Source: Maritalea porphyrae (GTDB lineage: Bacteria > Pseudomonadota > Alphaproteobacteria > Rhizobiales > Devosiaceae). From it: 64,000 nt of DNA. Position numbers and translations under genes: made by a program. The stretch is from positions 186,001-250,000 of the forward strand of contig NZ_JAPWGX010000001.1 of NCBI RefSeq assembly GCF_027213965.1. Direction: 5' to 3'. Shown piece after piece: positions 1-64,000 of this stretch (its first letter is position 1; each line of letters begins with the position of its first letter). Below the pieces are notes generated by a model that worked only from the letters and a program-made list of their open reading frames with translations, searched no databases and was not told the origin of the DNA.

Positions 1-1202
1 GCTTGCTCTGGAGCGACCACCACGGGATTGGTATTTTGGATCAACAAGGCTTTGACGGGAACGTCAGATTTAAGCGCCTTTGGTTCTCCTGTTAGAATCG
101 GGCCGATTTCGCACATGTCCAATAGGCGTGTTGGCTGATCTACCAGGTTGGTGCCTTCGAGGTCAGTTTTATTCAATCCCCAAGTGCCAGAATTTGAATG
201 GAACGCTCCACCGCCCTCTTCCATCCACGCACCAGTCATGGCGGGGATGCAAAGCGCTGAATGCATGGCGACAGCGCCATTGCGTTGGCGGGTAAATCCG
301 TAGCCGAGGCGGAAATAGCTCTTTTTGTTCTGTCCTACCAACGCAGCAAATTCTTCAATTTGAGCGGCGTTCAATCCAGTGATACCAGCCGCCCATTCGG
401 GTGTTTTATCCTTTAGGTGAGATTCAAATTCAGGGCCGAAGTCTGTGAATTTGCTCATATATTCACGATCTGCCAGCCCGTCGCGCAACAAGACATGCAT
501 TATGGCACAGGCGAGTGCACCATCGGTCCCTGGGCGCAATATCAGGCCCAAGTCAGCCTGCTGCATGGTCGCGGTGTTGTAGATATCGACCACTACAATT
601 TTTGCGCCGCGTTCTTTGCGCGCGCGCATGGCGTGGGTCATCACATTGACCTGAGTATGCACGGGGTTGGTGCCCCAAATCACCACCACATCAGATTTGG
701 CCATTTCCTCTGGGTTGACGCCCATTAGTTTGCCTGTGCCGGTAACAAAACCGGCCCACGAGATCATTGAACAGATGGTGCCATACTGGCGGGAATAGGA
801 TTTGGCGTTGCGCAAGCGCTCTATCCCGTCGCGCATGACGTGGCCCATGGTGCCTGCATAAAAATAGGGCCAAATAGCCTCAGCACCATGTTCTGCTTCA
901 ATGGTTTGAAAACGCTCAACAATATAGTCCAGCGCCTCATCCCAACTGACTTGCTGCCATTTACCTTCACCCTTTTCCCCAACCCGCTTGAGCGGATGGG
1001 TCAAACGCTCTGGATGATGCACGCGTTCAGCGTATCGCGCGACTTTCTCGCAGATCACCCCTGCCGTATAGGGATCATCCTTGGCGCCACGAACGCGGCC
1101 AATTGTGTTTTCATCAATAATTTCAACATCAAGCGCGCAGGTGGACGGGCAATCGTGCGGACACACGCTGCGCTCGATAGAGCGAACGGGGATTTTGTTC
1201 AT
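1..1202 (-). CDS. Molybdopterin-dependent oxidoreductase, N-terminal part (cut by window edge)
   Basis: About 400 codons read without a stop from an ATG at 1202 to the left edge, so the C-terminus is missing. The N-terminus carries a [4Fe-4S] signature with Cys14, Cys18, Cys22 and Cys51 (CPHDCPSTC, then CEK). A BisC/formate dehydrogenase-like domain follows, with VVIWGTNPVHTQ and an RQYGTICSMISWAG segment in the region that normally gives the molybdenum ligand. This is the DMSO-reductase superfamily, a bis-MGD enzyme that moves electrons to or from a small substrate. No TAT signal is visible, so it is probably cytoplasmic. The substrate cannot be told from this part. The gene is separated from ndk by a terminator and probably forms its own unit. 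Confidence 0.85.
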   Translation of the reverse strand, partial: MNKIPVRSIERSVCPHDCPSTCALDVEIIDENTIGRVRGAKDDPYTAGVICEKVARYAERVHHPERLTHPLKRVGEKGEGKWQQVSWDEALDYIVERFQTIEAEHGAEAIWPYFYAGTMGHVMRDGIERLRNAKSYSRQYGTICSMISWAGFVTGTGKLMGVNPEEMAKSDVVVIWGTNPVHTQVNVMTHAMRARKERGAKIVVVDIYNTATMQQADLGLILRPGTDGALACAIMHVLLRDGLADREYMSKFTDFGPEFESHLKDKTPEWAAGITGLNAAQIEEFAALVGQNKKSYFRLGYGFTRQRNGAVAMHSALCIPAMTGAWMEEGGGAFHSNSGTWGLNKTDLEGTNLVDQPTRLLDMCEIGPILTGEPKALKSDVPVKALLIQNTNPVVVAPEQ

Positions 1203-1281
1203 TTGGGTAGCCTATGTGCAATAGGATATTCGACAAAGCCATAGAGCCAATTGGCTAGGTGATTTGTCAAGCACTAGACGC

Positions 1282-1316
1282 AAAAAGGCCGCGCTCAAGC
1301 TTTGAGCACGGCCTTT
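1282..1316 (-). terminator. Rho-independent terminator of ndk
   Basis: A 15-bp stem with one mismatch (AAAGGCCG...CGGCCTTT) has a 3-nt loop. On the minus strand it is followed by a T run. It starts 25 bp past the ndk stop codon. Confidence 0.8.
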
Positions 1317-1340
1317 AAATCATTGATGAGGTGTAGCTAA

Positions 1341-1763
1341 TTAGCCAACGATTTCATCGTCAGAGAAGAAGAATTTGATTTCTTCTGCAGCAGTTTCAGG
1401 AGCGTCTGAACCGTGAACTGAGTTTTCGCCGATTGAAAGCGCGAACTCTTTACGGATTGTGCCTGCGTCTGCTTCTGCTGGGTTTGTTGCGCCCATAACT
1501 TCGCGGTTTTTCAAAACTGCGTTTTCGCCTTCAAGAACCTGAACAACAACTGGCTCAGAAATCATGAACTCAACAAGTTCTCCAAAGAAAGGACGCTCTT
1601 TATGAACAGCGTAGAAGCCTTCAGCTTGTGCTTGTGTCATGTGAATGCGCTTAGAAGCGACAACGCGAAGACCTGCGTCTTCGAATTTTGCGATGATTTT
1701 GCCTGTTAGATTGCGTTTTGTTGCGTCGGGCTTGATGATTGAAAAAGTACGTTCCAGAGCCAT
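1341..1763 (-). CDS. ndk: Nucleoside diphosphate kinase
   Basis: 140 residues, the usual bacterial length. The enzyme transfers the gamma phosphate of ATP to NDPs through a phosphohistidine and so balances the NTP and dNTP pools. The active-site histidine is His117 in NSVHGSD, and Lys11 (IIKPDA) contacts the phosphates. The gene ends 25 bp before a strong terminator and looks monocistronic. Codon use is biased toward a narrow set, as expected for a well-expressed housekeeping gene. Confidence 0.97.
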
Positions 1764-1867
1764 TTTATTTCCTTAGTGGTTCTATGGGGAATTTGGCCGG
1801 GGTTTTACGCCGAGTTGGATCAATAAACAACCCTTGGAATGCAGCATTCAATCATTGGGCGAAAAAA

Positions 1868-2311
1868 CTATTCTTTTTCTGGCTCGATCCACAACTCACT
1901 ACGCTCGATCAAACCACCTGCTGGATGTTCGACAATAACGACCAGCACTTCAATTTTTCGCGTTATTTCAATTACTTGATCATATGTTAGCGCTGTCATT
2001 GCTTGCGCGCAAAAGGCGTCAACGATCATTGGCACCAGCGTTAAGGTTGCTGTGTCGTTCTCTATCGATAGCGAATTTATGTTGCTCTTTTGCCAGCAAG
2101 CGTTGGGTGCGGTGTAGGTATATTGCAAGAAGACGGAATTATCCCCGGTGCGCCAGGCGCGCTGAATGGCTTCTTTGGGGGCTGCGTTTGGGTCAAAATT
2201 GGTTCGATCTGTGCCGCTTTGTGTCGGATCGGTTGTGACGCTGTTCCAAATGACAAATGCCACGAGAACCCAAAAGGCGCACAACCCCAGAATTATGGCT
2301 CTTTTGTTCAT
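1868..2311 (-). CDS. Small membrane-anchored protein of unknown function
   Basis: 147 residues from the ATG at 2311, which has TAAGGAGC a few bases upstream. The open frame continues further upstream to 2464, but that part lacks a binding site. Residues about 5-22 form one hydrophobic signal or anchor helix (IILGLCAFWVLVAFVIW). The rest is a soluble, probably periplasmic domain with two cysteines (NACWQ and DAFCAQ) that could form a disulfide. It ends in an acidic tail. I do not recognise the family. It is transcribed toward ndk and divergently from the ABC-F gene, so the two share a promoter region of about 200 bp. Confidence 0.6.
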   Translation of the reverse strand: MNKRAIILGLCAFWVLVAFVIWNSVTTDPTQSGTDRTNFDPNAAPKEAIQRAWRTGDNSVFLQYTYTAPNACWQKSNINSLSIENDTATLTLVPMIVDAFCAQAMTALTYDQVIEITRKIEVLVVIVEHPAGGLIERSELWIEPEKE

Positions 2312-2517
2312 GTTGGCGCTCCTTAAGCGATAAAACAGCAGATTTTCCTGCTTTCTTTTACGTTTTTGCGCGCGTAGCACACAAAAACAATGGCCAACCG
2401 CCCCCTTCTTCACGTAAAAGCGGCACAAATCGACCAATTCAACCTCAGCGCCCAATCGTGACACCGTTTCAACACTGTCTCACACTGTGCCAAAATCAAA
2501 GCAAATACCTTCGCATC

Positions 2518-4413
2518 ATGCTGCAAATTACAAACCTGACTTATTTGATCGAAGGCCGCACGCTTTTCGAAAATGCCAACCTCACCTTGCCTGCGGGCTC
2601 CAAAGCCGGCTTTGTGGGTCGCAATGGTTCTGGCAAAACGACCCTGTTCAAAATCCTACAAGGTGAAATTGCGCCGGATGGCGGCAGTTTTGAAATTCAC
2701 CAGCGCGCGCGCATTGGCGCAGTGGCGCAAGAAGCACCTGCAACTGCCGACAGCGTGATGGACATTGTGCTGAGTGCAGACAAAGAGCGTTTGGCGCTGC
2801 TTGCAGAGGCGGAAACAGTTACCGACCCGAACCGCATTGGCGAAGTCTATACTCGGTTGGCCGAAATTGAATCACACTCTGCAGAAGCGCGGGCTAGTGC
2901 TGTTTTGAAAGGCTTGGGCTTTTCAGCAGAAAAGCAGGCCGAGCCTTGCGCCAACCTTTCTGGTGGGTGGCGGATGCGTGTGTCGCTTGCTGGGGTTTTG
3001 TTTTCACAACCCGACCTGCTGCTGCTCGATGAGCCGACCAACTATTTGGATTTGGAAGGCACATTGTGGCTAGAGCGCTATTTGGCGAACTACCCCTATA
3101 CTGTTTTCATGATCAGCCACGACCGTGACCTGTTGAACAAAGCGGTCGATTCAATTGTGCATTTGGACCACCAGGACCTTTCGTTCTATCGCGGACAATA
3201 TGATCAGTTCGAGGCCAATCGCCGTTTGCAGATGGAATTGAACAACAAGCAGCGCGAAAAACAGCAAGTGCAGCTGGACCATATGGCCAAGTTTGTGGAG
3301 CGTTTCCGCGCCAAAGCGTCAAAAGCCAAACAAGCCCAGTCTCGCCTAAAGCGCATGGAAAAGATCAAACCGATCGCAGCCATGTTTGACGAATATGTTT
3401 CGCCCTTTTCTTTCCCACAGCCGCAACGCGCCGTTTCTGCGCCTCTGATCAGTTTGGATGATGCGGCAACTGGTTATGGCGAAACACGGATTTTGAGCAA
3501 GATCAGCGGCCGGATTGATCCGGAAGACCGGATTGCGCTTGTTGGCATCAACGGAAATGGTAAATCCACATTCGCCAAACTATTGGCGGGTGATATTGAG
3601 TTGCAAGATGGCCGCATGACCAAAGCCCGCAAGTTGGAAATTGCCCACTTCGCACAGCACCAAATGGACATGTTGCGCCCAAAAGAAACACCGCTGCAGC
3701 ACGTTGAATCGCTAATGCCCTACGATAGCGAAGCGAAGCGCCGTTCTCGCGTTGCCCAAATGGGTCTTTCAACGTCGCGTATGGAAACACTAACCGAAAA
3801 TCTTTCGGGTGGTGAGCGCGCCCGGCTGTTGATGGGATTGATCACCTTCTCTGGCCCGAACATTCTGATTTTGGATGAGCCAACCAACCACTTGGATATT
3901 GATAGCCGTGATGCACTTGTGCAGGCGCTCAACGAGTATGAAGGCGCGGTGTTGATCATCAGCCACGACCGCCACCTCATCGAAGCCACAGTTGATCAGC
4001 TTTGGATTGCGGAAAACGGTACAATTTCGGTTTGTGATTATGATCTGGACACTTACCAGCGCTCAATCCTTGGTGGCTCAAAAAAAAACGGGAAAAACGA
4101 CGCAGTAAAAGACCAGAGTTCACCTGATAAGAAACAAGACCGCAAGGCCTCCGCCGCTTTGCGGGCTGAACTTGCCCCCTTGCGCAAAGAAATCAAATCG
4201 CTTGAAGCTGACATTTCAAAGCTCAACAAAAGACTTGAGAAAGTCGACCAAGAGTTGAGCGACCCTGACTTGTTTAAAAAAGACCCCGAATTGGCCGTGA
4301 AACTGGGTAAAGACCGTGCCGATTGCTTGAACGAAATTGAATTGGCAGAAACAAATTGGTTGGATAAGGTCGAAGCTTTAGAAAGTGCCGAAAAAGAGCA
4401 ACAAGCACGTTAG
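2518..4413 (+). CDS. ABC-F family ATPase (Uup/YheS-like)
   Basis: 631 residues from the ATG at 2518; the open frame upstream of this is not typical of the family. Two ABC cassettes without membrane segments are visible. Cassette 1 has Walker A GRNGSGKTT at residues 34-42, signature LSGGW and Walker B LLLLDEPTNYLD. Cassette 2 has GINGNGKST, LSGGERAR and LILDEPTNHLD. Between them lies the charged arm typical of ABC-F factors (KQREKQQVQLDHMAKF). The C-terminus, about 90 residues, is a lysine/glutamate-rich coiled coil as in Uup and YheS. ABC-F proteins act on the ribosome, relieving stalls or regulating elongation. The LSGGWRMR signature favours the YheS branch. The next gene starts 13 bp downstream and is probably co-transcribed. 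Confidence 0.88.
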   Translation: MLQITNLTYLIEGRTLFENANLTLPAGSKAGFVGRNGSGKTTLFKILQGEIAPDGGSFEIHQRARIGAVAQEAPATADSVMDIVLSADKERLALLAEAETVTDPNRIGEVYTRLAEIESHSAEARASAVLKGLGFSAEKQAEPCANLSGGWRMRVSLAGVLFSQPDLLLLDEPTNYLDLEGTLWLERYLANYPYTVFMISHDRDLLNKAVDSIVHLDHQDLSFYRGQYDQFEANRRLQMELNNKQREKQQVQLDHMAKFVERFRAKASKAKQAQSRLKRMEKIKPIAAMFDEYVSPFSFPQPQRAVSAPLISLDDAATGYGETRILSKISGRIDPEDRIALVGINGNGKSTFAKLLAGDIELQDGRMTKARKLEIAHFAQHQMDMLRPKETPLQHVESLMPYDSEAKRRSRVAQMGLSTSRMETLTENLSGGERARLLMGLITFSGPNILILDEPTNHLDIDSRDALVQALNEYEGAVLIISHDRHLIEATVDQLWIAENGTISVCDYDLDTYQRSILGGSKKNGKNDAVKDQSSPDKKQDRKASAALRAELAPLRKEIKSLEADISKLNKRLEKVDQELSDPDLFKKDPELAVKLGKDRADCLNEIELAETNWLDKVEALESAEKEQQAR

Positions 4414-4426
4414 GGAGGAGCGACCA

Positions 4427-5236
4427 ATGAAGAAGGGTTTTGCAATCGCCACATTCATTTGTGGCGCGATGTTGAGCACAGTGGGCCAATCGCAGGAATT
4501 GACCGAACAGCAGTATAATCAAGCGGCGACGTTTGCCGTAAACGCAACGGCGGCCACGCTTTATCACGAAGTTGGTCATATGCTGATTTCCCAGTTTCAA
4601 TTGCCTATTTTGGGCAAGGAAGAGGACGCAGCGGACAATATCGCCACTGTGATGCTGTTGGCAGCGGAAGACGACAACAAAGACGCGATGCTGATTGATG
4701 CGGCAAATTCGTTCTTTTATTCCAACAATGAAGGGCCTGAAGAAATCGAAGACGCGGCCATGTATGATTTGCATAGCCTAGATTTGCAGCGCGCTTTCCA
4801 AGTGATTTGTTTGATGGTTGGCTCTGACGCTGAGCTGTTTGGCGACCTTGCCGACGAAGTGGGCATTGACCCGGACCGTCAAGAAAGTTGCGCCTTCGAC
4901 TATGAGCAAATTGCAGGCAACTGGAACCGATTGAATGAAACGTTTATTGCGCAAGGCAATAACGGCCAGCCGATCACTGTTTCTTATGAGCCAGCAACTG
5001 AAGAGCATGAGGGCGCAGCCGAACTGCTCAAAAACTCGCAACTGCTTGAAACAGTTGCCAAAGAAATCACGGATACAATTGAATTGCGCAAGCCAGTGAG
5101 TTTTGTTGGCCGTGAATGCGGCGAAGAAAACGCCTATTACGATTCTGAAAACGAAGAAGTCATCGTTTGCTATGAAATCGTCAACCTGTACTTCGGCCAA
5201 GTCGCAAAAGACATTTTGGAAAATCCGAAAGGTTAG
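4427..5236 (+). CDS. Putative secreted zinc metallopeptidase (DUF4344-type)
   Basis: 269 residues from the ATG at 4427, which has GGGAGGAG 7 nt upstream; an in-frame ATG at 4385 lies inside the ABC-F gene and is unlikely. The N-terminus is a signal peptide (MKKGFAIATFICGAML, cleavage near residue 22). A zinc-binding HEVGH motif is at residues 47-51, followed by LPILGKEEDAAD, where an acidic third ligand is likely. This layout matches the DUF4344 putative metallopeptidase family, whose substrates are unknown. Two cysteines around residues 152 and 217 could pair in the periplasm. It sits 13 bp after the ABC-F gene and ends before a terminator. Confidence 0.75.
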   Translation: MKKGFAIATFICGAMLSTVGQSQELTEQQYNQAATFAVNATAATLYHEVGHMLISQFQLPILGKEEDAADNIATVMLLAAEDDNKDAMLIDAANSFFYSNNEGPEEIEDAAMYDLHSLDLQRAFQVICLMVGSDAELFGDLADEVGIDPDRQESCAFDYEQIAGNWNRLNETFIAQGNNGQPITVSYEPATEEHEGAAELLKNSQLLETVAKEITDTIELRKPVSFVGRECGEENAYYDSENEEVIVCYEIVNLYFGQVAKDILENPKG

Positions 5237-5275
5237 ACTAACGGGCCATTAGGCACCCGATTGCAATTTGGGAAG

Positions 5276-5299
5276 AGTGCGGCTCAGGGCCGCGCTTTT
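5276..5299 (+). terminator. Probable terminator after the metallopeptidase gene
   Basis: An 8-bp GC-rich stem with one wobble (AGTGCGGC / GCCGCGCT), a 5-nt loop and a short T run, 40 bp past the stop codon. Confidence 0.55.
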
Positions 5300-5309
5300 C
5301 TAACATGAT

Positions 5310-5443
5310 CCCGGCTCAAGGCCGGGAATGCCCATGAAATTGATTTGTGCCACCTCCATGATGCCCCTACTCTTTGTGCATTGGGTGTTTCACTTCGGGC
5401 ATTTCTCTTTATGAGACTTCCGCGCCCTGGACTTGATCCGGGG
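5310..5443. repeat. REP-like palindrome pair, copy 1
   Basis: Two short hairpins in opposite orientation. The first is at 5310-5326 (CCCGGC, loop TCAAG, GCCGGG). The second is at 5425-5443 (CCCTGGA, loop CTTGA, TCCGGGG, one wobble). About 98 bp separate them. The loop and arrangement recur at 35254-35368 and 48435-48548. The 290-bp gap 5237-5529 holds only this pair and the preceding terminator. Confidence 0.6.
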
Positions 5444-5529
5444 GCACCCTTCTTTTTTTGAACGGGCGTCGATATGAGCGTCTGCTTTGCATCCAGCTTG
5501 CCGAAGACCAGCGCTCGGCACGAATGCTT

Positions 5530-6819
5530 CTATTCAGGCGCTGCGGCAAGGCGTTTAACCAGGAAACCGATCAGGATCACGGCGACGAACAGAAAAACGG
5601 CGCCGACCATCCAAGCGATGGGCGTAGAATAAACCTCAGCGATAGCGCCGGCCAAAATTAGACCCAAAGCTGCTCCAAGTTGCTGTATGAGCGACCTTAG
5701 GGACAACATTGTTGATCGCTGGCGGTCTTCAACGCAACTGTGCAGTATGCTGCTGGCTGGCGTCTCAGAAACACCAAGGACGACGGAATAGAGGATAAAA
5801 ACCATCACGAAGCCGAAGATGTCGCCTTGCAAGGCCAAAGTGATTTGAATACCCGCCATGCAGGCAAAAACCACCGCTAATGTTATCGCGTGCCGCCGCC
5901 TGAACATCCGACTGATGCGAGAGGACAAAGATGCGCCGAATGCGATTGAGAAAAAGTAGGCTGCGGTGAGAACACCAATGAGCGTGTTTGCATAACCTTC
6001 CTCTAACATGGGCTTTGCATGGGTCGGCCAAACCACCTCAACTGGGTTGGTCGCCATTAGGAATAGCGCGAGAGCAAGCAAAAGCAAAGACAGCGTCGGG
6101 GTTCTAATGGCGAGAAGACCTGCGTCTTTGATCACCAGAGGTACAGCTGCAAACCCCTGTTTAAGAGCTTGAGGGTTCAGCGGACGCGGTTTTTCTACGA
6201 TTACAAATAGGGTGTAGACGAACACGAGAAGCATTACCAAGACGCTCGCCGCGTAAGAAACATCATAGACACTGAAACCCAGTTTCTCCGCCGCCGAGCC
6301 AAAGAGATCGGGCAGAAGCCCCCCTAAAACCGCCCCAATTGCCAAGCCCATGGCATTGGCCCATTGCGCTTTTGCAAGAGCGGGTTGAACATCCACATTT
6401 GGCGCAACGGCCTTGAAGGTCTCAACGAACCAAGCGTCGAGCGTGCCCGACCGTAATGCTCGTCCAAAACCGATAAAGGCAAATGAGAGCGCGAGTACAT
6501 TGAAATCGCTGGTGGAAAGAAAGAGTGCGAGAGAGACCATGCTGGCGACGACCGCCGCCAAAAAGACGGGCTTGCGTCCAATGTTATCGGCCAATCCCCC
6601 GAAAGGGAGCTCCATCGCCATAGTCGTAAGTGAATAAACCCCAAAAAGCAGTGAGATCTGGAGGAGGTCCATACCTCGATCAGTCAACGCCAGTGCAACA
6701 ACGGCAACCGTCAAACCCATCGCAAAACGATCAAGAAATTGGTGGACTTGAAAAACCCGGATGTGCCGTCGCGCTGGAACGGGCAACATATTGAAGGAGA
6801 AATCTAAGTCCGTTGCCAT
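5530..6819 (-). CDS. MFS transporter
   Basis: 429 residues with about 12 hydrophobic segments. The loop after helix 2 has the MFS signature region (GGLADNIGRKPVF, residues about 73-85), which couples transport to the ion gradient. A short cytoplasmic N-terminus precedes helix 1 (FQVHQFLDRFAMGL). The substrate cannot be predicted; drug or metabolite export is the usual role of this type. The gene stands alone between the repeat pair and the holC-pepA unit. The start at 6819 is the first ATG. Confidence 0.85.
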   Translation of the reverse strand: MATDLDFSFNMLPVPARRHIRVFQVHQFLDRFAMGLTVAVVALALTDRGMDLLQISLLFGVYSLTTMAMELPFGGLADNIGRKPVFLAAVVASMVSLALFLSTSDFNVLALSFAFIGFGRALRSGTLDAWFVETFKAVAPNVDVQPALAKAQWANAMGLAIGAVLGGLLPDLFGSAAEKLGFSVYDVSYAASVLVMLLVFVYTLFVIVEKPRPLNPQALKQGFAAVPLVIKDAGLLAIRTPTLSLLLLALALFLMATNPVEVVWPTHAKPMLEEGYANTLIGVLTAAYFFSIAFGASLSSRISRMFRRRHAITLAVVFACMAGIQITLALQGDIFGFVMVFILYSVVLGVSETPASSILHSCVEDRQRSTMLSLRSLIQQLGAALGLILAGAIAEVYSTPIAWMVGAVFLFVAVILIGFLVKRLAAAPE

Positions 6820-6977
6820 GGTCGCATCTTCGGCTTGAAGGTGATTTTAAAAAGCACGTCGGCTGAGCCGAGTGCTATTATTTGTGCACTATAGTAATCG
6901 CTCAATCAAGCGCACCGAACGGCCGCGTTCTCCGCACCCCGCCCCCAAGGCGCACCAACGCAACACTATGCCCTCAG

Positions 6978-7424
6978 CTAAGCTTTCTTCACCCACTTGC
7001 CGTTTGGCTCCTGTTGCCAATAGGTCAATTGATGATCAGGTTTGAGCGCTTTCCAGGCTTCCCGGGCGCGGGTTACGGCATCTGGGTCGTGGCCGTCGAA
7101 CATATAGACCAGCCGTTCGTAGGTTCCCGCATCTGTGGGTACGGCCCCTTTGGCGAAAAACCGTAGTTGTGCGTTATTGGGGTTAGATTGGTCAGCTACC
7201 AGCGCGATGGGCTGTTCGGCGGCCAGCTCGCCCTCGCCTATGCCGTGGGGCAAAAAGCTATCGTCACGATAAGACCAAAGCGCGGTGTCGAGCCCGTCAA
7301 GTTCGCTTGCATCGCCAACTTGCACCACGGCACGCCAATCGCGCTCCAGCGTTTTTTCAAGCAAAAGGGGCAGCACCGCCTCTGCGGGGCGCTGCTCCAA
7401 ATGGTAAAACAAAATCTCGGTCAA
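6978..7424 (-). CDS. holC: DNA polymerase III chi subunit
   Basis: 148 residues. The start is a TTG at 7424: no in-frame ATG or GTG is available, and the resulting MTEILFYHL is the usual HolC beginning. HolC links the clamp loader (through psi) with SSB at the replication fork. The family features are the LFYHL opening, a central WSYRDDSFLPHG and a Tyr-Leu-rich C-terminal half (TYERLVYMFDG). It follows pepA by 30 bp on the same strand, a pairing common in Alphaproteobacteria. Confidence 0.9.
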   Translation of the reverse strand: MTEILFYHLEQRPAEAVLPLLLEKTLERDWRAVVQVGDASELDGLDTALWSYRDDSFLPHGIGEGELAAEQPIALVADQSNPNNAQLRFFAKGAVPTDAGTYERLVYMFDGHDPDAVTRAREAWKALKPDHQLTYWQQEPNGKWVKKA

Positions 7425-7454
7425 TTCGGTACACCGATCCTTTTGAGCATTTGC

Positions 7455-8945
7455 CTATTCGTAATGATCGCGCACCATTTTATCGAGTAGCGCTACGCCA
7501 AAGCCAGTGCCCCAGCTTTTGCAAATTGGAGTTGCGGGCACATTCATGGCGGTGGACAAATCGATATGCGCCCAAGGCACCTCGCCGACAAAACGTTTGA
7601 GGAACTGAGCGGCTGTAATTGCCCCTGCCCAACGTCCGCCAATATTTTTCATATCTGCGAATTTTGAATTGATCAGCTTGTCATATTCTGGGCCCATGGG
7701 CATGCGCCAAACCCGCTCACCTGTGTCCAAACCCGCTTGGGTCAGATTTTGCGACAATTCATCATCATTTGAGAAAAGGCCCGCATGTTGATCGCCCAGC
7801 GCCACCATGTTTGCGCCAGTGAGCGTTGCAAGGTTGACCATGAATTTTGGCTTGAACGTTTCTTTGGTGTACCAAAGCGCATCTGCCAAAACCAAGCGGC
7901 CTTCAGCGTCTGTGTTCAAAACTTCAATGGTCTGACCTGACATGGAGGTGATGATATCGCTTGGGCGCATGGCGTTACCGTCTGCCATGTTTTCCACCAG
8001 GCCAATCACACCAACCGCGTTCACTTTGGCTTTGCGCAGGCCAAGGGTTTTCATGATGCCAGTCACAGCCGCTGCGCCGCCCATATCACCTTTCATATCC
8101 TCCATGCCGCCAGCTGGTTTGATCGATAAGCCACCGCTGTCGAACACCACGCCTTTACCCACAAAGGCGATTGGCGCGTCAGCTTTTTTGCCGCCATTCC
8201 ATTTCATAATTGCCAAATGCGATGGACGACGTGAGCCATAGCCGACCGCCAACAAGGACCCCATGCCCAGCTGTGTCATTTGCTTTTCGTCGAGAATCTC
8301 AACTTCAAGGCCATGTTCTTCAAGGTCTTTTGCGGCTTGCGCAAATTCGACAGTGCCCAGGATATTTGCCGGTTCATTGACCAAATTGCGGGCGCAAATG
8401 GTGCCTTGGGTCACCGCATCGCGGATTTTATCGGCTGCGGTTACGGCCTTTTTGTCTGCGACTTGCAACACAAGTTTTAGTTCAGCAGGTGGCAAATCTG
8501 TTTCTTTGCCCGGGTTGGTTTTATATTTATCAAAACGATAGTGACCAAGGCGAATGCCTGCAGCAAATGCGGCGATTTGCTCGGCGCTAGCATCCAGATC
8601 AAAAATGATTTCTGCATTCTCGGCTTTTTGGGCTCGCAACTGATTGACAATTGTGCCGCCGGCGGAGGCAAATTCTTTTAAGTCCGTATCAGCGTTCAAA
8701 TCGCCAATGCCAGCCAACAGAATTCGATCGGCATCCACACCAGTTGGAGCAAACACATTCAAAAAGCTCGACTTTTTCGCAACAAAATCTGCAGCTTTTG
8801 ACAAAGCGGATAGATCTTGGCCCGTTGCCTCCCATATTTTTGTTGCTTCTTCCCCAAGGGCAAGCTCATCAGCAACAATCAAGCAAATCTGCTTGGCTTT
8901 GGTCTTGGCAAAACCTTCAATTTTAAGGCTGAGTATTTGATCCAT
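7455..8945 (-). CDS. pepA: Leucyl aminopeptidase (M17)
   Basis: 496 residues from the ATG at 8945; a TTG lies one codon upstream. This is a cytosolic dinuclear-metal exopeptidase that removes N-terminal residues. The C-terminal catalytic domain shows the metal-binding GKGVVFDSGGLSIKP and the hallmark NTDAEGRLVLADAL. An N-terminal macro-like domain covers roughly residues 1-160. PepA also binds DNA in some bacteria; nothing in this sequence confirms or excludes that. It is divergent from lptF, with a shared 180-bp promoter region, and leads the holC unit. Confidence 0.96.
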   Translation of the reverse strand: MDQILSLKIEGFAKTKAKQICLIVADELALGEEATKIWEATGQDLSALSKAADFVAKKSSFLNVFAPTGVDADRILLAGIGDLNADTDLKEFASAGGTIVNQLRAQKAENAEIIFDLDASAEQIAAFAAGIRLGHYRFDKYKTNPGKETDLPPAELKLVLQVADKKAVTAADKIRDAVTQGTICARNLVNEPANILGTVEFAQAAKDLEEHGLEVEILDEKQMTQLGMGSLLAVGYGSRRPSHLAIMKWNGGKKADAPIAFVGKGVVFDSGGLSIKPAGGMEDMKGDMGGAAAVTGIMKTLGLRKAKVNAVGVIGLVENMADGNAMRPSDIITSMSGQTIEVLNTDAEGRLVLADALWYTKETFKPKFMVNLATLTGANMVALGDQHAGLFSNDDELSQNLTQAGLDTGERVWRMPMGPEYDKLINSKFADMKNIGGRWAGAITAAQFLKRFVGEVPWAHIDLSTAMNVPATPICKSWGTGFGVALLDKMVRDHYE

Positions 8946-9125
8946 CAATGTGTTCCACTTGAATGATTTTGGTCGTTATGGGGCGGGACGTCGAACATGC
9001 GACGCCAGTTTTGCCCATCCTGCGCCGGGACAAATCAAAGTTCAATGGTCAATTGCGCTTATCAACTTGTGTGATCAAGAATTGAAGTCTGTACGTGGGC
9101 AAACCTTCGTGGCAAAACATCAAAC

Positions 9126-10238
9126 ATGACTCACGTTGCGCGATATTTACTGAGCAAATATTTTGCCGCCTCGGTTGGCTTTGTTTTGCTCTTGGCCTTT
9201 TTGGGCTGGATGGTTCAATTGTTGCGCACCATTGATGTGGTGACAGCAAAGGGGCAAGGTGTCTTTACCCTCTTTTCCCAATCTCTGCTGGTTGTGCCAG
9301 AAGTCATCAGCATCATTTTGTACTTGTGTTTAGCTTTGGGTGTTTCACGCGGGCTCAGGGCCATGCAAGTCAGCAAAGAGCTATTTCCCATCCATTCCGG
9401 CATCGGTATTAAGCCCCTTTGGCAATCGATTGGCTTATTCTTGCTGATCAGCATCATTTTTGATGCAACGCTTGTCCACCAATTGGTGCCCAAAACCAAT
9501 CAACTTGCAGCGGCTCGTGCGGATGAAATTAACGCCGACTTGATTGCAAACTCTTCGCGACCCGGCCAGTTTACAGACATTGCGCCTGATTTAACGCTTA
9601 TGATTGCGGGGCGCGCTGACGACGGAACCGGGCTTGGGTTCTTTTTGCACGACGCTCGTGATCCGCTCAAAAACCAAACAACCTTTGCGGCCCAATCCCA
9701 GCTTTCGCGCGCCGACGACACGCTTTACATAAAACTCAAAGATGGCGCGATCCAATATTTCAATACAAAGACACAAACCATGTCGACGCTTGAGTTTGGA
9801 ACTTACAGTGTTGCGGTGCGTGAGCTGGCTTCTTCGAACCTTTTCGCAGCCATTGAGCCGACTAGTCTTGAACTCGTTAGCCTTGTGCAAAGTGGCGCAC
9901 TTAACAATGCGCCACGTCAATTGGCGCTCTTGCATGACAGGATCGCCTCCCCCCTTTACTTGCTCAGCCTGGTGCTGCTTGCCTTTGCCATGAGTATGCA
10001 GCCCCGTCCTTTGCGCTCCAAACGTCGTATCAGCGGTGATGTGGTCCTTCTAGGCACTGGCGTGTTGGTGAAAGTGCTGGGCGCCAGCGCCAAACAGCTT
10101 GCCGGTGGTGATGCAAATTTGATCCTGCTTATCTATTTGATACCGATTTTGCCTTTGATACCCGCCTTTGTCATCGCGTGGCGAAATGGCGCCTTTTCTA
10201 CCATTCCAGCAGACTTGCGGAGTGTGGCAAATGTTTAG
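9126..10238 (+). CDS. lptF: LPS export ABC transporter permease LptF
   Basis: 370 residues. LptF and LptG are the inner-membrane pair of LptB2FG, which extracts LPS and passes it to the LptC-LptA-LptD bridge. Three hydrophobic segments lie in the first 110 residues, then a periplasmic beta-jellyroll domain (about 130-270), then three more helices. The last codons overlap the lptG start by 8 bp, so translation is probably coupled. It leads an operon running at least to lptD. Confidence 0.93.
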   Translation: MTHVARYLLSKYFAASVGFVLLLAFLGWMVQLLRTIDVVTAKGQGVFTLFSQSLLVVPEVISIILYLCLALGVSRGLRAMQVSKELFPIHSGIGIKPLWQSIGLFLLISIIFDATLVHQLVPKTNQLAAARADEINADLIANSSRPGQFTDIAPDLTLMIAGRADDGTGLGFFLHDARDPLKNQTTFAAQSQLSRADDTLYIKLKDGAIQYFNTKTQTMSTLEFGTYSVAVRELASSNLFAAIEPTSLELVSLVQSGALNNAPRQLALLHDRIASPLYLLSLVLLAFAMSMQPRPLRSKRRISGDVVLLGTGVLVKVLGASAKQLAGGDANLILLIYLIPILPLIPAFVIAWRNGAFSTIPADLRSVANV

Positions 10239-11307
10239 GCTCGGGAGACATTTTGCAGGACACATTTTGCGCTCAATCGCCATTGTGACCTTTTTGTTCT
10301 TTTGCTTGGTGGCGCTCATCGAGTTGGTTGAAGTTGGCAATAGGCCGAACCTTGGGCTGTTTGAACGCCCCTTAATCACATTGGCTTCAGTTGGGTTGAC
10401 TGCCATCAGCTGGGCTGGTGACCTTTTGCCCATTTCCATTTTGGTCGGTTCGGTATTGGCGCTAATCGACTTACAAAACAACCGAGAACTTATTGTTGCC
10501 AAATCAAGCGGCGTGTCGATTTGGGGCATTCTGGCCGTGCCTGCCTTTGCAACATTGGTGATTGGCATTTTTGTGAGCTATGCGGGCGAAGTTGCTGTTT
10601 TGCACAGCAAGCAGTTGGTGGAAAAAAATGTAGGCATCATCGAATCCTCACAACTGACAAGCCAAGGCAGTGGCCGATGGATTAAACAGCAATCCGATGG
10701 TGGCCCATTTTTTATGCGCGCAAAATATCTGTCTGATGATGGCTTACGGATGCGAGATGTCTCCGTGTTTAAATATGATGCAAATCAGGGCCTTGGTGAG
10801 CAGATTGTCGCCCAAGACGCAGAATTTGTGGGTAACGCGTGGCAATTGATAAAGGGTACGCTGATCACATCCAATGGTGAAAAGCGCTCGTTCGAACGTT
10901 TAGATCTCATTGTCAGTGCCACCAAAGAATCGATTAGCTTGCAGTTGGGATCTGTTCATCAAATGAACATTTTTACCCTGCGCGATTTCATTCAAAGCGT
11001 GAAGGTTGAAAACAGCAATGTGGCTGCCGCATTGATGCGATTGCGCCGAGCAGAGGCGCTACCTGCGTTGCTTGTTGGTTCTTTGTTAATTGCGTTTGCA
11101 TTTACCGTTGGTTATCGCCGCCACGGCACTTCCGGGTCACAAGTTCTATATGGTATTGTATTGGGGTTCGTGCTTTATGTTGTCACGAAATTGCTCGAAC
11201 GGGCGGGTAGCTCGGGAGTGATGGATGCAACATTGGCCGCATGGGGACCTGCAATAGTCGCAATTGTTATCGGAACAAGTGTACTATTGTGGAAGGAAGA
11301 TGGATGA
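10231..11307 (+). CDS. lptG: LPS export ABC transporter permease LptG
   Basis: 358 residues from the ATG at 10231, which overlaps the lptF stop (ATGTTTAG); the open frame extends to 10168 but would overlap lptF deeply. The topology is the same 3+3 helices around a periplasmic domain. FLFFCLVALIELVE forms the first helix, and residues about 130-270 are soluble and strand-rich. It overlaps lptD by the ATGA arrangement at 11304-11307. Confidence 0.93.
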   Translation: MFRLGRHFAGHILRSIAIVTFLFFCLVALIELVEVGNRPNLGLFERPLITLASVGLTAISWAGDLLPISILVGSVLALIDLQNNRELIVAKSSGVSIWGILAVPAFATLVIGIFVSYAGEVAVLHSKQLVEKNVGIIESSQLTSQGSGRWIKQQSDGGPFFMRAKYLSDDGLRMRDVSVFKYDANQGLGEQIVAQDAEFVGNAWQLIKGTLITSNGEKRSFERLDLIVSATKESISLQLGSVHQMNIFTLRDFIQSVKVENSNVAAALMRLRRAEALPALLVGSLLIAFAFTVGYRRHGTSGSQVLYGIVLGFVLYVVTKLLERAGSSGVMDATLAAWGPAIVAIVIGTSVLLWKEDG

Positions 11308-13601
11308 GTGTAGCGCGTAACCACGCGGGTTGGAGTAGTTGGCGACATGTGCTGCTCAACACCACCACGGTGTTGGGTTTTCTTGTTGCGTCTACTCAAA
11401 TCGCGCGCGCTGAGCAGCTCCTCCCCACCGATTTTTTTGCCAATCAAAAACTCTCTACCACCAGCCAAATGTTGGTTTCTGCAGATCGACTAACCGTTGA
11501 TAGCCGAACCTCCATCGTTGTGGCACAGGGAGGCGTTCGCTTATCCTCTGAAGGTTATCTAATCGCTGCGGATCGGGCAGAGTATAATCAAAAAAGCGGC
11601 AAAGTGATTTTGGTTGGTTCTGTTGCAGTACGCGATCCTGAGGGTCAACAATATACATCAGACCGCGCGGAACTTTATGGTGGCTTTAAGCAGGGCTTCT
11701 TAAAATCGCTGATTTTTGAAACCAGCAATGGCATGCGTCTCAGTGCTGCCGATGCTGAAATCCGCCCAGGCAACACTCTGTTTTTGAACGACGCATCGCT
11801 TACCCCTTGCGGGAACTGCGTGGATGCAAAAGGTCGGCAAATTGGTTGGCGCGTTAAGTCTGCCACCATTTTGCGTGATACGGAAAAGAAAACGATCTAT
11901 TTCACAGGCGGATCGCTTGAGATCGCTGGCATTCCTATTGCCTATTTGCCTTGGCTTGCCCTGCCCGACCCTTCTTTGACCAACATTGAAGACCTTGTGC
12001 GCACCCGCATATCCTACAGTGCGGAAAAAGGCGTTGCTGTTGTCTATCCTGGCTTTGTTTGGCATCAGCCCGAATATGGACTGACATTGACTCCCGAATT
12101 TTACACGCGACAAGGTATTCTGGGCGAGTTGAACTGGAAAAAACAGGTTGGTTTTGCAAGTTATTCGGCAGACGCATGGGGCATTTACCAACTTTCGCCT
12201 TGGGCCTATGCCGGCAAAATTGGCGACACAAACCTGCGCGGTGGAATGCAAGGCAAAGTGGACCTTGCCCTAGATGATGGATGGAAAGCGGGCGCTCAAG
12301 CCTCTGCTTATTCCGATCGTTCTTTCGCGCTTGACTACAACAAAGGTCGTCGTGATGGCGATTATGCAACGCAGCGGATATTTGCCACTCAACTAACCAA
12401 CGACACCTCTATAGACGCTCGAGCGGAATATTACGTGGGACTGGGTGAAGACGGGGCAACGAACGAAGCCAAACAGGGTCAAGTTTTGCCAACAATCCTT
12501 GGCCACCATGTGGCTGAAGCGCCCAACGGCATGGGCGAAGTCGCACTTGACGGTCAATTAACCCGCATCACGCGGGAGGCCGATAGTTCCTCCACCGTGG
12601 GCGGTGTTGATTATGTTGAAGGCTTCGCTGGTGAAAAGACACATGCAAGCGTGCAAGCTGCGTGGCGCGACCAATGGGTCTTGCCCGCCGGAGTGCTGAT
12701 TTCTCCTTATGTTGGCGTGCGTGGTGATGTGGCGCAATATGAGAGCGCAAGCACGCACGCAAATGCACCGACCACCAGCATAACCCATTCTATAACACCC
12801 ATCGCAGCGCTTGATGTGAGCTGGCCATTAATGGCGCGGAGCGAAGGGGCAAACCACTTTGTCACCCCTCGCCTACAGATCGTTTCACGCGGTGGCGATT
12901 CCTCACCAGGGATCACCAATGATGACGCGCAGAGTTTTGTGTTTGATGATACGAACCTGTTCAGCTTCAATCGCTTTTCAGGCACTGACAGGCAAGAAAC
13001 AGGCACACGAGCAACTTATGGCGTCACCTATCATGCTGATTTAACCGACGGGCGTTGGTTTGATCTTGCAATTGGTCAATCCATTCAAATTGGCGGCACC
13101 AACGGCGCGGCGCTTGCTAATCCTTATCAAACCGGTCGCGGCTCGGGCGTAAGCGATGGCCTTTCACACATTGTGGTCGCCGCAAAAGGCGCGCCTTTTG
13201 CTGGTGTTGAGTTGGGCGCAAAAACGCTAATTGACCCCAATAGCACATCGATTGATCGGGCCGTAGTTGCTGGAAAATATTCTGGAGAATTGTTTTCTGC
13301 TGGTATCGACTACGCCTATCAATCCAAAGCAATGGCGCCCGGTGTTAGCGCAGACCGCCATGAAATTGGTGGCAACCTTGCTGTGCCGATTGACGACTAT
13401 TGGACAGTCGGGGCGAACGCTCGATATGACATTGTGGGCTCAAAACTGAACAATTATGGCATTTCATTAGGCTATGACGACAATTACACGCAAGGCAGCA
13501 TTTTTTATCATTCAGATCGCAGCGGCACCAAAGGCGACCGTGTTGGGGTCAGTTTGAAACTAAAAATGCTCGCAGATGTGGGTTACGATCACAATTTGTG
13601 A
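11304..13601 (+). CDS. lptD: Outer-membrane LPS assembly protein LptD
   Basis: 765 residues from the ATG at 11304, coupled to lptG by a 4-bp overlap. A signal peptide ends near residue 37 (TQIARA). An OstA/LptA-like beta-taco domain follows (about 45-190, SADRLTVDSRTSIVVAQGG), then a long beta-barrel rich in aromatic-ended strands. The only cysteine pair I saw is the close CGNC near residue 172, whereas E. coli LptD has two long-range disulfides, so folding control may differ. It acts with LptE at the outer membrane. The SurA-like gene starts 88 bp later, and SurA-class chaperones help LptD fold. Confidence 0.93.
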   Translation: MSVARNHAGWSSWRHVLLNTTTVLGFLVASTQIARAEQLLPTDFFANQKLSTTSQMLVSADRLTVDSRTSIVVAQGGVRLSSEGYLIAADRAEYNQKSGKVILVGSVAVRDPEGQQYTSDRAELYGGFKQGFLKSLIFETSNGMRLSAADAEIRPGNTLFLNDASLTPCGNCVDAKGRQIGWRVKSATILRDTEKKTIYFTGGSLEIAGIPIAYLPWLALPDPSLTNIEDLVRTRISYSAEKGVAVVYPGFVWHQPEYGLTLTPEFYTRQGILGELNWKKQVGFASYSADAWGIYQLSPWAYAGKIGDTNLRGGMQGKVDLALDDGWKAGAQASAYSDRSFALDYNKGRRDGDYATQRIFATQLTNDTSIDARAEYYVGLGEDGATNEAKQGQVLPTILGHHVAEAPNGMGEVALDGQLTRITREADSSSTVGGVDYVEGFAGEKTHASVQAAWRDQWVLPAGVLISPYVGVRGDVAQYESASTHANAPTTSITHSITPIAALDVSWPLMARSEGANHFVTPRLQIVSRGGDSSPGITNDDAQSFVFDDTNLFSFNRFSGTDRQETGTRATYGVTYHADLTDGRWFDLAIGQSIQIGGTNGAALANPYQTGRGSGVSDGLSHIVVAAKGAPFAGVELGAKTLIDPNSTSIDRAVVAGKYSGELFSAGIDYAYQSKAMAPGVSADRHEIGGNLAVPIDDYWTVGANARYDIVGSKLNNYGISLGYDDNYTQGSIFYHSDRSGTKGDRVGVSLKLKMLADVGYDHNL

Positions 13602-13688
13602 TCTGACGCTCAAAAAAAGGCCGCAATCGTTGCGCACTCATGCTAACACAGCATTCAAGCGAAAAACTCAATATACGGGAACCATTCG

Positions 13689-14591
13689 ATGCGCATCATA
13701 GGTTTGATCCTCATTGCACTGCTTAGCTTAACTTCAGTATCTGGCACTGCCCATGCGGCGCAGGTAAAGATGGTTGTGAACGGCAAAACAGTGACCGATT
13801 ACGACATCAACCAACGCGCTCTATTTATGCGCTTGGAACGTCGTGGAAAATCCAATGCGGACCGACGCAAACTTGCGGAAAAAGAACTGATTGACGAAGC
13901 AGTCATGTTGTCCGAAGCTCGTCGACTTGGTTTTGAAGCAAACGAAAAGGCCGTCGATGAGGCCTATACTCGAATTGCGATCAACGCGAAACTGAGTGCG
14001 AACAAATTGACCCAGATTTTGAATGCCGCCGGGGTGCAAACCAAAACCTTAAAGGACCGGTTGCGCGCTCAATATGCTTGGCAGGCGGTTGTGGCAAATG
14101 TGCTCCGCCAAAAGGTTCAAATCTCGGATTTGGACCTTGATCTAGCTGCCAAAGAAAAACTAGGTGAAACAACCTCTTACGACTATATGCTCACCGAAAT
14201 CGTTTTTTTGAATTCTGCTGGTGGCTCGGTAAAGTCTCGCACAGCGCAAGCCAACCAGTACCGCAAAAACTTCAATGGATGCGACAGCGCAGTGGACCTT
14301 TCGCTTTCTTATCGTGATGCTGCCGTGCGCAAATTGGGCCGCCGCCACTCCACCCAACTGCCTGACCCGGTTGCAGCAGAACTTGCGAAGCTCTCCGTTG
14401 GTGGAATTTCCAAACCTCGTACCGTTGCGAACGGCGTGCAAATGCTTGCCGTTTGTCAAAAAAGTGCCGCGGAAGACCTGACCTTTGTGAAAAACAAATT
14501 GCGCAACGAAGTAGGCTCGGAGAAACTTGAAAGTGAATCTGAAGCTTATCTTGATAAGCTACGCAAAGAAGCGTCTATCGAAAGACGCTAA
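13689..14591 (+). CDS. SurA-like periplasmic chaperone / peptidyl-prolyl isomerase
   Basis: 300 residues with a signal peptide (MRIIGLILIALLSLTSVSGTAHA). The SurA N-terminal domain is clear: VNGKTVTDYDINQRALFM, then helices containing KELIDEAVMLSEARRLG. The C-terminal half, about residues 160-270, is a divergent parvulin-like region with two cysteines (NGCDSA and AVCQK) that may form a disulfide. It is shorter than E. coli SurA (428 residues) and has at most one parvulin domain. The position between lptD and pdxA matches surA in other proteobacteria. Confidence 0.85.
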   Translation: MRIIGLILIALLSLTSVSGTAHAAQVKMVVNGKTVTDYDINQRALFMRLERRGKSNADRRKLAEKELIDEAVMLSEARRLGFEANEKAVDEAYTRIAINAKLSANKLTQILNAAGVQTKTLKDRLRAQYAWQAVVANVLRQKVQISDLDLDLAAKEKLGETTSYDYMLTEIVFLNSAGGSVKSRTAQANQYRKNFNGCDSAVDLSLSYRDAAVRKLGRRHSTQLPDPVAAELAKLSVGGISKPRTVANGVQMLAVCQKSAAEDLTFVKNKLRNEVGSEKLESESEAYLDKLRKEASIERR

Positions 14592-14597
14592 TCGCAT

Positions 14598-15617
14598 ATG
14601 CAACAAGCACTGTTACCGCTAGCCCTCACATTGGGTGAACCCGCAGGCATTGGCCCCGACCTGACTTTGCAGCTATTTGCAAACCGCGTGAAGAAGCCAC
14701 TGCCATGTTTTGCCGTTTTTGGTGATGTGCAGTTTCTAGAAGCGCGCGCTGCACGGTTGAAATTGGACATTGCCGTTCGTCAAATTGACACCCTTGAACA
14801 GGCAGCAGACGTGTTTGATACCGCACTGCCCGTAATGCCTTTAGATGCGCGTGCAACGGACGTACCCGGTTTTTTGGACAAGGAAAATGCGGCCATCGTG
14901 ACCGCATCTATTGAACAGGCTGTTGGTGCTGTTCGTGCAAAACAGGCACGGGCAGTGGTTACCGCGCCAATTCATAAAGCCAACCTCTATGAAGCGGGGT
15001 TTAAGTACCCCGGACATACTGAGTTTTTAGCAGCTTTGTGTGCACAAGAAGGTGTTTCGCCTCGCCCGGTTATGATGCTAGCGCACAAAGATAAGCGCGC
15101 CATACCCGTGACCATTCACATCGCGCTTAAAGAGGTTTTTTCTCGCTTAACGGTTGGTCGAATAGTTGAAACTGTCCGCGTTGCGCACCATGATCTGATA
15201 CATAAATTTGGTATTGCAGCGCCTCGGATCGGTGTGACGGGCCTCAATCCACATGCGGGTGAAGATGGCGCGATGGGTGACGAAGAAAAGACCATCGTTC
15301 AGCCAGCAATAGACGAGCTTAAAAAACGTTACGATATCCAAGTGGATGGGCCGTTGCCCGCTGACACTGCTTTTGCGCCCCACATATGGTCTGGCTACGA
15401 CGTGGTCGTGGCCATGTATCACGATCAAGCGCTGATCCCTGTTAAAGCCATCGGCTTTGATTCTGGCGTCAACATTACGCTAGGGTTGCCCCTTGTGCGC
15501 ACCTCACCAGATCACGGCACGGCCCTAAGCCTTGCAGGAACGGGCCAAGCCTCAACCAACAGTATGTATGAAGCCATTGTGCTTGCGCACCAAATGACGT
15601 CACGGGAAGTAGAATGA
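14598..15617 (+). CDS. pdxA: 4-hydroxythreonine-4-phosphate dehydrogenase
   Basis: 339 residues. It makes the 3-amino-1-hydroxyacetone phosphate precursor of pyridoxine in the DXP-dependent vitamin B6 route. Family motifs are [12 protein letters not shown] at residues 10-21, the metal-binding HTEFLA and [10 protein letters not shown] segments, and [14 protein letters not shown] near the C-terminus. It starts 6 bp after surA and overlaps rsmA by ATGA at 15614-15617. The order surA-pdxA-rsmA is conserved in many proteobacteria. Confidence 0.96.
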
Positions 15618-16465
15618 GCCAAATTGATAGCCTGCCGCCCTTGCGTGATGTCATCAATCGACATGAATTGCGCGCCAAAAAAGAGCTTGGACAAAATTTT
15701 CTACTCGATCTCAATCTAACCGCTCGTATTGCGCGGATTGCGACGCCGCTCGATCAGTCTACGATTATCGAAGTTGGACCGGGCCCTGGCGGCCTGACGC
15801 GTGGGTTGCTGGCCGAAGGGGCAAAAAAGGTCATCGCCATCGAGCGCGACGAGCGCGCCCTGCCCGCTTTGCAAGAAATTGCCGACGCCTATCCGGGACG
15901 GCTAGATGTGATTTCTGGCGATGCGATGGAAATCGACTATCGAGCGCTGGCGGATGGACCCACAAAGCTCGTGGCCAACCTCCCATACAACATTGCGACC
16001 CCCCTGTTAACGGGTTGGCTGCACGCGCAGTTCGAACAACCGCTTTTTGAAAGCCTCACGTTGATGTTTCAAAAAGAGGTGGCCGACCGGATCTGCGCTC
16101 AACCGGGCTCAAAAGCCTATGGTCGCCTTTCAATTCTTTGTGGATGGATGACGGATGCGCATATTGCGCTCAACGTTGGCCCCGCAGCTTTTACGCCGCC
16201 CCCCAAAGTGAGTTCAGCCATTGCGCATTTGGTGCCCCGAGTTTTAGCAGGCGCGCCACATATAAAAAGCATTGAAGCGGTTACCCGCGCTGCATTTGGT
16301 CAGCGCCGGAAAATGCTGCGCCAAAGCTTAAAGGCACTAGGCGTTGAATTGCCCCCTCTTTATGAAGCGGCAGACATCAAAGGCACGGAGCGCGCAGAAG
16401 AACTGAGCGTTGATCAATTCGTGGCATTGGCCAGGGCTTATGAAGCGCTAAGAGCTTCCAACTAG
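15614..16465 (+). CDS. rsmA: 16S rRNA (A1518/A1519) dimethyltransferase
   Basis: 283 residues, also called KsgA. It dimethylates two adenosines in helix 45 during late 30S assembly. The motifs are LGQNFLLD at the N-terminus, SAM-binding [10 protein letters not shown], and the catalytic [11 protein letters not shown]. The C-terminal helical domain contains [13 protein letters not shown]. It is the last gene of the rightward operon and converges on the gmk operon across a 361-bp gap. Confidence 0.97.
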
Positions 16466-16589
16466 CTTGCAATAGATCCCACTGCGGCAACGAAAATGTT
16501 GCGCATGAAACAGGTTTGTTCATCAAAATTCTGGTGTGGTTGGGTGTGTTTTTTGGCGTCGGGCTTAAAAAAACTAGGCCCTAAAACGC

Positions 16590-16618
16590 AAAACACCCGC
16601 TCGAACCACGAGCGGGTG
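16590..16618 (-). terminator. Strong terminator of the candidate RNA / gmk operon
   Basis: A perfect 10-bp stem, CACCCGCTCG / CGAGCGGGTG, with a 5-nt loop. Read on the minus strand it is followed by TTTTGCGTTTT. On the plus strand there is no T run, so it ends minus-strand transcripts. Confidence 0.75.
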
Positions 16619-16750
16619 GGCATAGCAAAATTTATGCCTGAACCAAGTATGTGAGCGCTTACATCAAGCCCCTTATGGATAGATCCGGCGGAAGCAGAAA
16701 ATTGCTCCCTCCCATCACCACCCGCTTAACGTGTAGCCCGCTCAATGTAG
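16594..16750 (-). ncRNA. Candidate structured small RNA of unknown class
   Basis: The 361-bp gap 16466-16826 has no convincing reading frame but has layered base pairing on the minus strand. The pairs are TGAGCG (16739-16744) with CGCTCA (16652-16657), then a 9-bp helix with two wobbles between 16724-16732 and 16661-16669. An inner hairpin, GGGAGC / GCTTCC, lies at 16690-16709. Together they give an extended rod with internal loops. A 6-bp hairpin (GGCATA / TATGCC, 16619-16638) and a perfect terminator follow. The segment at 16718-16726 could also pair with the terminator arm at 16611-16619, like an attenuator. I found no clear promoter, and an extended 3' UTR of gmk is an alternative. The 5' end is a guess. 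Confidence 0.4.
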
Positions 16751-16826
16751 CAGAACGATCCGGTTTTGTACACACTCAAAACCTGCAATTTGTAAACCTA
16801 GTCAATCTTTAGTAGGTCGGTGCTTG

Positions 16827-17468
16827 CTATTTTAGAAAAGATTCAAGCTCGTCCTGTAAGTCACTGACAAATTGAGGTAAATTGACTTGCCGACGACGTG
16901 CAATACGCGCGGCATTGATGATTTCCGTGACCAGCGCGCAGCTCTTTTCGAGATCATTGTTAACGATCACATAGTCATATTTGTTCCATTCGCGCAGTTC
17001 TTGTCGTGCTGTTTTTAACCGCCTGTTAATCACGTCTTCGTTGTCATCTGCCCGCCGTTCGAGCCGATGCTTGAGTTCTTTGATGGATGGAGGCAACACA
17101 AAAATGCCCACAATATCTTCTTGGCAAGTCTCATAAAGTTGCAGCGCGCCTTGGTAATCTATGTCGAACAGGACGTCTTTTCCGGCATCCAACAATTCAT
17201 CAATTTGAGCCTTGGGCGTTGCATAAAAATTGCCGTGCACTTCTGCCCATTCCAGCAACATGCCCGCGTCGCGCATTTGGTTGAATTCTTCAACGGTTTT
17301 GAAATGATAATCCACCCCGTCAACCTCGTTTGCACGCTTGGGTCGGGTGGTCACCGAAACGGAAAGCTGGATGTTTGCATCTTGTCGCAAAATCGCGCGT
17401 GAAATAGACGTTTTTCCTGCACCTGAGGGTGAAGAAAGGATGAGCATAATGCCGCGGCGTTGAAACAT
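16827..17468 (-). CDS. gmk: Guanylate kinase
   Basis: 213 residues. It phosphorylates GMP to GDP with ATP. The P-loop is SPSGAGKTS at residues 13-21, and the GMP-binding region shows VTTRPKRANEVDGVDYHF. Residues 1-7 precede the usual start, so the ATG at 17447 (MLILSSPSG) is an alternative. It lies 142 bp after yicC in the same direction and is the last coding gene of the block. Confidence 0.96.
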   Translation of the reverse strand: MFQRRGIMLILSSPSGAGKTSISRAILRQDANIQLSVSVTTRPKRANEVDGVDYHFKTVEEFNQMRDAGMLLEWAEVHGNFYATPKAQIDELLDAGKDVLFDIDYQGALQLYETCQEDIVGIFVLPPSIKELKHRLERRADDNEDVINRRLKTARQELREWNKYDYVIVNNDLEKSCALVTEIINAARIARRRQVNLPQFVSDLQDELESFLK

Positions 17469-17610
17469 AGATCAAATCCAACCAGTAAAAAGGAAGCGAA
17501 CAAGGGGCACACTTGCGAAAATGTACTAGGAGTGAACATGCCGATAGTGGCAAATAATTCAACCCCTATTGGCCATTTCACACCAAAGTTCTGTGCACGG
17601 CGCTTTGTTT

Positions 17611-18504
17611 TTACTCGATATTTTGAATCTGCTCGCGCAGTTGGTCAATGGCGGCCTTTAGATCCAAACCGATGGACGTCAGTTCTACATTATTGCTCTT
17701 TGAGCAAAGTGTATTCGCTTCCCGGTTGAACTCCTGGGCTAAAAAATCGAGTTTTCGCCCGACCGGCCCGCCCTGTTTGATGAGCTTGCGGGCGGCTTGA
17801 ACGTGAGCGGTTAGACGATCAAGCTCTTCGCGAATATCTGCTTTCGTGGCCAACACAAGCGCTTCTTGGTGCAACCGTTCTTCGGACAAACTTGCATCTA
17901 CGGTGGCGAGAAGTTCAACCTGATCTTTTAAGCGCAACAAAATGGCTTCTCTGCTGCGCGAGGGATTTTCTTCTGCGGCGGCTGTGAGCTGCTCAATTTC
18001 GTTTAGCCGGGCGATAATTACATCCAACAACTGCGCCCCTTCAAGGCGACGCCCTTCGAGCAAATCATCCAACGCAACATCTACTTCAGCCAAAATGGTC
18101 TGTTTAAGTTCCGCTTTTGCGATTTCGGAAAGCTCGGCCTCTTTGACTTCAAGCACGCCTTTTAGTGCCAATATGCCGTCTAACCGTGGTCGATCTGCTT
18201 CTATCCGGCCCGCCAATGTGTCAATTGCGTCAAGCGCGGTGCCCAGGGCTTGCTCGTTTACAGTGACTTCCGTCTGAGCATTTTCATTGGTCAGGTTAAG
18301 GGAAAAGTTCACTGCGCCACGATTGAGGCGGTCTGAGATTTTCTTGCGCACTTGATGTTCAAGATCATCCAAACCTTGGGCGACCCGCAAACGTACGTCC
18401 AACCCACGGGCATTGACGGTTTTGATTTCAATTGCAAAGCGACAACCTTGGGCAACGCCAGCGCTTCGCGCAAATGCAGTCATACTGGCTAGTGGCTTAA
18501 TCAT
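17611..18504 (-). CDS. yicC: YicC family endoribonuclease
   Basis: 297 residues from the ATG at 18504, which has AAGGA about 9 nt upstream; the ATG at 18513 sits directly against that site and is less likely. The N-terminus, IKPLASMTAFARS, matches the family's SMTGFAR start. The C-terminal half contains the conserved DIREELDRLTAHV, PVGRKLDFLAQEFNREANTLCSKS and AIDQLREQIQNIE. YicC proteins are stress-linked endoribonucleases. The gene neighbours gmk and mltG, as in other alphaproteobacteria. Confidence 0.93.
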   Translation of the reverse strand: MIKPLASMTAFARSAGVAQGCRFAIEIKTVNARGLDVRLRVAQGLDDLEHQVRKKISDRLNRGAVNFSLNLTNENAQTEVTVNEQALGTALDAIDTLAGRIEADRPRLDGILALKGVLEVKEAELSEIAKAELKQTILAEVDVALDDLLEGRRLEGAQLLDVIIARLNEIEQLTAAAEENPSRSREAILLRLKDQVELLATVDASLSEERLHQEALVLATKADIREELDRLTAHVQAARKLIKQGGPVGRKLDFLAQEFNREANTLCSKSNNVELTSIGLDLKAAIDQLREQIQNIE

Positions 18505-18561
18505 TTGTCGCATTCCTTTGCCTCGTGCGTTGGAGCGCCACAGCGCCCCAACTGCCGCAGA

Positions 18562-19677
18562 CTAATTGTTTACCGGTGTTTCGCTGCCATCTGCTTCTGC
18601 CGCGGTGGCAGCAGCTTCGGCCTCTTCAGCTGCCTTTTTGGCTGCTTCTTCGGCGGCTTTTGCGCGTTCTTGTTCGATTTTGCGCCATGCAGCCACGTTT
18701 TTTTGATGTTCTTTGTAAGTTGCGGCAAAAGCATGACCACCCGTGCCATCTGCCACAAAATAAAGCGCATCTGTTTGTGCAGGATTTGCCACCGCTCTAA
18801 GCGAATCTATGCCCGGATTTGAGATTGGGCCTATTGGCAGGCCATCAATCTGATATGTATTATAGTCGGTTTTTGTATCAATTTCCGACCGCCTCAAACC
18901 TCGTCCAAGTGGCCCTTGCCCATTGTTGATGCCATAAATAATTGTTGGATCAGATTGAAGGCGCATGCCTTTGTTGAGCCGATTGATGAACACGGCTGCA
19001 ACTTGAGGGCGTTCGCTGGCTACGCCGGTTTCTTTTTCCACAATCGATGCAAGAATGACAAATTCTTCGATGGTTTTGATGGGCAAATCTGGTTGACGTG
19101 TCTCCCATATCTCAGCCACCACAACATCATGGGCCTTAGTCATTTGCGCAAGAACAGACTTGCGGAAACTGCCGCGTTCAAAAGAATAAGTGTCTGGCAA
19201 CAAAGTCCCTTCAGCCGGCACTTCCAAGATCTCACCAGTTAAATCAACGCTTGCACGAAGGCGTTCAACAATCTGCCAAGAGGTCAACCCTTCCGGCAAA
19301 GTGACGCTATATTGTATCGGTCGCCCTTCAATCAGCGTGTCGAGGATTTTGCGCATGCTCGCATTTGCGGGCAACAAATATTCGCCCCGCTTCAAGCCGC
19401 CGTTCAGATCTGTTGCAATGGCACCAAACCGGAATACAAGACGATTATCGATGATCTTTTCGTCTTCAAGCTTGCCAGCGACAACATTTAGCCCAGCGCC
19501 TTCTGGCACCACAAAAACTGTATCTTCCAAAATCTGGCCCGGTTCATGGAACTTGGTCAGCCCAAAATAGACAAGGCCAATGCTAGCTACCATACCAATG
19601 ACAGTTAGCGTCAAAAGTGCATTGAGGACTTGAAGCAATCCGTTTTGTTTTTTCTTTATTTTGGTGCGCTTGGCCAC
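18562..19677 (-). CDS. mltG: Endolytic murein transglycosylase
   Basis: 371 residues from a GTG at 19677. MltG (YceG) cuts nascent peptidoglycan strands at the inner membrane and sets glycan length. A lysine-rich cytoplasmic N-terminus precedes one membrane helix (about residues 15-37). Then come LysM-like and catalytic regions with LLPDTYSFERG and the active-site stretch ASIVEKETG. The last 40 residues are an alanine/glutamate-rich low-complexity helix (AKAAEEAAKKAAEEAEA). It follows fabF by about 105 bp in the fab block. Confidence 0.93.
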   Translation of the reverse strand: MAKRTKIKKKQNGLLQVLNALLTLTVIGMVASIGLVYFGLTKFHEPGQILEDTVFVVPEGAGLNVVAGKLEDEKIIDNRLVFRFGAIATDLNGGLKRGEYLLPANASMRKILDTLIEGRPIQYSVTLPEGLTSWQIVERLRASVDLTGEILEVPAEGTLLPDTYSFERGSFRKSVLAQMTKAHDVVVAEIWETRQPDLPIKTIEEFVILASIVEKETGVASERPQVAAVFINRLNKGMRLQSDPTIIYGINNGQGPLGRGLRRSEIDTKTDYNTYQIDGLPIGPISNPGIDSLRAVANPAQTDALYFVADGTGGHAFAATYKEHQKNVAAWRKIEQERAKAAEEAAKKAAEEAEAAATAAEADGSETPVNN

Positions 19678-19782
19678 GGCTGTCTTTTCTCACAAATTTG
19701 ACGAAAAACTTGCGTGCATTTTGATGTGGCGATTGCGGCAAAACAAGGGGAAACTAGTGATATTTACTGACTATGCAGCCTT

Positions 19783-21051
19783 TTATTCCGCTGTGCGGAA
19801 AATCAAGGAAGCATTTGTCCCGCCGAACCCAAATGAATTTGACAAAGCAACGTTGATTTCCTTCTTAACTGGTACTTTTGCAGCCAGGTTAATCTGGGTT
19901 TCAACGGACGGATTGTCCAAATTTATGGTCGGAGGCGCAATATTGTCGCGCATGGCCAACAACGAAAAGATCGATTCGACGGCGCCGGCTGCGCCAAGCA
20001 AATGACCAATTGCCGATTTGGTGGAGGACATGACAGCGTTTGGTGCCGCATCGCCCAACAATCGGGTAACAGCGCCCAGTTCAATCTCATCCCCAAGTGG
20101 GGTCGAAGTGCCATGTGCGTTGATATAATCGATTTCTGAAGCCGCCATGCCGGCGCGCTTTAGCGCAGCTGACATAGATCGGAAGCCACCGTTGCCGTCT
20201 TCGGCAGGTGCTGTGATGTGATGGGCGTCGCCGGACATGCCGTAACCAACCACCTCACCATAAATCTTAGCGCCACGCGCTTTTGCGTGTTCATATTCTT
20301 CAAGCACAACAATACCAGCGCCCTCACCCATGACGAAACCATCGCGGTCTTTATCGTATGGGCGTGAAGCTTTTTCTGGTTGATCATTAAACCCGGTTGA
20401 TAGGGCGCGGCAGGCTGCAAAACCAGCCAACGACAATCGATTAACCGGAGATTCGGTGCCACCAGCAACCATCACGTCAGCATCGTCGAACGCGATCATG
20501 CGTGCGGCATCACCAATGGCATGGGCGCCGGTAGAACAGGCGGTCACAACCGAATGGTTTGGGCCTTTTAGACCGTGCTTGATGGAAACATAACCCGATG
20601 CAAGATTGATCAATCTGCCCGGTATAAAGAAGGGGCTTACCCGACGGGGGCCACGTTCTTTGAGCGTAATTGCGGCATCATAGATGCCACCAATGCCGCC
20701 AATGCCCGAGCCGATGAGAACACCGGCCCGTTCTTTTTGCTGCTCGGTCTTGGGTTCAAAACCACTGTCCTGAAGCGCCTGACCGGCTGCTGCCATACCG
20801 TAAACAATAAACGGATCGACTTTACGTTGTTCTTTAGGCTCCATCCAATCATCAGGATTGAACTTGCCTTCAGTTTGGTCGCCGTACGGAATTTGGCAGG
20901 CGATTTGGCAAGCCAAATCATCCACTTCAAAACCAGTCACCCGGGCTGCTCCGCTTTTTGAAGCAAGGATATTGCTCCAAACGGTTTCAGCACCAGAACC
21001 AAGGGGGCACACAATGCCCACCCCAGTGACGACAACCCTTCGTAAATTCAT
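19783..21051 (-). CDS. fabF: 3-oxoacyl-ACP synthase II
   Basis: 422 residues. It condenses malonyl-ACP with acyl-ACP in fatty-acid elongation. The catalytic triad is complete: Cys172 (TACSTG), His313 (NAHGTSTPLGD) and His350 (SAIGHLLGAAG). It starts 23 bp after acpP, so the two are co-transcribed. Confidence 0.97.
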   Translation of the reverse strand: MNLRRVVVTGVGIVCPLGSGAETVWSNILASKSGAARVTGFEVDDLACQIACQIPYGDQTEGKFNPDDWMEPKEQRKVDPFIVYGMAAAGQALQDSGFEPKTEQQKERAGVLIGSGIGGIGGIYDAAITLKERGPRRVSPFFIPGRLINLASGYVSIKHGLKGPNHSVVTACSTGAHAIGDAARMIAFDDADVMVAGGTESPVNRLSLAGFAACRALSTGFNDQPEKASRPYDKDRDGFVMGEGAGIVVLEEYEHAKARGAKIYGEVVGYGMSGDAHHITAPAEDGNGGFRSMSAALKRAGMAASEIDYINAHGTSTPLGDEIELGAVTRLLGDAAPNAVMSSTKSAIGHLLGAAGAVESIFSLLAMRDNIAPPTINLDNPSVETQINLAAKVPVKKEINVALSNSFGFGGTNASLIFRTAE

Positions 21052-21074
21052 ACAGGCACTCGCAGCTTGTTATC

Positions 21075-21311
21075 TTAGTTTACAGCTTTCTCAAGGAAAG
21101 AAACCGCATCACCGAAAGTTTGAATGTTTTCAGCTGCGTCATCAGGGATCTCAACGCTGAATTCTTCTTCAAACGCCATCACTAGCTCAACCTGATCGAG
21201 CGAGTCCGCGCCAAGATCATCAATAAAGCTGGCTTTTTCTGTAACTTTGTCGGCTTCTACGTTTAGGTGCTCAACAACGATCTTGCGAACGCGATCTGAT
21301 ACATCGCTCAT
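21075..21311 (-). CDS. acpP: Acyl carrier protein
   Basis: 78 residues, very acidic. It carries growing acyl chains on a 4'-phosphopantetheine attached to Ser37 in the [14 protein letters not shown] motif. It lies between fabG (213-bp gap, probably with its own promoter) and fabF. Strong codon bias suggests high expression. Confidence 0.98.
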
Positions 21312-21524
21312 ATTTTATTCCTCTTCGCCAAATTAATTCTATTTAACGGCTTACTATCGCACCGTCATGATTACAAGTTCCCCAATGTGGAGCAACCACA
21401 TTTTAGCCAAAGTTTCGCTTTGGGCCCGTGTTGGTTGGGGGCATTATCATACTTTGATCTGTTTGACCACATTGGTTCGCTAAGTTGTGCACAAAGCGAT
21501 GAATTGTGGCCAAAACACGATCCA

Positions 21525-22262
21525 TTAGACCATTAACATCCCGCCATTCACATGAATGGTCTGCCCGGTCACATATGCAGCCTCATCACTAGCCAAATAA
21601 ACAGCACTGGCAGCGATTTCGTCCGCATTTCCCAACCGACCAGCAGGGATGGTGCCCAATATGGTGTCGCGCTGCTTGTCATTCAACTCATCAGTCATTG
21701 CTGAGGCGATAAAGCCCGGTGCAATAGTGTTAATCGTGATGCCACGGCTCGCTACTTCTTGTGCGATCGCTTTTGACATGCCGATCAGGCCCGCTTTGGA
21801 CGCGGCATAGTTGCCCTGCCCCGGATTACCAGCAACCCCAACAACTGAAGTGATGCCAATGATACGACCTGCGCGTTGTTTCATCATGACCTTAACCGCG
21901 GCACGAGACAGGCGGAACGCGGCGGTTAGATTCACTGCGATCACCTCATCCCATTCGCTGTCTTTCATGCGCATGAAGATGTTGTCGCGCGTAATGCCTG
22001 CGTTATTGACCAGAATGTCCAAGCCGCCCATGGCTTCAATGGCTGACGGGATCAATTTGTCCACGGCATCTAGGTCTGACAAATTGCACGGCAAAATATG
22101 CGTTTTGCCAGGAATTGAAGCTGCAACTTCTTCAAGCTTTTCAACACGTGTACCAGAAAGGGCAACTTCGGCGCCCTTTTCGGCAAGTTTTTGCGCGATG
22201 GCGCGACCAATGCCGCCGCTCGCACCTGTAACCAATGCACGTTTACCGGTTAAATCAAACAT
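21525..22262 (-). CDS. fabG: 3-oxoacyl-ACP reductase
   Basis: 245 residues, classical SDR fold. It reduces 3-ketoacyl-ACP with NADPH. The cofactor motif TGASGGIG is at residues 12-19, NNAG near 86, and the catalytic Ser139, Tyr152 and Lys156 (YAASK). It is 36 bp downstream of fabD. Confidence 0.97.
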   Translation of the reverse strand: MFDLTGKRALVTGASGGIGRAIAQKLAEKGAEVALSGTRVEKLEEVAASIPGKTHILPCNLSDLDAVDKLIPSAIEAMGGLDILVNNAGITRDNIFMRMKDSEWDEVIAVNLTAAFRLSRAAVKVMMKQRAGRIIGITSVVGVAGNPGQGNYAASKAGLIGMSKAIAQEVASRGITINTIAPGFIASAMTDELNDKQRDTILGTIPAGRLGNADEIAASAVYLASDEAAYVTGQTIHVNGGMLMV

Positions 22263-22298
22263 TGTCGTCGCACTTCCTATTCGTTCAACTCTTCAGAT

Positions 22299-23243
22299 TT
22301 ACAGTGAAGCAACAAAGGCTTCAATGTCTGCCGCTGTATTCAAAGGAACAGCGTTTACATCACGATTGATGCGACGTGCAAGGCCAGACAACACTTTACC
22401 TGTGCCCAACTCCGCCAATTCTTCAACGCCGCCTTCACTCGACAACCAAGCCACTGACTCCGTCCAGCGCACTTTGCCACATACTTGTTCGACCAAGCGG
22501 CGTTTAATTTCTTGAGGGTCGCTAATCGGCGCGGCTAAAACGTTACAAACCAGCGGCACCGATGGTGCGACCAGCTCCGCGTTGGCCAAAGCAACTTCCA
22601 TTGCTTCGGCTGCGGGGCCCATCATGGCGCAGTGGAACGGCGCACTAACTGGCAGCAACATTGCGCGTTTTGCGCCCTTAGCCTTTGCCAGCTCAATGGC
22701 ACGCTCAACAGCAGACGCGCCACCAGAAACAACCACTTGGCCCGGCGCGTTGTCGTTGGCAACATCGCAAACACCGCCTTGAGCGGCAGCGGCGGCAACT
22801 TCTTCAACTTCTGAAAGCTCAAGACCCAGAATTGCGGCCATTGCGCCTTCACCAACCGGCACCGCTTGCTGCATCGCACGGCCACGGGTTTGCAACAGCC
22901 GAGCAGTGTCGGATATTGAAAGTGACCCGGCAGCACATAGGGCCGAATATTCGCCTAACGAGTGGCCAGCAACATATTCTGCTACATCTGCGATTTTGAC
23001 GCCTTTAGCTTCAAGAATGCGGACAACAGTCATCGAGACAGCCATTAATGCAGGTTGAGCGTTTTCGGTTAGCCGAAGCGTATCTTCTGGGCCTTCGAAC
23101 ATGATTTTGGACAGTTTTGTCTCAAGTGCATCGTCGACTTCTTGGAAAACGGCGCGCGCTTCGGCGAACTCTTGTGCCAATTCTTGGCCCATGCCGACAG
23201 CTTGGCTGCCTTGTCCTGGAAACGTGAATGCTCTTTTTGTCAT
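22299..23243 (-). CDS. fabD: Malonyl-CoA:ACP transacylase
   Basis: 314 residues. It loads malonate from CoA onto ACP. Ser95 in GHSLGEYSA is the acyl-carrying nucleophile. An oxyanion-loop GQGSQ lies at residues 10-14, and the partner histidine is in SAPFHCAMM near residue 200. It is the first fab gene of the leftward block, 45 bp downstream of a GNAT gene. Confidence 0.97.
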   Translation of the reverse strand: MTKRAFTFPGQGSQAVGMGQELAQEFAEARAVFQEVDDALETKLSKIMFEGPEDTLRLTENAQPALMAVSMTVVRILEAKGVKIADVAEYVAGHSLGEYSALCAAGSLSISDTARLLQTRGRAMQQAVPVGEGAMAAILGLELSEVEEVAAAAAQGGVCDVANDNAPGQVVVSGGASAVERAIELAKAKGAKRAMLLPVSAPFHCAMMGPAAEAMEVALANAELVAPSVPLVCNVLAAPISDPQEIKRRLVEQVCGKVRWTESVAWLSSEGGVEELAELGTGKVLSGLARRINRDVNAVPLNTAADIEAFVASL

Positions 23244-23288
23244 TTTTGCTGCCTCTTAGCGTAAAAACAATTTGGGATTTTTGGCGTT

Positions 23289-23738
23289 TTATAGCTGAAT
23301 ATCGTAGGTAAGCCAGTCCGTTTTACGCGCCACATGATCATATAGACCGCGCGCCCGGTAGTTATTGTCGGCTGTCACCCAGCGCACGATCGAGTTTTGG
23401 TTGTCCACCGCGAACTGTCTAATGTGCGCAATCAGAGCTTCAGCGGCGCCTGTGCCACGGCTATCTGGGTCCACATAAAGATCATCAAGAAACAAACCGG
23501 TGCTTGCGGCCAGTGGACGCGCAAACTCACGACAGTGCGCCAAGCCCACGAGGTCTGCATTTTTGTCGATAGCCACCAGCCCAAAAAGACTGTTGGCATC
23601 AGCATGCAGCCAAGACCAGACTTTGTCGCGCATTTCTTCTGTTTGGGGAGAATTGTAAAAACGCGCATATGCGCCATAGAGTTCGCCCCACGCGGCGCGG
23701 TCCGCTTGTTCTAGAGCGCGAACTTGGACTTTTGTCAT
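23289..23738 (-). CDS. GNAT family N-acetyltransferase
   Basis: 149 residues. The acetyl-CoA-binding core is visible as LFLDDLYVDPDSRGTGAAEALIAHI (strand 4 and motif A, residues about 78-105), followed by VRWVTADNNYRARGLYD. The substrate is unknown. It is upstream of fabD by 45 bp on the same strand, so it may share that promoter, but no functional link is implied. Confidence 0.85.
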   Translation of the reverse strand: MTKVQVRALEQADRAAWGELYGAYARFYNSPQTEEMRDKVWSWLHADANSLFGLVAIDKNADLVGLAHCREFARPLAASTGLFLDDLYVDPDSRGTGAAEALIAHIRQFAVDNQNSIVRWVTADNNYRARGLYDHVARKTDWLTYDIQL

Positions 23739-24121
23739 AACTGGCCCCTTTAAAAACGCAAACGCGCATTACTGATGTGAATGCGCGGATACTCGGCTCC
23801 CATTTTATGCTGGTGGAGGCGCTTGGTGCAAGTTTTGCAAACTTTTATGCACGGATCTGTTTCACTTCACCGCCAAATTGGCGCAAAAAGTGAGGAAATG
23901 CTTGCATTCCAAGATGAGTCGACGTACATAGCGCCAGTTCGTTTGGCCGGGGGCTGAACGGAGGGTCGATTTGTTTATTCAGATCGAATGATATCAGGAA
24001 CGGTATCGGCCTCCCGTGTTCCCGCTCTTTGTGAAATTCTTTTGGACGCCTTTTGTGGGTTTCCAAATTGGCTTTGCGCCGGCGGATGAACAGACACGTA
24101 ACACAAACAAAGGCGATTTAT
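23739..24121. other. Intergenic region with divergent promoters (GNAT / rpsF)
   Basis: 383 bp without a gene I can support. It must hold the promoter and 5' leader of rpsF-rpsR and the promoter of the leftward GNAT-fab unit. I see small inverted repeats, for example CGCCAAATTGGCG near 23871 and AAGTTT-TGC-AAACTT near 23832. I could not recognise the S6:S18 autoregulatory leader with confidence. Confidence 0.5.
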
Positions 24122-24490
24122 ATGCCACTATATGAGCATATCTACATGGCTCGTCAGGACGTTTCGACTGCACAAGTTGAAGAACTGACTAAGACATTGA
24201 GTGAAATGATCACTTCAAACGGCGGTACAATCGGCAAGACAGAATATTGGGGTCTTAAGTCCCTGACATTCCGTATCCGCAAAAACCGTAAAGCGCACTA
24301 CACATTGCTTAACATTGAAGCGCCTGCTGCTGCAGTTGCTGAGATGGAGCGCCAAATGCGCATCAACGAAGACATCCTTCGTTTCATGACTGTTCGTGTA
24401 GACACACACGAAGAAGGTCCTTCTGCAATGATGCAAAAACGTGACGACCGCGGTGATCGCGGTGAACGTCGCGGTCCACGTCGCTTCTAA
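24122..24490 (+). CDS. rpsF: 30S ribosomal protein S6
   Basis: 122 residues from the ATG at 24122 ([15 protein letters not shown]); upstream in-frame codons do not match the family. S6 binds S18 and the central domain of 16S rRNA. The C-terminus is a basic/acidic tail ([17 protein letters not shown]). It is followed by rpsR after 13 bp with a GGAG site. Confidence 0.97.
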
Positions 24491-24503
24491 GGAGATTTAA
24501 AAG

Positions 24504-24758
24504 ATGGCTATTCGTGATCTAACAACCTCTCAAGCACGTCGTCCGTTCCAACGTCGTCGCAAAACTTGCCCATTCTCTGGCGCGAACGCTCCAAAGATTG
24601 ACTATAAAGATGTTCGCTTGTTGGGACGTTATGTTTCAGAGCGCGGCAAAATTGTCCCAAGCCGTATCACTGCTGTTTCTGCAAAGAAACAACGTGAATT
24701 GGCCCGCGCGATCAAACGTTCGCGTTTCCTTGGTCTTTTGCCATACGTGGTAAGCTAA
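24504..24758 (+). CDS. rpsR: 30S ribosomal protein S18
   Basis: 84 residues, basic. S18 forms a heterodimer with S6 on the platform of the small subunit. Family motifs are [33 protein letters not shown] and [16 protein letters not shown]. It lies in the rpsF-rpsR-rplI operon. Confidence 0.98.
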
Positions 24759-24830
24759 GCCCAGATTGGGCGTTGGGGCTTAGTCCCCTAACCGTTTCAG
24801 ATTGAAGCGGGACAGCAATGGAGAAATAAA

Positions 24831-25436
24831 ATGAAAGTTATCCTTCTTGAGCGTGTTGGTCGCCTTGGCACCATCGGCGATGAAGTATCTGTAAAAGACG
24901 GCTTTGCGCGTAACTTCTTGTTGCCACAAGGTAAAGCACTTCGCGCAAACAATGCGAACCGTGCTCGTTTTGAATCAGAGCGTGACCAAATTGAGCAACG
25001 CAACGCAGAACGTCGCGACAACGCGATGGCAGTTGCTGAAGCTGTAAACGGCCGCAAAATCACAATGATCCGTCAAGCTGGCGAAACTGGGGTTCTTTAC
25101 GGATCTGTTTCATCACGTGACATTTCAGATGCTTTGATTGCCGAAAACATCCAAGTGGCTAAATCACAAGTTGATTTGAGCTTGCCGATCAAAAACGTTG
25201 GTTTGCACAATGTTGTTTTGAATTTGCATGCTGAAGTTGATTCATCGATCACTGTAAACGTTGCTCGTTCTGCTGATGAAGCTGAACGTCAAGCAGCTGG
25301 TGAAGACATGACTGTTGTTTCTTACGAGGACGATGCACCTGTTGCTGAAGTTGTTGAAGAAGAAGCAGACGCAGAAGCTGGTGAAGAAGCCGCTGCTGAG
25401 GCTGACGAAGCAACAGAAGAAGAAGCAACAGCGTAA
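24831..25436 (+). CDS. rplI: 50S ribosomal protein L9
   Basis: 201 residues, longer than the 149 of E. coli. The N-terminal rRNA-binding domain is canonical (MKVILLERVGRLG, VKDGFARNFLLPQGKA), then the connecting helix and C-terminal domain. The extra 45 residues are an acidic alanine/glutamate tail (EEADAEAGEEAAAEADEATEEE), common in Rhizobiales L9. A GGAG site precedes the ATG and a strong terminator follows. Confidence 0.97.
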   Translation: MKVILLERVGRLGTIGDEVSVKDGFARNFLLPQGKALRANNANRARFESERDQIEQRNAERRDNAMAVAEAVNGRKITMIRQAGETGVLYGSVSSRDISDALIAENIQVAKSQVDLSLPIKNVGLHNVVLNLHAEVDSSITVNVARSADEAERQAAGEDMTVVSYEDDAPVAEVVEEEADAEAGEEAAAEADEATEEEATA

Positions 25437-25461
25437 GCTTTACTTTTTCCTTTGAGTTCAG

Positions 25462-25487
25462 AAGGCCGGGTTCGCCCGGCCTTTTTT
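25462..25487 (+). terminator. Terminator of the rpsF-rpsR-rplI operon
   Basis: A perfect 9-bp stem AAGGCCGGG / CCCGGCCTT, TTCG tetraloop and six T residues, 26 bp past the rplI stop. Confidence 0.92.
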
Positions 25488-25617
25488 GTTTGATGCAGTT
25501 TTTTCCCCACTAATCACAACCTATCTGGCTCGAATCGAATACAATCGATAGTGAGCATTTGTTTTGCTTGTGCGTAAGCAGTTGATGGTCAACAGTGGGT
25601 CGTGATTGGAGGCGGAA

Positions 25618-27096
25618 ATGGAAGCGGTTCAGCAGTTACATCCTGAAGAGGCAGAATATCGTCTTGCTCCCCACAATGTGGAAGCCGAGCAAGCGCTTTT
25701 GGGCGCGATTTTGGTAAATAACGAAGCGTTTGACCGTGTTTCTGACTTTTTGCTGCCCGAACACTTCTACGAACAAGTCCACGCTGACGTTTACCAGGTA
25801 CTGTCCAAAATCATTCGCACTGGCAAACGGGCGACACCGATTACCGCAAAGACATTTTTGCCGGACGAGTTTACGGGCGACATGTCGATGTCTCAGTATC
25901 TGGCCCGGTTGGCCGCTGAAGCCACGACCGTTCTGAACGCCTCAGACTATGCTCAAACAATCTACGACCTCGCCATCCGGCGCAAACTGATCGAGGTTGG
26001 CGACAATCTATCCAACGAAGCCTATACCGCCGACGTGGATATGCCCCCCAACAAGCAAATTGAAGACGCGGAGAAAGCGCTTTTCGAGTTGGCCGAAAAG
26101 GGGCGCTATGATGGCGGCTTTGTCAATTTTGATACAGCACTGCGCGACGCGGTAAATTTGGCGGGCGAAGCGTTTAAACGCGATGGCGGCCTTTCTGGTA
26201 TTTCAACCGGATTGAGCGATATGGATCGCGTGATGGGCGGTTTGCAAAAGTCAGATTTGATTATTCTTGCGGCACGGCCTGCGATGGGCAAGACCTCGCT
26301 TGTGACCAACATCGCCTTTAACATCGCCAAAGCGTACGAGCCACAAACGATGCCCGACGGGCAAATCAAGGCCAAGAATGGCGGCGTGGTGGGCTTTTTC
26401 TCGCTGGAGATGTCATCCGAACAGCTCGCAACCCGTATTTTGGCCGAACAAGCTGAGATTTCTTCTTCGGACATTCGTCGGGGTACTATTCACGAGAGCC
26501 AGTTCTCTAAATTGGTGGAAGCCAGCCAAGAAATGGCAAAGGCACCGCTCTATATTGACGATACTGGTGGCTTAGCGATCTCGCAGTTGGCGGCCCGTGC
26601 GCGTCGGCTAAAACGGCAAAAAGGCCTCGATTTGATGATCGTTGACTATTTGCAGCTACTTTCAGGTTCTTCAAAGAACGCGGGCAACAGGGTGCAAGAA
26701 CTAACCGAGATTACTACGAGCTTGAAAGCCCTGGCCAAAGAGCTAGAAGTGCCTGTGATCGCGCTGTCTCAGTTGTCTCGTCAAGTTGAATCACGCGATG
26801 ACAAACGACCACAGCTAGCGGATTTGAGGGAATCAGGTTCTATTGAGCAAGATGCGGACGTGGTGCTGTTCATCTATCGTGAAGAATATTATTTGAAGAA
26901 CAAGATGCCCAAAGAAAACACGCCAGAGTTTTTTACTTGGCAAGCAGAAATGGAACAAGTTGCGGGACGTGCGGAAGTGATTATTTCCAAACAGCGTCAC
27001 GGACCGACCGGCACTGTTCAGTTGCACTTTAACGCCAACATCACACGTTTTGGCAATTTGGCGCGGGAAGACTATCTCCCAGAACAGTTGGACTAA
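25618..27096 (+). CDS. dnaB: Replicative DNA helicase
   Basis: 492 residues from the ATG at 25618, with GGAGG 5 nt upstream; the frame is open to a TTG at 25606, but that codon lies against the binding site. This is the hexameric fork helicase. An N-terminal domain begins APHNVEAEQALLGAIL. The RecA-like domain has Walker A ARPAMGKTS near residue 223, then GFFSLEMS, Walker B DLMIVDYLQLL and a C-terminal QRHGPTGTV. No intein is present. The stop overlaps the alr start (TAATG). Confidence 0.97.
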   Translation: MEAVQQLHPEEAEYRLAPHNVEAEQALLGAILVNNEAFDRVSDFLLPEHFYEQVHADVYQVLSKIIRTGKRATPITAKTFLPDEFTGDMSMSQYLARLAAEATTVLNASDYAQTIYDLAIRRKLIEVGDNLSNEAYTADVDMPPNKQIEDAEKALFELAEKGRYDGGFVNFDTALRDAVNLAGEAFKRDGGLSGISTGLSDMDRVMGGLQKSDLIILAARPAMGKTSLVTNIAFNIAKAYEPQTMPDGQIKAKNGGVVGFFSLEMSSEQLATRILAEQAEISSSDIRRGTIHESQFSKLVEASQEMAKAPLYIDDTGGLAISQLAARARRLKRQKGLDLMIVDYLQLLSGSSKNAGNRVQELTEITTSLKALAKELEVPVIALSQLSRQVESRDDKRPQLADLRESGSIEQDADVVLFIYREEYYLKNKMPKENTPEFFTWQAEMEQVAGRAEVIISKQRHGPTGTVQLHFNANITRFGNLAREDYLPEQLD

Positions 27097-28220
27097 TGGA
27101 TCAGTTGGCGGCAATCAGTTCCGGGCACTTGCGGATTGACCTTGATGCGATCGGTCGCAATTGGTCAGCGCTTGATAAAATATCCCCGGGCACCCTCACC
27201 GGTGCCGTGGTGAAAGCCAATGCTTATGGCCTTGGTTTGGAACCTGTCGCCAAAGCGCTTTCCCGCGCGGGGGCACAATTCTTTTTTGTCGCCAACCCTG
27301 AAGAAGGCTTGATGCTGCGCAAGGCATTGCCCAACGCGCATATCTTTGTTCTTGGCGGATTATGGCCCGGCGCTTCAGATCTTTATGCGGCACAGCGACT
27401 CATGCCAATCCTACATTCCATGGGAATGCTGGATGAATGGCTAAATTTTTGCGTTCAGCAAGGCGAGGCTTATCCAGCGGCATTGAATTTTGACACCGGT
27501 ATGAACCGAACAGGCTTTCGCATGAGCGACGTCAATTGGGTTCGCCAACAAATGCAGCGTTCTGGTTATCAACCTCAAGTCATTATGAGCCACCTTTGCT
27601 GTGCGGACGTTCAAAATCACGAAAAGAACCGCACCCAATTGGCGCTGTTCCACTCCATTATGGCCCATTTTCCGGACACGCCTGCTTCTTTAGCCAATTC
27701 GGCGGGATTGATGGCAAACAAAGCCAATCATTTCCAATTGGTGCGCCCTGGCATTGCCCTTTATGGTGGCCGCGCGATTTCTGGCCGCAAGAACCCAATG
27801 TCCTCAGTTGTGAGTTTGCATGTACCGATTTTGCAGGTTCGTGATGGCAAGACGGGCGAAACGGTCGGCTATGGCGCAGAATATACTTTGCAGCGGGATA
27901 GCCGCATCGCAATCATATCGCTTGGCTATGCGGATGGATTTTTGCGCTCTGCAAGCAGTTCAAACTCTCGTCAGGGTGCAAAATTGGCCATCAATGGCCA
28001 TTTGGTGCCCGTTCTTGGCAAAGTGTCGATGGATTTAGTTGCCGTAGACGTAACCGGATTTGGACTTAATGGCCCGGTGCCTGGTGAGATGGTTGAGGTG
28101 CTTGGCCCAACGGTTTCTGTCGATGATTTGGCGGATGCTGCCGGCACCATCGGCTATGAAATTCTAACAGGCCTGAAAGGGCGCTATCACCGCACCTACT
28201 TTGGCAGCGAGATCGAATAG
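27096..28220 (+). CDS. alr: Alanine racemase
   Basis: 374 residues. This PLP enzyme makes D-alanine for peptidoglycan. The PLP lysine is in AVVKANAYGLG near residue 40, and the second catalytic base is the tyrosine in VGYGAEYTLQRDSR near residue 265. The start overlaps the dnaB stop by one base, and radA starts 2 bp after the stop, so dnaB-alr-radA form one unit. Confidence 0.96.
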   Translation: MDQLAAISSGHLRIDLDAIGRNWSALDKISPGTLTGAVVKANAYGLGLEPVAKALSRAGAQFFFVANPEEGLMLRKALPNAHIFVLGGLWPGASDLYAAQRLMPILHSMGMLDEWLNFCVQQGEAYPAALNFDTGMNRTGFRMSDVNWVRQQMQRSGYQPQVIMSHLCCADVQNHEKNRTQLALFHSIMAHFPDTPASLANSAGLMANKANHFQLVRPGIALYGGRAISGRKNPMSSVVSLHVPILQVRDGKTGETVGYGAEYTLQRDSRIAIISLGYADGFLRSASSSNSRQGAKLAINGHLVPVLGKVSMDLVAVDVTGFGLNGPVPGEMVEVLGPTVSVDDLADAAGTIGYEILTGLKGRYHRTYFGSEIE

Positions 28221-28222
28221 AA

Positions 28223-29620
28223 ATGTCCAAATCACGCACGCAATATGTTTGCCAGGCTTGTGGCAATGTCACCGGCAAATGGGCTGGACGTTGCGAAAGC
28301 TGCAGCGAGTGGAATTCCATTGTTGAAGAGCAAACCAACTCAGGTGTTGGCAGTGGTCCTAAATCTGCGGTTGCCTCTGGTCGTCCGGTCGAGCTGGTTG
28401 CGCTTTCTGGTTCCAGCGAAGATGCCAAGCGCGTTTGCACCAAAATCGCCGAACTTGACCGTGTAACCGGCGGCGGCTTTGTTGTCGGTTCTGCCATTTT
28501 GGTTGGTGGTGAGCCGGGGATCGGCAAATCAACAATTCTATTGCAAGCCGCCGCAGCCCTTGCCGACCAGGGTTTGAATGTTGTCTATTTTTCAGGTGAG
28601 GAAGCCATTGCCCAAGTGCGATTGCGTGCATCACGTTTGGGCGTCAACAATTCGCCCGTGCAGCTGGCCAGCGAAACCCACGTCGAGACCATTCTGGCGA
28701 CACTTGAATCTGCGGGCAAACCAGATCTTGTGATTATTGACTCTATCCAAACCCTATGGACCGAGCGCATCGACAGCGCGCCGGGCACTGTCACTCAAGT
28801 ACGTACCAGCGCGCAGGCAATGACACGTTTTGCCAAAAAGTCAGGCGCCGCGGTTGTTTTGGTGGGTCACGTCACCAAAGATGGCCAAATTGCTGGACCA
28901 CGTGTTGTAGAGCATATGGTTGATGCGGTTTTATATTTTGAAGGCGATGCTAGCCACAATTTCCGCATTTTGCGCGGCGTGAAGAATCGTTATGGCGCAA
29001 CGGACGAAATTGGCGTGTTCGAAATGGCGTCCGAAGGTTTACGCGAAGTCGCAAATCCATCCGCCCTATTTCTTGACCAACGCGACAAAGAAGCGTCCGG
29101 TTCTGCGGTTTTTGCAGGCATGGAAGGCACAAGGCCAGTTTTAGTTGAAATTCAAGCGCTTGTTTCCCCTTCACCACTTGGCACACCGCGCCGGGCGGTA
29201 GTCGGTTGGGATTCGGCCCGCCTATCGATGGTGCTGGCCGTATTGGAAACCCATTGCGGCGTTCGAATTGGCGCAAACGATATCTATTTAAACGTTGCAG
29301 GTGGTTTGAAGATTTCTGAGCCAGCCGCAGATTTGGCCGTTGCCGCTGCACTTGTGTCCTCATTAACGAATGCCCCCCTTCCCGCCGACGCGGTATATTT
29401 TGGTGAAGTGAGCCTTTCCGGTGGCGTGCGCCCAGTCTCGCACAGTCAAACGCGCCTCAAAGAAGCAAACAAGCTTGGATTTGGGTTGGCCGTCACCGCT
29501 TTTGGCAAAGAGAAAGACAAAGACGGGGCAATCGAAACGCGCCGATTTAAACAACTGGCGGATTTGGTGGCACAAATCGCATCCCGTGCAAAGCGCCCCA
29601 TTAACAAAGATGACGAGTGA
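28223..29620 (+). CDS. radA: DNA repair protein RadA
   Basis: 465 residues. It is a RecA-like ATPase that promotes branch migration in recombination. The domains in order are a zinc finger (CQACG...CESCSEW, residues 10-32), Walker A GEPGIGKST near residue 94, the RadA-specific KNRYG motif (near 254), and a C-terminal Lon-protease-like domain (GVRIGANDIYLNVAGGLK). It is the last gene of dnaB-alr-radA. Confidence 0.97.
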   Translation: MSKSRTQYVCQACGNVTGKWAGRCESCSEWNSIVEEQTNSGVGSGPKSAVASGRPVELVALSGSSEDAKRVCTKIAELDRVTGGGFVVGSAILVGGEPGIGKSTILLQAAAALADQGLNVVYFSGEEAIAQVRLRASRLGVNNSPVQLASETHVETILATLESAGKPDLVIIDSIQTLWTERIDSAPGTVTQVRTSAQAMTRFAKKSGAAVVLVGHVTKDGQIAGPRVVEHMVDAVLYFEGDASHNFRILRGVKNRYGATDEIGVFEMASEGLREVANPSALFLDQRDKEASGSAVFAGMEGTRPVLVEIQALVSPSPLGTPRRAVVGWDSARLSMVLAVLETHCGVRIGANDIYLNVAGGLKISEPAADLAVAAALVSSLTNAPLPADAVYFGEVSLSGGVRPVSHSQTRLKEANKLGFGLAVTAFGKEKDKDGAIETRRFKQLADLVAQIASRAKRPINKDDE

Positions 29621-29699
29621 ACGCTTGGCTTTATCGTCAATTGCGGTTAAATGAAATGCAAATTCGACCGCTGAGTTTTCGTGAGGGAATAGTCTTAGA

Positions 29700-30284
29700 A
29701 TGATTACCGCATTTGATATTGCCGTTGGCTTGATCGTTTTGGTTTCAGCCTTGTTGGCCACCATGCGGGGACTAACCCGCGAAATACTATCGCTTGCAAC
29801 ATGGGGTGGTTCTGCACTGTTTGCCTGGTGGATGTTTGCAAATAATCCAGATCTTGCACGCCAATATGTAGCGGAGCCATTGGTTGCAGACATTGCGACG
29901 GTCCTTGTGAGCTTTATTGTTGCGCTGATTGTGTTGCATCTGTTGACCATGTGGATCGCCGACCTTGTGGGCGACAGCAAAATTGGCCCACTCGATCGTT
30001 CGCTCGGGTTCATCTTTGGTGGTTTACGCGGCATTTTGATTGCTGTTGTGTTTGTAATTTTTGGTCAGTGGTTGTTCCAATCTGTGGTCAACGACTGGGG
30101 CAAAGAAAGCAAAACACTGCCTATGCTTTCACAGTTGGGCGAAGATTTGATCGCTGCCCTACCTGAAGATCTGGAAGATATGGTCAGCGAAACTCTGCGC
30201 GGGCGCTCCCCTCAACCCGAAGCTCCGGTTGTAGAGGGCACCGACGAATTGGAAGAAGAACTTCCAACCGAAACTTCGACCTAA
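29700..30284 (+). CDS. cvpA: CvpA family membrane protein
   Basis: 194 residues with four hydrophobic segments in the first 130 (FDIAVGLIVLVSALLATMRGLTREILSLATW is the family's typical start). CvpA was named for colicin V production and is linked to envelope homeostasis and purF expression. The C-terminal 40 residues are acidic and disordered. It lies 106 bp upstream of purF on the same strand. Confidence 0.93.
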   Translation: MITAFDIAVGLIVLVSALLATMRGLTREILSLATWGGSALFAWWMFANNPDLARQYVAEPLVADIATVLVSFIVALIVLHLLTMWIADLVGDSKIGPLDRSLGFIFGGLRGILIAVVFVIFGQWLFQSVVNDWGKESKTLPMLSQLGEDLIAALPEDLEDMVSETLRGRSPQPEAPVVEGTDELEEELPTETST

Positions 30285-30390
30285 TGGTCAAAGGTTTGTA
30301 AAAACCAGTCGGCTTGTTGACTCCATTGCCGCATGGGCGTAATCAGCCGACAAGCATTGCATGACAATGAAATGACATAGGTGGAAACCG

Positions 30391-31902
30391 TTGGCGCACT
30401 CCTCTCACCCGGCTGGCAATGCCAGCGAAAATGACGTTTTTGACCTTGAAGGTGACACGTTACATGAGGAGTGCGGTGTATTCGGCATCCTCCAACACAA
30501 AGACGCAGCGGCACTGACCGCGCTTGGTCTTCACGCTCTCCAACATCGCGGTCAAGAAGCTGCAGGTATCGTAACCTACGATGGCACACGCTTTCACTCT
30601 GAGCGGCGCATGGGCTTGGTGGGTGATCATTACACTGATCCCCAGATGCTCGAGAAGCTACCCGGCGATGTTGCTTTGGGTCACAATCGATATTCAACAA
30701 CTGGCGAAGTTGCGTTACGCAACGTGCAGCCATTGTTTGCCGAACTTAGTGTTGGCGGCATTGCGGTGGCGCACAATGGCAATTTCACCAATGCATTGAA
30801 ATTGCGTCGCGAGATCATCGCAAACGGTGCGATTTGCCAGTCCACATCAGATAGCGAAGTTGTGCTGCACCTGATTGCGCAATCCAAGAAAGAAGGCTCC
30901 GTCGCTCGCTTTGTGGAAGCGATTTCTCAGATGGAAGGCGGCTATGCCTTGATCGCCATGACCCGCACCAAAATTATGGGTGCTCGCGATCCATTTGGTA
31001 TCCGCCCACTCGTTTTGGGCGAACTGGACGGTGCCCCGATTTTGGCATCTGAAACCTGCGCTCTGGACATAATCGGCGCGAAGTTTGTGCGCGATGTTGA
31101 AAATGGCGAAGTCATTGTTTGTGAAAAGCAATCTGATGGCTCTGTGAAGATAACCTCTTCCAAACCGTTTGAAGCCAAACCAGAACGCGTTTGCTTGTTC
31201 GAATATGTTTATTTCGCCCGCCCTGATTCATTTGTTGCGGGGCGCTCGGTTTATAATGTGCGCAAAGCCATGGGCCGCAACTTGGCCCGCGAGGCGCCTG
31301 TGCAAGGCGATGTTGTGGTGCCTGTGCCAGATGGCGGCACCCCAGCTGCAATCGGGTACGCACAAGAAAGCGGTATCCCGTTTGAATTGGGCATCATCCG
31401 CAACCACTATGTGGGTCGGACCTTTATTGAACCAAGCCAGCAAATTCGCGCCTTTGGGGTGAAGCTGAAGCACTCCGCCAACCGCGGCCAATTGGATGGC
31501 AAGCGCGTGATATTGGTGGATGATTCAGTGGTGCGTGGCACAACGTCTACCAAGATTGTGCAATTGGTGCGCGATGCGGGTGCCAGCGAAGTGCACTTGG
31601 TCGTGGCCAGCCCAAAAATCACCCATTCAGATTATTACGGCATTGATACGCCAGATCCTGAAAAGCTATTGGCTAATCAATACACAGACCATGATGAAAT
31701 GTGTAAGTTTATCGGCGCCGATTCTTTGCATTTCTTATCTGTTGATGGGCTATATGATGCGGTGGGCGGTGCGCCTCGCGATCCGAAAAACCCTCAGTTT
31801 ACTGACCATTATTTCACCGGAGAGTACCCTACTCGTCTGGTCGATTTAGAAGCGGAAAACGGCAAACTGAAACAAACTTCCATGCTGCGAGAGGCTGGCT
31901 AA
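30391..31902 (+). CDS. purF: Amidophosphoribosyltransferase
   Basis: 503 residues from a TTG at 30391 with AGGTGG upstream; the nearby ATG is out of frame. PurF commits PRPP to purine synthesis using glutamine. The N-terminal nucleophile is Cys28 (HEECGVFG), so a 27-residue propeptide must be removed. The phosphoribosyltransferase domain shows VILVDDSVVRGTTS near residue 370. It probably shares transcription with cvpA. Confidence 0.96.
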   Translation: MAHSSHPAGNASENDVFDLEGDTLHEECGVFGILQHKDAAALTALGLHALQHRGQEAAGIVTYDGTRFHSERRMGLVGDHYTDPQMLEKLPGDVALGHNRYSTTGEVALRNVQPLFAELSVGGIAVAHNGNFTNALKLRREIIANGAICQSTSDSEVVLHLIAQSKKEGSVARFVEAISQMEGGYALIAMTRTKIMGARDPFGIRPLVLGELDGAPILASETCALDIIGAKFVRDVENGEVIVCEKQSDGSVKITSSKPFEAKPERVCLFEYVYFARPDSFVAGRSVYNVRKAMGRNLAREAPVQGDVVVPVPDGGTPAAIGYAQESGIPFELGIIRNHYVGRTFIEPSQQIRAFGVKLKHSANRGQLDGKRVILVDDSVVRGTTSTKIVQLVRDAGASEVHLVVASPKITHSDYYGIDTPDPEKLLANQYTDHDEMCKFIGADSLHFLSVDGLYDAVGGAPRDPKNPQFTDHYFTGEYPTRLVDLEAENGKLKQTSMLREAG

Positions 31903-31905
31903 TTC

Positions 31906-32640
31906 ATGTCTGACAACAAAGATTTGGCTAATCGCGTCATCCTGATTACTGGCGCATCGCGCGGCATTGGATATTTTACCGCAATTGAAGCGGCGAAGCG
32001 CGGCGCGCATATTATTGCTGTCGCCCGCACTATTGGCGGTTTGGAAGAGCTGGACGACGAAATCCAAGCGGTTGGTGGTTCTGCCACCCTTGTGCCCCTC
32101 GACATTGCTGATGGCGACAAGATCGACCAAATGGGTGGATCGATTTTTGAACGTTGGGGCAAGCTTGACGGTCTCATTGCCAATGCGGGTTTGTTGGGCA
32201 TTATCAGCCCGGTTCCGCACATTTCCCCCAAGGAAGTAAAGAATGTTTTCGACGTCAATGTGATCGCCAATTTCCGGCTTTTGCGTTCGCTTGATCCTTT
32301 GCTGCGTGCATCCGACGCTGGTCGAGCGGTCTTTGTGTCCTCTTCTGCTGCTGAGACGGGCAAACCATTTTGGGGCCTTTATGGTGCCACCAAAGCGGCG
32401 GTGAATGCGATGACGGCGTCTTATGCTGGCGAAATGGAAAGCTCCACCGTTAATGCAAATGTGTTCTATCCCGGTGCGGTGCGCACGGGCATGCGCGCAA
32501 AAGCTGTTCCAGGTGAAGACGCTTCTACATTGCCACACCCGCGTGAAATCGCGCCTAAATTGATCGATATGGTTGTTCCTGAAAACCAAATGAACGGGCA
32601 GATTTTCGACATTCGCACAAATGCTTATCGGCCATTATGA
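31906..32640 (+). CDS. SDR family oxidoreductase
   Basis: 244 residues, Rossmann fold. The NAD(P) motif TGASRGIG is at residues 15-22, NAG at about 92-94, the catalytic serine in VSSSAAETG and Tyr-x3-Lys in YGATK. This type is often annotated YciK-like. The substrate is not predictable. It starts 3 bp after purF and overlaps the next small gene by ATGA. Confidence 0.9.
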   Translation: MSDNKDLANRVILITGASRGIGYFTAIEAAKRGAHIIAVARTIGGLEELDDEIQAVGGSATLVPLDIADGDKIDQMGGSIFERWGKLDGLIANAGLLGIISPVPHISPKEVKNVFDVNVIANFRLLRSLDPLLRASDAGRAVFVSSSAAETGKPFWGLYGATKAAVNAMTASYAGEMESSTVNANVFYPGAVRTGMRAKAVPGEDASTLPHPREIAPKLIDMVVPENQMNGQIFDIRTNAYRPL

Positions 32641-32795
32641 AGCGCTTTGGGTTCGTCTTTGGTGGCGTGATCCTTTTGTGTCTTGGTATTTGGCTGGGCA
32701 TGCATATTGAGCGGTGGTTGATTGTTGATTCCTGTCTTGATGGTGGCGGTGCGATCAATATTGAGCGCGGCTTTTACAATTGTGTATTTGAATAA
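32637..32795 (+). CDS. 52-residue membrane microprotein
   Basis: A short frame whose ATG overlaps the SDR stop (ATGA at 32637-32640), a sign of translational coupling. Residues about 4-23 are one transmembrane helix (FGFVFGGVILLCLGIWLG). A short outside part follows, with SCLDGGGAINIERGFYNC containing Cys33 and Cys49. The CLDGGG...GFxxC pattern resembles small conserved proteins I have seen in Rhizobiales, but I cannot name the family. It would be missed by gene callers with a 60-residue cutoff. Confidence 0.6.
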   Translation: MKRFGFVFGGVILLCLGIWLGMHIERWLIVDSCLDGGGAINIERGFYNCVFE

Positions 32796-32796
32796 A

Positions 32797-33561
32797 TCAA
32801 CGGCTTTCGTACCGGCAAACTTGCATATCTAAGACCGTTTCTGAGGGTACATCATTGCCATTCAAACCAATCTCACGATAGGTGCGCGCTTCGCGCATTA
32901 AAGTGGGCACAACGTCGCTCACATCCAGCTTGGCGGCCCATTCCACATCTTCAACAAACCCGCGTTCGATTAGTTCTTTGCCAGATAGACAATCAGCAAG
33001 GCTGTCATATAAGTTTCCAGCAAGGGATTGGAATGAGGCAACAGCAAGTTTTGCTTCGGCACTCAAGTCCCACCCATCGCTGAAATAAGAAGCGATTGCA
33101 CCTGCGGCGACCCAATCTTCAAATGCCGGGCGCAATGTGCCGTCTGTTTGCCAACGTTCGCCTGCTGCTACAATGATCACATTCTCGCCCAAGCGCTGTG
33201 CGACTTCTGTGACGGATTTTGCATTGCGCAACGCGCCGCTCAACACATGTTTTTGGCGCGCAAACAGCGTCAGGTTGGAGCCATTTGGCGAGGGCAAGAC
33301 AATGCGTTGCCCCTCTGTTAGCTGGTTCAACGAAGGTGGCGAAAGCGACAGACCTTGCCCTTTTCGCTTGCCAACAATTTGTAAATCCAGCAATTGCGCA
33401 AAGCGTTTTGCCCCGTCGCGCAACCCAAATGGGTAGACGGTTGCCCCGCGTGAACAAGCCACGCTGAGGGCTGACGAAAAGCTGAGGCAATCAACAATCA
33501 CCGCCGTTTGCGCGTCAGCGTCGAGCGCCCGTTCGCCCCACTCAACGTGCACACGGGCCAT
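32797..33561 (-). CDS. 2-phosphosulfolactate phosphatase family protein (ComB-like)
   Basis: 254 residues. The ComB fold is recognisable: VIVDCLSFSSALSVACSRGATVYPF at residues about 22-46, LPSPNGSNLT near 89, and AAGERWQTDGTLRPAFEDWVAAGAI near 131-155. ComB hydrolyses 2-phosphosulfolactate in coenzyme M or sulfolactate pathways. Bacteria without coenzyme M often carry homologues of uncertain substrate. Nothing nearby suggests sulfonate metabolism. It starts 1 bp after the LysE gene, so the two form an operon. Confidence 0.8.
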   Translation of the reverse strand: MARVHVEWGERALDADAQTAVIVDCLSFSSALSVACSRGATVYPFGLRDGAKRFAQLLDLQIVGKRKGQGLSLSPPSLNQLTEGQRIVLPSPNGSNLTLFARQKHVLSGALRNAKSVTEVAQRLGENVIIVAAGERWQTDGTLRPAFEDWVAAGAIASYFSDGWDLSAEAKLAVASFQSLAGNLYDSLADCLSGKELIERGFVEDVEWAAKLDVSDVVPTLMREARTYREIGLNGNDVPSETVLDMQVCRYESR

Positions 33562-33562
33562 T

Positions 33563-34180
33563 TTAGTGCGCCCGCAGCCCGATCACGATGGCGGCAGTGC
33601 CGATCAGCGCGGCGGCGGTGCGGTTCATGATTTTATAAACGCGCGAAGACTTAAGCCATTCGCGCGCGCCTGATGCCAGTAACGCATATGGTGTCAAAAC
33701 CGTCACAAGAATAAAGAATGTCGCCACAACAACGATTGAAAGTTCACCCGCGCCGTACGCGCTCAAGTCCAAAAGCACCGGCACCAGTGCCAAATAGAAG
33801 AACATTGGCTTGGGATTGCCCATGGTGATCAAATAACCGTTTAGCATGGATGCAAAACCAGAGCGTTTGGACGACCCTTCATCGGCTTTGAGTTCGGATG
33901 TGTTGGTCCAAAACTTCCACGCCAAAAACAAGAGATAAGCAACGCCGATATAGCGAATAACGGTAAACGCTTCCGCATAGAGTTCACTAATGGCGGCGAG
34001 CCCCAAAACGGCCATCACCAACCATGTTGTATCGCCAAATGCAATCCCGATGATCATCGGCATCGCGCGTTTTAAGCCGCCACCAAGGGCCGTGCCAATC
34101 AGCGCCATAACGCCAGGGCCAGGAATGGCCACTGCAATAGCAAGCGCAATACAATATGTCGCAAGGGTTGCGAATGTCAT
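33563..34180 (-). CDS. LysE family amino-acid exporter
   Basis: 205 residues from the ATG at 34180 (MTFATLATYCIALAIAVAIPGPG); the open frame continues to a TTG at 34243 without a better site. About six membrane helices and the family motif PGPGVMALIGTALGGG are present. LysE/RhtB proteins export amino acids or homoserine-like compounds. The gene leads a two-gene unit with the ComB-like gene. A second member of the family lies 1.3 kb away at 35506-36105. Confidence 0.88.
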   Translation of the reverse strand: MTFATLATYCIALAIAVAIPGPGVMALIGTALGGGLKRAMPMIIGIAFGDTTWLVMAVLGLAAISELYAEAFTVIRYIGVAYLLFLAWKFWTNTSELKADEGSSKRSGFASMLNGYLITMGNPKPMFFYLALVPVLLDLSAYGAGELSIVVVATFFILVTVLTPYALLASGAREWLKSSRVYKIMNRTAAALIGTAAIVIGLRAH

Positions 34181-34270
34181 TTGAGGAACCTCGAAATGGG
34201 ATGGTAAAGCACGAACCTTAGGCTTGGTGGAGATTTTGGTCAATCGCGTTTATGGCACCTGCGGGTTTGC

Positions 34271-34373
34271 CTCCGCCGAACTTTCTTCGCGGAGCTGATC
34301 GAGTTTGCAAGGCGCGAGGCGGTTTTTCGTCTCGAATAGGGTAGTGAATGAGGAGACGTAAAACGCCTCGCGC
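34271..34373. repeat. Two adjacent hairpins, one long
   Basis: A 6-bp-plus hairpin at 34271-34294 (CTCCGC / GCGGAG) is followed by a long one. Its arms, 34312-34333 and 34353-34373, pair over about 20 bp with one bulged G and one mismatch (GCGCGAGGCG / CGCCTCGCGC at the base), around a 19-nt loop. It could be a mobile miniature element, a small RNA or a terminator of unknown parentage. The rest of 34181-34758 shows nothing I can support. Confidence 0.6.
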
Positions 34374-34758
34374 AAATGACCGCTGCACGAATTGATTTCA
34401 ACCCGGGGTGCTAAACCCTTTTATCCCCTTACCAACGCCACAGAGCCGTGATGAAGCATTGACTGCTCGGCCTGTCAAAAGTTTCGGATGGTCATCAAAC
34501 CACCAGCGGTTTACGGTTATCCTCGGTGTCGGACTGGTCAAATTCAATTCGTGCGAACAACAAACGTCTTGTTGCTCAGCCATCCCCTGAGTTTTGAACT
34601 TTAGCCGTTCCTGCGCACATTTTAAGTGAGCAGATTATGGGCCTCTGTTCGCCGCCCCTCACTCGTCAGTGATCTGCACGGCTTCAAACTCAGGTGCGAT
34701 AATATTGGCATGTGTTTTCTGGGGGAGGATAAGTTTTTTCGTATTTGAGCTGAAATGG

Positions 34759-35001
34759 CCCCGCATCAAGTGCGGGGCGGTACGGGCGGGAAATGTGGTT
34801 TCAACGTGCGCTGTCTCTCCCATGATGCAAACTTGCGCATTGCCCTCATCCTGAGCTTGTCGAAGGATGAACCGCACAGCACAGCATTCATGGTTCGACA
34901 GGCTCTCCATGAGGTTGGGTGTTGCGTTTGGATCATTAGACGCCGCATCAAGTGTGGGTGATGTGGTTTCAACTTGCACCGTCCCGCACTTGATGCGGGA
35001 C
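34759..35001. repeat. Cluster of CTTGA/TCAAG-loop palindromes
   Basis: Three hairpins share one loop type. They lie at 34759-34777 (CCCCGCA, TCAAG, TGCGGGG), 34943-34957 (CCGCA, TCAAG, TGTGG) and 34981-35001 (GTCCCGCA, CTTGA, TGCGGGAC). The first two are each followed by a similar stretch containing ATGTGGTTTCAAC, so they are diverged direct copies. The third is inverted. Confidence 0.65.
34846..34914. repeat. Inverted repeat pair with TTCGACA core
   Basis: TCATCCT / AGGATGA closes a loop containing GAGCTTGTCGAA (34846-34870). About 20 bp on, TTCGACAGGCTC (near 34892-34907) is its near-perfect inverse. This core is known as a common intergenic repeat in many proteobacterial genomes. Confidence 0.6.
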
Positions 35002-35083
35002 CACACTGCAGCACAACGGGTTCGGCCCTGCACTTGGTGGGCAAAGCAATCATTGAACAGCCAACACTACCACTCCCCCGCGC

Positions 35084-35181
35084 GTCATCCCGGATATCGG
35101 CAGAGATCCAGGAGAGAACATCCTTAGGAAAGGCACTCTTGGTTTGCTCCGGCCTGGATCCCTGCCTACACAGGGATAACG
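35084..35181. repeat. Inverted repeat pair (GATCCAGG type)
   Basis: The left arm from 35084 ends in GATCCAGG at 35105-35112. The right arm starts CCTGGATC at 35153-35160 and continues CTGCC...GGGATAAC, the rough inverse of the left arm. A 40-bp unique core separates them. Confidence 0.6.
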
Positions 35182-35253
35182 GGCAGGAAGTAATCTTGCG
35201 CATTGCCCTCGTCTTTGCCTCGCTCGTCAACTTCTTCCATATCCCTCTCGTCA

Positions 35254-35368
35254 CCCTCGGGCTTGACCCGAGGGTCCATGATGAATCGGAATGGGGTAAA
35301 GCTGCCTGAATACCACCAAAGCTGAAACAAGCAGCACAGCCAAATGGATCCCCGGGTCAAGCCCGAGG
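35254..35368. repeat. REP-like palindrome pair, copy 2
   Basis: Left hairpin 35254-35274 is CCCTCGGG, loop CTTGA, CCCGAGGG, perfect. The right hairpin near 35350-35368 is the inverse form with a TCAAG loop. The outer flanks CGTCA and ATGACG also match in inverse orientation. Spacing is about 75 bp. The core between the arms is unrelated to that of the copy at 48435-48548, while the arms are nearly the same. Confidence 0.7.
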
Positions 35369-35505
35369 ATGACGATGGAGGAACTAAGCATGTGTGAAAG
35401 TGATAGTCAGGCTGCCGTCATCAATTCTTGTGATGCCACATCCAAAAAATGAATTTCTCAAGCCGCTAAACTCGTGTCAGCATGAGGAACAACGGAGACA
35501 GCAAA

Positions 35506-36105
35506 ATGCTCTTAGGCTTCATCATTGCGACCATCGTCATCACCCTTTCACCGGGCCCATCGATTATTCTGCTGCTGGTCGTCAGCCTCAGACGTGGGGC
35601 AATGGCGGGGATAAAGTACAGCGCCGGGGTGATTTCCGCCGATACAATTCTGATTTCGCTTAGCTTGTTGGGCCTTGGGGCGTTGATGCAAAGTTCGGTT
35701 TTGCTGTTTAACGCGGTGAAATGGGCGGGCATTGCATATTTGATTTATCTTGGGATCAAGCAATTGCGGGCGAGCGCAGATGTGGATGTTGCGGCAGCTG
35801 AAGTGTCAGCTTCACCCTACTTGCAAGGGCTGGGCACCACGCTGCTCAACCCAAAAGCCATCGGTTTTTTTGTGGCCTTCTTCCCGCAGTTTATTGACCC
35901 CAACCAAGCCTTTTGGCCGCAATTGATGTTGCTGGGGCCTTTGTTCCTGAGCATGGTGTTTGTGATGTTTTCCATAATCGCCGTTTTGGCATCGCACACC
36001 AAACTGCTGTTTGAAAGCCGTGGCGGACAGCAAACCTTGAAGTTTGGTTCGGCGTTTGGGTTGATCGGCAGTGGATTTGCGGCAGCGTTTGCACAGCGGG
36101 TTTGA
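35506..36105 (+). CDS. LysE family amino-acid exporter (second copy)
   Basis: 199 residues from the ATG at 35506, with GGAG 8 nt upstream; an in-frame ATG at 35482 lacks this. It has about six helices and the motif LSPGPSIILLLVVSLRRGAMAG. It is clearly diverged from the copy at 33563-34180, so not a recent duplicate. It converges on the DJ-1/PfpI gene, with the der remnant between them. Confidence 0.88.
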   Translation: MLLGFIIATIVITLSPGPSIILLLVVSLRRGAMAGIKYSAGVISADTILISLSLLGLGALMQSSVLLFNAVKWAGIAYLIYLGIKQLRASADVDVAAAEVSASPYLQGLGTTLLNPKAIGFFVAFFPQFIDPNQAFWPQLMLLGPLFLSMVFVMFSIIAVLASHTKLLFESRGGQQTLKFGSAFGLIGSGFAAAFAQRV

Positions 36106-36138
36106 GGCCCCCCAAACTAGATTTCGGCAAAAACCCAG

Positions 36139-36259
36139 CCTAAAACCACTTCGCTTTTTCCTATCGTGATAAGGATTATAGCCACCGCGTAGCCACATGC
36201 GGATGGGGACGCCAGCCAAATTGAAGGCTTCTCCGTAGACAGTTGGTCAGGTAGCGTTC
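36139..36259 (-). pseudogene. Decayed duplicate of the 3' end of der
   Basis: About 120 bp matching the last 40 codons of der (36917-37037) at roughly nine bases in ten, in the same orientation, with two compensating single-base indels that break the frame. A recognisable [11 protein letters not shown]...NPYHD remains in one frame. The match stops at 36259/36260, inside the 3' end of the DJ-1/PfpI gene, whose stop codon and last residues are read from the der-derived bases in another frame. Confidence 0.85.
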
Positions 36260-36834
36260 AGATCTGACCCAAATTCAGCGGCCATCATGGCTTTGAATTG
36301 CGCGATTGTACTTTGATCCATGCCAATACTATCGTAGACGGCGGCGGCAAAGCTTACGGGAGCGGTGCCGGGGGCAGTTATAATACGGTTCGCTGAGACT
36401 GCGGACGGGCTTTTGAGGTAGTGTTCAGTCCCCGCATAGTCCCGTGCATTTTGAGTGAGATAATCTGGATCATTAGACGTGTGCGGCCCCTCATTTAGCA
36501 GGCCAGCACGCGCCAGCGCGAGGGTTCCGCCACAAATTCCAGCGACCACAGTCCCACTAGAGTGTTGTTGGTTGAGCAGGTTTCGGATATCCGGCGATTG
36601 ATCCGTCGTCCAGATCATACCACCTACAACAACAAGTGCGTCTGGTTGCCAGTCTTGCAAGTTGTCTAGGTTTTCAGAAACCTGTGCGCCTAAGCCGCCT
36701 TGCGAGCGGACTTGTCCGGCAACTGGAGTGAAATATTGAACTTCAATCCCGTAAAACGGGCCTGCGGTTCCGCCAATTAGGGCATATTCCCAATCAGCAA
36801 AACCTTGGGTGAGCAATAAGGCAATTTTAGACAT
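36247..36834 (-). CDS. DJ-1/PfpI family protein
   Basis: 195 residues from the ATG at 36834; a GTG at 36861 is the alternative. It has a class I glutamine-amidotransferase-like fold. The nucleophile elbow is AGICGGTLALA near residue 100, with LVVVGGMIW before it. This family includes glyoxalase III-like hydratases, ThiJ and YajL deglycases; the exact role is unclear. It stands alone between the der remnant and intact der. Its C-terminal four residues come from the duplicated der segment, so the original C-terminus may have been lost. Confidence 0.85.
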   Translation of the reverse strand: MSKIALLLTQGFADWEYALIGGTAGPFYGIEVQYFTPVAGQVRSQGGLGAQVSENLDNLQDWQPDALVVVGGMIWTTDQSPDIRNLLNQQHSSGTVVAGICGGTLALARAGLLNEGPHTSNDPDYLTQNARDYAGTEHYLKSPSAVSANRIITAPGTAPVSFAAAVYDSIGMDQSTIAQFKAMMAAEFGSDLNAT

Positions 36835-36917
36835 CGACACGGTCTTTCTCAAACGATTCACATGAGAACATAACGTGAACGGCTAAAGTTGGCAAGAATA
36901 TTAGACCGGTCAACCGC

Positions 36918-38384
36918 CTAATACCGCTTCGCTTTTTCCTTATCGTGATAAGGGTTATCGCCACCGCGCAACCACATGCGGATGGGGACGCCAGCCAAAT
37001 TGAAGGCTTCGCGCAGACCGTTGGTCAGGTAGCGTTCGTAAGATTTTGGCACCGCATCTGGGCGCGATGAGAAGATGATGAAACTCGGTGGCCGGGTTTT
37101 GGCTTGGGTCATATAGCGGAAGCGCAAGCGGCGGCCGGAAACCGCTGGGGGTGGATGGCTTTCGGTCTTTTCCATCAACCATCGATTCAAGCGGGCGGTG
37201 GAAATCCTTGAATTCCAAGTCTTTTCTACCTTAAGTACAGATTCCATCAAGCGATCGATGTTTTTGCCGCGCAGGCCAGAAAGCGTAACCAGCGGCACGC
37301 CTTTAAGCTGTGGTAGCAAACGCTCACATGATTCTTGCATGTCTTTGAGGTGTTCTTGCTTGTTCTTTACCAAGTCCCATTTGTTGAGCGCGATCACCAA
37401 GGCACGGCCTTCGCGTTCCACCAAATCGGCAAGTTGCAAATCTTGTTTTTCAAACGGCACTGTTGCATCAAGCATAAGCACAACAACTTCGGCATATTGA
37501 ATGGAGCGCAACGCATCGGCTACGGAAAGCTTTTCGAGCTTTTCCTGCACTTTGGCGCGCTTGCGAATACCGGCGGTATCCACCAAGTTGATGGTACGGC
37601 CCTGCCATTCCCACGGCACCATAATCGCGTCGCGGGTGATACCGGCTTCGGGGCCGGTCAGCACGCGCTCTTCGCCAACCATTTTGTTGATCAGGGTAGA
37701 TTTGCCGGCATTTGGGCGGCCAACAATCGCCACGTTGAGGAAGCGCGTTGGGTCATATGTGCCCTTGCCGTCTTCAACGCCTTTGCCGTCTTCGTCCAAC
37801 TCCACGTTGATTTCTGGCATCATGGATTCGTCGAGCTGGGCGACGGCCTTCTCAAATTCTTCTTTGCCTTCTTCAAGCACTTCAGCGGCCGCTTCAATAG
37901 CCGTTGCTACAATGTGGTAAAGGTCTGCAAGGCCAAGACCATGCTCAGCAGAAAGCGCAACAGGGTCGCCAAACCCAAGTTTATAGGCTTCAAACAGGCC
38001 AGCTTCAGCGGCGCGGCCTTCAACTTTGTTGGCCAGCAAGGTCACTTTTTTACCCGCTTTGCGCAGCAATTTGGCGAAATGCTCGTCCATTGGGGTGACG
38101 CCAGCGCGCGCATCAATCATCATCAAAATGACATCGGCTTCTTGAATGGCGGCTTCGGTTTGTTGGCGCATACGACCTTCAAGCGTTGCGTCATCCGCAT
38201 CTTCATAACCAGCGGTATCGATAAGCGTAAAGGTAAGATCGCCAATGCGGCCCTCACCTTCGCGCCGGTCACGGGTTACGCCTGGTGTATCATCAACCAG
38301 CGCCAGCTTTTTGCCCACCAAGCGATTAAACAAAGTGGATTTGCCGACATTGGGACGCCCAACGATCGCAACAGAAACAGACAT
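36918..38384 (-). CDS. der: Ribosome-associated GTPase Der
   Basis: 488 residues, also called EngA. It has two tandem GTPase domains: the first P-loop GRPNVGKST at residues 8-16, the second GRPNAGKST near 219, with DTAGYED / DTAGIRK switch motifs and NKWD for guanine. The linker is acidic and the C-terminal KH-like domain ends [17 protein letters not shown]. Der acts in 50S assembly. The gene is complete, although a second copy of its last 120 bp lies 780 bp downstream. Confidence 0.97.
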
Positions 38385-38402
38385 TTAGGGCTCCAGTAAA
38401 GC

Positions 38403-38422
38403 GCGTCAGATTACTCTGACGC
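38403..38422. other. Intercistronic hairpin between the TPR gene and der
   Basis: A perfect 8-bp stem GCGTCAGA / TCTGACGC with a TTAC loop. It covers the last codons and stop of the TPR gene. There is no T run, so RNA stability or attenuation is possible but unproven. Confidence 0.35.
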
Positions 38423-39097
38423 AGCCTCGGCAGTTGGGCCAACGCCTTGCGCGGTCAATTGGCCAAGATAAAGTGAAACACGCAAACCAAGGTCTTGCGG
38501 TGTTAATGGGTCAGCGGCAATGGCGTCAAACAAAACGCGCGCGTCAACATAATTGCCGGCTTTATAATGTGCTAGGCCAATGGCTTCGCGCGCTGCGTTG
38601 CGCAATGGGTGCGTTTCAACTTGCATATCGCCAACCCGTTGGGTCACAGCAAGCGGATCGCCACCATCAACCAGCAAATAGGCTGCAAAAACTGCTGCCA
38701 ATTCACGCAGGCGCGTGTCAGCAGATGTGCTCATGAGCTGGTCATAAGCTGCAACGGCTTCAGCTGTTTTGCCTTCTGTCGCCAACAGGGCTGCAGAGCG
38801 GAATTTTGCTAACACGGGGTATTGGCCCGAGCCAGAATTGATGACTTCTTGCAAAGCGGTTTGGCCACCAGCAACGTCGCCGTTTTCAACAAGCTCAAGG
38901 GCTGCGGTGAATTGTTCCGCACCACGGTTGGCTGTTGAAGTTTGCCACCAACGCCAAGCTTCATTGCCCGCAACTATGAGAATAATGACAAGGGCAACGC
39001 CAATCACAAATGGGCCAAACTGGCGCCATAGCTTGTTCATGCGTTCATTGCGCAATTCTTCGTCTACTTCGCGGAAAACATTATCTGTATCAGACAT
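38411..39097 (-). CDS. Inner-membrane TPR protein (YfgM-like)
   Basis: 228 residues. A charged cytoplasmic N-terminus (MSDTDNVFREVDEELRNER) leads into one helix at about residues 28-46 (FGPFVIGVALVIILIVAG). A periplasmic part with TPR-like helices follows (AEQFTAALELVENGD, AAYDQLM, AIGLAHYKAGNYVDARVLF). This resembles YfgM, the SecYEG-associated partner of PpiD, which also lies upstream of der in gammaproteobacteria. It is 26 bp upstream of der and co-transcribed. Confidence 0.82.
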   Translation of the reverse strand: MSDTDNVFREVDEELRNERMNKLWRQFGPFVIGVALVIILIVAGNEAWRWWQTSTANRGAEQFTAALELVENGDVAGGQTALQEVINSGSGQYPVLAKFRSAALLATEGKTAEAVAAYDQLMSTSADTRLRELAAVFAAYLLVDGGDPLAVTQRVGDMQVETHPLRNAAREAIGLAHYKAGNYVDARVLFDAIAADPLTPQDLGLRVSLYLGQLTAQGVGPTAEAASE

Positions 39098-39247
39098 ACT
39101 TGGAGCTCTTTATTCGGGCAAGTTCAGGTCGTGCACCATAGTGCGGGCTTTGGGAAAAAGCAATTTGAGAATGCAGCAAAACACCCATTTAAACCAACAT
39201 TGCGATGTGAATTTGCAATCTGGGTAAATGCGAGGCAGAATCGATGG

Positions 39248-39595
39248 ATGGATGCGCAGGAAATTGAACGGTTTGGTGGGCTTTTAAAGGATAGAAAGCA
39301 CGACCTTGAACAGCAAAATCAAATGAGCGCTGAAGCGCGTGATACGGTTGCGCTTGATCAACAGTCTGTTGGGCGACTTTCGCGAATGGATGCCATGCAG
39401 GGCCAAGCGATGGCGCAGGCGCAGGAACGCCAACGTTCAAAAGAGCTGATGCGCATTGAGCAAGCCCTCACCCGCATGCAGAACGATGAGTTTGGCTATT
39501 GTGTTGAATGTGGGGATGCGATCAGCGGAAAACGGCTGGAGGTTGATCCAGCCGCATTGTTTTGTCTTAAGTGCGCACAAGCGAATGAGCGCTGA
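39248..39595 (+). CDS. DksA/TraR family zinc-finger protein
   Basis: 115 residues from the ATG at 39248 (MDAQEIERFGG); the long open upstream part is unlike the family. A coiled coil (about residues 5-75) is followed by a C4 zinc finger, CVEC...CLKC. It is shorter than DksA (151 residues), nearer to TraR and YbiI-like forms, and lacks an obvious DxxDxA tip motif, so RNA polymerase binding is uncertain. It is divergent from the TPR-der unit. Confidence 0.85.
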   Translation: MDAQEIERFGGLLKDRKHDLEQQNQMSAEARDTVALDQQSVGRLSRMDAMQGQAMAQAQERQRSKELMRIEQALTRMQNDEFGYCVECGDAISGKRLEVDPAALFCLKCAQANER

Positions 39596-39598
39596 GCG

Positions 39599-40165
39599 CT
39601 AGATTGGCGAAACGCCGATCAACCAGCCGTGCAAGAAAAACACAAAAGCTAAATAGAGTACGGTGCCGCCAACTATAGCTTTGACGTCGTTGATCCAAGG
39701 CCCAGCAACTGGGGTCGGGTCGCCCCGGCGTTTAACCGCAATGCGGTTCCATACACTCCATGCCAGGAATGAGCTGAATAGAATGAGCGATGCGAGATCG
39801 CCATTGGCAAGCAAATGCGCGAGGGCCCAGATTTTGACCCCCACAAGCATGGGGTGCTTAAGGATAGCCTTGATTTTGCCCGCTGGGGTGCTTGATGCGG
39901 CGAGCGCAACAAAAGAAAACCACATCAATGTCAGCGTGATGTGTTTAACAAATGTTGGCGGCTCATAAATGAACATGGCGTCAGGTCTTGCCTGAATGAA
40001 GCCCCAAATGATGAGGGCAAGCCCCACAAAAACGGCTAAAGCGTATGGGCCTTTCCAGCCCTTTTCACCACGCGCCGCAAGTTGTTTGTCTCGCCATTCC
40101 GGCGCGACCATGCGTATTGAATGCACGCCAAGAAATATTACAATGCCAAGTATCAACCAAAGCAT
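39599..40165 (-). CDS. NnrU family membrane protein
   Basis: 188 residues with about six hydrophobic segments. The NnrU-specific features are LGVHSIRMVAPEWRD, a TPAGKIKAILKHPMLVGVKIWALAHLLANGD core and a conserved histidine in each. NnrU was described next to nitric-oxide respiration genes, but most homologues in Alphaproteobacteria are elsewhere and of unknown role; no denitrification gene is near. It converges on the DksA-like gene, 3 bp apart. Confidence 0.88.
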   Translation of the reverse strand: MLWLILGIVIFLGVHSIRMVAPEWRDKQLAARGEKGWKGPYALAVFVGLALIIWGFIQARPDAMFIYEPPTFVKHITLTLMWFSFVALAASSTPAGKIKAILKHPMLVGVKIWALAHLLANGDLASLILFSSFLAWSVWNRIAVKRRGDPTPVAGPWINDVKAIVGGTVLYLAFVFFLHGWLIGVSPI

Positions 40166-40198
40166 TTAAGCCTCCCAATCCTTTTGTGAGTTCTCTAT

Positions 40199-40633
40199 TT
40201 AGGTGGGCTTGTGGCCTTCCACAACCGCCTTGAGCATTTTAAGCTGAACGCTGTCGGCTTTTTTGATCACAGATTTAAGCAAAGGCTGCATGAGCACCAT
40301 CAATCCCTTTGCTTCGCACGTTGCATTGAGCGTGATGCTCGTGCCTTCTCCATCAGCGTCGATTTGATAAACATAGGTCGCAGAAAAATTTCCGCGCGTC
40401 GAACGATAGGCGATCAAGATCAGTGGAACGTAATCCACCACGGGAGAGAATAGGCTTTTGCCCCCTGAGCGGTAACACAATGGGTTTTCTGGTGAAGTGT
40501 GCTCACCATTTGCCGTATGCACGTTTTCAATGGCGGGCATCCACAAAGCCATCTTTTGCGGATCGGTCAAATGCGCCCACACAACATGCACAGGCGCTGC
40601 GATTTTTTCTTCAACTGCGAAAATTTCGGACAT
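40199..40633 (-). CDS. SRPBCC family protein
   Basis: 144 residues with a START/Bet v1-like beginning (VEEKIAAPVHVVWAHLTDPQKMALWMPAI) and a long C-terminal helix. These small folds bind hydrophobic ligands or act in lipid or polyketide pathways. No specific function can be assigned. It lies between LysR-type and NnrU genes on the same strand. Confidence 0.78.
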   Translation of the reverse strand: MSEIFAVEEKIAAPVHVVWAHLTDPQKMALWMPAIENVHTANGEHTSPENPLCYRSGGKSLFSPVVDYVPLILIAYRSTRGNFSATYVYQIDADGEGTSITLNATCEAKGLMVLMQPLLKSVIKKADSVQLKMLKAVVEGHKPT

Positions 40634-40665
40634 GGTTCTCCCCCTATTTGGGCAGATTATGTCAC

Positions 40666-41595
40666 TTATCTCGACGTAACGGTACCCGTTGGCTTAGTCA
40701 AATGGCCGATAAAACTATCGCCGTGTGTGCCATCAAACAGATTTTTGTCATTCAATATGAGTGTACTCAGAAATTTGGCAAAAACTTGCAGACGCGGTGT
40801 TTGGCGCATATTTGGATTGTATAGAATCCATAGATCGCGATCTTTTACAGACTGGAATGGCGCCACGCGTTGTAACATTTCATCATCGTCTCCAATGCGG
40901 CATGGCAGTTGGGCAATCCCCATCCCTGCTTGTGCGGCTGTATGCATAGCGGCGTTCGACTTTACGCGCGGACCAGTCTTGGCATCGGGGTAAAACCGTT
41001 TAACCCAATCTGGCCGACCCTTTGTATTGGTTCGACCAATCCAACGATGGGGCTTTTCAATATTCATTTGGCGCGCGTCCAAGTATGTTCGCGCTGCATA
41101 AAGGGCCAAATGGCGCGCCACAAGACGCCGCCCAACTAAGCCCTCCGCTGGATCAGCTGTTACCCTTAAAGCAATATCAGCATTGTGTTTTTTAATGCTC
41201 ACGATCTGATCATCACTATCAAAATTCACCATGATATCCGGGTACTCATCGTGAAACGCCTGCATTCTGGGCAAGATCACCGTCAGGAGTAGATATTCTG
41301 GCGCAGAAAACGTGACTTCACCAGAAAGGCGCTTATCGCTTGCGCGCACAATTTGATCGGCGTCGTTGAGCGCCGTTTTCATGGTCGTTGCCGCTGAAAT
41401 CATCACCAAACCGGCTTCGGTCAGTTCGTATCCATCTGGATTGCGTTCAAACATCACAGCGCCCAATCGCTCCTCCAACGCAGCAAGTCGTCGTGAAACG
41501 GTGCCATGATTTACATTCAAGATTCGCGCGGCACGCGAAATGTTCTTTGCCTCATTGATTGCTAACAGAAAACGATAATCATCCCAATTGTTCAT
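40666..41595 (-). CDS. LysR family transcriptional regulator
   Basis: 309 residues from the ATG at 41595; a GTG at 41610 is possible. The winged helix-turn-helix is at residues about 3-60 (FLLAINEAKNISRAARILNVNHGTVSRRLAALEERLG) and the effector-binding periplasmic-protein-like domain follows. It is divergent from the beta-propeller gene at 41687, the classic LysR layout, so that gene is its most likely target. Confidence 0.92.
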   Translation of the reverse strand: MNNWDDYRFLLAINEAKNISRAARILNVNHGTVSRRLAALEERLGAVMFERNPDGYELTEAGLVMISAATTMKTALNDADQIVRASDKRLSGEVTFSAPEYLLLTVILPRMQAFHDEYPDIMVNFDSDDQIVSIKKHNADIALRVTADPAEGLVGRRLVARHLALYAARTYLDARQMNIEKPHRWIGRTNTKGRPDWVKRFYPDAKTGPRVKSNAAMHTAAQAGMGIAQLPCRIGDDDEMLQRVAPFQSVKDRDLWILYNPNMRQTPRLQVFAKFLSTLILNDKNLFDGTHGDSFIGHLTKPTGTVTSR

Positions 41596-41605
41596 TGATA
41601 CTTTT

Positions 41606-41622
41606 TGCACCTCTTATGTGCA
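41606..41622. promoter_or_regulatory. Candidate LysR operator
   Basis: Inverted repeat TGCAC-N7-GTGCA in the 91-bp space between the divergent lysR and beta-propeller genes. Its length and spacing fit a LysR box (T-N11-A core inside interrupted dyads). Confidence 0.45.
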
Positions 41623-41686
41623 GTTTCCGATAATTTACGCACACTAGCACAGCAAATATGGTCGGTCATCTTTGAAAGGACGTGTT

Positions 41687-42628
41687 ATGAAATTTATATC
41701 TTTATCGCTGCGCAGCGTTTTTAGTGCCCTGGTTGCTCTAGGCATATCGATTGCTCCCGCAATTAGCGAGGAGCGAGGCCGACTGATCTTGCCAGAAACT
41801 GCGGCGTTTCCAGAAAGCATTGCCATCGACAAAAGCGGCGGCATTTACACTGGTAGTGTAACAATGGGCAACATTGTTTACATTTCGGCGGACGGAACAG
41901 ATAAACTCTTCGTTAGAGGTGGTACAAACGGCGCGATCTCCATCGGTGGCTTGCTGTTGTCAAACGAGCAAGACACACTCTATGCTTGTAGTTCAGATTT
42001 AGGTTTGAATGGATTTAGCGGCAGTGCGGCAACGGGACTATTGGCGTTCAGCACCTCAAGTGGTGAATTGATCGCGCGCTGGGATTTTCCCGGTGGTGGG
42101 CTTTGCAACGACATTGCTCAAGCTCCTGATGGCACATTGTATGTTTCAGATTCATTTGTGCCCCGTGTTCTAAAACTGCCTACGGGTGCAGACGCGTTTG
42201 AAACCTTTTTGCAAGACGAACGTTTCAGCGGAGAAGGTTTCAATTTGAGCGGCATTACCCTGCTGGGGGATTCACTCATCTTAGCCAAATTCAACACCGG
42301 TCAATTCTTTCGAGTTGATCTCGCAAATGGTCCTGCATTGGCACAGGTAATTCAGCTAGATCAGCCCATTTTCGCACCTGATGGGCTACGCACGCTGAAT
42401 GACGACACGATCTTGGTAGCAGCGGCAAGTGGTCAAATTGCCCGCCTGAAGATTGATGGATTGAAAGCGAAGGTGATCCCACAAAATTCTTCTTTTGACG
42501 GGCCAACTTCTTTGGCGCTGCATGAAGGCAAGATTTATGTTGTTGAAGGCCAATTGAATAAGCTACCCGCCTTTGATCCGTCGGCTATTGCGCCAAACCA
42601 GTTCACCATTTCAATAATCAACCAATAA
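41687..42628 (+). CDS. Secreted SMP-30/gluconolactonase-like beta-propeller protein
   Basis: 313 residues from the ATG at 41687, which has AAGGA 6 nt upstream. A signal peptide ends near residue 27 (SIAPAISEE). The rest shows repeated propeller blades (PESIAIDKSGGIYTGSV, NDIAQAPDGTLYVSDSF, PDGLRTLNDDTILVA, GPTSLALHEGKIYVVEG). The acidic and asparagine residues at blade centres fit the metal site of SMP-30 lactonases. The substrate is unknown. Secretion suggests a periplasmic lactone or sugar-acid role under control of the divergent LysR. Confidence 0.7.
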   Translation: MKFISLSLRSVFSALVALGISIAPAISEERGRLILPETAAFPESIAIDKSGGIYTGSVTMGNIVYISADGTDKLFVRGGTNGAISIGGLLLSNEQDTLYACSSDLGLNGFSGSAATGLLAFSTSSGELIARWDFPGGGLCNDIAQAPDGTLYVSDSFVPRVLKLPTGADAFETFLQDERFSGEGFNLSGITLLGDSLILAKFNTGQFFRVDLANGPALAQVIQLDQPIFAPDGLRTLNDDTILVAAASGQIARLKIDGLKAKVIPQNSSFDGPTSLALHEGKIYVVEGQLNKLPAFDPSAIAPNQFTISIINQ

Positions 42629-42633
42629 AAAAG

Positions 42634-42656
42634 ACGGCGCATCGATGATGCGCCGT
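42634..42656. terminator. Bidirectional terminator
   Basis: A perfect 10-bp stem ACGGCGCATC / GATGCGCCGT with a GAT loop, an A run on the left and T-rich sequence on the right. It ends the propeller gene and could also stop leftward guaA transcripts. Confidence 0.8.
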
Positions 42657-42747
42657 TTGTGATTTTTGGGCCATTTCTCAGGTGTCAGACGTTCCGTTTG
42701 ATCGGTTAACAGCCCCAATTCTGCGCTGGCTTCAGGCGTTCGCAACT

Positions 42748-42772
42748 CAAATTGGTCCACCGGACCAATTTG
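42748..42772. promoter_or_regulatory. Orphan 25-bp palindrome resembling a GntR operator
   Basis: CAAATTGGTCC-ACC-GGACCAATTTG is a perfect 11-bp inverted repeat. The TTGGTCC...GGACCAA core resembles FCD-type GntR (FadR-like) operators. It is 17 bp past the guaA stop, in 160 bp without a gene start, so no regulated gene is apparent. Confidence 0.45.
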
Positions 42773-42788
42773 CCCTAAAGGTCGTTGC

Positions 42789-44348
42789 TCACTCCCATTC
42801 AATGGTGCCCGGTGGTTTTGACGTGACGTCATAAACCACGCGGTTGATGCCTTTGACTTCATTGATGATGCGGGTGGCGGTGCGGCCAAGGAATTCCATA
42901 TCGTAGTGATAGAAATCAGCGGTCATGCCATCAACAGATGTCACAGCACGCAATGCACATACAGATTCGTAAGTGCGGCCATCGCCCATCACGCCAACAG
43001 TTTGCACCGGTAGCAAGACGGCGAATGCTTGCCAAATCTTGTCGTATTGGCCTGACTTGCGGATCTCATCGAGATAGATCGCATCTGCTTTGCGCAAAAT
43101 GTCGGCTTTTTCTTTGTTCACGCCGCCGGGGCAGCGAATGGCAAGGCCGGGTCCGGGGAACGGGTGACGGCCAACAAAGCTGTCGGGCAGACCAAGTTCA
43201 CGGCCCAATGCACGCACTTCGTCTTTAAACAATTCGCGCAATGGCTCAACGAGTTTGAGGTCCATTTTTTCTGGCAAACCGCCCACATTGTGGTGTGATT
43301 TGATGGTCACGCTTGGGCCACCAGTAAAGGATACACTTTCGATCACGTCGGGGTATAGCGTGCCCTGGGCCAAGAATTTTGCGCCGCCAACTTTTTTGGC
43401 TTCTTTGTCGAATGTTTCAATGAACAAGCGGCCAATGATTTTGCGCTTTTCTTCGGGGTCAGATTTGCCATCCAACTCGCCCAAGAATTCGTCAGCGGCA
43501 TCAACATGGACCAATGGAATATTGTAGTGATCACGGAAAAGGGTCACCACCTCTTCAGCTTCGTTCAACCGCAACAAGCCATGATCCACAAAGATGCACG
43601 TCAGCTGGTCGCCAATCGCTTCGTGAATAAGCACAGCCGCAACAGATGAATCAACACCACCAGACAGGCCGCAAATAACCTTTGCATCGCCAACCTGATC
43701 GCGGATTTGTTGGACCGCTTGTTCGCGATAAGCGCCCATAGTCCAATCGCCTGTGCACCCACAAATGTCCATGACAAAGTTTTTATAGAGCTGGGCGCCA
43801 TTGGGGGTGTGGTGCACTTCGGGGTGGAATTGCACGGCCCACATGCGGCGCTCTTCATTGGCGATCACGGCCAATGGTGCGCCAGAAGATGTGGCTACAA
43901 TTTCAAACCCTTCAGGAATTTTAGTGACGCGGTCACCATGGCTCATCCAAACCTGTTGTTCACCACCAACCGGCCATTCATCACCAAAGATCGAGCAAGC
44001 TTTTTCGATTTTCAGCGTTGCACGACCATATTCTGCATCATGACCCGCCTCAACGTTACCGCCAAGCGAGACGCATAAAGCTTGCTGACCGTAGCAAATG
44101 CCAAGAATTGGCAGGTTTGCGTCGAGCAGAGATTGGTCGATGTGGGGGGCATGTTCATCCAGCACACTGGCAGGTCCGCCAGAAAGGATGATACCACGTG
44201 GGTTCATGTCCTTTAGCGCCGCTGCTGCACTCGAAAATGGATGGATTTCGCAATAGACATTTAACTCCCGCAAGCGCCGCGCAATAAGCTGGGTAACTTG
44301 TGAGCCGAAGTCTACAATGAGGATGCTTTGGTGATCTTTTGCTGTCAT
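42789..44348 (-). CDS. guaA: GMP synthase (glutamine-hydrolysing)
   Basis: 519 residues. It aminates XMP to GMP. The class I amidotransferase domain has Cys85 ([10 protein letters not shown]) and a histidine/glutamate pair in QFHPEVHHT. The ATP-pyrophosphatase domain begins with the P-loop [12 protein letters not shown], and the dimerisation domain ends PPGTIEWE. guaB lies 6 kb away on the same strand, with other genes between. Confidence 0.97.
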
Positions 44349-44425
44349 GGCGAGGCTTTAGCGTCAAATGTTAGATTCCGCAACCATCAAAACGCGAAAA
44401 ACCCAGCATTTTTACGCGGCCACGC

Positions 44426-44944
44426 CTAAATCTGTTTGTACATGTAAGTTGTGGCGTGAAAATCATCACCGACTGCGTTTTTTGCATAGTTGGGGATGAT
44501 CCCCGCAGTCTTATATCCAAGCGAGGCATATAGTGGCTCCGCGCTATCACCAGTGCGGGTATCCAGCGTAATCAGGGTACGCCCCAACTTTACAGCCAAC
44601 CCCTCAAGCGCAGACATGATTTGGCGCGCAACGCCACGTCGCCTAAAGGCCGGATGAACCATGAGTTTTGAGATTTCAACCCGATGGGGCTGATTGTTAG
44701 GCATCCTAACAATAAGCTGACCAGTGCCTGCTAAACGGCCTTCTTCCACCGCAACAAACATTATGCGATCTCCGGACAGAAGCGCAGATTTGATGTTGCT
44801 CAGCCAAAACGCTGCTGCGTCTTCTTGCGACAAAGGCATAACAAACCCAACCGCGCCATCTCCGGCAACCGTTTGTTGTAGCGTTTCAACCAATCCATCA
44901 AGGTAAAAGTCAATTTCATTGGGGGCGATTTGTTGAATATTCAT
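44426..44944 (-). CDS. GNAT family N-acetyltransferase
   Basis: 172 residues from the ATG at 44944; a GTG at 44953 is possible. The acetyl-CoA loop is visible as KLMVHPAFRRRGVARQIMSALE (residues about 95-116), followed by LDTRTGDSAEPLYASLGYKTAG. It follows an XRE-cupin regulator by about 12 bp, a pairing seen for regulators that control a neighbouring detoxifying acetyltransferase. The substrate is unknown. Confidence 0.87.
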   Translation of the reverse strand: MNIQQIAPNEIDFYLDGLVETLQQTVAGDGAVGFVMPLSQEDAAAFWLSNIKSALLSGDRIMFVAVEEGRLAGTGQLIVRMPNNQPHRVEISKLMVHPAFRRRGVARQIMSALEGLAVKLGRTLITLDTRTGDSAEPLYASLGYKTAGIIPNYAKNAVGDDFHATTYMYKQI

Positions 44945-44956
44945 GGCGAGCACTTT

Positions 44957-45508
44957 TCAGATGAGAACAAGGAGATATGTGGCAGAACAAGTGGGTAGCG
45001 TTTTGAACCGCGACGCGCTGTGCAACTGATAGCGCAGGCAATCGCCTGTTTTTAAAGCGTAGGTTTGATTATCGAGATGGACTTCAAGCTCACCTGCTTC
45101 AACGATGAGATGATGCTCTAGCCCGGCAAGTGAAGGCTGATCATAGGAAATTTCGCGGCCAGGTTGTAATGTGCAGCGGATGACCTCCCCTTTTAGGGCC
45201 AGGGCGGGCGGCGAGATGTTGGTTCGGGTGAAGCCCGTGTCTTCGTCGCGCCAAATAGTTTGATCCTGTGCCTGCACCAAAGGGGCAAACTGATCTTCAA
45301 CCATCGACATCAAACGCGACATGGGTAATTTGTAGACAGCACATAATTTGCCAAGCACTTCAGCGGTGGGGCTTACCTCGCCTTTTTCCAAACGCGAAAG
45401 AGATGCGCGACTAACGCTGCTTAAGGCGGCCAAATCATCTAACGAATAGTCATGTTCATGTCGCAATTGCTTGATACGTTGTGACAATCGTGTGGATAGA
45501 TCAGACAT
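44957..45508 (-). CDS. XRE family regulator with C-terminal cupin domain
   Basis: 183 residues. The helix-turn-helix spans about residues 10-65 (YSLDDLAALSSVSRASLSRLEKGEVSPTAEVL). A cupin sensor domain spans about 105-180 (ISYDQPSLAGLEHHLIVEAGELEVHL). Relatives repress a neighbouring operon until a small ligand binds the cupin. It is the first gene of a two-gene unit with the GNAT and has a dyad just upstream that may be its own operator. Confidence 0.9.
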   Translation of the reverse strand: MSDLSTRLSQRIKQLRHEHDYSLDDLAALSSVSRASLSRLEKGEVSPTAEVLGKLCAVYKLPMSRLMSMVEDQFAPLVQAQDQTIWRDEDTGFTRTNISPPALALKGEVIRCTLQPGREISYDQPSLAGLEHHLIVEAGELEVHLDNQTYALKTGDCLRYQLHSASRFKTLPTCSATYLLVLI

Positions 45509-45533
45509 GCGAATTCTCTTTTATAAGAAATTT

Positions 45534-45547
45534 TCTCATATTTGAGA
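45534..45547. promoter_or_regulatory. Candidate operator of the XRE-cupin gene
   Basis: TCTCATATTTGAGA, 5-bp arms, starts 26 bp before the start codon, next to an AGAAATTTTCT dyad at about 45527-45537. It is well placed for autoregulation. Confidence 0.4.
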
Positions 45548-45764
45548 TAACGCATTTACCCTTTGTGGTCAATAAGAAGAGCGATTTCACACGCATAGCT
45601 GCCCTGCGCGAATAGTGCTTGACTTAACAATCAACATTCGACAATAAAGCGCCACCTTGAATTCGGTCGATGTTGGCCGATGCGTCGACTAGCGGTGAAA
45701 GCCGTTTTGCAAGTTCGATCAATGATGATCAAATGCAATGTAGTAGGCGTCAAAAATTGGAAAG

Positions 45765-47213
45765 ATGCCTCCTTTGACATTTGATATGTTCGGTTTTAGC
45801 CAGCCGATCCTAAACTGTTTGGCTGACCTAAATTACTCAGAACCAACTCCTATTCAGTCTCAAGCGATCCCTGCGGCGCTTGAAGGCCGGGACATTGTTG
45901 GTCTTGCGCAAACTGGTACCGGTAAAACCGCTGCCTTCACTTTGCCCACCATTTCTCGTCTTGCTGAAAATATTCCGGCAACGAAAAAACGTAAAATTCG
46001 CGCTTTGATCGTTTCGCCTACTCGCGAACTTGCTGCGCAAATCCACGACACAATCAAACGCTTTACGCCTAAGGTGCCATTGCGTTCTGCGATTATTGTT
46101 GGTGGTGTTTCTTACCACAAACAAAAACATTCACTGCAGCACGGCGTTGACATTCTTGTTGGCACGCCAGGCCGTTTGATCGATATGATCGATCAAGGTT
46201 TTGTTGATCTGAGCGCTGTTGAAACTGTGATCTTGGACGAAGCTGACCAAATGCTTGATATTGGCTTCTTGCCAGCGATCAAAAGCATTTTGGAGCTTTT
46301 GCCAAAAGAACGTCAGACCATGCTTTTCTCTGCAACGATGCCGAAAGAAATTCGCAAGCTGACAAATTCGCACCTGACAAACCCATTGGAAATCTCTGTC
46401 ATTCCTGAAAAGCGTACTGCTGACCGGATTGAGCAAAAAGTGATTTCAATTGGCCAAAAAGCCAAAATGGAAGCCATTAGCGATTTGTTGCTTGAGTATG
46501 AAGGCGAGCAAATCATCGTTTTCACCCGCACCAAACATGGCGCGGACAAAGTACAAAAGCGTTTGACTGTTTCAGACATTCGCGCTTCTGCCATTCACGG
46601 CAACAAATCACACAACCAGCGTGAACGCGCCCTCAACTCTTTCCGTCGTGGCAACACACGGGTTTTGGTGGCAACAGACATTGCTGCGCGCGGCATTGAC
46701 GTTCCAGGTGTTGGCTTGGTTGTGAACTACGATATGCCAGAAGTTGCTGAAAGCTATGTGCACCGTATTGGCCGTACGGCCCGTGCTGGCGAAAGTGGCG
46801 TTGCAATTTCCTTGGTTTCAACCGAAGAGCTTGGCCTGTTGGGCGATGTGCAGCGCATGCTGAACATCACAATCCCAGCAACCGATTCAAGCGGTGAAGT
46901 TGTTGAATTGGACATTCCACGTTCAAACGGCAAAAAACAGCCATTCCGTCGTCGTTCTGGCGGTGGTGGTGGCGGTCAGCGTCGTCCACGTGGTTCAGAT
47001 GGCAACCATCGCAAAGGCAATGGCGGTAAGGGCGGCAAGCCTGAAGGTCGCGGCGGCGAGCGTTCAGAAGCGAAGCGCGGCGATAAGCCTTTCGCACGCA
47101 AACCAAATCGTGATGGCCAAAAACGCAATGGACCTCCAGGTGGCAAACGCCGCAGTGGTGGCGCCGGCGGTGCTGGTGGCGGCAACCGTTCACGCGGACC
47201 AAAAGTTGCCTAA
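45765..47213 (+). CDS. DEAD-box ATP-dependent RNA helicase (RhlE-like)
   Basis: 482 residues. Motifs in order are the Q motif (SEPTPIQ), I AQTGTGKT, Ia PTRELAAQ, II DEAD (VILDEADQML), III SAT, IV IIVFTRTK, V TDIAARGID and VI HRIGRTARAG. The last 90 residues are a glycine/arginine-rich RNA-binding tail (RRRSGGGGGG...GGNRSRGPKVA). RhlE proteins act in ribosome assembly, RNA decay and cold growth. GGAAAG lies right against the ATG, so translation initiation may be weak or the start may be elsewhere. A 256-bp leader precedes it. Confidence 0.93.
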   Translation: MPPLTFDMFGFSQPILNCLADLNYSEPTPIQSQAIPAALEGRDIVGLAQTGTGKTAAFTLPTISRLAENIPATKKRKIRALIVSPTRELAAQIHDTIKRFTPKVPLRSAIIVGGVSYHKQKHSLQHGVDILVGTPGRLIDMIDQGFVDLSAVETVILDEADQMLDIGFLPAIKSILELLPKERQTMLFSATMPKEIRKLTNSHLTNPLEISVIPEKRTADRIEQKVISIGQKAKMEAISDLLLEYEGEQIIVFTRTKHGADKVQKRLTVSDIRASAIHGNKSHNQRERALNSFRRGNTRVLVATDIAARGIDVPGVGLVVNYDMPEVAESYVHRIGRTARAGESGVAISLVSTEELGLLGDVQRMLNITIPATDSSGEVVELDIPRSNGKKQPFRRRSGGGGGGQRRPRGSDGNHRKGNGGKGGKPEGRGGERSEAKRGDKPFARKPNRDGQKRNGPPGGKRRSGGAGGAGGGNRSRGPKVA

Positions 47214-47233
47214 GGCAAATTGATGTGAGAATT

Positions 47234-47267
47234 AAAAAAGGCCGGTGAATTTCACTGGCCTTTTTTT
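47234..47267 (+). terminator. Terminator of the RNA helicase gene
   Basis: A stem of about 9 bp (GGCCGGTGA / TCACTGGCC, one wobble) with a 3-nt loop, an A run before and seven T residues after. It starts 21 bp past the stop. Confidence 0.88.
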
Positions 47268-47450
47268 GTTGGGGTGGTGGTGTAATGAATGCCGAGTTTT
47301 TTATTCACCTAACAAAACATCTCACGCTTAAACCTCGTCTAAAGCATCAGATTACGCGAAACAATTCTGCCTAAAGCAACCGCTCGACAACTCTAAAACC
47401 GGAACCGCATATTCTTGACCCTCTCCAAAAGCACGACGCCGATCGCTACA

Positions 47451-48266
47451 TCAGATTTCGCAAAGCTTTGTCAAGCCAGGCCGCGTCAGTTGGGAGGTGG
47501 GGCGGCTGGGACTAGCTAATTCGGACAAGATTTTTGTGAGTGGGCCGACGTATTTTTCGTCATCAGTTGCAAAAATGAGCATAGACAGCGAACTCTGAAA
47601 CTTGATTATCGCTCCAACCAAACCCTGTTTGTCGGTATTATAGTGTAACGAAAACTGTCCTAGGGACACTTTCGTTCCCTGCTGTAGCTGACCAAAGCAG
47701 GGCATTATTGCCAGTGAGGAGTGGTAAATGTCTGTCGGCATTCCAACATTCAAGTACCACTCTGTGAAAAGTATTCCGTTCATGTTGATAGGTCGATCAC
47801 ATAGCTCCGAAAATGCGGCCATTGCCATCTTTTCCGCAAACAAATCCAAGTGTGCCCTAGTTGCAATCCCATTTACTTTTACTTCACGAGCTGGCTTCAA
47901 TATCCCATTCTCATTTACATAGACATTCTGCGACGATCCTTGACTTGTAAGTTCTTCCATAACCCTCGGTGCGCGCTGGTTCACCGAGCCTACAATAGCC
48001 TCAAGCTTATCTGACTTCCAAGCGGTCTTTGACGAAGGCTCGATTACCGCAAACATCTGCGCAACGGCGTCAACCCCACGCGTGTTTTGATTACAGTTGC
48101 AACAGCAAGCAAATACCCAGCCACTTGGCCGGTCCTTGCGTTCAAACATTCCTCTGGGCGGCATGTGCTCAATGGTGAACGGTCCTTTCGAAGGGCAATA
48201 AACGCATCGCTCCGCTCTTTTCAGGATGTCATCATGCTTTCTTGCTCTAGACCTACTCTCGCTCAT
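47451..48266 (-). CDS. Orphan HNH-endonuclease-like protein
   Basis: 271 residues from the ATG at 48266 (MSESRSRARKHDD); the open frame extends to 48320. The N-terminal 70 residues form a zinc-bound HNH-like module: Cys21-x2-Cys24, then IEHMPP with Glu33-His34, then Cys55-x2-Cys58-Asn59. This follows the pattern CxxC...(D/E)HxPP...CxxCN of many bacterial HNH proteins. The remaining 200 residues match nothing I recognise and contain FTEWYLNVGMP and LLxxFATDDE-like stretches. The gene is alone in an AT-richer stretch, flanked by a REP-like pair. A nuclease or DNA-modifying role is inferred only from the HNH pattern. Confidence 0.6.
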   Translation of the reverse strand: MSESRSRARKHDDILKRAERCVYCPSKGPFTIEHMPPRGMFERKDRPSGWVFACCCNCNQNTRGVDAVAQMFAVIEPSSKTAWKSDKLEAIVGSVNQRAPRVMEELTSQGSSQNVYVNENGILKPAREVKVNGIATRAHLDLFAEKMAMAAFSELCDRPINMNGILFTEWYLNVGMPTDIYHSSLAIMPCFGQLQQGTKVSLGQFSLHYNTDKQGLVGAIIKFQSSLSMLIFATDDEKYVGPLTKILSELASPSRPTSQLTRPGLTKLCEI

Positions 48267-48434
48267 GAAAACTCTTTCTGCAAAACTCAAATCGACGCAA
48301 TTGCGCTGCAAAAGCAACATACTTCAATTTATCGAACAGCGATACTTGAGTGATTTTTGCCAGTTTTCAATTTAGCCAACATAGACACAACCACCTATCA
48401 GCAAGCTCAGAAACCATCACACCCCACCTCGTCA

Positions 48435-48548
48435 CCCTCGTGCTCGACACGAGGGTCCATGATGAGATTGCAAAATCGCACGGCTGTATAAATCGATACG
48501 GATTTGGCAGGTATGCAACACCGCGTGGATACTCGGGTCAAGCCCGAG
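48435..48548. repeat. REP-like palindrome pair, copy 3
   Basis: The left hairpin 48435-48455 is CCCTCGTG, loop CTCGA, CACGAGGG, with compensating changes relative to the copy at 35254. The right hairpin 48532-48548 is CTCGGG, loop TCAAG, CCCGAG, in opposite orientation. Flanks CGTCA / TCCATGATGA and ATGACGG also match. The arms are 76 bp apart. This pair fills most of the 390-bp gap 48267-48654; the rest shows nothing. Confidence 0.7.
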
Positions 48549-48654
48549 CATGACGGTTAGAGGCTGGCGTTCAAGTTTGGTCGCTTTGTCCCATGTGCAA
48601 ACTGTTTCAAGACACGCAGTGTTGCTGAGAAACGCTAGCCATTTAGTTTCCCAA

Positions 48655-49953
48655 CTAGCTGGAGCGCTGCAACACCGAGAAAAAGAACCCATCTGTATTG
48701 GTGGAAGCTGGTGTAAGCGTCACTGATTTCAAATCAGACGACCAGGGCATTGGCTTGTCAAAGCCATAAAGGTCTTGCCAAACTTCGCCTGCGCTGAGCA
48801 GTTCAAAATTCGGGTTTTCGTCCATGAAGGCGTAGATTTGGCCTTCGTTTTCTTCTGGGAAGATTGAACAAGTTATATAGACCAAAAAGCCACCGATTTT
48901 GACGAATGGCACGGCTTGGGAGAGCACTTCTTCTTGTTCTTGCAAGCGTTGTTCCATGAGCTGACGGGTTAGACGCCATTTTGCGTCTGGGCGACGTCGC
49001 CATGTGCCTGAACCGGTACAAGGGGCATCCAAAACCACGCGATCCATTGCGCCGACCAAATCGGTTAGCGGGTCTTTGTGGTGGGGTTGGCGCACTTGCA
49101 CATTGTGCAAACCAGAGCGTTTGATGCGATCCCAAATCGGGGCAAGCCGCGACTTGTCGCTATCATAGGCGAAAAGTTGGCCCTTGTTTTCCATCATCGC
49201 GCCCATTGCAAGCGATTTGCCGCCAGCGCCTGCGCAAAGGTCGAGCACTTTTTCGCCGGGGCGTGCATAAATCAACTCAGAGACAATCTGGCTGCCTTCA
49301 TCCTGAATTTCAAAACGTCCTTTTTTGAACGTTTCTTCGGCTTGAACGTTTGGTGTACGTGAATCACGTGTACCAGCTGAAAGGCGAATGCCCTGCGTCG
49401 CAATGTTGGTCGCTTGAGCATTGGTGTGGCTGAGCGCTTTAAGAACCTTCTCACGGGTGGTTTTCAAGCTATTGACGCGTAAGTCCAATGGTGGGCGTTC
49501 AGCCAAAGCTGCCCCTTCTTTGATCCATTCTTCAGCGAAATTGCTTTCAAACGAACTTTGTGTCCATTCAGGAATGTCAGCCTGCACATGTTCGGGTGCA
49601 TCAACCAATGGATTTTCGCGGGTGATGGTCTCGATTTCTTTTTCTGACAAAACTTCTGGCGCGAACTTATCATCAACAAAGCTGGCATTCAGCTCTTCGG
49701 GGTTCTCGCCCCAATCACGCACAAGCGTTGTAAATGCTAAGCTGCGCGCGCTTTGTGAGCGGGCAATGTGCGCGTTCGAGAGTTTTTTGCGCAAAGCATC
49801 ATAGACGATATTGCCGATGGCCGCACGATCGCCAGAACCGGCGAAACGGTGCGATAGTCCCCAGTCTTTTAGCGCATCGCCAACGGGGCGTTTGCGTTTT
49901 TCGATATCCGCCAGAACTTCAATAGCGGCATTCAGCCGACCAGGTAAACGCAT
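48655..49953 (-). CDS. 16S rRNA cytosine-C5 methyltransferase (RsmB family)
   Basis: 432 residues. It methylates a cytosine in 16S rRNA (C967 in E. coli for RsmB). A short NusB-like N-terminal region is followed by the SAM site VLDLCAGAGGKSLA near residue 238. The two catalytic cysteines lie in DAPCTGSGTWRR and ITCSIFPEENEGQ. It is near guaB and a MAPEG gene on the same strand, an order seen in Rhizobiales. Confidence 0.9.
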   Translation of the reverse strand: MRLPGRLNAAIEVLADIEKRKRPVGDALKDWGLSHRFAGSGDRAAIGNIVYDALRKKLSNAHIARSQSARSLAFTTLVRDWGENPEELNASFVDDKFAPEVLSEKEIETITRENPLVDAPEHVQADIPEWTQSSFESNFAEEWIKEGAALAERPPLDLRVNSLKTTREKVLKALSHTNAQATNIATQGIRLSAGTRDSRTPNVQAEETFKKGRFEIQDEGSQIVSELIYARPGEKVLDLCAGAGGKSLAMGAMMENKGQLFAYDSDKSRLAPIWDRIKRSGLHNVQVRQPHHKDPLTDLVGAMDRVVLDAPCTGSGTWRRRPDAKWRLTRQLMEQRLQEQEEVLSQAVPFVKIGGFLVYITCSIFPEENEGQIYAFMDENPNFELLSAGEVWQDLYGFDKPMPWSSDLKSVTLTPASTNTDGFFFSVLQRSS

Positions 49954-49960
49954 TTGCGCC

Positions 49961-50386
49961 TCACAAAATTAGAGTTTGAATGGCAAAGCCAAGCCACATA
50001 ATGGCAAGAATGACCATGCCCGTCACATAAGCAAAGAACCGCCGATAGACGCGGTTCTTCGATATGTGGATCGCTGCATGTATATAACGACTTAAAACGA
50101 AAAGCACACCAAGAATTGCAAGCCACATCGTTACTTGCTCGGTGGCCAGTGCAACGGCTGCCAGCGCATAGAACATGATTGGCAATTGGAATTGATTGGC
50201 AAAATTGTTTGACGCCAATTTTGCACCCAAAGGCCACGCTTCACCGTCCAATGCAATGTCTGCTACTTTGATCTTTTCTTGAAAAACCAATGGCACGCGG
50301 CGGTAACCAAGTATGATCAACACAGCGAAGGTCAAAAAGACCTGCGCAAACACCGCGACCAGCAATAGTTTTTCAGCACCGACCAT
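49961..50386 (-). CDS. MAPEG family membrane protein
   Basis: 141 residues with four hydrophobic helices (VAVFAQVFLTFAVLIILGYRR is the first). The family's SNNFANQFQLPIMFYALAAVALA motif is present near residues 59-81. MAPEG proteins include microsomal glutathione transferases and uncharacterised bacterial members. It starts 5 bp after guaB and ends 7 bp before rsmB, so all three are probably co-transcribed. Confidence 0.88.
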   Translation of the reverse strand: MVGAEKLLLVAVFAQVFLTFAVLIILGYRRVPLVFQEKIKVADIALDGEAWPLGAKLASNNFANQFQLPIMFYALAAVALATEQVTMWLAILGVLFVLSRYIHAAIHISKNRVYRRFFAYVTGMVILAIMWLGFAIQTLIL

Positions 50387-50391
50387 ATTGC

Positions 50392-51894
50392 TTAGCGACC
50401 GCCGCGGTAGTTCGGGCTTTCGCGCGTGATGGACACGTCATGCACGTGGCTTTCGCTCAAGGCCGCGCCAGAGATTTTGACAAACTCTGCGTTCTTGGCA
50501 AAGTCGATCAAATTGGCAGCGCCCGTATAGCCCATTGAGGCCTTCAATCCACCGGCGAGTTGGTGCAATACGGCACCCGCTGGCCCTTTGTAAGGCACTT
50601 GCCCTTCAATGCCTTCCGGCACCAATTTCATTGAATCGCTAACATCTTGCTGGAAGTATCGGTCAGCCGATCCCCGAGCCATGGCGCCAACAGATCCCAT
50701 GCCACGGTAGGACTTATATGAGCGACCTTGGTAAAGGTAAACTTCGCCTGGGCTTTCGTCAGTTCCCGCCAAGAGCGAGCCGACCATGGCGCAATTTGCA
50801 CCGCCGGCCAATGCTTTAGCCAAATCACCTGAGAATTTGATTCCGCCATCCGCGATAATTGGAATGCCAGATTTTGCCGCTTCTTCAGCGCAACCCATAA
50901 CGGCGGCAAGCTGAGGAACACCAACACCGGCAATAATACGTGTTGTACAAATTGAGCCTGGGCCAATGCCCACTTTTACCGCATCCGCGCCAGCATCGAT
51001 CAGCGCGCGAGTTGCAGCGGCTGTTGCCACGTTGCCAGCGACAATGCGGACCTTTGAGTTTTCTTTTTTAAGACGTGTCACAATTTTTGCCACTTCCACA
51101 TTGTGGCCGTGGGCTGTGTCGATTACCAGCAAATCAACTTCAGCATCGATTAGCTGCAAGCAACGCTCATAACCTTTGTCCCCCACCGTTGAAGCTGCGG
51201 CACAACGAAGACGGCCCTTGCTGTCTTTGATCGCATTGGGGTGAAGCTGGGCTTTTTCGATGTCTTTTACCGTGATCAAACCAACACAATTATAAGCATC
51301 ATCAACCACAAGAAGCTTTTCAATGCGGTTGGCGTGTAACAAACGCTTCGCTTCAATTTGGGTGGCACCATCGCGCACCGTAATCAGGTTCTCATGCGTC
51401 ATGAGTTCAGAGATCGGCTGGTTCGGATTTGACGCAAATCGCACATCGCGGTGGGTCAATATGCCAATCAATTTGCCAGAATTGCGGCCGCCAGAGCCTC
51501 CGTTTTCGACCACGGGAATGCCCGAGATATTGCGGCTTTCCATAACGTTGAGCGCATCAGATAGTGTCGCATCTGGGCCGATAGTGATTGGGTTGACCAC
51601 CATACCGCTTTCGAAATGCTTGACCTGTTTGACTTGCTCAGCTTGCTCTTCTGGGGTCAAGTTGCGGTGAATAACGCCCATGCCGCCCGCTTGGGCCAAT
51701 GCGATCGCCATTTTGTTCTCGGTCACAGTGTCCATTGCAGAAGAAAGAATGGGCAAGTTTAACACGATATCTTTGGTGACATTTGTTTTGAGATCAACGT
51801 CAGCGGGCATTACGCTAGATTGAGCTGGTTGCAACAAAACGTCGTCAAACGTTAATGCGGTATCACCGGTTGCTGAAGAAATGATTTTTGCCAC
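50392..51894 (-). CDS. guaB: IMP dehydrogenase
   Basis: 500 residues from a GTG at 51894. It oxidises IMP to XMP, the first step to GMP. The TIM barrel is interrupted by two CBS domains (about residues 95-205; [31 protein letters not shown]). The catalytic loop is [10 protein letters not shown] and the flap has [10 protein letters not shown]. It leads the guaB-MAPEG-rsmB unit and is divergent from the DHA2 exporter. Confidence 0.97.
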
Positions 51895-52101
51895 GGGCGT
51901 AAGCCTCCGTCTAAAGACACGAATTTTGGGTATGCGTGAGACTGGTGGAGAGCATCGCCACCATTCTACTGGTTGGCGAGGGTCATTAACATGGCCTCAA
52001 CCTTTTGCATAGAGGCCTATAAGACAAATTTTGTATGACAATTGCATCAATTGGGGTGCCGTGCGACACTGTTGGTCCAACCACTGAGTCTTTAGGTAAT
52101 T

Positions 52102-53502
52102 ATGTCCAACCGCATCACGCCGCTTATATTAGCGGTGGCCCTTTTTATGGAAATGATGGATTCCACGGTGATTGCCACCTCCCTGCCCGCCATTGCTGCG
52201 GACATTGGCACTGAACCTATTTCCTTAAAACTGGCATTAGCATCCTACCTTGTAGCCCTTGCCATCTTCATCCCAATCAGCGGATGGATGGCGGACCGAT
52301 TTGGCGCGCGGAACGTTTTTCGCGGCGCCATTGTGGTGTTCATGCTGGGCTCGATTGCATGCGCGTTTGCCGACTCACTTTTGACATTTGTTTTGGCTCG
52401 ATTTGTTCAAGGTGTTGGTGGTTCAATGATGACCCCACTATCGCGGCTCATTCTCATTCGGAATACGCCGAAGAAAGAATTGATCAACGCATGGGCGTGG
52501 TTGACAGTGCCTGCCTTGTTTGGCCCACTTGCTGGCCCACCTGTAGGTGGTTTTCTCACCACCTATTTCTCTTGGCACTGGATCTTTTACATAAACATCC
52601 CCATCGGGATCATTGGCATCATTTTGGCAAGCAAATATCTAAGCGGCACAGGTTATCGCGAAAAACGGAAACTGGATTGGGTCGGATTTTTGCTCTGCGG
52701 CAGCAGTTTCTCGGGATTGATCTTTGGCCTTTCGGTGATCAGTTTGCCTGCATTGCCGCCCATTTTTGGCGTTTCTGTTGCAGCGGCTGGATTCATCTGC
52801 GGCATCATTTATGTTTTTTATGCAAAACGGGTCGAAAATCCTGTTTTGGACTTGAGGGTTTTTGAAGAGCCGATTTTCAAAACGGCAACCTATGCCGGTT
52901 TTGTGTTCCGGGTTGCGATCGGCGGCGTGCCGTTCCTTTTTCCATTGATGTTGCAAATAGGCTTTGGCTATTCGCCATTTGAGGCGGGTATGATCACCTT
53001 TATTGGGGCAGTCGGGGCGATTTCAATGAAGTTCTTTTTAAAGCCTGCGCTTAAGAGATTTGGCTTCCGTTCGCTTTTGATCCTTGGCGTGTGCGTTTCT
53101 GCATTATTGACCGTCGGGCAAGGAAACTTCTCGGCTCAAACACCCATCTGGGTAATGATGGCACTGCTGCTTTTCATGGGCTTTTTCCGCTCCATGTATT
53201 TCACATCGCTCAACACACTCACCTTCACGCAAACAACGCCCGCACACACTGCCTCGGCCACGGTGATCAGCTCTGTATCGATCCAATTGGCGTTTGCGTT
53301 GGGCGTGGCGATTACAGCGCTGTTGTTAGAAGGCATTGCATTTGCGCGCGGCGTTGAAGTCGGCGTTGCAGAAATGCAAATTGTATTCTTCATATTGGCA
53401 GGCATTACGGTTTTGTCGTTGCTGCCTTTGTTCGCGCTGTCAAAACAAGTGGGTGACGACGTGTCCGGTCACGTCGCCAAAGCACAAACGCCTATCCCTT
53501 AA
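52102..53502 (+). CDS. DHA2 family MFS drug exporter
   Basis: 466 residues with about 14 helices. The EmrB/QacA-type motifs are [14 protein letters not shown]-like ([18 protein letters not shown], residues 18-35), [13 protein letters not shown] in loop 2-3, and [12 protein letters not shown] in helix 5. Proton-driven export of lipophilic compounds is likely, substrate unknown. No EmrA-type partner is adjacent. Its 3' end overlaps the convergent rlmE by 11 bp. Confidence 0.88.
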
Positions 53503-54316
53503 AGCCTTTTGCGATCAGGTATGTTTCTGCGCTATCTTGACGCGAAGCTGGTGGTTTTGCGTGGAATGTTGTTTTGAAGTGCTTCTTCAACTCACCAAGC
53601 AATTCATGCTCTGTACCGCCTTGGAACACCTTGGCCACAAATGTGCCACCCGGGTTGAGAATGCGGGTTGCAAAATCAGCTGCAAGCTCAACCAGTGCAA
53701 TAATACGGATGTGATCGGTCGGACGGTGCCCCGTGGTGGGTGCTGCCATATCAGAAAGCACCAAATCGACCTTATTGCCGCCCAACGCCTCAATCAGCGC
53801 ATCAGGCGCATCATCATCGTTAAAGTCTTTTTGTAAAAAGATCACGCCGGGCAGTTCGCCCATTTCCAGATAGTCAATGCCCACAACCTTTGGATCTTCT
53901 GGGTGCACACCCAGAATTTCTGTACAAACTTCACACCAACCACCTGGCGCACAGCCAAGATCAACCACTCGCATGCCGGGTCGGATGAGATTGTGCTTGG
54001 CGTTTAGCTCGATAATTTTATAGGCGGCGCGTGAGCGACGGCCTTCAAGGCGCGCTTTTTGCACATAGGGGTCATTCAATTGGCGTTTGAGCCAATTTGT
54101 GGACGAAGTTGTGCGCCCTTTTGCGGTTTTCACACGCGTGCTCATGCCGCGCGCTTCAGCTTTGCGACTGGGCTTCACACCTGCTTCTTGCTCGCGGGTG
54201 GTTTTGCGCTGTTTGGCATCACGCCTTGCAGCTTGGGCGTTCATTTTGGCTTTCTTGACGCCACCAGCCTTGGTGCCTAATCGTTTCGTGCCTTTGACCT
54301 TGACTTTCTCTCTCAT
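53492..54316 (-). CDS. rlmE: 23S rRNA 2'-O-ribose U2552 methyltransferase
   Basis: 274 residues, about 65 more than E. coli RlmE. The extra part is a basic N-terminal extension ([16 protein letters not shown]...), common in Alphaproteobacteria. The core shows [11 protein letters not shown], the SAM site [14 protein letters not shown] and the catalytic set with Asp in [11 protein letters not shown] and Lys in FVAKVFQGG. It modifies U2552 in the 50S A-loop. Its start overlaps the ppx stop by 4 bp. Confidence 0.93.
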
Positions 54317-55566
54317 GAGACAGTCCTTTGGTTTGAGTTTTGCTGGGTTGGTTTTGTTCGCCGGCGGCGACGTTGCGCACCCACATTTGGTTTAGACCAT
54401 ACCCGATCTTGGGACATGAGTGAAATCAATATGCCTTCACGCAGTCCCCTATCGGCCACGCGAATACGATCGCAGGGCCATTCGCGCCTGATCGCTTCGA
54501 AAATGGCGCAGCCAGGCAGCACCAAATCCGCACGGTCACGACCAATACATGGGTTGGCTTTGCGTCGCTCATAATCCATGTTGATCAACACGCGCATCGT
54601 GTCTTCAACCTGCTCGGAGCGCATCCACAACCCATCAACCTTTGAACGGTCGTAGCGGTCCAAGCCAAGGTGCAGTCCTGCCAATGTTGTTACGGTGCCG
54701 GAGGTGCCAACCAAGTGCATGGGGTGTTCCGCCAGTGTTTGCTTGAGCTTTTCGCGACCTCTGAATTTCTTGAGGTGACTTGCCACATAAGCCACCATTT
54801 CTTCAAAGCTCTCGGGCGTTACATTGACCCCATCAAACTTTTCCGCAATCGAAACGACGCCAACGGGCAACGACTGCCAAGAACGGATCGAAGACGCCAT
54901 CTTGCCGGGACTTTTTGGCCTGCCACCACGAAAATCGAGCCACGCCAATTCTGACGAACCGCCACCAATATCGAATATGATGGAGCCAGCAACGCCGGGT
55001 TCCACCAAGTCGGCACAACCGGTCACCGCAAGTTGCGCTTCGGTTTGGCGGTCCACCACTTCCAAAACAATGCCGGTTTCGCTTTCAATCCTTGCTAAAA
55101 AGCTCTCAGCATTATCCGCCGAGCGGCATGCTTCGGTGGCGATCAATCGAAACTTTGTGACGTTTTGGTTTTCAATCTTCACTTTACAGGCTTGAAGCGC
55201 TTCAATCGTTCTGTCCATGGCGTCGTCCGACAGACGCCCTGTACTGGTCAACCCTTCACCTAGCCGTACGATTCGGGAAAAACCGTCTACGACTTTAAAT
55301 CCGCTCGCGGTTGGTCGCGCCAGCAGCAGCCGGCAGTTATTTGTACCAAGATCTAGCGCGCCATATAGCTCAGGCCTTTGGTGGGTCTGGACACTATTAT
55401 GGTGGCTTTTGGTATTCCGCTTGCGGGCCCGCTTTTTATTGGCAGCTTGCGCATTTGCAGGGTTTTTGGGCACATTTGACCTGTCCGCATTGGAAACTGG
55501 ACGGTCTTCGGGCGCCGAAGAACTCTGCTTTTTCGCACCAATTACGGGCCGATTTTCATCGACCAC
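54313..55566 (-). CDS. Ppx/GppA family phosphatase
   Basis: 417 residues from a GTG at 55566 with GGAG about 6 nt upstream. This actin-like ATPase superfamily cleaves polyphosphate or pppGpp. Motifs are [16 protein letters not shown] (phosphate 1), [22 protein letters not shown] (phosphate 2) and [11 protein letters not shown]. The N-terminal 65 residues are low-complexity and charged ([13 protein letters not shown]). At this length it lacks the HD domain of long Ppx. It is operonic with rlmE (4-bp overlap), a link to ribosome maturation seen in other Rhizobiales. Confidence 0.9.
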
Positions 55567-55662
55567 ATTTTGCTCCGTTGCCTACGTCGCTTGCCGCTTA
55601 TGGGCGCGCCGAAGGGCATCTTGTTTACATGTTGGAGGTGATGATAATTCAATCAAACAAAA

Positions 55663-55676
55663 TGCGCAATTGCGCA
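55663..55676. promoter_or_regulatory. 14-bp palindrome in the ppx / GGDEF-EAL intergenic region
   Basis: TGCGCAATTGCGCA is a perfect palindrome in the 300-bp AT-rich gap between divergent genes. No regulator is known to me for it. The rest of the gap, 55567-55866, must hold two promoters but I could not place them. Confidence 0.3.
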
Positions 55677-55866
55677 ATCAAGCGTTCAAAAAAATACCTA
55701 TTGTGGCCCTTTCTGATCAGTTCCATCACAAAAACCTGCCAAAGCACTGACAGAAAACGATAAAAATAATCAAAAAAATTTTGTAGGTCACGATTATTAA
55801 AGGTTTTAACTACACTAATAGAGCCTAGACATATATTTTGTGCACAATGTTAGGCAGGTATTGGTT

Positions 55867-58167
55867 ATGTTTGGCCGTCTATTAAAAACAATTCGTTCAG
55901 AACAACAACTCTCCACTGTCATTCGTGCACACCTTGTCGATGGGCTTTTTCATCCGTTCGCGTCGCTTATTTCTGGCGCGCTAGCTGGCATATTTATTGC
56001 CACCATTTTGACCCTATTTGTCGAAGACCAGCTTGTTGTAAATCTCGGATATTTCGTCGTTTTCTCGGCTGTTGCAAGAATTATCATTGGCATTATTTAC
56101 TTGCGTTCAGGTTCATCGGTTACAGTCGAAAATGTAAGGCAATGGGAATGGGCCTACACGATAGGCGCTGGCGCATTTAGTGCCGGCTTGGGCGTGGTCA
56201 CATTTTTTGCCCTCACCCGAATAGACAATGCGCCGGTTCATTTGATGCTTTGCACAACTGCCGCTGCTTATGGCGCAAGCATTGCGGGGCGTAATGCGGG
56301 ACGGCCATGGCTGGCCCTCAGCCAATTGTATCTTGCCACAATTCCGATGGGCGTTGGCCTGATGATGCAAGACACCATCTTTTATCACGTTGTCGGTTTT
56401 GCACTGATTCTATTCATGTTTGGTATGACCGACATCACAATTGCTGTGCGCAAAACAATCATCGATGCATTGGAACATAAACAGCGCAACGCTGAGCTCG
56501 CTTCATCATTCAAACAGCAAGCAGAGCGTTTTGATGCAGCACTTACGAATATGTCGCACGGGCTTTGCATGTTCGATCAAAATCAAACCCTTGTGGTTTG
56601 GAATGAGAAGGTTGCCGACATTATTGGTGCGGAACAATCATTGTTTGAATATGGCACTACGATGGAAAAGGTCATTTCCGCGTTTCATCCGGACGATCAC
56701 TCCAAAATCACCACCCAAAAGAGCAGCAATGGACGCGGCGAATGGGCAGAAACGGCCAAACTGAGCGATGGCCGCTTTGTTTCGGCGTCCACACGCACCA
56801 TGGAAAATGGCAACACCGTTATTGTTTTTGCCGATGTGACAGAAAAAGAAAAAGCTGAAGCGCGGATCAGAAACCTTGCTTGGGTGGATCAACTCACGGG
56901 GTTGATGAATCGAGTTTCTGTACATGAAGCCTTTATTCAAAAACTTGAGCAGATGGATGAATCCTCTGAATTAGCCGTTCACTACATAGATTTGGACCAC
57001 TTTAAGAGCGTCAACGATACTTTGGGACATCCAATTGGCGACATGCTTTTGAAACAGGTTGCAGATCGTATTTGCGATGTGTGCTTGGACGAAGGTGACG
57101 TTGCACGAATGGCCGGTGACGAGTTTTTGGTTTTGCAAAAACTTTCGCCTCAAGCCCGCTCGCCGCGTGACTTGGCACAACAAATTGTTGCGGCATTGCA
57201 CCAACCTTTCAACGTCAATTCTCACTTCATTCAAATTGGCGCTTCCGTAGGTATCGTGATTGCGCCAAAAGATGGTAATGACGCGGACTTGCTGCTCAAG
57301 CGGGCAGATATGGCCCTCTATGCCGCGAAAAAAGCGGGTCGTAACAAGTTTGCCTATTTTGAACCGCAAATGGATCAGCGCTTGCAACAAATGCGTGCGC
57401 TTGAGCTGGACATCAAACAGGCTTTGGAAAAGAGCCAATTCAAGTTGGCATTTCAGCCAATTGTCAACGCTGAAAACAACAGCGTTGCAAGCTTTGAATG
57501 TTTGGTGCGCTGGACACATCCAACAAATGGCAAAATGATGCCCGCCAAATTTATACCGGCCGCTGAAGAAACAGGGCAGATTATGGAAATTGGTCGTTGG
57601 GTGACCAAAGAAGCCATCAAGACTGCAGCTGCCTGGCCTGTGCGCACACAGATATCGGTGAATTTTTCAGCTGTTCAGTTTCAGGATTCTCGGTTTGCTG
57701 ATTTCCTGAAACGCCAGCTAAAGCGGTACAACTTCCCCGCAGAACTGCTTGAGTTGGAAATTACCGAAACCGCCTTTATCGTTGATATTGAGAACAGTCT
57801 GAAGCAGCTTCAACAGCTGAAGGATCTTGGCGTAAAGATATCGCTTGATGATTTTGGAACTGGCTATTCATCACTCAGCCAATTGCAGCGCTTTTCATTC
57901 AACAAAATCAAAATTGATGGCAGCTTTGTGCGCGATTTGGAGACGAACCCAAGTTCTGCGGCGGTTGCAACCGCAGTTGCTGAAATTGGTAAGGCGCTTG
58001 ATATTACGGTTGTCGCAGAATGCGTTGAAACCCAAGCTCAATTGGACTTCCTCAAATCGGTTGGCGTTACCCATATCCAAGGGTATTTCACCGGTCGACC
58101 AATGGATGCTGAGGCCGCTGAGGCGCTTCTGGTTAAAGCTGCCCCAGCAGTGAGTGAAGCTGGCTAA
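55867..58167 (+). CDS. Membrane PAS-GGDEF-EAL protein
   Basis: 766 residues from the ATG at 55867, with AGG about 8 nt upstream; a GTG at 55840 is the alternative. About six helices span residues 30-187. A short coiled stretch leads to a PAS domain (about 219-326, FDAALTNMSHGLCMFDQNQ). The GGDEF domain (about 335-500) has AGDEF at residues 416-420 and no RxxD I-site. The EAL domain (about 515-760) has ECLVRW instead of EALVRW, but its catalytic set is kept: NFSAVQ, ELEITE, SLDDFGTGYSS, KIKIDGSFV, AECVET and QGYFTGRP. It probably binds c-di-GMP and degrades it; synthesis is uncertain. It is convergent with rpfF, 3 bp apart. Confidence 0.9.
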   Translation: MFGRLLKTIRSEQQLSTVIRAHLVDGLFHPFASLISGALAGIFIATILTLFVEDQLVVNLGYFVVFSAVARIIIGIIYLRSGSSVTVENVRQWEWAYTIGAGAFSAGLGVVTFFALTRIDNAPVHLMLCTTAAAYGASIAGRNAGRPWLALSQLYLATIPMGVGLMMQDTIFYHVVGFALILFMFGMTDITIAVRKTIIDALEHKQRNAELASSFKQQAERFDAALTNMSHGLCMFDQNQTLVVWNEKVADIIGAEQSLFEYGTTMEKVISAFHPDDHSKITTQKSSNGRGEWAETAKLSDGRFVSASTRTMENGNTVIVFADVTEKEKAEARIRNLAWVDQLTGLMNRVSVHEAFIQKLEQMDESSELAVHYIDLDHFKSVNDTLGHPIGDMLLKQVADRICDVCLDEGDVARMAGDEFLVLQKLSPQARSPRDLAQQIVAALHQPFNVNSHFIQIGASVGIVIAPKDGNDADLLLKRADMALYAAKKAGRNKFAYFEPQMDQRLQQMRALELDIKQALEKSQFKLAFQPIVNAENNSVASFECLVRWTHPTNGKMMPAKFIPAAEETGQIMEIGRWVTKEAIKTAAAWPVRTQISVNFSAVQFQDSRFADFLKRQLKRYNFPAELLELEITETAFIVDIENSLKQLQQLKDLGVKISLDDFGTGYSSLSQLQRFSFNKIKIDGSFVRDLETNPSSAAVATAVAEIGKALDITVVAECVETQAQLDFLKSVGVTHIQGYFTGRPMDAEAAEALLVKAAPAVSEAG

Positions 58168-58170
58168 TCC

Positions 58171-59109
58171 TTAGTCGGTCAAAGGTTTATTTGACTGCGC
58201 TGAAACGAGCCTGCGCATGATTTTGAGTTCACGAGGTGTAATTTTTAGCGCCGCGTCCGTCCAATAACTCACAATATCGTCCAATTCCTCGAAGGGAATT
58301 GGGTTTGCACGCTTAATGGCTGCATGGTAGGCGCAGGCGGGTTGGTGCCTTGGCGTGGTTTTGGAAATATATTTCTTGACGGCTTTCACCCCCTCACCGG
58401 GTTCGGCAAGGATTTGAACCACCCCCATTTCAAACAATTCCTCTGCACTTAGTGACCGCCCAGTGCGAATGAGCTGCTCCGCTTTGGCAAAACCCAGCTT
58501 GCGCCCCAAAAAAGTCAAAGCTCCCATGCCAGGGAACAGACCAAACAGATGCTCTGGAAAACCGAATTTTGCACCTTTTTCCGCACAAATAATGTCGAAT
58601 GACAACAATGATTCAAAGCCGCCCCCCAATGCATCCCCTTGCACCAATGCAATGGTGACTAGGTCGAGTGAGGTGGCGAGCCAGTTGCGATGAAGAATTT
58701 GAACGCATGATAGGCCATACTCATAAAGCCCTTCTCGGTCTTGCTCTTCAATGCAGCGTGAAAAATAATCGAGGTCTCCGCCAAGACAAAAGAACTCTTC
58801 ATGCCTTGAACCCAGCACGACAAATTTCATTTGGTCGTGCATCTGCGACTTAAGTGCTTCGATGTTGATGTGCCAATTGTGAAAGTCATCTAGTAGGCGG
58901 GGATTATAAGATGCCCTGCCCTCGAACTGCATAAATGACCAAACAGTGGCATTGGAAATATCGAAATTGCTTTCGATCTGTCCCAAGTTTCCCCAAAACC
59001 TTTCTTGGTCTTTGGGGCGGTTGAACGGCAGGTCAGATTGAGTGAGAAGCTTGAACGTTGGTTCTTCCCGGCCAATCGACCGATTTTTGACGGCGAGATT
59101 TTTGGTCAT
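58171..59109 (-). CDS. rpfF: RpfF-type enoyl-CoA hydratase (diffusible signal factor synthase)
   Basis: 312 residues, crotonase fold. RpfF is a dual thioesterase/dehydratase that makes cis-2-unsaturated fatty-acid signals (DSF family) from acyl-ACP. The core is typical of RpfF: CLGGDLDYF, ALVQGDALGGGFE with Glu166 and FGFPEHLFGLFPGMGA with Glu186. The 20-residue spacing equals that of the catalytic pair Glu141/Glu161 of Xanthomonas RpfF. An N-terminal extension of about 50 residues and a C-terminal LKIMRRLVSAQ also fit. An ordinary enoyl-CoA hydratase is less likely. No RpfC/RpfG is in the window; the neighbour is the PAS-GGDEF-EAL gene. Confidence 0.82.
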   Translation of the reverse strand: MTKNLAVKNRSIGREEPTFKLLTQSDLPFNRPKDQERFWGNLGQIESNFDISNATVWSFMQFEGRASYNPRLLDDFHNWHINIEALKSQMHDQMKFVVLGSRHEEFFCLGGDLDYFSRCIEEQDREGLYEYGLSCVQILHRNWLATSLDLVTIALVQGDALGGGFESLLSFDIICAEKGAKFGFPEHLFGLFPGMGALTFLGRKLGFAKAEQLIRTGRSLSAEELFEMGVVQILAEPGEGVKAVKKYISKTTPRHQPACAYHAAIKRANPIPFEELDDIVSYWTDAALKITPRELKIMRRLVSAQSNKPLTD

Positions 59110-59286
59110 ATGAACACTTTAAAATACACTAAAATATGGTTAAATTAAACGACATCCAGCGATAAAATGCAAACAGGTTCGTTGGAAAAACTGTCTTTTT
59201 TTCAATTTCCAGTGCCACAGACTGGAAACGAGGTTCTTTTTGATCTCAATCTAGAGGTTTGCTCAAATATCTGATATCAAAAGAGA

Positions 59287-59952
59287 ATGAGCGATCGGCC
59301 AACCTTATATAGCTTCCGTAGATGCCCGTACGCAATGCGTGCTAGATTGGCCATTGCCTCTTCGCAGGTTGAGTGCGTGTTGCGGGAAATAATTCTGCGC
59401 GACAAACCCGATCATATGCTTGAAATTTCGCCAAAAGGCACCGTTCCTGTGCTTGAATTGCCCGATGGCACGGTGATTGACGAGAGCTTAGACATTGCAC
59501 TTTGGGCGTTATCTGAACACGATCCCGAACTCTTGCTGGCCCCAATCGAGGGCAATCTGGACGAGATCTTGGCGCTGATTTTGACTATGGATCAGCAATT
59601 CAAACCACTGCTCGACCGCTATAAATATCGATTTCATTCAGAACCAGAATCAGCATTTACGGCCCGAGACGATGCAGCAGGTTTTCTTGGTCACTTGAAT
59701 GAACGTTTGCAGGACCGCGCGTATTTGTTTGGATCTAGGATCAGTTTGGCGGACATTTGCATCGTACCCTTTGTGCGCCAATTTGCATTTGTGGATAAAG
59801 ACTGGTTTTTTTCCCAAGATTTTAGCGATGTCATAATCTGGTTAAATGTGTTTTTGGACTCCGAGCGGTTCGCACAAATCATGCCCAAATTTTCAATTTG
59901 GAAGCCCGGCGACAACCCCATCCTGTTTCCAGGCAATTCACACCCAAATTAG
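59287..59952 (+). CDS. Glutathione S-transferase family protein
   Basis: 221 residues. The thioredoxin-like N-terminal domain has RRCPYAMRARLA at residues 11-22, with a possible active cysteine (Cys13), and KGTVPVLELPDGTVIDES, where the cis-proline and glutathione-binding segment lie. An all-helical C-terminal domain follows. Cys13 suggests an omega/Grx2-like reductive type. It is divergent from rpfF and 65 bp upstream of nadC. Confidence 0.87.
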   Translation: MSDRPTLYSFRRCPYAMRARLAIASSQVECVLREIILRDKPDHMLEISPKGTVPVLELPDGTVIDESLDIALWALSEHDPELLLAPIEGNLDEILALILTMDQQFKPLLDRYKYRFHSEPESAFTARDDAAGFLGHLNERLQDRAYLFGSRISLADICIVPFVRQFAFVDKDWFFSQDFSDVIIWLNVFLDSERFAQIMPKFSIWKPGDNPILFPGNSHPN

Positions 59953-60017
59953 GCTTTTGCTTGCAGGGGTGCACAATTCGCCTTAAAGCAAACATAATCA
60001 GTTTTTGAGGTGACCAA

Positions 60018-60890
60018 TTGATCAATTCACCTGCGCACCCCGCGGAACTCGCAGCACCGCTAATCGAAGGCGCTGTGCGCAATGCATTGCTTGAAGACTT
60101 AGGCATGGCGGGTGATGTGACTACTCAGGCCACATTATCCAAGCAAGCGGTGGCGGTTGCGGTAATGAACGTGCGAGAGCCCGGCATTGTTGCCGGGATT
60201 GACCTCGCGCGCGAAGCATTTCGGCAAGTGGATCCCAACCTTGAATTTGAGGCGTTTGTATCAGACGGTGATTTGATCGCGGCCGGCGACAATATTGCAC
60301 GTGTTTCGGGCAACGCCCGGCACATTATGTCCGGTGAGCGCGTTGCTTTGAATTTCATGTGTCATATGAGTGGGATTGCCAGCTATACCCGCGCATTTAC
60401 CACTGAAGTGGAAGGCACAGGTGCCAAAATCTGCTGCACGCGCAAAACAACCCCGGGATTGCGCGCTTTTGAAAAATACGCGGTAAAATGTGGCGGCGGC
60501 TCGAACCATCGGTTTGGGTTAGACGATGCTATTTTGATCAAGGACAATCATATTGCAGTTGCTGGCGGGGTCACTCAAGCTGTGCAAGCGGCGCGCGCTT
60601 TTGCTGGCCACTTGATGTCGATTGAAGTTGAAGTTGACAATCTTGAACAATTTGCTGAGGCGCTAGACGCGGGTGCTACTGCGGTTTTGCTTGATAATAT
60701 GCCACCAAAAGTGCTGCGTGAAGCAGTTCAACTGAACAAGGGCCGTGCCCGGCTGGAAGCATCCGGCGGTGTTGATCTGCAATCTGTCCGAAAAATTGCA
60801 GAAAGTGGCGTTGAATATATTTCGACCAGCAAAATCACCATGGCAGCCATGCCGCTTGATATTGGCCTCGATATTCAAATCGACAGCTAA
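60018..60890 (+). CDS. nadC: Nicotinate-nucleotide pyrophosphorylase (quinolinate phosphoribosyltransferase)
   Basis: 290 residues from a TTG at 60018 with GAGG 7-8 nt upstream. It makes nicotinate mononucleotide from quinolinate and PRPP in NAD synthesis. Motifs are EDLGMAGDVTTQAT, CTRKTTPGLRAFEKYAVKCGGGSNHRFGL (the PRPP/quinolinate site) and ASGGVDLQSVRKIAESGVEYIS. nadA and nadB are not in the window. cysQ starts 15 bp later. Confidence 0.95.
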   Translation: MINSPAHPAELAAPLIEGAVRNALLEDLGMAGDVTTQATLSKQAVAVAVMNVREPGIVAGIDLAREAFRQVDPNLEFEAFVSDGDLIAAGDNIARVSGNARHIMSGERVALNFMCHMSGIASYTRAFTTEVEGTGAKICCTRKTTPGLRAFEKYAVKCGGGSNHRFGLDDAILIKDNHIAVAGGVTQAVQAARAFAGHLMSIEVEVDNLEQFAEALDAGATAVLLDNMPPKVLREAVQLNKGRARLEASGGVDLQSVRKIAESGVEYISTSKITMAAMPLDIGLDIQIDS

Positions 60891-60905
60891 CCGAACGGAC
60901 TTGTC

Positions 60906-61712
60906 GTGATCAACAATTTAACCGAACTGATGCTTAGCGCGGCGCGAAAAGCGGGCGCAGAAATCATGCGCCACTACGCGGATGGCGTTGATATTGAGCG
61001 CAAAGGCGATGGATCGCCGGTGACAATTGCAGATCAAAACGCTGAAGACATTATCATTGGTGTTCTAAATTCGACCGGCATTCCCCTATTGGGGGAAGAA
61101 AGCGTTGCAGCTGGTCAAATCCCCTCACTTGGAAGTCGCTTCTTTGTTGTTGATCCGTTGGACGGCACAAAGGAATTCATCAAGCGCAATGGCGAATTCA
61201 CCGTCAATATTGCACTTGTGGAAGATGGCGTTCCAGTTGCTGGCGTTGTTACCGCGCCTGCTTTGGGTTTGGAATTCGTCGCCGACGAAACTGGCGCATA
61301 TTCTATTGTCCAAGATAAAGATGGGTCTTCTGAATTCATCAGGCTGCAAACGCGCCCGGATGGGCCACGCAAAGTTGTCGCCAGTCGCTCACACGGCCAC
61401 GCCGCCTTAGCCGCATTGTGCCAAGAGTTGAACATTGTTGAAAATATTAGCGTTGGCTCTTCGCTCAAATTGTGTTTGGTCGCCAAAGGCGACGCCCTGC
61501 TCTATCCACGTTTTACACCAACGTGCGAGTGGGACATTGCCGCCGGACAAGCGATATTGCTACGTGCTGGCGGCGCCGTATTGACCATGGATGGCGCGCC
61601 GCTCAAATACGGCAAGGCCGAGGTTGAGTTCTACAACCCATTTTTTGTCGCTGCTGCAAATGAGGACGTTGCCAAAAAAGCGGCATGTCTGATGGAAAAT
61701 CTCGTCTCTTAA
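60906..61712 (+). CDS. cysQ: 3'(2'),5'-bisphosphate nucleotidase
   Basis: 268 residues from a GTG at 60906. It removes the 3' phosphate of PAP formed in sulfate assimilation. The inositol-monophosphatase fold shows LLGEESVAA, the metal site VVDPLDGTKEFIKRNGEFTVNI at residues about 80-101, and CEWDIAAGQAILLRAGG. It is co-transcribed with nadC. Confidence 0.94.
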   Translation: MINNLTELMLSAARKAGAEIMRHYADGVDIERKGDGSPVTIADQNAEDIIIGVLNSTGIPLLGEESVAAGQIPSLGSRFFVVDPLDGTKEFIKRNGEFTVNIALVEDGVPVAGVVTAPALGLEFVADETGAYSIVQDKDGSSEFIRLQTRPDGPRKVVASRSHGHAALAALCQELNIVENISVGSSLKLCLVAKGDALLYPRFTPTCEWDIAAGQAILLRAGGAVLTMDGAPLKYGKAEVEFYNPFFVAAANEDVAKKAACLMENLVS

Positions 61713-61820
61713 CAAGATTTTTTCGTTTGCTGGGTATGATATTCCATTAACCTCTCACGCAAATTTGCGCAGTTGAGTGCCATTTTTCGGCAAAAGACTC
61801 TTGTTCTTAACTCTCTCATA

Positions 61821-61847
61821 CCTATATAGGTTCGATATATATCGAAC
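61821..61847. promoter_or_regulatory. Candidate PadR operators
   Basis: Two overlapping perfect palindromes, CCTATATAGG (61821-61830) and GTTCGATATATATCGAAC (61830-61847), end 11 bp before the padR start. This position suits autorepression of the padR-RND operon. Confidence 0.65.
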
Positions 61848-61858
61848 GAGCATGAGAC

Positions 61859-62407
61859 ATGAATGTAAGAACCGTCTGCCTAGCGATCCTCACCCAAGGG
61901 GAAACGACAGGCTATGAAATCCGCAAACGCTCCACTGAGGGCGACTTTTCCTTCTTTTTAGAAGCCAGCTTTGGCTCGATTTATCCAGCACTTTCTAAAT
62001 TGGAAGAAGATGGATTTGTCACCAGCCACGTCCAGGCGCAAGAGGGAAAGCCAGCCAAAAGGGTTTATTCGATCACACAAGTGGGTCGAGAGAGCTTCAT
62101 AAATTCGCTTTTTGAAGATCTGAATGCCGATGTATTTCGTTCAGAATTCATGCTGTTTTTGCGTTTTGCCGAAGAATTACCGCGCGACCTGGTTGAAAAA
62201 CGAATTTTAGAACGTATCTCAAAGGTCGACGAGGAAATTGCGTCGATTGAAGAGATGGGGGCCGATCTGGAGGCTAAAGCAGATCGCTGGGTTTTGAAAT
62301 ACGGACTGTCCTGTATTCGGCAAGCTCGAAACTATCTGATTGAACATAAAGATGAAATTATCGCCATGGCGCAGCCGATAGATGCTGCTGCTAAGGCAGC
62401 CGAATAG
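61859..62407 (+). CDS. PadR family transcriptional regulator
   Basis: 182 residues. The winged helix is at residues about 5-80 (LAILTQGETTGYEIRKRSTEG, SFGSIYPALSKLEEDGFVTSH). A C-terminal helical dimerisation domain follows, as in PadR subfamily 1. PadR proteins usually repress a neighbouring transporter until a toxic ligand binds. It is 11 bp upstream of the RND adaptor gene. Confidence 0.92.
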   Translation: MNVRTVCLAILTQGETTGYEIRKRSTEGDFSFFLEASFGSIYPALSKLEEDGFVTSHVQAQEGKPAKRVYSITQVGRESFINSLFEDLNADVFRSEFMLFLRFAEELPRDLVEKRILERISKVDEEIASIEEMGADLEAKADRWVLKYGLSCIRQARNYLIEHKDEIIAMAQPIDAAAKAAE

Positions 62408-62418
62408 GGAATTATTAA

Positions 62419-63621
62419 ATGCGCTTTTTATTGTCATATGGCGTGGCGTTTCTTTTGATCGTTGGCATTGGGGTTTGGATGGCGTCTGGGACGCTCGTTC
62501 AAGGTGGTCAAGGCGCAGGAAATGGCGAACGCGCTATCCTTGACGTGCTGGAGCTGCCTGAAGATAGCGGAATTAGAGGTGTCTTGGAGCAGGTTGGGCT
62601 GGTTACACCAACTGAGCCCACGCAGGAAAACATTGATGTTGCTACGGAAGAGCCTGAAGCGGAAGCAGAAGCACTTCAATCAGTTCGTACGCAGGCATTT
62701 GTCGCACAAGATTTGCCACTAACTGTTTCATTGCGCGGCAACACAAAAGCCAGTGCGACTGTGTCCATTAGAGCCGAAACTACGGGTATCTTGAAAACAC
62801 GGCATGTGAACAAAGGTGATCACGTTAAGGCTGGCGATCTGTTGTGCGAAATTGATGAGGGAACCCGCAAAGCGCAATTGGCACAAGCCAAAGCCTCATT
62901 GGCGAAAGCTGAACTCGATTATTCCTCCAACAAGACACTTCGAGAAAAAGGCCTTTCACCAGCAAATTCTGGTCGACAATTTGAAGCGGCGCTTGAAGCT
63001 GCCCGTGCAGCTGTTGATGGTGCACAGGCGGAACTTGAACGCACTGTGATCTATTCTGAGGTTGCAGGTATTGTACAGGACCCAATCGCCCAGCCCGGCG
63101 ATATGCTGAGCGCAGGCGCGGCTTGTGTGACCCTTGTACAAATGAACCCAATTCTATTTTCTGGCGATATTCCTGAGGCACGGATCAACGCGGCCGCCAT
63201 TGGATTGCCAGTGACTGTAAAAACCATCACCGGACAAGAAGTGGTGGGCACATTGAGCTATGTGTCCCCTACATCCAACACCGCCACTCGGGCCTTCCCA
63301 GTGGAAGTGAAAATTCCGAACGATGATTATGCAATTCGTGCTGGGCTGACCGCAGAAGCGACTGCAGTTCTGGGCACAGTTAAGGCACATCTTGTGCCTC
63401 AATCAGTACTTACTTTGGACAGTGAGGGTACAATCGGCGTTCGCGCTGTGTTGGACGGCACTGTTGTGTTTCACGCTATACAAATCGTACGTGACACAAC
63501 AAAGGGTATTTGGGTGACCGGCCTTCCCGGAAATGTGGAAATTATCACTTTTGGGCAGGAATATGTAATCGCTGGACAAAAGGTCGTTGCTGACAATATC
63601 AGCGACGAGAAAACATCATGA
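62419..63621 (+). CDS. RND efflux periplasmic adaptor subunit
   Basis: 400 residues. An N-terminal membrane anchor (residues 2-22) is followed by a variable linker. Then come the membrane-fusion core: lipoyl half VSIRAETTGILKTRHVNKGDHVKAGDLLCEID, a coiled coil, and YSEVAGIVQDPIAQPGDMLSAG. It bridges the RND pump and an outer-membrane channel. The stop overlaps the pump's start (ATGA). Confidence 0.92.
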   Translation: MRFLLSYGVAFLLIVGIGVWMASGTLVQGGQGAGNGERAILDVLELPEDSGIRGVLEQVGLVTPTEPTQENIDVATEEPEAEAEALQSVRTQAFVAQDLPLTVSLRGNTKASATVSIRAETTGILKTRHVNKGDHVKAGDLLCEIDEGTRKAQLAQAKASLAKAELDYSSNKTLREKGLSPANSGRQFEAALEAARAAVDGAQAELERTVIYSEVAGIVQDPIAQPGDMLSAGAACVTLVQMNPILFSGDIPEARINAAAIGLPVTVKTITGQEVVGTLSYVSPTSNTATRAFPVEVKIPNDDYAIRAGLTAEATAVLGTVKAHLVPQSVLTLDSEGTIGVRAVLDGTVVFHAIQIVRDTTKGIWVTGLPGNVEIITFGQEYVIAGQKVVADNISDEKTS

Positions 63622-64000
63622 TTGGTGCTCTGGAAAATATACTAAGGCGGCCAAAATCCGTCATTACGATTATGATCGTGCTGTTGTTGGCGGGTATTTC
63701 CGCCTACATTTCGTTGCCAAAAGAAGGGCAACCAGCCATTGATATTCCTTACTTGTACGTTTCAATATCGCAAACCGGCGTTTCGCCTGGTGATGCGGAG
63801 CGCTTGCTCGCGCGCCCTATGGAAACGGAATTGCGCAACCTTGATGGGTTGAAGGCCATGACCTCCACTTCGTCGACGGGTCATGCATCGATCTTCTTGG
63901 AATTTGATATCAATTTCGATAAAGATCAGGCCATTTCTGATGTGCGTGAAAAAGTTGACCGCGCCAAATCTCAATTGCCAGATGATGCAAATGAGCCAAC
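63618..64000 (+). CDS. RND efflux transporter permease, N-terminal part (cut by window edge)
   Basis: 127 codons are visible. Helix 1 (SVITIMIVLLLAGISAYISLPKEG) and the start of the porter domain (VSISQTGVSPGDAERLLARPMETELRNLDGL) are typical of AcrB/MexB-type pumps. The large remainder lies beyond the right edge. It is translationally coupled to the adaptor gene. Confidence 0.92.
   Translation, partial: MIGALENILRRPKSVITIMIVLLLAGISAYISLPKEGQPAIDIPYLYVSISQTGVSPGDAERLLARPMETELRNLDGLKAMTSTSSTGHASIFLEFDINFDKDQAISDVREKVDRAKSQLPDDANEP

Follow-up and report, generated by a model that had tools for sequence, protein, structure and literature searches.

A conserved pairing of an RpfF-type crotonase with a membrane GGDEF-EAL protein in Maritalea and its possible role in DSF-type signalling

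In Maritalea (family Devosiaceae, order Hyphomicrobiales), the window, i.e. the whole stretch of 64,000 nucleotides that was analysed, contains an open reading frame on the reverse strand (58171–59109) encoding a 312-aa RpfF-type crotonase, and a convergent frame on the forward strand (55840–58167, GTG start) encoding a 775-aa protein with a 6TM-PAS-GGDEF-EAL architecture, referred to below as the partner. The stop codons lie 3 bp apart, as the initial annotation of the locus had it, and the partner start given there, the ATG at 55867, is likelier than the GTG at 55840 because most relatives begin at the residue that this ATG encodes. The flanking genes encode a Ppx/GppA-family phosphatase and a GST-family protein (Pfam) and have no evident link to the pair. 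The features of the locus are listed below.

55867..58167, + strand: 6TM-PAS-GGDEF-EAL protein, probable sensor and c-di-GMP enzyme (open reading frame, Pfam, model, starts of relatives)
55840, + strand: alternative GTG start of the partner, from which its residues are numbered
55867..56523, + strand: six membrane-length helices forming the membrane region, residues 10–228, outside Pfam
56290..56304, + strand: RNAGR loop motif, residues 151–155, between TM4 and TM5
56542..56859, + strand: PAS_7 domain, residues 235–340 (Pfam)
56878..57348, + strand: GGDEF domain, residues 347–503, motif AGDEF (Pfam)
57409..58101, + strand: EAL domain, residues 524–754, motif ECL, catalytic residues kept (Pfam)
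58168..58170: 3-bp gap separating the two convergent stop codons
58171..59109, − strand: RpfF-type crotonase, probable DSF-type synthase (open reading frame, profile score, tree, fold search)
58612..58614, − strand: codon of catalytic Glu166 (alignment)
58552..58554, − strand: codon of catalytic Glu186 (alignment)
58519..58536, − strand: FPGMGA, crotonase residues 192–197 (alignment)

Besides the PAS_7, GGDEF and EAL domains, Pfam detected no family at E≤1 in partner residues 1–228. The AlphaFold model (mean pLDDT 87.3, membrane helices mostly 87–96) places six membrane-length helices in this region, at residues 40–60, 64–90, 99–127, 131–151, 156–175 and the first part of 180–236, the last of which extends past the membrane towards the PAS domain. 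The earlier expectation of about six helices ahead of PAS, in place of the FI domain of RpfR, is thereby borne out: residues 36–205 are membrane helices instead of an FI domain, and no RpfR chain was present among the 60 PDB sequence matches listed for the partner. Pfam found no histidine kinase domain, which separates the partner from RpfC. Nine EAL residues, which we take to be the catalytic ones, are invariant in all 37 partners aligned, and the GGDEF motif is preserved, its first Gly being Ala in three of the 37, including the partner in the window; both cyclase and phosphodiesterase activities may therefore exist. By analogy with RpfR, the net effect of the partner would be a lowering of c-di-GMP.

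The crotonase carries the two glutamates, 20 residues apart, that had been noted at first sight, and in a phmmer alignment E166 and E186 face E157 and E177 of a tagged RpfF of solved structure (PDB 3m6m), which presumably correspond to E141 and E161 of the Xcc enzyme. Both glutamates are conserved across the RpfF-type alignment rows, except that one divergent row has Asp at position 166, and the FPGMGA segment is near-universal in these rows and differs in four ordinary crotonases of the same genome. The protein passes the PRK08788 model (NF006452; 321.7 bits, cut-off 177) and scores below the cut-off of the NCBI equivalog RpfF model NF053515 (183 bits, cut-off 550). The latter model appears to mark one RpfF subtype, because a xanthomonad-type RpfF passes it (580) and the RpfR-linked RpfF of locus L150, where the RpfR agrees with the literature in its contact residues and their numbering, is absent from its matches at E≤1e-60. 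In a fold search with the crotonase model, ranks 1–12 in the PDB were all RpfF chains, ahead of other crotonases.

A quick tree of 106 rows (101 of 148 crotonase loci, the window and four outgroup rows) separated 102 RpfF-type sequences from the four ordinary crotonases with a support of 100, placing the Maritalea enzyme inside the RpfF family, as the initial annotation had supposed. Within that tree, for which long branches were warned of, the enzyme falls into a 56-row alphaproteobacterial clade (support 99) that adjoins a group of RpfR-linked and non-alphaproteobacterial RpfC-linked RpfFs (support of the join 90). A DSF role is further supported because rhizobial relatives adjoin RpfC: in the order sample, RpfC and a GGDEF-EAL response regulator neighbour 21 of 44 crotonases. 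As judged from these comparisons, the crotonase is probably a DSF-type synthase whose product would be a cis-2-unsaturated fatty acid.

The adjacency of the two genes proved to be conserved in relatives, with the pair present in all six genus genomes and recurring in convergent, divergent and tandem arrangements in both Hyphomicrobiales and Sphingomonadales. At E≤1e-20, the crotonase was found in nine of 61 genomes, comprising the six of the genus, one of the 31 other family members and two from elsewhere in the order. A partner search in 41 genomes returned a full-length match in eight, all of which have the crotonase, and the remaining matches begin at residue 172 at the earliest. In the order sample, the crotonase is present in 44 of 347 genomes (E≤1e-35) and the full-length partner (E≤1e-150) in ten, each with the crotonase. 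The 44 order loci, sorted by hand, include nine with a convergent partner (cut short by a contig end in G252, and in G211 with both genes pointing off contig ends), five with a tandem partner upstream and two with one downstream; apart from the 21 RpfC loci mentioned above, two adjoin RpfC and another REC protein, and five have neither neighbour (G174, G201, G279, G246 and G150), a GGDEF-EAL gene lying approximately 6–7 kb from the crotonase in the last two.

Across all 148 loci, a 6TM-type gene adjoins the crotonase in 72, two of them fetched twice (57 convergent, seven divergent and eight tandem). Among the best 80 of 497 confirmed loci from named collections, such a gene is adjacent in 53 (46 convergent, seven divergent), and the other 27 include two RpfC clusters and one contig end with a kinase fragment. 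As controls, the PRK08788 cut-off was exceeded in 62 of 398 genomes of the phylum, and 20 loci from this survey gave the known RpfR-type and RpfC-type arrangements, as expected. The genome holds 20 GGDEF matches, and if approximately 3,500 genes are assumed, a given gene would have a GGDEF neighbour by chance in about 1 % of cases, against which the pair recurs in many genomes. Gene order across these genomes thus indicates that the crotonase and the 6TM(-PAS)-GGDEF-EAL protein are held together by conserved linkage. That the crotonase serves fatty-acid metabolism, devoid of a signal role and in an incidental neighbourhood, would accord with the finding that certain sphingomonad members of its clade adjoin ordinary genes (in the eight unpaired named-collection loci inspected, no c-di-GMP gene adjoins the crotonase), but is very improbable given the patchy presence of the gene (one in 31 genomes from other genera of the family, 44 in 347 across the order), a linkage that persists across four arrangements of the two genes relative to each other and the pairing of its relatives with RpfC.

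The partners differ between the two orders in a manner that bears on the site of sensing. In Sphingomonas, Sphingobium and their kin, the adjacent partner is a 6TM-GGDEF-EAL protein that lacks PAS: the distance from the membrane part to GGDEF is 11 aa in all 25 sphingomonad rows versus 130–138 aa in all 12 rhizobial rows, and Pfam agrees with the absence of PAS in the two proteins of L170 and L190. Since the sphingomonad partners lose PAS and keep 6TM, the 6TM domain is the constant part, which shifts the likeliest sensing site from PAS to the membrane domain. The initial annotation had, by analogy with RpfR, looked to PAS as the receptor. Such an RpfR-like mode of fatty-acid binding, with 6TM as a mere anchor, would fit the position of PAS_7 between 6TM and GGDEF in the rhizobial partners examined, as well as the binding of BDSF by RpfR through its PAS, as described in the available part of PMC6361424. 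However, it is rendered unlikely by the PAS-less sphingomonad partners that stand beside the same crotonase, and by the weak profile alignment of the partner PAS with that of RpfR (probability 45 %, 17 % identity), in which Ser is the one match among five RpfR contacts, read by hand at low confidence. PAS was consequently demoted as a conserved receptor owing to its absence from the sphingomonad partners, and comparison of the partners makes the 6TM domain the better receptor candidate.

The 6TM domain belongs to a wider family. Pfam searches in the membrane region of 25 members gave a best E of 0.0034 (TM_HPP, three members) and no match to MHYT or MASE. A transplanted RpfC input domain was considered and rejected, as hhalign returned a probability of 7.6 over a 31-column linker when compared with a profile of the 14 of 22 RpfC rows that match the H box pattern; a single-sequence query did not find the RpfC input domain in this genome, and a viral_contigs scan found no relatives of the 6TM region. 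The domain occurs in 88 of the 347 order genomes, 17 of which have the crotonase (odds ratio 2.1, p 0.04), and the 13 best-scoring matches all come from crotonase genomes. The domain as such is not specific to RpfF genomes, given that 71 of the 88 are not among the crotonase genomes of the order, one of these (G327) having a divergent RpfF-like gene. A single clade uniting the rhizobial and sphingomonad partners was supported at 97 in a 64-row tree and was not recovered in a 125-row tree.

The partners are set apart within this family by a short loop. The nearer 6TM members share R80, R151 and Q162. A153 together with R155, completing an RNAxR motif, occurs by contrast in all 61 convergent or divergent partners and in all eight tandem ones; the unlinked members compared have Phe or Tyr at 153 in 16 of 16 cases and Arg at 155 in three of 16, and more distant members, mostly of approximately 400 aa, carry other residues in this place. 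Every one of the nine genomes tested that have an unpartnered crotonase holds exactly one 6TM protein with RNAGR elsewhere, PAS-less as judged by size (open frames of 657–678 aa), which Pfam confirms for the one tested.

Motif readings cover 90 of the 108 order 6TM matches and all 17 matches from genomes with an unpartnered crotonase; among the 18 order matches that were not fetched, those of G216 and G266 were read from loci L113 and L115. The 107 motif rows, less five repeats or near-copies, were combined with the window and 22 linked rows into a set of 125, in which RNAxR occurs in 43 rows with RpfF in the genome and four without, and another motif in 14 with and 64 without. Thirteen of these 14 are additional copies from ten genomes: eight that have an RNAxR copy as well, and two, G161 and G296, of the RpfC type. 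The remaining row is a partner that adjoins its crotonase and reads RDAGR. RNAxR is not a perfect marker of RpfF, given the four exceptions (G104, G116, G139 and G258), in which no crotonase was found in the 13–14 kb fetched or genome-wide at E≤1e-35. On the 125-row tree the motif changes approximately five times and RpfF approximately seven times, with five independent pairs, and because these changes are few, descent may explain the pattern. The RNAxR loop is thus a possible specificity mark of the partner 6TM domains, as far as sequence comparison can indicate.

It could also be argued that the membrane protein is not the receptor of the crotonase product, but serves chiefly to control the enzyme or responds to some other cue in the membrane. 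There is precedent for regulation, in that an FI domain or the RpfC receiver acts on RpfF, the FI domain of RpfR binding and inhibiting RpfF according to the available text of PMC6361424, and 6TM relatives without RpfF also occur. Nevertheless, no RpfF-binding domain was recognized in the partner, and the unlinked 6TM relatives mostly differ from the partners at the RNAxR loop; this explanation is regarded as quite improbable.

We consider it reasonably probable that the pair constitutes a two-gene DSF-type circuit comprising a synthase, sensing by the 6TM domain and an EAL output that lowers c-di-GMP. The crotonase would make a free cis-2-unsaturated fatty acid from acyl-ACP, and the acid would enter the membrane, where the 6TM domain would sense it; the carboxylate may lie near the conserved R80, R151, N152, R155 and Q162, with the RNAxR loop on the cytoplasmic side according to the predicted topology. 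The change would then travel along the long helix after TM6, through PAS where present, and shift the output towards the EAL phosphodiesterase and hence lower c-di-GMP. The fatty-acid site within 6TM and the residues touching the ligand are a guess from conservation and predicted topology. Such a circuit would follow the logic of RpfF/RpfR, although its receptor domain, lying in the membrane, would differ from the input domains of both RpfR and RpfC.

The available parts of PMC6361424 describe RpfF as making free cis-2 fatty acids and RpfR as lowering c-di-GMP on binding one. In the RpfF/RpfR systems of Burkholderia and Cronobacter, the crotonase is likewise convergent with a GGDEF-EAL gene (PMC6361424, in part; loci L147–L150 and L164). 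Portions of PMC6361424 and PMC4504480 describe RpfR as a soluble protein that has an FI domain and binds fatty acids through its PAS, whereas the Maritalea partner has 6TM before a PAS of another Pfam type and the sphingomonad partners have no PAS. The RpfF/RpfC/RpfG system of xanthomonads resembles the present one in combining a related crotonase with a membrane sensor that feeds c-di-GMP turnover. However, RpfC is a hybrid histidine kinase acting via a separate regulator, while the Maritalea partner joins sensor and output in one protein, and its membrane domain is not homologous to that of RpfC by profile. MHYT and MASE proteins similarly place a membrane input domain on GGDEF/EAL outputs (for MHYT, part of PMC9756655), but neither Pfam model matches the 25 members of the 6TM family.

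The accessible sections of two reviews (PMC4504480 and the 2026 review PMC13220807) describe two core DSF sensing routes, RpfC/RpfG and RpfR, and also give some accessory DSF sensors. A comparative paper on alphaproteobacterial c-di-GMP genes makes no mention of a crotonase, RpfF or DSF in its main text (PMC9756655), and no report of an RpfF-type crotonase paired with a 6TM-GGDEF-EAL protein was found among the open-licence papers searched. The pairing in two orders may represent a third way for bacteria to read a DSF-class signal. It is quite possible, if tentative, that the undescribed 6TM domain constitutes a third class of DSF receptor. It would bind cis-2-unsaturated fatty acids, with RNAxR near the carboxylate and a small residue where the nearest non-partners have Phe or Tyr, would directly drive GGDEF-EAL, and would have RpfF-type synthases as its counterparts in Hyphomicrobiales and Sphingomonadales alike.

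If true, such a membrane route within a single protein would bring Sphingomonas, Sphingobium and many Hyphomicrobiales into the range of DSF-type signalling, and a role would be gained for an unnamed sensor domain that is present in 88 of the 347 order genomes sampled, for which the analysis names candidate residues.

The four genomes that depart from the co-occurrence of RNAxR, the loop motif between TM4 and TM5 of the partner proteins, with RpfF each encode an RNASR-bearing 6TM-GGDEF-EAL protein, while RpfF was undetected in them (Pfam was run on L353 among the four). These proteins, all PAS-less, are located as follows (positions within each fetched locus):

L353, 6213-8198: PAS-less 6TM-GGDEF-EAL protein, RNASR (domains by Pfam)
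L354, 5781-7793: PAS-less 6TM-GGDEF-EAL protein, RNASR
L355, 5032-7044: PAS-less 6TM-GGDEF-EAL protein, RNASR
L356, 7173-9155: PAS-less 6TM-GGDEF-EAL protein, RNASR

Sphingomonas sp. H160509 carries two crotonase-partner loci in a single genome (L176 and L185), and at L176 the partner is spread across two ORFs. Close to the stand-alone crotonases of Sphingomonadales (L199, L203, L204, L228, L229 and L236), ordinary genes recur, which by eye resemble those encoding pirin, a ZapE-like ATPase, a thioesterase and SdhB. Elsewhere in the window (61859-63621), a gene for an efflux-system membrane-fusion protein is adjoined by a PadR-like regulator gene, both as read by eye.

REC protein genes adjoin an RpfC-like kinase and crotonase at two further loci:

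L109, 9419-11086: REC protein gene
L111, 6092-7738: REC protein gene

The C-terminal part of both products was read by eye as a histidine kinase, not a c-di-GMP domain.

In 21 of the 44 crotonase-containing Hyphomicrobiales genomes, a rhizobial cluster of rpfF and rpfC (for example, L082:3684-8537) also encodes a REC-PAS-GGDEF-EAL protein, with domains assigned by Pfam at L082 and by BLAST at the other loci, which occupies the place held in xanthomonad clusters by the HD-GYP regulator RpfG.
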